Shown here one piece after another: positions 1-22,760 of a DNA stretch of 22,760 nucleotides (the first letter of the stretch is position 1; each line of letters begins with the position of its first letter). Under the pieces are notes generated by a model. The model had not been told where the DNA came from, did not search any database, and saw only the letters and a list, made by a program, of their open reading frames with translations. The translations under genes and the position numbers were made by a program. Source of the stretch: a virus; the IMG/VR virus record IMGVR_UViG_3300046000_012997, positions 1-22,760 of that record. One strand, given 5' to 3'.

Positions 1-1139
1 TTATCGCCTTCTCTTTCAACTTTATGCCTCACTAACCATTCTGCATTAGTTTCTGGTTCTAATTGAGCATATTTTTTACTTGCTGTTATAACTGGGTTTT
101 TAGGATCAAACTCTATATTTTGTCTAGCATGCTTTATGTCTTCTGGGTTCCAAGTAAGGTAATGCTTAACTTTCTTTCCTTCATCAGCATACATTCTAAA
201 AAATGCATTTGGATCCATAATTACACTGTCATGCCCCAAGCTATAAACAAAACGTCGAACTACTTCTCCCATAGATTTAGTTTCGTGATTGTTATCTGCG
301 CCCTTGAGAAGAGGAATTAAAATATCAAACATTACTGTCGCAGAAACTCCATCTTTGTTGTATTTTGAAGAAGTAGCTTCTATAAGTGTTTCGCATATAC
401 TATAAGCAGTATCTGATTCGTAATAATCTAGCAACATGTTGAACAAATTAGATATAATTGATTTGTAAGATGAAGTGTTGTTTGCATCAAAATCATTTTG
501 TTCTTCAAGAAAACTTACATCTCCATCAACATCGTCTTGGAATATCTTCTCAGGATGCTCTTCGTCATTTTCGCTTGTTAAGTGAAGAGGGCTTTTCATT
601 CTGACGTGTGCTGGAATAACTCTTGGATTATTTTCACCCAACACTGTATCTTCTGCTATTTTTTTTGTTAACTCTTGAATGTTCCAAGGAGTTTTATCAG
701 CATTGAAATATTTTTTATATCTAGGGTCTGATCCATAATTATTGAACAAGAAGTAATCATCCCAGTCACTCTGTTCTGACAAATCATACATTATATTTAA
801 AATGTTATTTTGTTTATCGTTACGCTCAGCTACGCCAGTATAGTTTTTAATTGCATCATTTTCATCACTTGTGAAATAGAAACCTGGTCCAAACCAACTA
901 CTGCCAAAACCTTTAGTAATATCAAATCTATCAAAATCTCTAGTAGTGCCATGATACAAAGGTTGTTCAGGTACTTTGTATCCTTCAGCCCAATCATTGA
1001 AGAATAAACTTCTAGTGTCTTTTTGAGTTTCAAAAAGCTCTTGATTTGGCTCTTTATCTTGCTCTGGTTTTTTCTCTATTGGCTTTTGAGCAATATCCAT
1101 TCCAGGCAATTGTAATTGTTGAGAATATCTATACCACAT
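1..1139 (-). CDS. ADP-ribosyltransferase-like (ART-PolyVal type) protein, C-terminus cut by window edge
   Basis: The minus frame is open for 379 codons from ATG at 1139 to the window edge, so the end of the protein is missing. Residues 61-100 hold LYHGTT, then FDRFD, then GPGFYFT and a downstream Ala and Tyr, which is the NAD-binding core pattern of ADP-ribosyltransferases (His63 and Tyr88 would be the H-Y pair). Residues 173-187 (RVIPAHVRMKSPLHL) and 327-350 (YLTWNPEDIKHA.., then FDPKNP) match the closing elements typical of the ART domain found in phage polyvalent proteins. Such enzymes move ADP-ribose from NAD+ onto a target; the target here is unknown. A Lys/Glu-rich stretch (18-45) precedes the domain. 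The ATG at 1139 gives a start (MWYRYSQ) that looks right, though no clear Shine-Dalgarno is visible; a GTG at 1172 is the alternative. It is divergent from the RusA gene. Confidence 0.72.
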   Translation of the reverse strand, partial: MWYRYSQQLQLPGMDIAQKPIEKKPEQDKEPNQELFETQKDTRSLFFNDWAEGYKVPEQPLYHGTTRDFDRFDITKGFGSSWFGPGFYFTSDENDAIKNYTGVAERNDKQNNILNIMYDLSEQSDWDDYFLFNNYGSDPRYKKYFNADKTPWNIQELTKKIAEDTVLGENNPRVIPAHVRMKSPLHLTSENDEEHPEKIFQDDVDGDVSFLEEQNDFDANNTSSYKSIISNLFNMLLDYYESDTAYSICETLIEATSSKYNKDGVSATVMFDILIPLLKGADNNHETKSMGEVVRRFVYSLGHDSVIMDPNAFFRMYADEGKKVKHYLTWNPEDIKHARQNIEFDPKNPVITASKKYAQLEPETNAEWLVRHKVEREGD

Positions 1140-1187
1140 AAATAATCTTTTACCGTTTTGAAGCTTAATCACCTGTAAAAGATAAAT

Positions 1188-1556
1188 ATGCTAAAGAAAT
1201 CTTGCGTGATAGAAGAGACGTTTTCAGCAAATAAAATGTATACTCCAATTGCTCGTGGTCAAATGGCTAAAAGCAAGAAATATAATAGATGGATTGAAAA
1301 GCACACACCAATTTTGAAAGATACTATGGAGCCAGCAAAAGAGTTTCCAATTGATGTTGATATTCTTGTTATGGCTAGTTGGGATTGGAAATATAAAAAC
1401 GATACAGATAATTTAATAAAGCCAATTGTTGATCTACTGAAAAGAGCAGATATTATTCCTGATGATACAACTAGGTATGTGAACTCAGTTAAGGTGAGAT
1501 ATTTGCAAGGATTTAAACAACCAGTAATTTGTATTTCATACTGCGCTACTGAATAA
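1188..1556 (+). CDS. rusA: RusA-like Holliday junction resolvase
   Basis: The protein has 122 residues, close to the 120 of E. coli RusA. RusA enzymes are small homodimeric, metal-dependent nucleases that cut four-way DNA junctions during phage recombination and before packaging. The signature is at residues 72-93: DTDNLIKPIVDLL, then IIPDDT, giving Asp72, Asp74, Lys78 and the Asp92/Asp93 pair in the family's catalytic spacing. The strand region after it (YVNSVKVRYLQG) also fits. The ATG at 1188 lacks an obvious Shine-Dalgarno. The gene diverges from the ART-like gene and ends inside a strong bidirectional terminator, so it seems to be a single-gene transcript in this window. Function is inferred from family motifs. 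Confidence 0.85.
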   Translation: MLKKSCVIEETFSANKMYTPIARGQMAKSKKYNRWIEKHTPILKDTMEPAKEFPIDVDILVMASWDWKYKNDTDNLIKPIVDLLKRADIIPDDTTRYVNSVKVRYLQGFKQPVICISYCATE

Positions 1557-1584
1557 AAAAACCCTCCGAATGGAGGGTTTTTTT
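1555..1584. terminator. Bidirectional rho-independent terminator
   Basis: A 13-bp perfect stem (A7-CCCTCC paired with GGAGGG-T7) with loop GAAT lies between the convergent rusA-like gene and the unknown gene at 1586. The A-run and T-run flank the GC core on both strands, so it can stop transcription from either side. It overlaps the rusA-like stop codon. Confidence 0.92.
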
Positions 1585-1585
1585 A

Positions 1586-1951
1586 TTAACCAAGAAGCTC
1601 GATGTAATCTGTGATCTTCTTAAGCTTTTCTCTTGGAGAAATATTTTGTTGGCTTAATTTGAGTTCTTGAATAATATTTGAAATATTATATTTTACAGAT
1701 TTTGGGTTTGTTCCCTGAGGATGAACATAACAAGGTCCTAGCAAAGACTTTGTTACTTCAAAAATCGCTTTGTTACCATCTACAATCTTAGTGCCGATTG
1801 GATTAAAAAAATCATCCATTGCATGCTTCATGTCAACTTTAATATTACATGCTTTTGAAAAATTGTAAAAATCTCGATCACTATAAATTATATTTTTTTG
1901 CATGCAGACTATTAAAAAGTCCCATAGATGTTGGTTTTTATCGTAGCGCAT
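1586..1951 (-). CDS. Hypothetical phage protein, 121 residues
   Basis: I do not recognise this protein. It is a soluble, mixed-charge chain with no signal peptide or membrane segment. The N-terminal third (HLWDFLIVCMQKNIIYSDRDFYNFSKAC) looks helical, and the C-terminal third is Lys/Gln-rich and helical. A good Shine-Dalgarno (AAGAGGT) sits about eight bases before the ATG at 1951, which supports translation and this start. The gene lies between two terminators (1555-1584 downstream, 1985-2019 upstream), so it must have its own promoter in the 1952-1984 gap, where an AT-rich TATGAT/TATATAA stretch is the only candidate. It ends at the bidirectional terminator. Confidence 0.7.
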   Translation of the reverse strand: MRYDKNQHLWDFLIVCMQKNIIYSDRDFYNFSKACNIKVDMKHAMDDFFNPIGTKIVDGNKAIFEVTKSLLGPCYVHPQGTNPKSVKYNISNIIQELKLSQQNISPREKLKKITDYIELLG

Positions 1952-1984
1952 ATTATGTACCTCTTATATATCATACCATTAAAA

Positions 1985-2019
1985 AAATGAACTTGTAAGG
2001 ATTTCTTACAAGTTCATTT
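1985..2019 (-). terminator. Rho-independent terminator of the GH5 gene
   Basis: A 15-bp perfect stem (AAATGAACTTGTAAG with its complement) has a five-base loop, and on the minus strand it runs straight into a T-run (from 1987-1981). It lies just after the stop codon of the glycoside hydrolase at 2028. Confidence 0.88.
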
Positions 2020-2027
2020 ACATTCAA

Positions 2028-4373
2028 TTAAAAAGGTTTGATGTATTGAATAAACTTAGCAATGTAAGCTGTTAACTTTGCAACAGTTGCCTTTTTAAGC
2101 ATAAGATTATAATCAGCTAAAGCCTTGTTATATAAATCAGCTCTAAATAAAGTAATCTCTTTACTAGCTAATGCAGACACTTCATTTTCATCAGTGTACT
2201 TTGCATCAATTGCAGCAATATCTACAAGCTCTAAATTGCCTACAGCAGTTTCAAAATACTGCTTTGTTTCTTCATCTTGTAGAACATCATAAGCATCCAA
2301 AGAATCTTTAATATAAAGTTTTAAATCTTCTTTTAATGATAATAATGATTGATTAAGTTTTGTATCTAATAAACTATCAATTTCTGCCTTAGTAATCGAA
2401 TCAACAGGTAAAGGCGCTGGAGTTGGAACAGGATTAGGAGCAGGCTGTGGATTTGGTTGAGGGATTGGCTGAATAGCATTTCCTTCACCAATAAAATTAC
2501 CACTGTCCCAAATCTGCATATCCTTAGCTTGCATTTGACCAACATCAGTCAATTTTACATTTGCAAGATTACCATCTTCAACCATTGGACATGCATCTTC
2601 ACCCATTCTCGTCCATGCCCAAGTTGCAAATCCAATAACATTTGGATATAACTTTGAAAGCTTCTGCATCTCAATGTTAATGCCTTTCTGCCATTCAACA
2701 TCTCCACAGCCATACTCCTCAACAATTACTGCTACACCCTTATCCAATATTGGCTTTAGGTTTGGAATAACTTCTGTTGCGCCGTTATAAGCATGGTAAG
2801 CGTATGCGTCAACTAACAGAGGATCAATTAAATCATTTGCTTCTGGGGTTGTATTTTCTTTTGACCACTTAGATGTTGGACAAATAAGAAAAGCGTCAGC
2901 ATCAATAGATCTATAAATTGTTGCTGCCTTTTGAAGAATAGGCTTGCACAAACTCCAATCTCCAATATCGTTAGGTTCGTTTGTAAGACAAACCCACACT
3001 GGTAAACCCTTCCAATTATTAGCCATAAGTTCAATAAGTTTATAGAAACCTTCTGACTTCTCGTATAAATCATTGCCTGTTGGAATATGTTGAGGTCCAA
3101 CAATTACATGACATCCAGCGGTAAGCATTTTACCAATAGTATCTTGAATTCTATTTCTATAAATATGGTCAGCAATATATTTATCTGGATTAAATAAAAA
3201 TCTTAAAAACTTATGACCAAGATACTTTAATGAACCAAAATAGCCAATTCTATTATAGTCGGGTGATTCTGACCATAAATATTGGTTACCGTAATTACCG
3301 CCTCTTATAGCTGTAATTGCATTAGCGCCAGTAGTGCCTTCATAAATATTGTATGGAGTGCCATCGAGTTTTACCAATTGTCCATTACTAACTCTAAGTC
3401 TTGGAGGAAGTTTTGAATCAGGACATTTCGTGACCCAGCTATCACCACCGACTTGAATGTTAATACCTGGCCAAACCCAGTTCTGTAATTTCCAATTGTA
3501 ATCAAATAATCCAAACTGTAAATTATGAATACCACTTACATTTGGATAATCAAAAACAATTTCGCCTTCAGAATACCAATATGGATCAGGGCCATCAGCT
3601 ACCTTTGTTGCACCGTCAGGAAGAACATTTGCGCCGTCTTTTCTAGCGTATGCAATCCAAGGTTGTTGAAACATTGAAGCGCCTTTAGCTAATAAGAACC
3701 AACCACCCCAGGTAGTAAAAGTCTTAGCTGGCATCTTAATGATATATGGAATGTGTAATTTGCCATCAGGAGCTGGGTCTTGAATCTTATTAGTCAAGAT
3801 TTCTACAAATGGAGCCTTAACCCTTTTTTGTTTGGTAGTTATCTCAAATGAAACATTTTCAGCCATCTGATCTGCAAGAACTGTCCAATGGTAAGTAAAG
3901 AAAATAAATCTAAAACTATCATATTTTCCAACATCAAATGTGCTTATATCAAAGTTAAAAGTTTGAGTTTCTCCAGAAAATAAACTAAACTTAAAATATT
4001 TTTTAGCTGCATCATCATTTGGAACCCAGTTAACCCATTGCTCTGTAGTTTGTCCAGTTGTTGGGTTTGTGTAAGTTCTTCTCATCCAAACTTGACATAA
4101 ATCTGCATCAATTGGTGCTGATGGGTTTGTTGTTCTGATCTTTAAGTTCACATCTCCAAGATCTACAGTTGGAATTAATTCAAGTTTTTCGAAAAATGAT
4201 GCAAATGAAGATACTTGAAAATCTTCAAATTTGCTCTTGTTTACTTTGTCAATTAAATTGAAATCTTCTTGTAATTGTTCGTTCGGCTTGTAAAAGATTT
4301 CACTAATTTCTACGCCCTTTTCTTGTACCTGGTTAAAATCAGTAGGTAGTTTCTTGTTAAAAAAATTAAACAT
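2028..4373 (-). CDS. Modular glycoside hydrolase family 5 protein with beta-sandwich domains
   Basis: The protein has 781 residues. Two related beta-rich modules (about 68-185 and 205-310) share an aromatic 'F..Y.W' closing pattern. A GH5-type catalytic domain follows (about 322-625): it opens with 'LRVSNGQLVKLDGTPY', carries the acid/base Glu466 in CLTNEPND, and the nucleophile Glu553 in VIVEEYG. GH5 enzymes are retaining beta-glycanases (cellulases, mannanases and relatives). A Pro-rich linker (635-656) joins a helical Asp/Glu/Lys-rich tail to about 781. No signal peptide is visible, so a virion-bound depolymerase or a protein freed at lysis is more likely than Sec export. The ATG at 4373 is preferred over ATG 4391 because AAAGGAG lies five bases before it. 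The gene stands alone, ending at a terminator. The substrate cannot be read from sequence. Confidence 0.82.
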   Translation of the reverse strand: MFNFFNKKLPTDFNQVQEKGVEISEIFYKPNEQLQEDFNLIDKVNKSKFEDFQVSSFASFFEKLELIPTVDLGDVNLKIRTTNPSAPIDADLCQVWMRRTYTNPTTGQTTEQWVNWVPNDDAAKKYFKFSLFSGETQTFNFDISTFDVGKYDSFRFIFFTYHWTVLADQMAENVSFEITTKQKRVKAPFVEILTNKIQDPAPDGKLHIPYIIKMPAKTFTTWGGWFLLAKGASMFQQPWIAYARKDGANVLPDGATKVADGPDPYWYSEGEIVFDYPNVSGIHNLQFGLFDYNWKLQNWVWPGINIQVGGDSWVTKCPDSKLPPRLRVSNGQLVKLDGTPYNIYEGTTGANAITAIRGGNYGNQYLWSESPDYNRIGYFGSLKYLGHKFLRFLFNPDKYIADHIYRNRIQDTIGKMLTAGCHVIVGPQHIPTGNDLYEKSEGFYKLIELMANNWKGLPVWVCLTNEPNDIGDWSLCKPILQKAATIYRSIDADAFLICPTSKWSKENTTPEANDLIDPLLVDAYAYHAYNGATEVIPNLKPILDKGVAVIVEEYGCGDVEWQKGINIEMQKLSKLYPNVIGFATWAWTRMGEDACPMVEDGNLANVKLTDVGQMQAKDMQIWDSGNFIGEGNAIQPIPQPNPQPAPNPVPTPAPLPVDSITKAEIDSLLDTKLNQSLLSLKEDLKLYIKDSLDAYDVLQDEETKQYFETAVGNLELVDIAAIDAKYTDENEVSALASKEITLFRADLYNKALADYNLMLKKATVAKLTAYIAKFIQYIKPF

Positions 4374-4378
4374 ATACA

Positions 4379-4420
4379 CTCCTTTGAGCATAAAGCTCTT
4401 GTGGTAATAATACTATTATA
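4379..4420 (-). promoter_or_regulatory. Putative -10 element and ribosome binding site for the GH5 gene
   Basis: On the minus strand a consensus TATAAT lies at 4420-4415 and a strong AAAGGAG at 4385-4379, five bases before ATG 4373. No convincing -35 is seen 16-18 bases upstream of the -10 box. The Shine-Dalgarno decides the start codon; the promoter call is weaker. Confidence 0.4.
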
Positions 4421-4477
4421 AACGCTTTGAAAATCCATTATCATTGCAATGCTTAATAATGAAGACTATAATCTTGT

Positions 4478-4708
4478 ATGTTCATATTTTCAAAAGCTTT
4501 TCCGCTTCTTAAAAAGGGCTATAGAATCCGTCATAAAAGATGGCCTGATCTTTATTTTATTACACTTAAAGAAAATAAAGTTTATGATAGTTCTGGTAAT
4601 TTGTACACCCAAGACTTTGATGAATACTTTGATAAAAATTCTGAAGTTTCAGATAACGCTGGTCATGTGTGGGAGATATATTACGAAATTATGGACGAGA
4701 ACTTATGA
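4478..4708 (+). CDS. Tad2-like/DUF2829-like small protein, first of the array
   Basis: The protein has 76 residues. The N-terminus (FSKAFPLLKKGYRIRHKRW) matches the motif shared through this region: a helix ending in 'L..G', two basic residues, then Arg/Lys-Trp. The C-terminus keeps a short beta/Trp element (HVWEIYYEI) in place of the usual ADDWEIVE. Tad2 proteins bind cyclic ADP-ribose-type defence signals in the Thoeris system; whether this copy binds any ligand is unknown. No Shine-Dalgarno precedes the ATG at 4478, and an in-frame stop at 4469 rules out a longer start. An ORF in another frame (4449-4712) overlaps it but lacks the motif. It overlaps the next gene by four bases (ATGA). Confidence 0.65.
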   Translation: MFIFSKAFPLLKKGYRIRHKRWPDLYFITLKENKVYDSSGNLYTQDFDEYFDKNSEVSDNAGHVWEIYYEIMDENL

Positions 4709-5019
4709 ATGAAAAAGAATGGATTGATAAAATTAAAAAAGAATGCATTCTCAATATAGGTAATTTCGATGTAAAATATGCAATCCAACTAATTGGTCGT
4801 CCTGGAAGTAAGATTGGAATTGTTTCTCTTAACAAAAGATTCATGTCTGTTGATATAATTGATAAAGCAAAATATGAACGATTCTATGATAATTTTTATT
4901 CAAGAAACAACAAAGAAGCAAGACCCCCATTAGTAATTGATTATCACATTGAACACTCTATTGGCCAAAAAGGATTTAAGGTTCTTTGGGATTTTTACTA
5001 CGGAAAGATTAAAAAATAA
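4705..5019 (+). CDS. Hypothetical protein, 104 residues
   Basis: Not recognised. It is a soluble, basic chain that starts with an amphipathic Lys-rich helix (MNEKEWIDKIKKEC) and continues with alternating short strands (KIGIVSLNKRFMSVDII, PPLVIDYHIEH). No membrane segment or catalytic motif is visible. The ATG at 4705 overlaps the previous stop as ATGA, which favours translational coupling over the longer frame starting at 4669. The stop overlaps the next start as TAATG. It sits in the Tad2-like array but lacks that motif. Confidence 0.65.
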   Translation: MNEKEWIDKIKKECILNIGNFDVKYAIQLIGRPGSKIGIVSLNKRFMSVDIIDKAKYERFYDNFYSRNNKEARPPLVIDYHIEHSIGQKGFKVLWDFYYGKIKK

Positions 5020-5609
5020 TGGCAAGATTTAAGCATAGTTTTTTTAGATACATACCAAGCACTGATGAACGTCAATCCTTTTTTAAGTTTGTAGAATCTT
5101 TTGAAACTGATAATGATTCGGTTCCAAAGTATGATGACCACTTTTGCATTGACCATATTGTCAATTTAGACAATGGGCAGATGAGAGTTAAAAATCATTC
5201 AGCTCCAGAATATTGCGTATCAAAGTATGTAGGGTGGTCTTTAAGCCTTCCTCCTGTTGAAAAAACTAATAAACAAGAAGTTTATGTAGTAATTCATCGA
5301 AGTTCTTTTACTCATAAAAAGATTGAGTTTGATGAGTTTTTAGAGCCAAAAGATAAACGATATACACAAGAAGAATGGGAACAATTACTGTCTACTATTG
5401 AGAAAAAGTTCAACAGACAAAAGGAATGGGCTAAAGAAGGCATCAGGGTCCCAAGTCAATATGCTGATGGAACTCAAGTATTTAAAGCTGAGGAAGAGTT
5501 CAGAGCATTTTCACTAGGTAGACGTGCTTATTTTCTTTATCATCTTGTTAATAGTTATAGGTTTACTCATCTTGTCCGTAGGTTAAATATAGGCTACACA
5601 AGTGGATAA
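5019..5609 (+). CDS. Hypothetical protein, 196 residues
   Basis: Not recognised. The chain is soluble and slightly basic. An N-terminal His/Cys/Asp-containing part (YDDHFCIDHIVNLDNGQMRVKN within residues 38-60) is followed by a strand (EVYVVIHRSSF), a long charged helix (about 112-140, RYTQEEWEQLLSTIEKKFNR..) and an aromatic/Arg-rich C-terminal helix (RRAYFLYHLVNSYRFTHLVRR). No signal peptide is seen. The start ATG overlaps the previous stop (TAATG). It ends eight bases inside the next gene, which uses a GTG start. It is probably part of the same early-type transcript as its neighbours. Confidence 0.68.
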   Translation: MARFKHSFFRYIPSTDERQSFFKFVESFETDNDSVPKYDDHFCIDHIVNLDNGQMRVKNHSAPEYCVSKYVGWSLSLPPVEKTNKQEVYVVIHRSSFTHKKIEFDEFLEPKDKRYTQEEWEQLLSTIEKKFNRQKEWAKEGIRVPSQYADGTQVFKAEEEFRAFSLGRRAYFLYHLVNSYRFTHLVRRLNIGYTSG

Positions 5610-5850
5610 AACTACTATTATCAACTGTGACTGCCTTTGTCATTCATTGCATGTACGTCCAGATACAGAATCAAAAACAGTGGATATTTCACTTTGGAAT
5701 TATGGTTTCAATAATGGTAAACTGAATTGGAAAAAAAGATTTAAGATTCTTTTTGATGGATTCGCTTATTCAGATTTAGTTGTTTTAGATAAAGAAGAAG
5801 TTGATAAATTAATTAATGCATTGGAGGAAGCCCGTGGAAAAATTGCCTAA
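5602..5850 (+). CDS. Small conserved-type phage protein, GTG start
   Basis: The protein has 82 residues. It opens with a Cys-rich strand (INCDCLCHSLHV), then 'VDISLWNYGF' and 'WKKRFKILFDG', and ends in an acidic helix (DKEEVDKLINALEEARGK). This layout (Cys/His strand, 'SLW..GF', Trp-Lys/Arg-rich segment) resembles a widespread family of small phage proteins of unknown role; that family match is from memory and unverified. The GTG at 5602 is inside the end of the previous gene. Its stop lies inside the next gene, whose Shine-Dalgarno is embedded in this one (5823-5828). Confidence 0.66.
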   Translation: MDKTTIINCDCLCHSLHVRPDTESKTVDISLWNYGFNNGKLNWKKRFKILFDGFAYSDLVVLDKEEVDKLINALEEARGKIA

Positions 5851-6385
5851 AAACCAAAAATATTTTTATGATATTGAAATTAGAAAAGCAAAATTGAATA
5901 AATCTGCTCAACAATATTTAAATCCAGGTCAAGATTATTTACCTTATGCAATTGAGAACAAGCATATAGGATCCAATTTTGATGATTTTGCTAAAAAGAA
6001 TAATATTGAACTTAAGCGTGATATCAATTGGGCTGTAAAGATGATCGAATCTGGCAAAATGGTGTCAAGAGAAGGCAATCCTAGCCTTACACTCTTTCCA
6101 AAAAAATATGACCATGCTGAATCTACAATTACAACTACAGATCTTTTTGCTGAAGATTGGGTGATAGTTCCTAATAAAACATTTGAAGATGTTTTAGATG
6201 ATTTATATGCTGGAAAAACAATCAGGCGTAAAAGTTGGCATTCAGATTGGGGTGTTGGTAAATATGCTAGATATGGCAAAATTATTTATTTAGATTTGAT
6301 TGCTGATGACTGGGAAGTTGTGGACGTGGTAGCTGAAGTTAATAAGCAGCAAGAGCAAATTTTGAAAGACAGAAATGAGCACTGA
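5834..6385 (+). CDS. Protein with two fused Tad2-like domains
   Basis: The protein has 183 residues. The first 60 residues are unique, and then two copies of the array's domain follow: residues 63-112 (INWAVKMIESGKMVSREGN ... LFAEDWVIV) and 115-163 (TFEDVLDDLYAGKTIRRKSW ... LIADDWEVV). A charged helical tail ends the chain. The GTG at 5834 is chosen over the ATG at 5816 because GGAGGA lies six bases before it. This is the only double-domain member here and may be a covalent version of a dimer. Function is not known; if the domain is Tad2-like it would bind a small nucleotide-type ligand (inference). It overlaps both neighbours. Confidence 0.72.
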   Translation: MEKLPKNQKYFYDIEIRKAKLNKSAQQYLNPGQDYLPYAIENKHIGSNFDDFAKKNNIELKRDINWAVKMIESGKMVSREGNPSLTLFPKKYDHAESTITTTDLFAEDWVIVPNKTFEDVLDDLYAGKTIRRKSWHSDWGVGKYARYGKIIYLDLIADDWEVVDVVAEVNKQQEQILKDRNEH

Positions 6386-6641
6386 TCCAAAAATATATGG
6401 TGAAGAATATGTAAGAGGTCGTATATGGTCTTTTATTAGATTTCATAAATATTTACGAGAAATTGCCAATATTTTTTGCGAAGAGTTTCAATATGATAAA
6501 GATGACATTATTGAAGTGAGTATGTCTGATGATGGCAAAACTGTCTGGGTTCATTTTGATTCTGGCACTATTGGTTTTGCATCTGAATTACTTTGGGATA
6601 AGAATGTAAGAGAAACCTTTAGGAAAAATTACGAGATTTGA
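6375..6641 (+). CDS. Hypothetical protein, 88 residues
   Basis: Not recognised. The N-terminal half is helical and aromatic/Arg-rich (VRGRIWSFIRFHKYLREIANIF). The C-terminal half reads as an alpha/beta unit with acidic turns (DIIEVSMSDDGKTVWVHFDSGTIGF). No membrane segment is seen. Its ATG lies inside the end of the double Tad2-like gene, and the next ATG is one base after its TGA, so it is translated as part of the array. Confidence 0.65.
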   Translation: MSTDPKIYGEEYVRGRIWSFIRFHKYLREIANIFCEEFQYDKDDIIEVSMSDDGKTVWVHFDSGTIGFASELLWDKNVRETFRKNYEI

Positions 6642-6642
6642 A

Positions 6643-6864
6643 ATGACACTTAGTGAAGCATTGATTGAAATGAAAAATAATAAGATTATAAGAAGGGCTA
6701 ACTGTAACACTTCTTATTGTTTTGACTCTAACACTAAAAAGTTTGGTATGGTGATTAAATATAATCAAATCGAAGGTGTTAAGTACGATATAAAATATAA
6801 AGAACAAAATACAATCAGTTTTTATGCTGAAGATTTGTTAGCAGATGATTGGTTGGTTGATTAG
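6643..6864 (+). CDS. Tad2-like/DUF2829-like small protein
   Basis: The protein has 73 residues. The N-terminal motif is LSEALIEMKNNKIIRRANC, where the usual Trp after the basic pair is replaced by Asn-Cys, and the C-terminal motif LLADDWLVD is intact. The middle is beta-rich (YCFDSNTKKFGMVIKY). It begins one base after the previous stop and ends 27 bases before the next member. The lost Trp may mean a changed ligand pocket. Confidence 0.72.
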   Translation: MTLSEALIEMKNNKIIRRANCNTSYCFDSNTKKFGMVIKYNQIEGVKYDIKYKEQNTISFYAEDLLADDWLVD

Positions 6865-6891
6865 GGCTGTGTTTTGCTTTAGGTAAAAATT

Positions 6892-7110
6892 ATGACAGGC
6901 AAAGAAGCATTGAGCAAATTAGAAGAAGGCTTTACAATGAGACGTGAATCATGGGATCCAGATAATAAATGTAAAGCTTATTTTTCTATTTTTAATAAAA
7001 CTATTCCAGAATCTGTACCTGATGACCCTGCGTTTGATGAATATATAAGTTTTTTTGACTGTCTTGATAATGGTGATTTTTTAGAAGATGATTGGGAAAT
7101 TGTAGAATGA
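6892..7110 (+). CDS. Tad2-like small protein, subtype A copy 1
   Basis: The protein has 72 residues. The N-terminal motif TGKEALSKLEEGFTMRRESW is followed by DPDNKCKAYF, and the C-terminus is GDFLEDDWEIVE. It is clearly paralogous to the gene at 7604, sharing the 'MTG.EAL', 'RRESW.P..KCKA' and 'FFD..D.G.FL.DDWEIVE' blocks. Its final Glu codon and TGA create the ATG of the next gene (GAATGA). The role is unknown beyond the family resemblance. Confidence 0.75.
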   Translation: MTGKEALSKLEEGFTMRRESWDPDNKCKAYFSIFNKTIPESVPDDPAFDEYISFFDCLDNGDFLEDDWEIVE

Positions 7111-7373
7111 AATTTTCTGAAGTAATTGATGCTTTAATGGAAGGTAAACCAATTTCTCGCACTGGTTGGGAAAATAACAACTATATCTTCTATGACAAAA
7201 ATGACAATTGTTTTGTGTTTGTAAATTATCCAGACGACATTGAAAGAAGATATGAATTGGCATCTGTAGGTCTTGATTTATACCCCCGTGATATAATTGC
7301 TGATGATTGGGATATTGATGATTGGGATCCAGACCATATTGTTGACGCTAACAAAAAGGTAGATGAAGAATGA
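7107..7373 (+). CDS. Tad2-like small protein, subtype B copy 1
   Basis: The protein has 88 residues. The N-terminal motif is KFSEVIDALMEGKPISRTGW and the C-terminal motif DIIADDWDIDDWD carries a duplicated 'DDWD' and an acidic tail (HIVDANKKVDEE) absent from its paralogue at 7389. The ATG at 7107 overlaps the previous stop by four bases and is preferred to an upstream in-frame start at 7092. The middle is beta-rich with many aromatics (YIFYDKNDNCFVFVNY), as in the other copies. Confidence 0.75.
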   Translation: MKFSEVIDALMEGKPISRTGWENNNYIFYDKNDNCFVFVNYPDDIERRYELASVGLDLYPRDIIADDWDIDDWDPDHIVDANKKVDEE

Positions 7374-7388
7374 CTTGGAGATGCTGGA

Positions 7389-7607
7389 ATGAAATTTGCT
7401 GAAGTAGTTGACTCATTAATGGCTGGTAAACGTGTGCATAAGACCAATTGGGAAAGCAAAACTGCTTTCTTTCTCTACAATAAGGAAGATAACACTTTTG
7501 ATTTCTATGAAGTTCTGGATGGAGTTGAATGTAGGACGCAATATTACTCATCTCTAGATCTTACTCCTAAAGATTTAATATCTGACTTCTGGGAGGTTGT
7601 AGAATGA
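7389..7607 (+). CDS. Tad2-like small protein, subtype B copy 2
   Basis: The protein has 72 residues. The N-terminal motif KFAEVVDSLMAGKRVHKTNW and middle (FFLYNKEDNTFDFYEV) are paralogous to the gene at 7107. The C-terminal motif is LISDFWEVVE, with Phe in place of one Asp. A GGAG lies upstream (TTGGAGATGCTGGA before ATG). Its stop overlaps the next ATG (GTAGAATGA), the same junction sequence seen between 6892 and 7107. Confidence 0.75.
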   Translation: MKFAEVVDSLMAGKRVHKTNWESKTAFFLYNKEDNTFDFYEVLDGVECRTQYYSSLDLTPKDLISDFWEVVE

Positions 7608-7882
7608 CTGGAATTGAAGCTTTATCCCTGTTAAAAGATGGCAAAACTTTAAGAAGAGAATCCTGGGAACCTCATGAAAAATGTAAAGCTTTAGATTTCT
7701 TTGGCCAATGGATTGTACACTTGGTAAAAGAACAGGATGATGAAAAATTAGACAAAGAATTAGAGTCAATATTTCAAAACAGTTTTACATTCACTAAGAC
7801 TTCTTTTGATGATTTCTTTGGATTGTTTGATACAATAGATGCTGGTGAATTTCTACATGACGATTGGGAAATAGTAGAATAA
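7604..7882 (+). CDS. Tad2-like small protein, subtype A copy 2
   Basis: The protein has 92 residues. The N-terminal motif TGIEALSLLKDGKTLRRESW is followed by EPHEKCKALDFF, and the C-terminus is GEFLHDDWEIVE. Compared with copy 1 at 6892 it has about 20 extra residues, mostly an acidic helical insert (KEQDDEKLDKELESIF). It closes the tight part of the array; directly after the stop lies a short GC-rich tandem repeat. Confidence 0.75.
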   Translation: MTGIEALSLLKDGKTLRRESWEPHEKCKALDFFGQWIVHLVKEQDDEKLDKELESIFQNSFTFTKTSFDDFFGLFDTIDAGEFLHDDWEIVE

Positions 7883-7921
7883 CCGCACGTAACCGCTCGC
7901 AAATCGCACGTAACCGCACGT
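7881..7921. repeat. Four tandem ~10-bp GC-rich repeats
   Basis: Four units follow one another: AACCGCACGT (7881-7890), AACCGCTCGCA (7891-7901), AATCGCACGT (7902-7911) and AACCGCACGT (7912-7921). A run of seven T follows at 7923-7929. The unit is far richer in G+C than its surroundings, and the 10-11-base period matches one DNA turn. It lies between two genes, so a protein-binding array is possible. The stems it can form are only about four base pairs, too weak for a normal terminator. Confidence 0.75.
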
Positions 7922-7948
7922 ATTTTTTTGATGTGATAGAATAAGAAC

Positions 7949-8161
7949 ATGGCTAAATATAGACTTAATTTATCTTTTGATATTGATATTACTGCTGATG
8001 AAGATTCAGAAGTACCAGAAGAAGAAATGGTTAATATGCTTCAACAACTTTATTACAATGATAGAAAAGAATTCATTGAAACATTGAGATATTGTTTTGA
8101 AGAAGAAAAAGTGGCTTATCATGTAAAAATTAATCCACAGAAAGTTAATAGCGAGGATTAA
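7949..8161 (+). CDS. Hypothetical small acidic protein
   Basis: The protein has 70 residues. It starts with an alternating strand (KYRLNLSFDIDITADED), then an acidic linker and a helix (EEEMVNMLQQLYYNDRKEFIETLRYCF), and ends in another strand (VAYHVKINPQ). That beta-alpha-beta outline is compact and plausible for a binding protein, but I do not recognise a family. The next gene starts just after its stop and uses the GAGGA at its 3' end as a ribosome binding site. Confidence 0.62.
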   Translation: MAKYRLNLSFDIDITADEDSEVPEEEMVNMLQQLYYNDRKEFIETLRYCFEEEKVAYHVKINPQKVNSED

Positions 8162-8162
8162 T

Positions 8163-8315
8163 ATGGAAGATTTTCTTAACACAGCTCATTGGTTTTTGAT
8201 TCCTTTTGGGCCTTTTATTTTAGTTGTTTTGCTTGCCATACCTTGTGCTATAATTGCTTTACTGGTTAATATTATAATCAAGCTTGTCAAAATGGCGAAA
8301 AAGAGAGACAAATAA
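8163..8315 (+). CDS. Small single-pass membrane protein, 50 residues
   Basis: The ATG at 8163 opens a 50-codon frame ending TAA at 8315, filling the gap between its neighbours. After a short N-terminus (MEDFLNTAHW) residues 11-39 form a strongly hydrophobic helix (FLIPFGPFILVVLLAIPC..), followed by a basic tail (KLVKMAKKRDK), which predicts a cytoplasmic C-terminus. GAGGA lies a few bases before the ATG. It could be a small membrane effector, or holin-like, but nothing in the sequence decides this. Confidence 0.68.
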   Translation: MEDFLNTAHWFLIPFGPFILVVLLAIPCAIIALLVNIIIKLVKMAKKRDK

Positions 8316-8317
8316 TT

Positions 8318-8731
8318 ATGGAAAAAATTATTATTCAAGCAGTTGACTGTTATCGACATGACTATTGGAAAGTAAGTTTAGATTTACTTGCACAATTAAA
8401 CATTTTTGATGCAATTTCAGATTATTCTTATTTGGGTAATGGGTCAGAACCTTTAAACGAAGATGGTTATGCCTATCTTGAAATTGATTCTGATTGTGGT
8501 ATTTTTGATAAGGCAATGAAGTTTTACAAAAAAGAATATTCGCTTGATTTAGATACACTTACAGAAGCTTATTGTGATGAATATGAAGATTATCGTGACT
8601 GGCTTGATCAATTAGATTCATACGATGTGGAACTTTTAGATGAAAAAGGCTATACTGTTGATAATGTTCCTGAAGATTTATCTGCTGTTTTGATGGCGTA
8701 TGAAGATGATGAAGATGAGGATGAAGATTAA
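8318..8731 (+). CDS. Hypothetical very acidic protein, 137 residues
   Basis: Not recognised. The first third is mixed (IIIQAVDCYRHDYWKVSLDLLAQLNIFDAI). The rest is dominated by Asp, Glu and Tyr, including a helical 'YCDEYEDYRDWLDQLDSYD' stretch and a C-terminal run of Asp/Glu. The strong negative charge is reminiscent of DNA-mimic proteins that phages use against nucleases or repressors, but charge alone does not prove this. The stop overlaps the next ATG (TAATG). Confidence 0.62.
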   Translation: MEKIIIQAVDCYRHDYWKVSLDLLAQLNIFDAISDYSYLGNGSEPLNEDGYAYLEIDSDCGIFDKAMKFYKKEYSLDLDTLTEAYCDEYEDYRDWLDQLDSYDVELLDEKGYTVDNVPEDLSAVLMAYEDDEDEDED

Positions 8732-8961
8732 TGTTAAATGTTAACTTTGATTTATTTTATGAATTGAAACATGGTTCTGTTATTTCTAATACAGATAAGA
8801 ATGTTGTTAAATATTGGCGATTGGTTGATGGTAATCTAGAAACAAGAATGGTTATCAATAAAGATGTTCAAGATGATTGGTATGTTACTGATCTGCTTGT
8901 ATTTCCTGTTGATGGTAAATTTCAAATTGAAAAAAGATTTGAAAGATTTGAAAATGAATGA
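8731..8961 (+). CDS. Degenerate Tad2-like protein
   Basis: The protein has 76 residues. The N-terminus 'NFDLFYELKHGSVISN' keeps the helix-Gly pattern but lacks the Arg-Trp pair, and 'DVQDDWYVTDLLVF' resembles the closing motif. A charged tail (KRFERFENE) follows. The match is weaker than for its neighbours, and it may be an eroded or diverged member. It overlaps the previous stop by one base and the next start by eight. Confidence 0.55.
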   Translation: MLNVNFDLFYELKHGSVISNTDKNVVKYWRLVDGNLETRMVINKDVQDDWYVTDLLVFPVDGKFQIEKRFERFENE

Positions 8962-9193
8962 TGAAAAGAAAGAGCGATTGGAAACTGCTGGATTTAAAGT
9001 GGGAACAATCGCAGAGTTCTTAAATCTTACTTCAGAAGAGCAAGCTTTGATTGAAAATATTATAATTCGTAATGGGAAGCCAATTGGAGTTTGCGATTGT
9101 TTGGGTAAGGGAAAAGATAGATGTAAGGGCAATGGATGGGTAAAGGATGGCGCTGGGTTTCAAAAGTGTCCATTCTTTACATCCTTTGATTAA
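8954..9193 (+). CDS. Small protein: XRE-associated N-terminal motif plus Cys cluster
   Basis: The protein has 79 residues. The N-terminal half (KKERLETAGFKVGTIAEFLN, then LTSEEQALIE) resembles the short helical cap found before the helix-turn-helix in many phage and antitoxin XRE-type regulators, but no helix-turn-helix follows. Instead the C-terminal half has Cys residues in 'VCDCLGKGKDRCKGNGW' and 'FQKCPF', which could bind a metal. The ATG at 8954 is chosen over a far upstream in-frame start that would put a hydrophobic out-of-context segment over the previous gene. Role unknown. Confidence 0.6.
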   Translation: MNDEKKERLETAGFKVGTIAEFLNLTSEEQALIENIIIRNGKPIGVCDCLGKGKDRCKGNGWVKDGAGFQKCPFFTSFD

Positions 9194-9198
9194 TTAGT

Positions 9199-9453
9199 AT
9201 GAAATTTGTTCAAACTTTAAAATATCTTAAACAGGGTCATAAAGCCAGAAGAAAAAGCTGGGATGAATTGTTTTGGATTTCTTTAGGTAATACGCAAGAA
9301 GATGATGAAGGAGAGTTTGATGAAACAATTCTCAACTTTTCTGAAATAAACTATGCTACATTTTTCCTTATCAATTTACATGATGGGATAGAAGCATTTT
9401 GCCCATATTTACAAGATATTGAGGCAGATGATTGGATGATAGTTGATGATTAA
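9199..9453 (+). CDS. Tad2-like/DUF2829-like small protein, last of the tight array
   Basis: The protein has 84 residues. Its N-terminal motif KFVQTLKYLKQGHKARRKSW and C-terminal motif DIEADDWMIVDD are both intact, with a beta-rich aromatic middle (LFWISLGNTQED). It begins five bases after the previous stop. Its TAA overlaps the TAA of the opposing zinc-finger nuclease gene, showing that the nuclease gene sits exactly at the edge of the array. Confidence 0.75.
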   Translation: MKFVQTLKYLKQGHKARRKSWDELFWISLGNTQEDDEGEFDETILNFSEINYATFFLINLHDGIEAFCPYLQDIEADDWMIVDD

Positions 9454-10439
9454 AATTCTAAAGTGATAGGTTGGCTTGATTGTTGTTTATATTCCTCAAA
9501 TCTATTCAAAATTAAACTCTTAATTTCATTGTATCTTTTTTCTAATGTTCTCTTATGGTCTTTATCTTCAGAAACATTGATTACAATAAGTTTTATATTT
9601 CTCTTTACACACTCTTCTGCTTTCAATCTATCAATTTCTTGCCTTTTGAGTAAAGATTTCTCCCCATATATTGCTTTATAGTGAAATACTCCATTTAATT
9701 CTATGGCAAAATTCATTTCAGGTAAATATATGTCTAGTTCATACCCTATTGAAGTGTCATTATATGAAATATTAAGTGTCAATTCTTCTGTTAATTTTTT
9801 TTCTGTATATACTTCAAGTTTACTACGACTACTTCCCCAATTTTTATTGTATTTTGCTAGTGTTTTGAAACATTGTATTGAACAACAATGTCTGGGTTTT
9901 TTTTGTATTTGATCTTGTTTTTTAAGAAAAAACTTGTTGCAATTTAAACATTTAACTTCAACTTTTTGATCTTGATGTTTCCATTTACATTCTCGACTAC
10001 AAAAATTACTGGAAGATCTTTTTATTGAAGAGGGTTTTTTATATAAATCCATTCCGCAGTTCAGGCATTTAACTTCAACTTTCTGATCTTGATTTTTAGC
10101 ACTACATTTTATACTGCAAAAATGGTTAGTAGTTTTTTTAATTTGACAGCGAGTTTTATAAAAAGCTTCTTTACATTGTATGCATTTAACTTCAACTTTC
10201 TGATCTTGATTTTTAGCACTACATTTTCTACTGCAAAAATGGTTAGCAGTTTTTTTAATTTGATTAGGTAATTTATAAAAGTCTATTCCACATGTCAGGC
10301 ATTTAACTTCAACTTTTTGGTATCGATAAATACCCAAACATTTTAGACTACAAAAATGTTTAGGGAATAGTTTAATTTTATCAGGTCTTTTATAAAAATC
10401 TATCCCGCAGTTCAGACATTTTACATTTGGATCTTTCAT
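9450..10439 (-). CDS. Zinc-finger-repeat homing-type nuclease (PD-(D/E)XK/Vsr-like)
   Basis: The protein has 329 residues. Residues 6-200 are five exact-length 39-residue repeats, each with 'VKCxxC ... (F/C)CSxxC', a four-Cys zinc-binding pattern. The C-terminal domain (about 205-295) has 'ELDIYLPEMNFAIELNG' with Asp236, Glu247 and Asn249 in the layout of Vsr-like PD-(D/E)XK nucleases found in phage homing endonucleases, then a Lys-rich helix and the strand LIVINV. The fingers probably read DNA and the C-terminal domain cuts it, helping the gene spread. It runs against its neighbours and overlaps the array's last stop, which fits a mobile insertion. The catalytic residues are inferred by pattern. 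Confidence 0.75.
   Translation of the reverse strand: MKDPNVKCLNCGIDFYKRPDKIKLFPKHFCSLKCLGIYRYQKVEVKCLTCGIDFYKLPNQIKKTANHFCSRKCSAKNQDQKVEVKCIQCKEAFYKTRCQIKKTTNHFCSIKCSAKNQDQKVEVKCLNCGMDLYKKPSSIKRSSSNFCSRECKWKHQDQKVEVKCLNCNKFFLKKQDQIQKKPRHCCSIQCFKTLAKYNKNWGSSRSKLEVYTEKKLTEELTLNISYNDTSIGYELDIYLPEMNFAIELNGVFHYKAIYGEKSLLKRQEIDRLKAEECVKRNIKLIVINVSEDKDHKRTLEKRYNEIKSLILNRFEEYKQQSSQPITLEF
9840..10424 (-). repeat. Five 117-bp tandem coding repeats (zinc fingers)
   Basis: Five in-frame units of 39 codons encode the Cys-rich fingers. The second and third units, and their borders, are nearly identical at DNA level (for example the block reading TTTTTAGCACTACATTTT recurs about 117 bases apart), so amplification is fairly recent and copy number may vary. 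Confidence 0.85.
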
Positions 10440-10448
10440 TAATTTGCT

Positions 10449-10506
10449 TTGTACAAATTAAAAATAAAGCTATAATAAAGCTATAATGAAGCTATAATTT
10501 AGCTAT
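10449..10506 (+). promoter_or_regulatory. Promoter region with triplicated TATAAT repeats
   Basis: Three exact copies of AAGCTATAAT at 11-base spacing (10467, 10478 and 10489) and a partial fourth (AGCTAT, 10501-10506) fill the 78-base gap between two divergent genes. Each full copy contains the sigma70 -10 consensus TATAAT. A TTGTAC at 10449-10454 lies 16 bases before the first TATAAT and could be a -35 element. It is the likely start of the rightward transcript to 13214. Confidence 0.6.
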
Positions 10507-10517
10507 GGACAAAGACA

Positions 10518-10949
10518 ATGAGCCAAAACAAATCAAAATCGACCCAGAAGAAATCAAAAGACTCCTCCAAATTATCTACGACTTCAGAAAGAAACAACTT
10601 TAGTATTGCTGATGAAGTATATAAAGATGTTCCTGAAAGACTTGATTATTTTAAAAAACAAAGAGAAGAAAATGGCTTCGATGACACTGAAACATGGCAT
10701 CTAGATAAAACCATAGCATTGTTTCTTATGCCTCGACTAGAAAGATTCATTCAGGTAAATAACGGGTTTCCATGTGGTGAAACTGAAGAGTCTTATAATG
10801 AAAAACTTAATTTTATATTAAACTCATTTATAGAATACTATTACAATGAAAATGATGAAGTATCTTTAGAGCTAGAGAAAGAAAGATTAAGTAATGCTAA
10901 AAAGGCTGCTGCTTTATTAGGAGAAATCTGGTTTGATCTTTGGTGGTAA
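10518..10949 (+). CDS. Conserved-type phage protein of unknown function
   Basis: The protein has 143 residues. The first 30 are Lys/Ser-rich and look disordered. The core (ETWHLDKTIALFLMPRLERF, then NNGFPC) and the end (AKKAAALLGEIWFDLWW) resemble a family of phage proteins seen in many metagenomic phages, typically with 'WxLDxxIAxFxxPRL' and a C-terminal 'LWW'; that resemblance is from memory. The middle is helical and acidic. There is no clear Shine-Dalgarno before ATG 10518. Another frame opens at ATG 10505 and runs 32 codons to TAG at 10601 with protein-like sequence, so the true N-terminus is uncertain. Confidence 0.68.
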   Translation: MSQNKSKSTQKKSKDSSKLSTTSERNNFSIADEVYKDVPERLDYFKKQREENGFDDTETWHLDKTIALFLMPRLERFIQVNNGFPCGETEESYNEKLNFILNSFIEYYYNENDEVSLELEKERLSNAKKAAALLGEIWFDLWW

Positions 10950-10951
10950 CA

Positions 10952-11197
10952 ATGAAGTTGCACGATATTCTCAAAGGCGAGGATAATAATTACTTTTTCT
11001 ACAGAGAAGATAACACTGATAAGTTCTATTTTAAAACTAATAAGCTGATATATACAATTCCACAAAAAAGCTATATAAGAGGTATAGAACTCAAAATAGA
11101 ACCCAATGGTCTTGAAGATGTTTCAATCAATTGCTTATATGACTCTACATTTAGCTTTGAAGAAGCAATTTCAGACAATTGGGTTAAGGTAAAATAG
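10952..11197 (+). CDS. Degenerate Tad2-like protein
   Basis: The protein has 81 residues. It has the array's overall outline: a short N-terminal helix (MKLHDILKGEDNN), an aromatic beta-rich middle (YFFYREDNTDKFYFKTNK) and a closing 'FEEAISDNWVKVK' where DDWEIV would be. The Arg-Arg-Trp element is missing, so the assignment is tentative. ATG 10952 is preferred to an in-frame TTG at 10940. The TAG stop overlaps the GTG of the next gene (TAGTG). Confidence 0.55.
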   Translation: MKLHDILKGEDNNYFFYREDNTDKFYFKTNKLIYTIPQKSYIRGIELKIEPNGLEDVSINCLYDSTFSFEEAISDNWVKVK

Positions 11198-11769
11198 TGG
11201 AACATTATTATAGAGATATCCATGGTTGGTTTGATTATGAACAACTCTTTCAATCAGCTATTCAAAATTGCCCAGAGAACGGAAAGATTGTTGAATTAGG
11301 ATGCTGGAAAGGTAGAAGCTCTTCATATTTGATTGTAGAAGCATTCAACTCAAATAAGAATCTAGACATTCATTTTGTTGATACTTGGGCAGGGTCTTCT
11401 GAACACTTAGATTCGTCTAAGGGTACATATGAAGAAGGACTAGTTATAGATCCAGACTATGTTTTCAAAGTTTTTCTTGACAATATTAATAAAACAGATT
11501 ACCCAAAAAATATACATAGACTGCATACTTTTCAAGCATCTAAATTATTTGATGATAATTCTATAGACTTTCTTTATATTGATACTGCTCATGAATTTGA
11601 ACATGTAAAAAAAGAAATCAATTTATGGTTTCCTAAAGTAAAGCCTGGCGGAATGATTGCCGGACATGATTTTTTCTATCCTGGAGTATTATCTGCAGTA
11701 AGAGATTTTTCTTTAAAATACGGAGTGGAGATCTCTAATATTAATTCAAGTTGGTTTGGTACAAAATAA
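11197..11769 (+). CDS. SAM-dependent methyltransferase (Methyltransf_24 type), copy 1
   Basis: The protein has 190 residues. It is a class I Rossmann-fold methyltransferase that would use S-adenosylmethionine: motif I is IVELGCWKGRSS (31-42), followed by an acidic strand end (HFVDTW), then IDFLYIDTAHEFEHVKKEI and 'VKPGGMIAGHDF', the block typical of family 24. This family often modifies sugars or small molecules in surface-polysaccharide clusters; the substrate is unknown. It starts at a GTG that overlaps the previous TAG. The next gene is a paralogue, giving a tandem duplication. Confidence 0.82.
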   Translation: MEHYYRDIHGWFDYEQLFQSAIQNCPENGKIVELGCWKGRSSSYLIVEAFNSNKNLDIHFVDTWAGSSEHLDSSKGTYEEGLVIDPDYVFKVFLDNINKTDYPKNIHRLHTFQASKLFDDNSIDFLYIDTAHEFEHVKKEINLWFPKVKPGGMIAGHDFFYPGVLSAVRDFSLKYGVEISNINSSWFGTK

Positions 11770-11771
11770 TC

Positions 11772-12350
11772 ATGGAACATTTTTATCAAGATATACAAGG
11801 GTGGTTTGATTATCAGAGTGTCTTTGACATTTTTATCAAGTCAAGTCAGGAAAACTCAAGAATTGTAGAATTAGGCTGCTGGAAAGGTAAGAGTTCATCT
11901 TATCTTTTAACAGAAGCTTTAAACTCAGGAAAGATGCTTGATATCTCCTTCATTGATACATGGATGGGTTCAATTGAACACTTAGATCCTGAATGCGAGT
12001 TTCATGAGCCTGGGTTGTTAAATAATCCTGACCACATTTGGGAAATATTTAATCAAAACATTGCAAAAATTAATTATCCAAAAAATCTATTTAGAAGAGA
12101 TACTTTTGATGCAGTTAGCTATTTTGAAGATGCATCAATTTCTTTTCTTTTTATTGACACAGCTCACGAATATGAACATGTGATAAAGGAAATTGATGCT
12201 TGGTACCCAAAGGTTAAATTAGGTGGTATTATAGCTGGTCACGATTATTTTACACCAGGAGTGAACCAGGCTGTCAACGAGTTCTTTGAATTAGTACCTC
12301 ACCCGCTAATTTCTTTGAACGCAAGTTGGATGGCTTTCAAAAACTTTTAA
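11772..12350 (+). CDS. SAM-dependent methyltransferase (Methyltransf_24 type), copy 2
   Basis: The protein has 192 residues and is paralogous to the gene just before it: both open 'MEH(Y/F)Y.DI.GWFDY', carry 'IVELGCWKG(R/K)SSSYL' and end with 'KV(K)..GG.IAGHD(F/Y)F.PGV'. ATG 11772 aligns with the start of copy 1, so the upstream in-frame TTG at 11751 is rejected. The two copies have diverged most in the lid region after 'EHLD' and at the C-terminus, which suggests different acceptors. The stop overlaps the ATG of the FeoA-like gene (TAATG). Confidence 0.82.
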   Translation: MEHFYQDIQGWFDYQSVFDIFIKSSQENSRIVELGCWKGKSSSYLLTEALNSGKMLDISFIDTWMGSIEHLDPECEFHEPGLLNNPDHIWEIFNQNIAKINYPKNLFRRDTFDAVSYFEDASISFLFIDTAHEYEHVIKEIDAWYPKVKLGGIIAGHDYFTPGVNQAVNEFFELVPHPLISLNASWMAFKNF

Positions 12351-12577
12351 TGATAACACAACTATGCTGCGCTAAACAAGGAGACAAATGCTTAATATTG
12401 AACTTGAAGGGAAATACAAGATCAAGATTGGCAGAACTTGGATTCACCACTGGAAATATAGTGGAAATTGTTCAGCATGGTGGTAACGGTCCAATTAAAG
12501 TGAAAGTTTTCGATGGTATGATTGCATTAAGGCATAGCGAAGCAGAAACTATCACTGTTGATGTAATTTCAAGATAA
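12350..12577 (+). CDS. FeoA-like SH3-fold domain protein
   Basis: The protein has 75 residues, the usual size of FeoA. The pattern 'GDKCLILNLKGNTRSRLAEL' then 'GFTTGNIVEIVQHGGNGPIK', then 'VKVFDGMIALRHSEAETI' matches the FeoA domain (small SH3-like barrel with 'L.ELG...G..V.....PL....V....ALR..EA'). In bacteria FeoA assists the FeoB ferrous iron transporter, and the same fold occurs in metal-dependent regulators. No FeoB is present in the window. The start at 12350 (overlapping the previous TAA) is used because it opens right before the domain; the frame upstream lies in the methyltransferase. Confidence 0.75.
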   Translation: MITQLCCAKQGDKCLILNLKGNTRSRLAELGFTTGNIVEIVQHGGNGPIKVKVFDGMIALRHSEAETITVDVISR

Positions 12578-12579
12578 AA

Positions 12580-13203
12580 ATGTTTAATCCCCATATACCA
12601 GGTCTCCAAAAGTTAATGTACAATTCATCTATGACTTGGAAAGAACTTAGAGACAAAAAAGAAGATTCAATTAGAGAAAGTACAAGCAATCCAATGGTAA
12701 AAAATCCTAATCCATTTAAAATAAACGGCAAAACCTATAATTCATACACTGAATGGTCAAATTCAGATGAACATAAAGAACTATTACAAATAGAAGAACA
12801 ATCACAAGAACTTTACGAACAAAAAGCTAAAGAATATTTTGATTCTTTAGAAACAGATAATCAGCTTTTATTATTCTTCCATATCACAAATGTAATTTTT
12901 AAAAACTATTTTAAGGATAACAGCTCATATAGAGGCTTGCTTTATGATAAGTTTGGCTTTGGTCCTGAAGCTTACAGCTTAGGTATGGATAGTGGTATGT
13001 TTTCTCTTCATAATGCTATATCTACACCTGAAGATTCAGAAGAAAGATTTAATGCTTTGGTCAAATTTTTAAAGCTGGATTTATCAACAAAAGAATTAAA
13101 CTCCCTAAGAAACATTTTTCTTTACGGATTTGATAGCACTAAATCTTCAGATAACATCAATACTGGTCAACAGAAATTTGATTTCACAAAAGACCCTGAG
13201 TAA
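12580..13203 (+). CDS. Hypothetical protein, 207 residues
   Basis: Not recognised. The first 80 residues are polar and Lys/Glu-rich (KELRDKKEDSIRE..). The middle is helical and aromatic (NQLLLFFHITNVIFKNYF), then 'YRGLLYDKFGFGPEAYSLGMDSGM' and a further helical part (EERFNALVKFLKLDLSTKELNSL). The hydrophobic stretch is too amphipathic to be a sure membrane segment. It starts two bases after the FeoA-like gene and its last codons form the left arm of a terminator, so it ends the rightward operon that begins at 10518. Confidence 0.65.
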   Translation: MFNPHIPGLQKLMYNSSMTWKELRDKKEDSIRESTSNPMVKNPNPFKINGKTYNSYTEWSNSDEHKELLQIEEQSQELYEQKAKEYFDSLETDNQLLLFFHITNVIFKNYFKDNSSYRGLLYDKFGFGPEAYSLGMDSGMFSLHNAISTPEDSEERFNALVKFLKLDLSTKELNSLRNIFLYGFDSTKSSDNINTGQQKFDFTKDPE

Positions 13204-13214
13204 TCAGGGTCTTT
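13189..13214 (+). terminator. Rho-independent terminator
   Basis: An 11-bp perfect stem (AAAGACCCTGA with TCAGGGTCTTT) with a four-base loop GTAA is followed by CTTTT. The stop codon TAA at 13201-13203 lies in the loop and right arm. It ends the rightward transcript; the A-rich left flank could also let it stop leftward transcription from the peptide gene at 13218. Confidence 0.9.
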
Positions 13215-13217
13215 CTT

Positions 13218-13325
13218 TTATGATCCAGAAGCCAGCCAGAATACCAAGCACATAAAGCCTAAAATTGTAATAAAAGCTAGACCGCATATTACAAGTTCCA
13301 AACAAGACAATATCCCCTTCTTCAT
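13218..13325 (-). CDS. 35-residue hydrophobic membrane peptide
   Basis: The ATG at 13325 is preceded on the minus strand by a perfect AGGAGGA, the strongest ribosome binding site in the window. The 35 residues (MKKGILSCLELVICGLAF, then ITILGFMCLVFWLASGS) have a basic start and then one continuous hydrophobic segment, so the product is a membrane peptide or an uncleaved signal-like peptide. It follows the glycosyltransferase on the same strand. The Shine-Dalgarno lies in the loop and the first codons lie in the stem of an 18-bp hairpin, so its translation is probably gated. Short toxin-like or lysis-related peptides look similar, but function is unproven. Confidence 0.6.
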   Translation of the reverse strand: MKKGILSCLELVICGLAFITILGFMCLVFWLASGS

Positions 13326-13370
13326 TTTTAAATCCTCCTAAAGATTTTTTCTAAATGAAGAAGGGGATAT
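13310..13370 (-). promoter_or_regulatory. 18-bp inverted repeat gating a start codon
   Basis: ATATCCCCTTCTTCATTT (13310-13327) and its exact complement (13353-13370) flank a 25-base loop. In the leftward mRNA the loop exposes AGGAGGA while the ATG and first codons of the 35-residue peptide are in the stem. It begins right after the glycosyltransferase stop codon. No T-run follows the stem on the minus strand, so a simple terminator is less likely. Confidence 0.75.
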
Positions 13371-13373
13371 CTT

Positions 13374-14183
13374 TTAAATTACAAAACTAAATGTATTTAA
13401 ATGGTTGTTTCTAATTTTGTCTGCATGTTCTGTTCTGTCCCATTGATGATAGATATAAAATGTTTCTTTCTCTTTAGTTTGAACATTCTTACCATCAAAA
13501 TTTACAGGAACAAAGCCCCATTTGATTCCTTCTCCAGTTGCACAAAAAGAATCTGAATATGGAGAACAAACCATCACTTTGGGATTAGACATCAAATAGG
13601 GATATAGGTAATTCAAAGTAGCCTGATCAGTGTTGGATTTACTTAACCTGTTACTATTAATCCAAAGCAACAAAAACAATTGACTTACAGCAAAAGGCTT
13701 TCCGCCAATTGTTCCGCCATTAACAACATAATATTCCATAAAATCATCCTTGTGCGCCGATAAGAATGAATGGTAATATCTCATATCATAATAGTTCCAC
13801 TCGTTTGTTTTGATTTGAACACCCTCATTTACAACAAACAAATCTTTCTCTGGGTGTAACTTCATAAACTCAAATGGATCTTTTTGGATAATTACATCTC
13901 TGAAGTCTACATGCATTACATATTCATAATTATCAAAGTTCTGAACTAACCATTGATAGTAAGACATGAATCTGTCTCTGGCACCATTTAAAATAGGATT
14001 CTGTACTTCAATAACTTCAGTGAAATATTTTTTGAAAGTGGCAATTTGTGATTCAGTAAGATCCTTGACAAAGCAAATTTTATCAAATGTCTTAAACTTA
14101 GATAAGGTGGTTAAAAAGATATCAGCATCAACAGACTCTGCAAAATCTTTTCCTTGAACAAACGTAAGTAATGCATTTTTCAT
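13374..14183 (-). CDS. GT-A-fold-like glycosyltransferase
   Basis: The protein has 269 residues from ATG 14183. It starts with a strand (NALLTFVQGKDF), has charged helices around 'FKTFDKICFVKDL', and contains 'YVMHVDFRDVIIQKDPFEFM', a DxD-like metal-binding site followed by the 'Q.DPF' pattern seen in GT-A glycosyltransferases that use nucleotide-sugars. Later 'YVVNGGTIGGKPF' and 'NTDQATLNYL' also fit the acceptor and donor sites of such enzymes. The ATG at 14183 is preferred over ATG 14210 because the protein fold begins there and the latter would overlap the divergent kinase gene. The sugar transferred is unknown, but the divergent heptose-kinase-like gene suggests a surface glycan. Confidence 0.68.
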   Translation of the reverse strand: MKNALLTFVQGKDFAESVDADIFLTTLSKFKTFDKICFVKDLTESQIATFKKYFTEVIEVQNPILNGARDRFMSYYQWLVQNFDNYEYVMHVDFRDVIIQKDPFEFMKLHPEKDLFVVNEGVQIKTNEWNYYDMRYYHSFLSAHKDDFMEYYVVNGGTIGGKPFAVSQLFLLLWINSNRLSKSNTDQATLNYLYPYLMSNPKVMVCSPYSDSFCATGEGIKWGFVPVNFDGKNVQTKEKETFYIYHQWDRTEHADKIRNNHLNTFSFVI

Positions 14184-14189
14184 ATAGGT

Positions 14190-14199
14190 ATTGTACAAT
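14190..14199. promoter_or_regulatory. Perfect 10-bp palindrome in a divergent gene gap
   Basis: ATTGTACAAT reads the same on both strands and lies in the 25-base gap between the divergent glycosyltransferase and GHMP kinase starts. Its core TTGTACAA recurs at 10449-10456 in the other divergent promoter gap. It may be an operator, but its shortness leaves chance possible. Confidence 0.35.
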
Positions 14200-14208
14200 C
14201 TAAGTGTC

Positions 14209-15186
14209 ATGATAGTAAGTAAAACCCCTTTTAGACTTAGCTTTTTTGGTGGTGGATCTGATTTACCAACCTATTACATGCAAGAAGAAGGCTGTGTAAT
14301 TTCTACTTCTATCGACAAATACATCTACATAACAGTGAACGAAAAGTTTGATAATTCTATCAGGCTTAGTTATTCTGTCACTGAAAATGTAACTGAATCG
14401 AAACATCTCCAACACGATATTGTAAGAAATATTCTGGAAGTATTTAAAATAAAAACTGGAATAGAAATTACATCTGTATCTGATTTACCTTCCAATGGTA
14501 CAGGCATGGGGTCTTCAAGCGCATTTGCAGTTGGTTTAATAAATGCTCTTTTTAAATACACTGATGGAGCTAGACCCAATTCAGAAGCTTTGGCTCTTAT
14601 GGCTTGCGCAGTTGAAATAGATATGTGCGAAAAAACTATTGGCAAACAAGATCAATTTGCTTGTGCCTACGGTGGGTTTAATGAACTTATATTTCAAAGA
14701 AACAGTGTAATTGTAAACCCTATCAACATAAGTCAGGCAGTAAAGGAAGAGTTAGAAGAAAATATCATTCTTCTTTACACTAATACATCAAGACAAGCAA
14801 ATGATATCTTAAGAGAACAGAGCACCAATACTGCATCAAATCAAGCAACAATGAACAACCTTAAAGAAATGGTCAAATTAGCTCATATTTTCAAAGACAA
14901 TGTAATGAAGCAAGATTTGTCTGATATGGGCAAAATGTTAGATTATTCATGGCAATTAAAGAAGAACCTGACAAATAACATATCTAACTCTGAGTTGGAT
15001 GATTTATATAATTACTGCATGACATTAGGTGCTATGGGTGGCAAGATTTTAGGAGCTGGTGGTGGAGGGTTTATGCTTATTTATGCAGACCCACTAGTTC
15101 AAAACAAAATTAGAAAAGAATTGCACAAATATAAGCCTTTCAACATAAAAATAGGCACAGATCGTTCAGAATCACTAAGGGTATAA
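14209..15186 (+). CDS. GHMP-family sugar kinase, heptose-7-phosphate kinase-like
   Basis: The protein has 325 residues. All three GHMP motifs are visible: motif 1 near the N-terminus (TPFRLSFFGGGSDLP, residues 6-20), the ATP-binding motif 2 'LPSNGTGMGSSSAFAVG' (93-109), and motif 3 'GAMGGKILGAGGGGFM' (274-289). 'GKQDQFACAYGGFN' (145-158) provides the likely catalytic Asp148. The start 'SKTPFRLSFFGGGSD' and length are most like D-glycero-D-manno-heptose 7-phosphate kinases (HddA type), which phosphorylate heptose for NDP-heptose synthesis, though other sugars are possible. ATG 14209 is used rather than a TTG at 14191. A methyltransferase follows eight bases later, and a glycosyltransferase diverges from it. 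Confidence 0.82.
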   Translation: MIVSKTPFRLSFFGGGSDLPTYYMQEEGCVISTSIDKYIYITVNEKFDNSIRLSYSVTENVTESKHLQHDIVRNILEVFKIKTGIEITSVSDLPSNGTGMGSSSAFAVGLINALFKYTDGARPNSEALALMACAVEIDMCEKTIGKQDQFACAYGGFNELIFQRNSVIVNPINISQAVKEELEENIILLYTNTSRQANDILREQSTNTASNQATMNNLKEMVKLAHIFKDNVMKQDLSDMGKMLDYSWQLKKNLTNNISNSELDDLYNYCMTLGAMGGKILGAGGGGFMLIYADPLVQNKIRKELHKYKPFNIKIGTDRSESLRV

Positions 15187-15193
15187 TAAAATT

Positions 15194-15748
15194 ATGTATG
15201 TTAACAAAGATTTACCAGCACATTTAGGCGGACACGATAACGAAACACATCTTGATAATGGTGTTCTTGATTATATGATTTCTAAATACAAAATTGAATC
15301 ATATGTAGATGTTGGATGTGGACCTGGTGGAATGGTTGAATTAGCTGCTTCCAAAGGTTTAAGAGTATTAGGAGTTGATGGAGACTATACCTTAAATCAT
15401 AAAGAAAAAACTATAATTCATGACTACACAAAAGGTCCAGCAGATATCAGCGAAAAGTTTGATATGGCTTGGAGTTGTGAGTTCCTTGAGCATGTTGAAG
15501 AAAAATACATGCCTTATTACATGGACACTTTCAAGAGAGCTAAATATGTTGTTTGTACATATGCTGTTCCAGGACAATGGGGACATCACCATGTAAATTG
15601 TCAAACTATGGATTATTGGAAACAAAAGTTTTCAGATTATGGATTTAAGTTCTCAGCTGCAGAAACATTAAAGTTAAGAGAAGTATCCTCAATGCCAGCT
15701 GTACACTTTAAAAGATCTGGAATGTTCTTTATTAATTTAACTCCATAG
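15194..15748 (+). CDS. Class I SAM-dependent methyltransferase
   Basis: The protein has 184 residues. Motif I is YVDVGCGPGGMVELA (38-52) and the next acidic strand end is 'VLGVDGD'. 'FDMAWSCEFLEHVEEKYM' is the catalytic-side block seen in Methyltransf_11/23-type enzymes. 'GQWGHHHVNCQTMDYWKQKF' resembles the conserved end of methyltransferases in polysaccharide clusters. It would methylate a sugar or small molecule; the acceptor is unknown. It is co-directional with the sugar kinase and has a TATAAT over the kinase stop codon (GTATAATAA). Its 3' end overlaps the convergent GDPD-like gene by 17 bases. Confidence 0.8.
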   Translation: MYVNKDLPAHLGGHDNETHLDNGVLDYMISKYKIESYVDVGCGPGGMVELAASKGLRVLGVDGDYTLNHKEKTIIHDYTKGPADISEKFDMAWSCEFLEHVEEKYMPYYMDTFKRAKYVVCTYAVPGQWGHHHVNCQTMDYWKQKFSDYGFKFSAAETLKLREVSSMPAVHFKRSGMFFINLTP

Positions 15749-16181
15749 TCTTGTATTTCTCAATAACATCAGAGCATATTCCATAACACATAGAAAGATC
15801 AGGATAAGAATGATTTTCAGGCATTACACAAATAGATCCTTGAATTAATTCCTCTCCAGTGTAAGTCCAAATATGTCCCTTAGAAGTTAATGTGTAATTG
15901 TCGTTCTGGTGCCAAAAATATTCACTTTTGAAATGAGCCTTGTTCATATAGAGCAGGGCTTCTTTATTTTTACAATGGACAAAAAGCATTTCATTATCTA
16001 AGAAATAAGGTTCTATTTGATATGTGGGTTTATCATGCCCCAAGAAAAGCTTATCATCAATTTTGAATAGGTCTATTTCTACATGATAACCCAAGTCAAT
16101 AGCCCTAATTATATAATCAGGGCTATTTTCTTTTTGCTCATTTATAGAAGTGATATTGCCTCTATGAGAAATTAAAACCAT
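15732..16181 (-). CDS. Glycerophosphodiester phosphodiesterase-like protein, short form
   Basis: The protein has 149 residues, well below the 230 or more of typical GDPD enzymes. The N-terminus is the GDPD signature: 'ISHRGN' (metal and catalytic His), 'ENSPDYIIRAIDLGYHVEID' and 'LFLGHD' (second His). Further on 'FVHCKN', 'YFWHQNDNYTLTSKG', 'IWTYTG' and 'CSDVIEKYK' complete a compact barrel outline. The family hydrolyses glycerophosphodiesters; this short form could act on a phosphodiester in a surface polymer. It is the last gene of the leftward operon, and its start overlaps the previous stop by one base. Confidence 0.7.
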   Translation of the reverse strand: MVLISHRGNITSINEQKENSPDYIIRAIDLGYHVEIDLFKIDDKLFLGHDKPTYQIEPYFLDNEMLFVHCKNKEALLYMNKAHFKSEYFWHQNDNYTLTSKGHIWTYTGEELIQGSICVMPENHSYPDLSMCYGICSDVIEKYKTMELN

Positions 16182-16840
16182 TATCGTTTCTTTGCTAATG
16201 TATCAAATTGGGTGATAACCAACTTGTATCCTAATAGTTGTAATCTTTTAGTGAGCAATGCAACTTCAGTCTTGTCTGAGTGTGAATTGGATTCAAAATA
16301 AATCTGATCTGGACATTTATCATACTCAATAAAGTGATCAATAGCTGCATTCACAAGCTTACAATCATATCCTTCAACATCAACCTTTAAATACTTAATA
16401 TAATCAATTTCGTATTGATCGACTAAGTTTTTAAAGGTAAGACACTTGACATTATCTACATTTACTAGTCCCATTTCCAAAAGGTTGTAGGTAGTAAACT
16501 TAGACTTATCTTCGGCTAGATGCCATTCGTAAGGATTGTAGTAGTAAGCCACATGAAAGTCATGTGGCTTATTTACAGTATTACATCCAGCAAGCCAAGT
16601 ACCCAATTTATGTTCATTGATAGTATCTTCATGAACATAATAGAAATCAATACTTCCATCACCCAAATCTTCATCTGCCACCAAAGCTGCATTAACTTTG
16701 ACTACATTTGGTTTGTTAGGCAATTTATCTTGGTACATTTTGATTGGCTCTACAGATAATCCAATAGTATTATCATCTGCCTTTTCAATTAATGTATCAA
16801 AGAAGCAAGTACCAACTTCTACAAAGTCGTAGGTTTTCAA
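16181..16840 (-). CDS. FkbM-family methyltransferase
   Basis: The protein has 219 residues from a TTG at 16840, or 224 from a GTG at 16855. The TTG forms a four-base overlap with the RuBisCO-like stop and has GGGGA upstream, whereas the GTG lacks a Shine-Dalgarno. Motif I appears as 'YDFVEVGTCFFDTL', with 'GLSVEPIKMYQDKLP' after it, and 'IDYIKYLKVDVEGYDCKLVN' is the hallmark FkbM 'K.D.EG.D' block. FkbM enzymes O-methylate sugars, polyketides and other small acceptors using SAM. The acceptor is unknown. It sits between the RuBisCO-like and GDPD-like genes in a coupled operon. Confidence 0.82.
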   Translation of the reverse strand: MKTYDFVEVGTCFFDTLIEKADDNTIGLSVEPIKMYQDKLPNKPNVVKVNAALVADEDLGDGSIDFYYVHEDTINEHKLGTWLAGCNTVNKPHDFHVAYYYNPYEWHLAEDKSKFTTYNLLEMGLVNVDNVKCLTFKNLVDQYEIDYIKYLKVDVEGYDCKLVNAAIDHFIEYDKCPDQIYFESNSHSDKTEVALLTKRLQLLGYKLVITQFDTLAKKR

Positions 16841-18012
16841 TCTACAATTCCCCACTTATTAATTGCATCAAGGTATTCAGGCCCAAAAGACTTGTCAATA
16901 GCCTGCCTCATTGCCTTAGCGCCTGCAACTGTTCCCTTTGGATGACCATGCAAAGCTCCTCCACAGTTAGCAAGATAATTGATTCCAAACTTTTCAGTAA
17001 TGGTGTTGACAATTCCAGGATGCATCCCGCAAGATAATGCTGGGACTACATTTCTAGAATGAAGAATGCCCATTGTTTTCCTTAGGTCGTTTTCATCATC
17101 GCTTGCGTATCCGCCCCACATTCCAGTATGAATGAAGTCAACGCCCATTAAGCCTGCCAAGTAGCAAATTACACTCCAATCGATATGGAAAGCATGCTTC
17201 TTGTTTGTGAGGATCTTGTCACCACTCTTTTGGAAGTGCATAAACAATGGTAAATCTAATTCTCTTACAGACTTATAAACACCCATGCCTGACCAGAAAT
17301 TGATGTGGATTCCGTTACCACCTTCTTGATGAACAAACTTAACTCTATCAAGAATATGTGCTGGGTCTGAATTGATACAGAAGCAATAAACTACATTCTT
17401 ATCTCTAATATAATCAGAAATAAGAGAGACTCTGTCTTCTAATCTGCAACACTCAGGATTGGACATAATTTCATCTTCTTTGATAAAATTAACCCCACCA
17501 TCAACCATTTCTTTAACCATGTCTAGAAGAATGCTTGGGCTGATTCCAGTCTTAGGCTTACAGATACCACCCAACAAAGGCTTGTCATGTGCTTTAGTAA
17601 ACTCTCTTGCACCAGTAATTCCAAACTTAGGTAGCTTAAAATACTTTTCAATAACCCAGTCAGGAATTACAAGCTTTTCAAGCCAGCATGTTTCAATGGT
17701 GTCAATATCAAGTTGCCCACCCATTAAGAAACATAGAAGCTGAGAAACACCATCTGCAGAAAAATCAATGTTTGCTACAGGGAATCCAATTTCTACTCGA
17801 CCAGATGTTTTTTCTAAATCAGGGCAATTCTTAACGACACAAGAATGATTATAAAAAAGCTCATCTGTTTCTCTTTCAAGTCTTACTAAAGGATTGCCAA
17901 CACTCTGACCAATTGCAAGATTCCAAGCAGCATCCCTTACGCCTTTTGCAGATTCTAAAAAATAAAATCCCTTGATATATCTTTCAGAATCAATTTCATC
18001 TACAAAAATCAT
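16837..18012 (-). CDS. RuBisCO-like protein (form IV-type), phage-encoded
   Basis: The protein has 391 residues, shorter than a carboxylase large subunit (about 470) and close to known RuBisCO-like proteins. The N-terminal domain holds 'PVANIDFSADGVSQLL'. The barrel keeps 'GGICKPKTGIS' (148-158; Lys152 aligns with K175) and 'GGVNFIKEDE' (172-181; Lys178, Asp180 and Glu181 align with the carbamylated K201, D203 and E204). His259, His295 (DFIHTG) and Ser327 align with H294, H327 and S379. Where loop-6 K334 should be there is Tyr302, and the N-terminal E60/N123 positions look replaced, so true CO2 fixation is unlikely. It probably does enolase or decarboxylase-type chemistry on a phosphorylated keto-sugar (inference). 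GAGGTG lies six bases before ATG 18012. It overlaps the cupin gene by four bases. Confidence 0.9.
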   Translation of the reverse strand: MIFVDEIDSERYIKGFYFLESAKGVRDAAWNLAIGQSVGNPLVRLERETDELFYNHSCVVKNCPDLEKTSGRVEIGFPVANIDFSADGVSQLLCFLMGGQLDIDTIETCWLEKLVIPDWVIEKYFKLPKFGITGAREFTKAHDKPLLGGICKPKTGISPSILLDMVKEMVDGGVNFIKEDEIMSNPECCRLEDRVSLISDYIRDKNVVYCFCINSDPAHILDRVKFVHQEGGNGIHINFWSGMGVYKSVRELDLPLFMHFQKSGDKILTNKKHAFHIDWSVICYLAGLMGVDFIHTGMWGGYASDDENDLRKTMGILHSRNVVPALSCGMHPGIVNTITEKFGINYLANCGGALHGHPKGTVAGAKAMRQAIDKSFGPEYLDAINKWGIVD

Positions 18013-18335
18013 TCTTTCACCTCATATTTATCCCCAGGAACAGATGGAGATTTCACACAAATTATTGTACAGTCTTCAAGGAATTCTGGTTCCGCAATTT
18101 CATTTTTTTCAATTAAAAATATATTACCAGGTGTTAATTCTTCACCATTTAAAACCATCTTTCCAGAAATTAAAACATTGATTTCTACAGCTTCTTTATG
18201 AAAATGCTTAGGCCATTTCTCACCTTTTGAATGAAATAAAACACCAACTTCAAATTGATCTGTTTTATAAATGGATGGTTCAAAATTACCTACAAACCAC
18301 CCCCTAAACATATTTTTTAAATCGTCTCTAATCAT
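18009..18335 (-). CDS. Single-domain cupin
   Basis: The protein has 108 residues. Residues 44-58 (HFHKEAVEINVLISG) match cupin motif 1, HxH-x4-E-x6-G, giving metal ligands His44, His46 and Glu51. The second motif (TPGNIFLIEKNE) lacks the usual His, so the metal site may be incomplete or use another ligand. Small cupins act as sugar isomerases or epimerases, acireductone-type dioxygenases, or binding proteins; the sequence alone does not choose. It overlaps the methyltransferase before it and the RuBisCO-like gene after it by four bases each, so a shared pathway is likely. Confidence 0.82.
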   Translation of the reverse strand: MIRDDLKNMFRGWFVGNFEPSIYKTDQFEVGVLFHSKGEKWPKHFHKEAVEINVLISGKMVLNGEELTPGNIFLIEKNEIAEPEFLEDCTIICVKSPSVPGDKYEVKE

Positions 18336-18946
18336 CTTATTTTTACGAAGCTAATACCCCAGTCATTTGGTTCCGTACATGTTTTATCAATTACATATCT
18401 TTCAGGATTTAGCGCATTTATAAAGCTTCTTGGACCTGGATGATAATTAGTGTCATGCAAGCAAACAATTCCAGTGTTGCTCAAATACTCAATAAAACGC
18501 CACTCTTTTAGTACATGATTAATGCTGTGCCAACCATCAATAAAAATGAAATCAAAATGACTTACACCCTTTGAATTGACAAATGACATAATCTTTTCAA
18601 TATCAGCAGAATCTGATTGAATAGTGTAAACATTTTGATCGTGCTTATCTAAAAATGTTTTATCCTTAATGTCAACTCCAAAATAGAATGCATCATCTCT
18701 TTTTTGATTAATTAAGATATGAGAAAGAGACGATGCATCATTATTGCAAACACCAATCTCTAAAATAGATGTGCATTGATGTCTTACAGAATTAAAATTT
18801 TGAATAAACTTCTCTCTGTTACAATCTGAAATCTCAAAAATAATATTTCCAGGACAGTTAGCATCCCAATCTGCATCATCATAAGGAGAAAAAGTTCTGA
18901 TTTCTTTTAGTAAATCTCTAAAAACTATTTGGTCTATTGTAATCAT
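18332..18946 (-). CDS. SAM-dependent methyltransferase, tandem copy 2
   Basis: The protein has 204 residues. Motif I is 'CTSILEIGVCNNDASSLSHI' and later come 'FYFGVDIKDK', 'FDFIFIDGWHSINHVLKEW' and 'GIVCLHDTNYHPGP', the layout of family 24 enzymes. It is paralogous to the gene before it in the operon (shared 'MITID.I..RDL.KEIRT', 'ILEIGV', 'HDTN.HPGP' and 'DWG..F'). The substrate is unknown, and 'HDTNYHPGP' is a strong marker of the pair. Four-base overlaps join it to both neighbours. Confidence 0.8.
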   Translation of the reverse strand: MITIDQIVFRDLLKEIRTFSPYDDADWDANCPGNIIFEISDCNREKFIQNFNSVRHQCTSILEIGVCNNDASSLSHILINQKRDDAFYFGVDIKDKTFLDKHDQNVYTIQSDSADIEKIMSFVNSKGVSHFDFIFIDGWHSINHVLKEWRFIEYLSNTGIVCLHDTNYHPGPRSFINALNPERYVIDKTCTEPNDWGISFVKIR

Positions 18947-19554
18947 AATTTTTTAGTAATAAATGTTAAACCCCAGTCAGTATTCGACACACATTTCTTG
19001 TACACTTCATATTTATCAGCTTTTAAATTATTAACAAGCTCTATAGGACCAGGGTGAAAATTAGTGTCATGGAAAGCAATAATTCCATCATCATCTAATA
19101 ACTCAATATATCTCCAATCATTTAAGACTTGATTAATACTAGCCCAGCTGTCAATAAAAATAAAATCTACCTTTTCTACACCATGCTCATTTAAAAAACT
19201 TTTGACTTCAAGAATGTTAGAAGAATCTGTTTTGATAGTGTAGATATTTTTAGAAGAACTATTCAAATAAATTCGATCTTCTTTATCAACTCCAAAATAT
19301 TTAGTTGTTTCTAATTTATTATCGACAAAAAACTTTGTGAAAGATCTTTGCGAGTTTGAAGAAACACCTATCTCTAAAATTGATTTACATTCACTCTTCT
19401 TCATACTAAAAAAATGATTTAATTCATCAATATTAGAAACAGATACTTCTACTGGTGGTTCAAATGTAAGAGGCCAGTCAGAATCGTCATGATCAGTGTA
19501 AGTTCTAATTTCTTTATATAAATCTCTTTTAATAATTTCATCAATAGTTATCAT
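18943..19554 (-). CDS. SAM-dependent methyltransferase, tandem copy 1
   Basis: The protein has 203 residues. It is paralogous to the next gene: 'MITIDEIIKRDLYKEIRTYT', 'KSILEIGVSSNSQRSFTKF', 'VDFIFIDSWASINQVLNDW' and 'GIIAFHDTNFHPGP'. In the third block Gly-Trp-His of the partner is Ser-Trp-Ala here, so a possibly catalytic His is missing, and this copy may have changed activity or act as a partner subunit (inference). Its start lies 14 bases inside the nucleotidyltransferase gene. Confidence 0.8.
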   Translation of the reverse strand: MITIDEIIKRDLYKEIRTYTDHDDSDWPLTFEPPVEVSVSNIDELNHFFSMKKSECKSILEIGVSSNSQRSFTKFFVDNKLETTKYFGVDKEDRIYLNSSSKNIYTIKTDSSNILEVKSFLNEHGVEKVDFIFIDSWASINQVLNDWRYIELLDDDGIIAFHDTNFHPGPIELVNNLKADKYEVYKKCVSNTDWGLTFITKKL

Positions 19555-20263
19555 TTTGGTTTACCTCTAAAAATGAGTTCAAATCTTCTTCAGTACCTAT
19601 TGCCCAATGCTGACAATTAGGAATATGATAAATGCCTACTTTATAACCGCCTTCAACTAATTTGTTATATGAAGGGCCAATATAAAATTCACCATTTGGA
19701 GCTCTTTCATTAGCAGCAATCATAGCATTGGCACTTTCTACAAAATAACGACCAGATTTCCAAAAGTGTATTCCATTTAAAGAAATATTACTAATTACTT
19801 GCTTCTCTTGGATTTCTGTTACATTGCCTGATTTATCCAATTTAGCGTAACTATTCTTATCAGTATCAGCAAAATAAGTTACAACAAAACCATCTTTAGG
19901 ATAATTATTGCAAAATGATTGAAATGTTTTTTTATCCCAATGCATAATTTGATCACAGTTAGTAATAATTAAAGGCTCTGAATTATTAATAAGATCTTTT
20001 GCTAGTAATGCTGTACATGCTGGGCCTTCTGTCAAATGATCAACAGAAATAACAGTGCAATTACAAATCGAATGCAGTATTTCATCAACCTTGTAGTCTC
20101 TGATGTGTTCTTCTCTAACAATAAAAATATAATTTCCATCAATTCCTAAAGATTTAATTACAGCCTCAATCATATACTCATTGTTGAATTTTATAAGGGG
20201 TTTAGGCACTTTACTATTAGGAAATCTACTTCCTAGCCCAGCCATAGGAATTAAAATATTCAT
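19541..20263 (-). CDS. Sugar-1-phosphate nucleotidyltransferase-like enzyme
   Basis: The protein has 240 residues. The N-terminus 'ILIPMAGLGSRFPNSKVPKP' (3-22) is the nucleotide-binding loop and catalytic Lys21 of the NTP_transferase family, 'LIITNCDQ' (98-105) supplies the metal-binding Asp104, and 'NGEFYIGPSYNKLVEGG' with 'HWAIGTEEDLNSFLE' completes the pattern. Such enzymes join a sugar phosphate to a nucleotide to make an activated sugar. The nucleotide and sugar are unknown. It is the first gene of the seven-gene operon, behind a plausible promoter, and its 3' end overlaps the next gene by 14 bases. Confidence 0.85.
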   Translation of the reverse strand: MNILIPMAGLGSRFPNSKVPKPLIKFNNEYMIEAVIKSLGIDGNYIFIVREEHIRDYKVDEILHSICNCTVISVDHLTEGPACTALLAKDLINNSEPLIITNCDQIMHWDKKTFQSFCNNYPKDGFVVTYFADTDKNSYAKLDKSGNVTEIQEKQVISNISLNGIHFWKSGRYFVESANAMIAANERAPNGEFYIGPSYNKLVEGGYKVGIYHIPNCQHWAIGTEEDLNSFLEVNQNDNY

Positions 20264-20278
20264 AATTATATTTTACCA

Positions 20279-20307
20279 CTTATAAAAAGACACAAAAATT
20301 ACGACAA
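20279..20307 (-). promoter_or_regulatory. Putative promoter of the RuBisCO-like operon
   Basis: On the minus strand TTGTCG (20307-20302), 17 bases, then TATAAG (20284-20279), sixteen bases upstream of the nucleotidyltransferase ATG. It overlaps the stop of the homing endonuclease gene. The fit to sigma70 is moderate. Confidence 0.4.
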
Positions 20308-21450
20308 AGCATCAGATAAAGACATACCTTTTTTAAGCAAACGATATTTTAAAGTAAGATATTTAACTTTGCATCTTGGGTCTTTGCTCCATTGAAGAAT
20401 GCTTTTTTCTTCTCCATCTAATTCAAAGAAATAAGTCTTCTTCTTAGCATCAGGATTTACCCAAAGAGTTTTACCTTTATCTGGTTTAGTTGACATAGCA
20501 ATTTCAGCAGGTACATTTCTTTTTAAAATTCTATCTCTTAAACAACCCTCATCAACAACACATCTTTCATCTTTGATCCAGTCTTTGATGTGCTTCTTTT
20601 CACCCCAAGCTTCAATATAAAGTGTAGATCTTGAATCTCTATTATCTTCTTTTAAATGAGTAATATTTTTTAAAACATCATTTAAAGCAGATCTATTTAC
20701 GTTATATTTGAGTGAAAGCTCATTGATGTTTAAGTCACTATCCTGTCTAATAGCTTGGGCTAAATTATAATCAATTTTTTTAGTTTCAATAACATCATCA
20801 TCTAAATGTGCAATATAGCTTTGATAAATGTCATATTTTCTTTTCAAACGATTATTTTCATTCGAATCAATATATATCCATTCAAGAAACTTTAAAGCTG
20901 ATTGTTGACCTGAATAATAAAGTTCAAAATAAGATCCATTATCTTGAATTGAACCTATTTCTTTGCCGTAGATTTTTTCAAATTCTTTTTTGAGTCTTTC
21001 AATAAAAGGCAAAGTGCTTACTAATTTGCAAATAATTTTTTTCTTGTTAGGATTAGAGTCTTGAGCTAAGCCTACGTGCCCATCTCCATCAAAATATCCA
21101 CGAACAAAATGAGAAATATATTGTTCAGGTATTTGTTCAATCCATTTTAATTCTTGAGATTTATGATTTGTTAACCCAAAATTTTTCATGTCTTGTGCAA
21201 TTTCTTTAGATATAATATTAAATTGGACATTATTTGAGTTTTTTCTATAATGCAAAGGGCCATCATATTCAAAAAAGTTATAAAAATTTTGAAGAATATA
21301 ATCATCCTTTTTATGTAATTGAAAATAAATAATATTTCTTTTTATGTCTAAGTGACCATCAGCGCAAAAAAAGCCCAAAAAATAGGCCATATTATTAGAC
21401 CAAGTTTTTAAGTAATTGTGATTTCTATTATATTTAGAATTATTTCTCAT
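20299..21450 (-). CDS. LAGLIDADG homing endonuclease with added DNA-binding modules
   Basis: The protein has 383 residues. Two LAGLIDADG helices are seen: 'YFLGFFCADGHLD' (23-35, catalytic Asp31) and 'FVRGYFDGDGHVG' (115-127, catalytic Asp123), so one chain can form the whole active site and cut a long DNA target. Residues about 228-262 look like a helix-turn-helix (AQAIRQDSDLNINELSLKYN). Two related C-terminal modules follow ('EAWGEKKHIKDWIKDERC...' and 'ELDGEEKSILQWSKDPRC...', each ending in 'LK..MS..AL'-type helices), likely extra DNA reading parts. It lies directly beside the major capsid gene, a usual location for freestanding phage homing genes. There is no Shine-Dalgarno; TATAAT lies seven bases before the ATG. 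Confidence 0.83.
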   Translation of the reverse strand: MRNNSKYNRNHNYLKTWSNNMAYFLGFFCADGHLDIKRNIIYFQLHKKDDYILQNFYNFFEYDGPLHYRKNSNNVQFNIISKEIAQDMKNFGLTNHKSQELKWIEQIPEQYISHFVRGYFDGDGHVGLAQDSNPNKKKIICKLVSTLPFIERLKKEFEKIYGKEIGSIQDNGSYFELYYSGQQSALKFLEWIYIDSNENNRLKRKYDIYQSYIAHLDDDVIETKKIDYNLAQAIRQDSDLNINELSLKYNVNRSALNDVLKNITHLKEDNRDSRSTLYIEAWGEKKHIKDWIKDERCVVDEGCLRDRILKRNVPAEIAMSTKPDKGKTLWVNPDAKKKTYFFELDGEEKSILQWSKDPRCKVKYLTLKYRLLKKGMSLSDALS

Positions 21451-21499
21451 AGATTTTATTATACAACTAAAAATAGTCTAGTTATATTTATTAAAATAA

Positions 21500-21524
21500 T
21501 AGGAGAAGAATAAATCTTCCCCTA
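21500..21524 (-). terminator. Terminator after the major capsid gene
   Basis: In leftward RNA, UAGGGGAAGA pairs with UCUUCUCCUA (ten pairs with one G-U) around a UUUAU loop, followed by UUAUUUUAA. It lies in the 97-base gap after the capsid stop and would insulate the capsid genes from the homing endonuclease gene. Confidence 0.72.
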
Positions 21525-21547
21525 CTATTGTATACCAGACTATAGCG

Positions 21548-22402
21548 TCAACTCACAGTAATTTTTGACACAGCAAAGTCGTTGATGAGCGCAAATCCGA
21601 GCTCTTCGTAAACAACCCATCCGAGTCTAAGTCTCTTTGGATCGTCTGCTGGGAGAACGGTGATGTCTTGGCGAACTGGCAATGCACCAACGAATTGTGC
21701 AGGTGCGAGAACGTATACAGAGTTCTTAGGAACCATTGTGGAAACGTGGATGTCTGCGGAATAAATATGTCCGTAGAGACCAGTCATAAGAACGTCTCTT
21801 TGAGTTGCCTCATCGAAGAATTCCTTACCCCAGTTTCTGATATCCTTGTATCTTTGTGGGTGAAGAACAACCTTAGCACCAATGAGTTCGTGCTCTTCGA
21901 TGAGGGTCAACGCAAGGTTGATGTTCTCTGGTTGAAGAGTACCGGAAACAGAGATGGATTGGTCGGTTGGAACACCAGCATTGATAACCTTGAAGACTTC
22001 TGTATCTTCTTGTCTTTGGAGGGAGTCCTTAGCACGGACTTGAGCTCTATCGACAATGTAGAATCTTCTTTGGCGAATCTCATTGAGTCTGATTTGTGGG
22101 TGTGCAGCCAACTCGATGGTTGGTACGAGGAGTTCTTCTGCTTCAACTTCAGCGGAAGGAACGCCACCACGCTTAGGAATGACGTAGGACTTAACTGCAA
22201 CGTCTCTCTCATAGCGAGCAAGAGCGCCTTGTGGGAGCTCATCAACCATCATCAACTTACGACCAATTGCTTGATACATAAGGGAAGTCTTGATTGGTTC
22301 AACCATAGCTTGTGCAAGAGCTGTACGACCTTCAGCGGTCTCGAGCGCCATAGCGATAATGGCCTCTCTTTGCTCGTTGGAATTTCTTTTAATCATTGAC
22401 AT
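21548..22402 (-). CDS. Major capsid protein (HK97-fold type)
   Basis: The protein has 284 residues. The helical N-terminus (EQREAIIAMALETAEGRTAL, then VEPIKTSLMYQAIGRKLMMV), 'DELPQGALARYERDV', and the strand-rich part with 'RQRRFYIVDRAQVRAKDSL' and 'VLHPQRYKDIRNWG' resemble major capsid proteins of HK97 fold from large tailed phages. It builds the head shell. AAGGAG lies 11 bases before ATG 22402 (a second ATG is at 22396). Codon choice is visibly more G+C-rich and uniform than in the accessory genes, as expected for the most highly made protein. It is preceded by another structural gene on the same strand and followed by a terminator. Confidence 0.83.
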   Translation of the reverse strand: MSMIKRNSNEQREAIIAMALETAEGRTALAQAMVEPIKTSLMYQAIGRKLMMVDELPQGALARYERDVAVKSYVIPKRGGVPSAEVEAEELLVPTIELAAHPQIRLNEIRQRRFYIVDRAQVRAKDSLQRQEDTEVFKVINAGVPTDQSISVSGTLQPENINLALTLIEEHELIGAKVVLHPQRYKDIRNWGKEFFDEATQRDVLMTGLYGHIYSADIHVSTMVPKNSVYVLAPAQFVGALPVRQDITVLPADDPKRLRLGWVVYEELGFALINDFAVSKITVS

Positions 22403-22433
22403 TTTAATATTTTCTCCTTAAATCAATTCCCTA

Positions 22434-22760
22434 TTACTTGCCCAAGATTTGGGTGAAGTAAAGAAGGCCAGCTGCAGCATCGTAAGAATCGACTCTGCCA
22501 ACTACAATACCGTCAGTACCATATGCAGAAGCGTCAAGCTTAACAAGCTTACCAGCGTTAGCACCAGCACCTGGAACGAGAAGATCGCCAGGAGCGTAAG
22601 TTACGCTTGACCCAGCATCTGTTGAAACAGTAGCGGAAAGGTCATCAGCATATTGGTCGGTGACAAATTGTCCACCTGGGGTGTTGTAAACGCCAACGCC
22701 TCTTCTTGGGCCTTCATAGCCAGAAGTTTGAGCAGAAAGGTTTGTTACACCGTTGACGAC
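22434..22760 (-). CDS. Virion structural protein, N-terminus cut by window edge
   Basis: The frame is open from the window edge to TAA at 22434, giving the last 108 residues. They are rich in Gly, Ala, Val, Ser and Thr with few Lys (SGYEGPRRGVGVYNTPGGQF, then YAPGDLLVPGAGANAGKLVK), and show the alternating strand pattern of head decoration or stabilisation proteins ('GDLLVPG...GKLV.LDA' and 'GIVVGRV'). The gene lies 31 bases upstream of the capsid gene on the same strand and shares its G+C-richer codons. A decoration or head-completion role is inferred from position and composition; no specific family is sure. Confidence 0.68.
   Translation of the reverse strand, partial: VVNGVTNLSAQTSGYEGPRRGVGVYNTPGGQFVTDQYADDLSATVSTDAGSSVTYAPGDLLVPGAGANAGKLVKLDASAYGTDGIVVGRVDSYDAAAGLLYFTQILGK

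Follow-up and report, generated by a model that had tools for sequence, protein, structure and literature searches.

The window analysed here is a stretch of viral DNA of 22,760 nucleotides (IMG/VR record IMGVR_UViG_3300046000_012997, positions 1 to 22,760), and the feature under study is a minus-strand gene for a RuBisCO-like protein (RLP). Upstream of the RLP gene on the same strand lie a cupin gene, two paralogous methyltransferase-like genes, a nucleotidylyltransferase (NTPt) gene, an endonuclease gene and the gene for a phage major head protein. The genes that bear on the RLP are the following.

14191..15186, plus strand: GHMP-family sugar kinase resembling heptose 7-phosphate kinase HddA (PF00288, 1.7e-13; NF049969, 1.2e-54, below its equivalog cut-off)
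15732..16181, minus strand: HRGN-motif protein, 149 aa (motif only; no Pfam match)
16181..16855, minus strand: FkbM-type methyltransferase-like protein, overlapping the 3' end of the RLP gene (PF05050, 2.4e-4, just below cut-off; TIGR01444, 4.5e-5, below cut-off)
16837..18012, minus strand: RLP, 391 aa (PF00016, 4.6e-33; model TM ~0.80 against form III RuBisCO; clade placement)
18009..18335, minus strand: cupin, 108 aa, dedicated partner of the RLP (weak Cupin_7 match below cut-off; H44/H46/E51; RLP in 76 of the 80 viral loci found by the cupin)
18332..18946, minus strand: methyltransferase-like protein, first of two tandem paralogues, in the operon (weak PF13578 and PF04989 matches, below cut-off)
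18943..19554, minus strand: methyltransferase-like protein, second paralogue, in the operon (PF13578, 1.7e-5, just below cut-off)
19541..20263, minus strand: sugar-1-phosphate NTPt, 240 aa, of an RLP-linked subfamily (PF00483/PF12804; PDB profiles; structural model)
21548..22402, minus strand: phage major head protein, context outside the module (phrog_2522, 4.8e-68; 97% identical and syntenic in a 316-kb contig)

This 316-kb IMG/VR contig shows the same order, with the head protein (97% identity), the NTPt, one methyltransferase, the cupin and the RLP (92%), followed by the GHMP kinase and a counterpart of the window gene at 13374-14210. Its one methyltransferase is a homologue, at the same place, of the product of 18332..18946, and the conserved GHMP kinase is a nearby glycan gene that lies in the window on the strand opposite to the RLP. 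Terminase_6N had no match in the 316-kb contig, and a terminase is encoded on 13 of 18 long related contigs. With the head protein as a phage hallmark gene near it in two contigs, the RLP is phage-encoded, as the sequence-only reading had claimed. The RLP gene is under purifying selection (dN/dS ~0.04 against the 92%-identical copy, with a similar value for the capsid gene). An endonuclease gene (phrog_4645, 20299-21450, minus strand) stands between head protein and NTPt in the window; in the 316-kb relative the NTPt begins within ~110 bases after the head protein, so the endonuclease gene looks recently inserted.

Fold and active site of the RLP

The minus-strand open reading frame of 391 aa (18012 to 16837) is intact, and the plus-strand frame there is full of stops. 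The earlier claim of a full-length RuBisCO homologue at this position, made with the strand left unstated, is borne out by profile, PDB sequence and structure comparisons, including the profile search and the structure prediction that it had proposed. Pfam RuBisCO_large (PF00016) matches with 115 bits against a curated cut-off of 30.1, which places the protein in the RuBisCO superfamily. The best NCBIfam profile is that of form III (8e-47), yet this match is far under the equivalog cut-off. There are 99 distinct matches among PDB sequences, with 2cwx at the top (1.5e-31), and the AlphaFold2 model (pLDDT 83) superposes on form III RuBisCO with a TM of ~0.80 at 23-24% identity over the structurally aligned residues. 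The RLP is a full RuBisCO-fold protein. It falls far below the equivalog cut-offs for MtnW (PRK09549, 122 bits against 409; TIGR03332, 94 against 513.6) and for OiaX (NF042437, 128.5 against 700). The form IV-Photo structures 1ykw and 1tel score ~62 bits and form III 113, which speaks against form IV-Photo in a comparison of sequences only, the tree described below having no IV-Photo row.

Residues were read from an alignment with enzymes of forms I, II and III and several RLP references, and are given with spinach numbering on the right of the equals sign. The RLP retains K152=K175, K154=K177, K178=K201 (the carbamate lysine), D180=D203, E181=E204, H295=H327 and S327=S379, all in common with archaeal form III RuBisCO (2cwx, 3a12, 8dht), which also gives the best profile, sequence and fold matches; glycines G381 and G403/404 are retained as well. 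In contrast to form III, E60 and N123 are each replaced by Gly, H294 by Gln261, R295 by Lys262, H298 by Asp265 and the loop-6 lysine K334 by Tyr302, and T65/W66 are likewise lost. The replacements of K334, H294, E60 and N123 run throughout the aligned clade, in which Tyr302, Gln261 and both Gly are invariant. Retention of K177 is unusual, this residue being lost in the OiaX, kinase-linked, MtnW, Firmicutes and Deep-Ykr-like references. The residue placement of the sequence-only reading stands for Lys152, Lys178, Asp180, Glu181, His295, Ser327 and Tyr302 at the K334 position, but fails for His259, which aligns with the non-catalytic spinach position 292 and gives way to Phe in some clade members; the position of catalytic His 294 is taken by Gln261. 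The RLP lacks the complete catalytic set of a bona fide RuBisCO (K334, H294, N123, E60) and, as a RuBisCO homologue without the essential carboxylation residues, belongs to form IV in the broad sense, which agrees with its first description as form-IV-like rather than RuBisCO proper. These losses suggest that the RLP would be non-carboxylating.

Among 112 unique full-length viral sequences, the metal-site motif FIKEDEI (K201/D203/E204) is present in all 112 and the motif HxQKSGD in 94, with 2 further sequences differing only at its first residue. Another 16 of the 112, here called sub-clade B, carry QSSG and IQxGM, that is, Ser at the R295 and Gln at the H327 position together (L293, L256, L331, L239, L283, L247, L280, L335, L292, L296, L278, L272, L275, L320, L310, L286), while 2 of the 112 have Gln at the H327 position without Ser at R295. 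Most sub-clade B loci retain the NTPt and the cupin and keep the same gene company as the main type. From these substitutions, sub-clade B may represent a second specificity or substrate class.

Clade and distribution

In a tree built by a quick method with no bootstrap, a single branch unites the 28 viral representatives, dereplicated at 80% identity, with 20 cellular rows (SH-aLRT 100; stem of ~1.0 change per column). The clade stands apart from all references in this tree, namely forms I, II and III, OiaX and kinase-linked RLPs, Firmicutes RLPs and the rows that we provisionally take, from their motifs, to be MtnW and Deep-Ykr-like RLPs; forms IV-Photo, IV-GOS and IV-AMC lie outside this reference set. 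The RLP does not group with forms I-III, and the sister group of the clade is weakly supported (75). A deep separate branch shared with other phages had been proposed as the test of a new group; such a branch is what the tree gives, with cellular members inside it too. Viral and SAR11 rows are intermixed, which implies transfers.

At least 297 IMG/VR stretches carry clade relatives, as confirmed with a profile-derived pattern pair. Cellular copies are rare by the patterns used, with 24 loci in ~85,000 species genomes, one of which (Desulfosporosinus, 24% identity) lies outside the clade. The carriers include SAR11, Legionella, Azospirillum and Elusimicrobia; within one SAR11 family 3 of 297 genomes have a copy, and within the Legionella genus group 4 of 22. 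A Crocinitomicaceae metagenome-assembled genome (MAG) locus, L055, is identical over the RLP to the viral contig L041 and is probably a viral contig binned into the MAG; a Sphingobacteriales contig with a clade member may be phage too. Some cellular records are therefore probably viral contigs in bins. The INPHARED phages gave no RLP match, and the plasmid matches listed reach at most 31% identity, being other RLPs and RuBisCOs. Three genes of the RuBisCO family occur together in Azospirillum oleiclasticum (genome G002; L071, L154, L165), one of form I, one for a kinase-type RLP and one of the present clade. Two alphaproteobacterial RuBisCO-family proteins (L182:284-2029 and L183:305-1930) have an N-terminal helix-turn-helix-like segment, lack the carbamate lysine motif and group with form I on long branches.

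Ocean surveys in 2007 already contained unplaced RuBisCO homologues (PMC1821046), and an 'IV-GOS' RLP group has been listed since (PMC10173188). This marine metagenomic group has no assigned function and may be the same as the phage clade. If so, the novelty of the clade is lower, and that of the module and its viral setting is unaffected.

A three-gene module of RLP, cupin and NTPt

The start of the RLP gene overlaps the stop of the cupin gene by 4 nt, as expected from the overlapping operon first described, and in the clade these two genes as a rule share an overlap or are almost contiguous. An NTPt gene lies on the RLP strand no more than 3 kb away in 27 of the 28 dereplicated lineages from viruses and in 15 of the 17 cellular loci; the cupin does so in 22 of the 28 and 6 of the 17. 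The reciprocal test is the strongest evidence for the module. The best 80 viral loci retrieved by the cupin contain the RLP in 76 cases and an NTPt in all 80; among loci retrieved by the NTPt, those of the RLP type (at least 50% identity) have the RLP in 14 of 15, whereas the next 64 (43-47%) have it in 1. These lists contain related contigs, and their counts differ from numbers of independent events, the 28 dereplicated lineages being the fairer sample. The reciprocal counts mark the cupin, together with a single NTPt subfamily, as dedicated partners of the RLP and sharpen an operon with sugar-type enzymes, as it was first read, into a specific three-gene module.

The cupin has an invariant H44, a near-invariant H46 and an invariant E51. 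The NTPt matches PDB profiles of 4evw, ManC-type, RmlA and GlmU proteins, and its model (pLDDT 95) reaches a TM of 0.85 to 4evw, with a fold like that of RmlA/GlmU, so that fold and profile agree on its family. Since it resembles mannose-1-phosphate guanylyltransferase, GlmU and RmlA in both respects, a sugar-1-phosphate is its likely substrate. All three genes are kept in Azospirillum and Elusimicrobia. Legionella and many SAR11 copies lack the cupin, which is thus not always needed. In the SAR11 loci L061, L063, L064, L065 and L066, two different nucleotidylyltransferases flank the RLP, without a cupin. The Legionella RLP-NTPt pair adjoins a LicD-family gene on the other strand, a hint at transfer of a phosphate-linked group to a glycan. 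An apparent NTPt-RLP fusion in Azospirillum (706-aa ORF) came from reading an alternate frame of high-GC DNA; the NTPt and the RLP are encoded by separate genes there.

Around the clade as a whole, the neighbours are glycosyltransferase, WavE-like, methyltransferase and GHMP kinase genes, and LicD genes in Legionella. The HRGN-motif protein, which resembles the N-terminal half of a glycerophosphodiester phosphodiesterase, lies near the RLP in 24 of the 28 viral lineages; as a part of the core module it was dropped, since it is also present in 47 of the 64 NTPt loci of which just 1 has the RLP. It is a general glycan-island companion.

Discussion

What is new here is the company of the RLP, a dedicated NTPt and cupin with reciprocal specificity. 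The reading that best accounts for it, to which we assign a probability of about 0.6, is that a non-carboxylating, metal-dependent RLP enolase/isomerase of a separate clade works with its cupin and NTPt in a nucleotide-sugar pathway for glycan modification, the target being surface polysaccharide on either the infected cell or the virion. Given that the metal-carbamate site and K175/K177 are kept and K334, H294, E60 and N123 are lost, the RLP may enolise and re-protonate its substrate without carboxylation. In the proposed mechanism Lys178 would be carbamylated and bind Mg2+ as in RuBisCO, the RLP would enolise a phosphorylated keto-sugar and re-protonate it in an isomerase or epimerase step, and Gln261, Lys262 and Tyr302 would shape the pocket for some substrate that is not ribulose bisphosphate; the cupin could carry out a further isomerisation or epimerisation and the NTPt would activate the sugar for transfer. 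As a counter-reading of the linkage, the module, lying inside glycan islands, could simply travel with them by shared transfer.

The known roles of RLPs are in sulfur salvage and the breakdown of sugar acids; to our knowledge a biosynthetic role has no precedent among them. The open-licence PMC literature held nothing relevant that links an RLP with LPS or nucleotide sugars. The tie to NTPt and cupin, if it holds, places the RuBisCO fold in glycan biosynthesis and gives an unassigned branch a testable function. The closest RLPs with sugar substrates, OiaX and those linked to four-carbon-acid-sugar kinases (3nwr type), act on sugar-acid phosphates and share ~28-31% identity with the phage RLP, but they keep K334 and H294 and have lost K177, the opposite of what is seen here, stand on a separate branch and have the neighbours of catabolism, kinases, transporters and aldo/keto reductases.

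The alternative that survives best, although we regard it as unlikely, keeps the same module and reverses its order, with the RLP acting after activation on a nucleotide-linked keto-sugar, for example in NDP-sugar epimerisation or rearrangement. Many nucleotide-sugar cupins act after activation, and the first-phosphate lid side chains (T65, W66 and K334, together with E60 and N123) are substituted but the backbone glycines are retained, a combination that might accommodate a bulkier group; against this order, we know of no RLP with a nucleotide-linked substrate. Much less probable is a role in methionine/MTA salvage, either as MtnW or as in the MTA-isoprenoid shunt of Rhodospirillum rubrum, where an RLP with enolase/isomerase chemistry is likewise paired with a cupin (MTRu-1P isomerase and MTXu-5P sulfurylase) and the reaction of the RLP is an isomerisation (PMC4958253). 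The phage RLP belongs to another clade than the MtnW and Deep-Ykr-like rows and has other pocket residues, keeping H327 and S379 unlike those rows; its MtnW equivalog scores are far too low, its constant partner is a nucleotidylyltransferase and its neighbours are glycan genes rather than MTA genes.

A true RuBisCO that boosts host carbon fixation, which is how viral rbcL has been interpreted in print, is less probable still. Viral rbcL genes have been described as carbon-fixation genes in viruses of the Great Salt Lake (PMC8506154), of landfills, where the gene clustered with 'RbcL-like' proteins (PMC12607003), and of estuaries (PMC13390420, PMC13288924), and for mining soils activity was claimed on co-expression with rbcS (PMC12615777), for a protein that is not known to belong to the present clade. 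The sequence-only reading knew of no described phage example; in this it was mistaken as regards viral rbcL, reported several times (PMC8506154, PMC12607003, PMC12615777), and right in so far as the available parts of these reports present such genes only as carbon fixation and mention no NTPt-cupin module. The phage RLP is a RuBisCO superfamily member with form III as its best profile, but K334, H294, E60 and N123 are replaced, its clade is separate, no phosphoribulokinase or small-subunit gene was recognised beside it, and it is linked to the NTPt and cupin instead. In IMG/VR the canonical GxxxxKDDEN DNA pattern occurs in 3 stretches, 0 of 3 with a RuBisCO HMM match, against at least 120 with the motif of the phage clade; single-protein patterns for form I RuBisCO, which reach close relatives only, gave 1 candidate in viral contigs, unconfirmed. 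The phage clade, with its at least 297 stretches, may be a source of viral 'rbcL' annotations, which several papers count as carbon fixation, and the K334 and H294 positions of such matches should be checked before they are read in this way. Rather than fixing carbon, the phage RLP probably contributes to the synthesis of an unusual sugar that goes into surface coatings. More tentatively, and at rather less than even odds, we speculate that the RuBisCO fold was recruited to nucleotide-sugar biosynthesis in a mainly viral module, where it catalyses a reaction new to the family whose substrate may be a nucleotide-linked sugar, and that this glycan enzyme lies behind many of the viral rbcL genes annotated for 'carbon fixation'.

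Misjoining of bacterial sequence to phage in assembly, which the sequence-only reading had raised against itself and for which relatives in a few bacteria and single-cell genomes might speak, is ruled out for practical purposes by the second contig with head protein, NTPt, cupin and RLP in one order, by the number of viral stretches and by the terminase genes on most of the long ones.

Two further features lie at the other end of the window. On the plus strand between 4478 and 9453, short ORFs share a pattern like 'RRxxW ... DDWxIV' and are apparently a tandem paralogous family (for example 6643-6864, 6892-7110, 7092-7373, 7389-7607, 7604-7882 and 9199-9453). On the minus strand, 2028-4391 encodes a protein of 787 aa, part of which resembles a glycoside hydrolase (cellulase-like 'LTNEPND...EEYG'); its only PHROG match is weak and falls outside that part.
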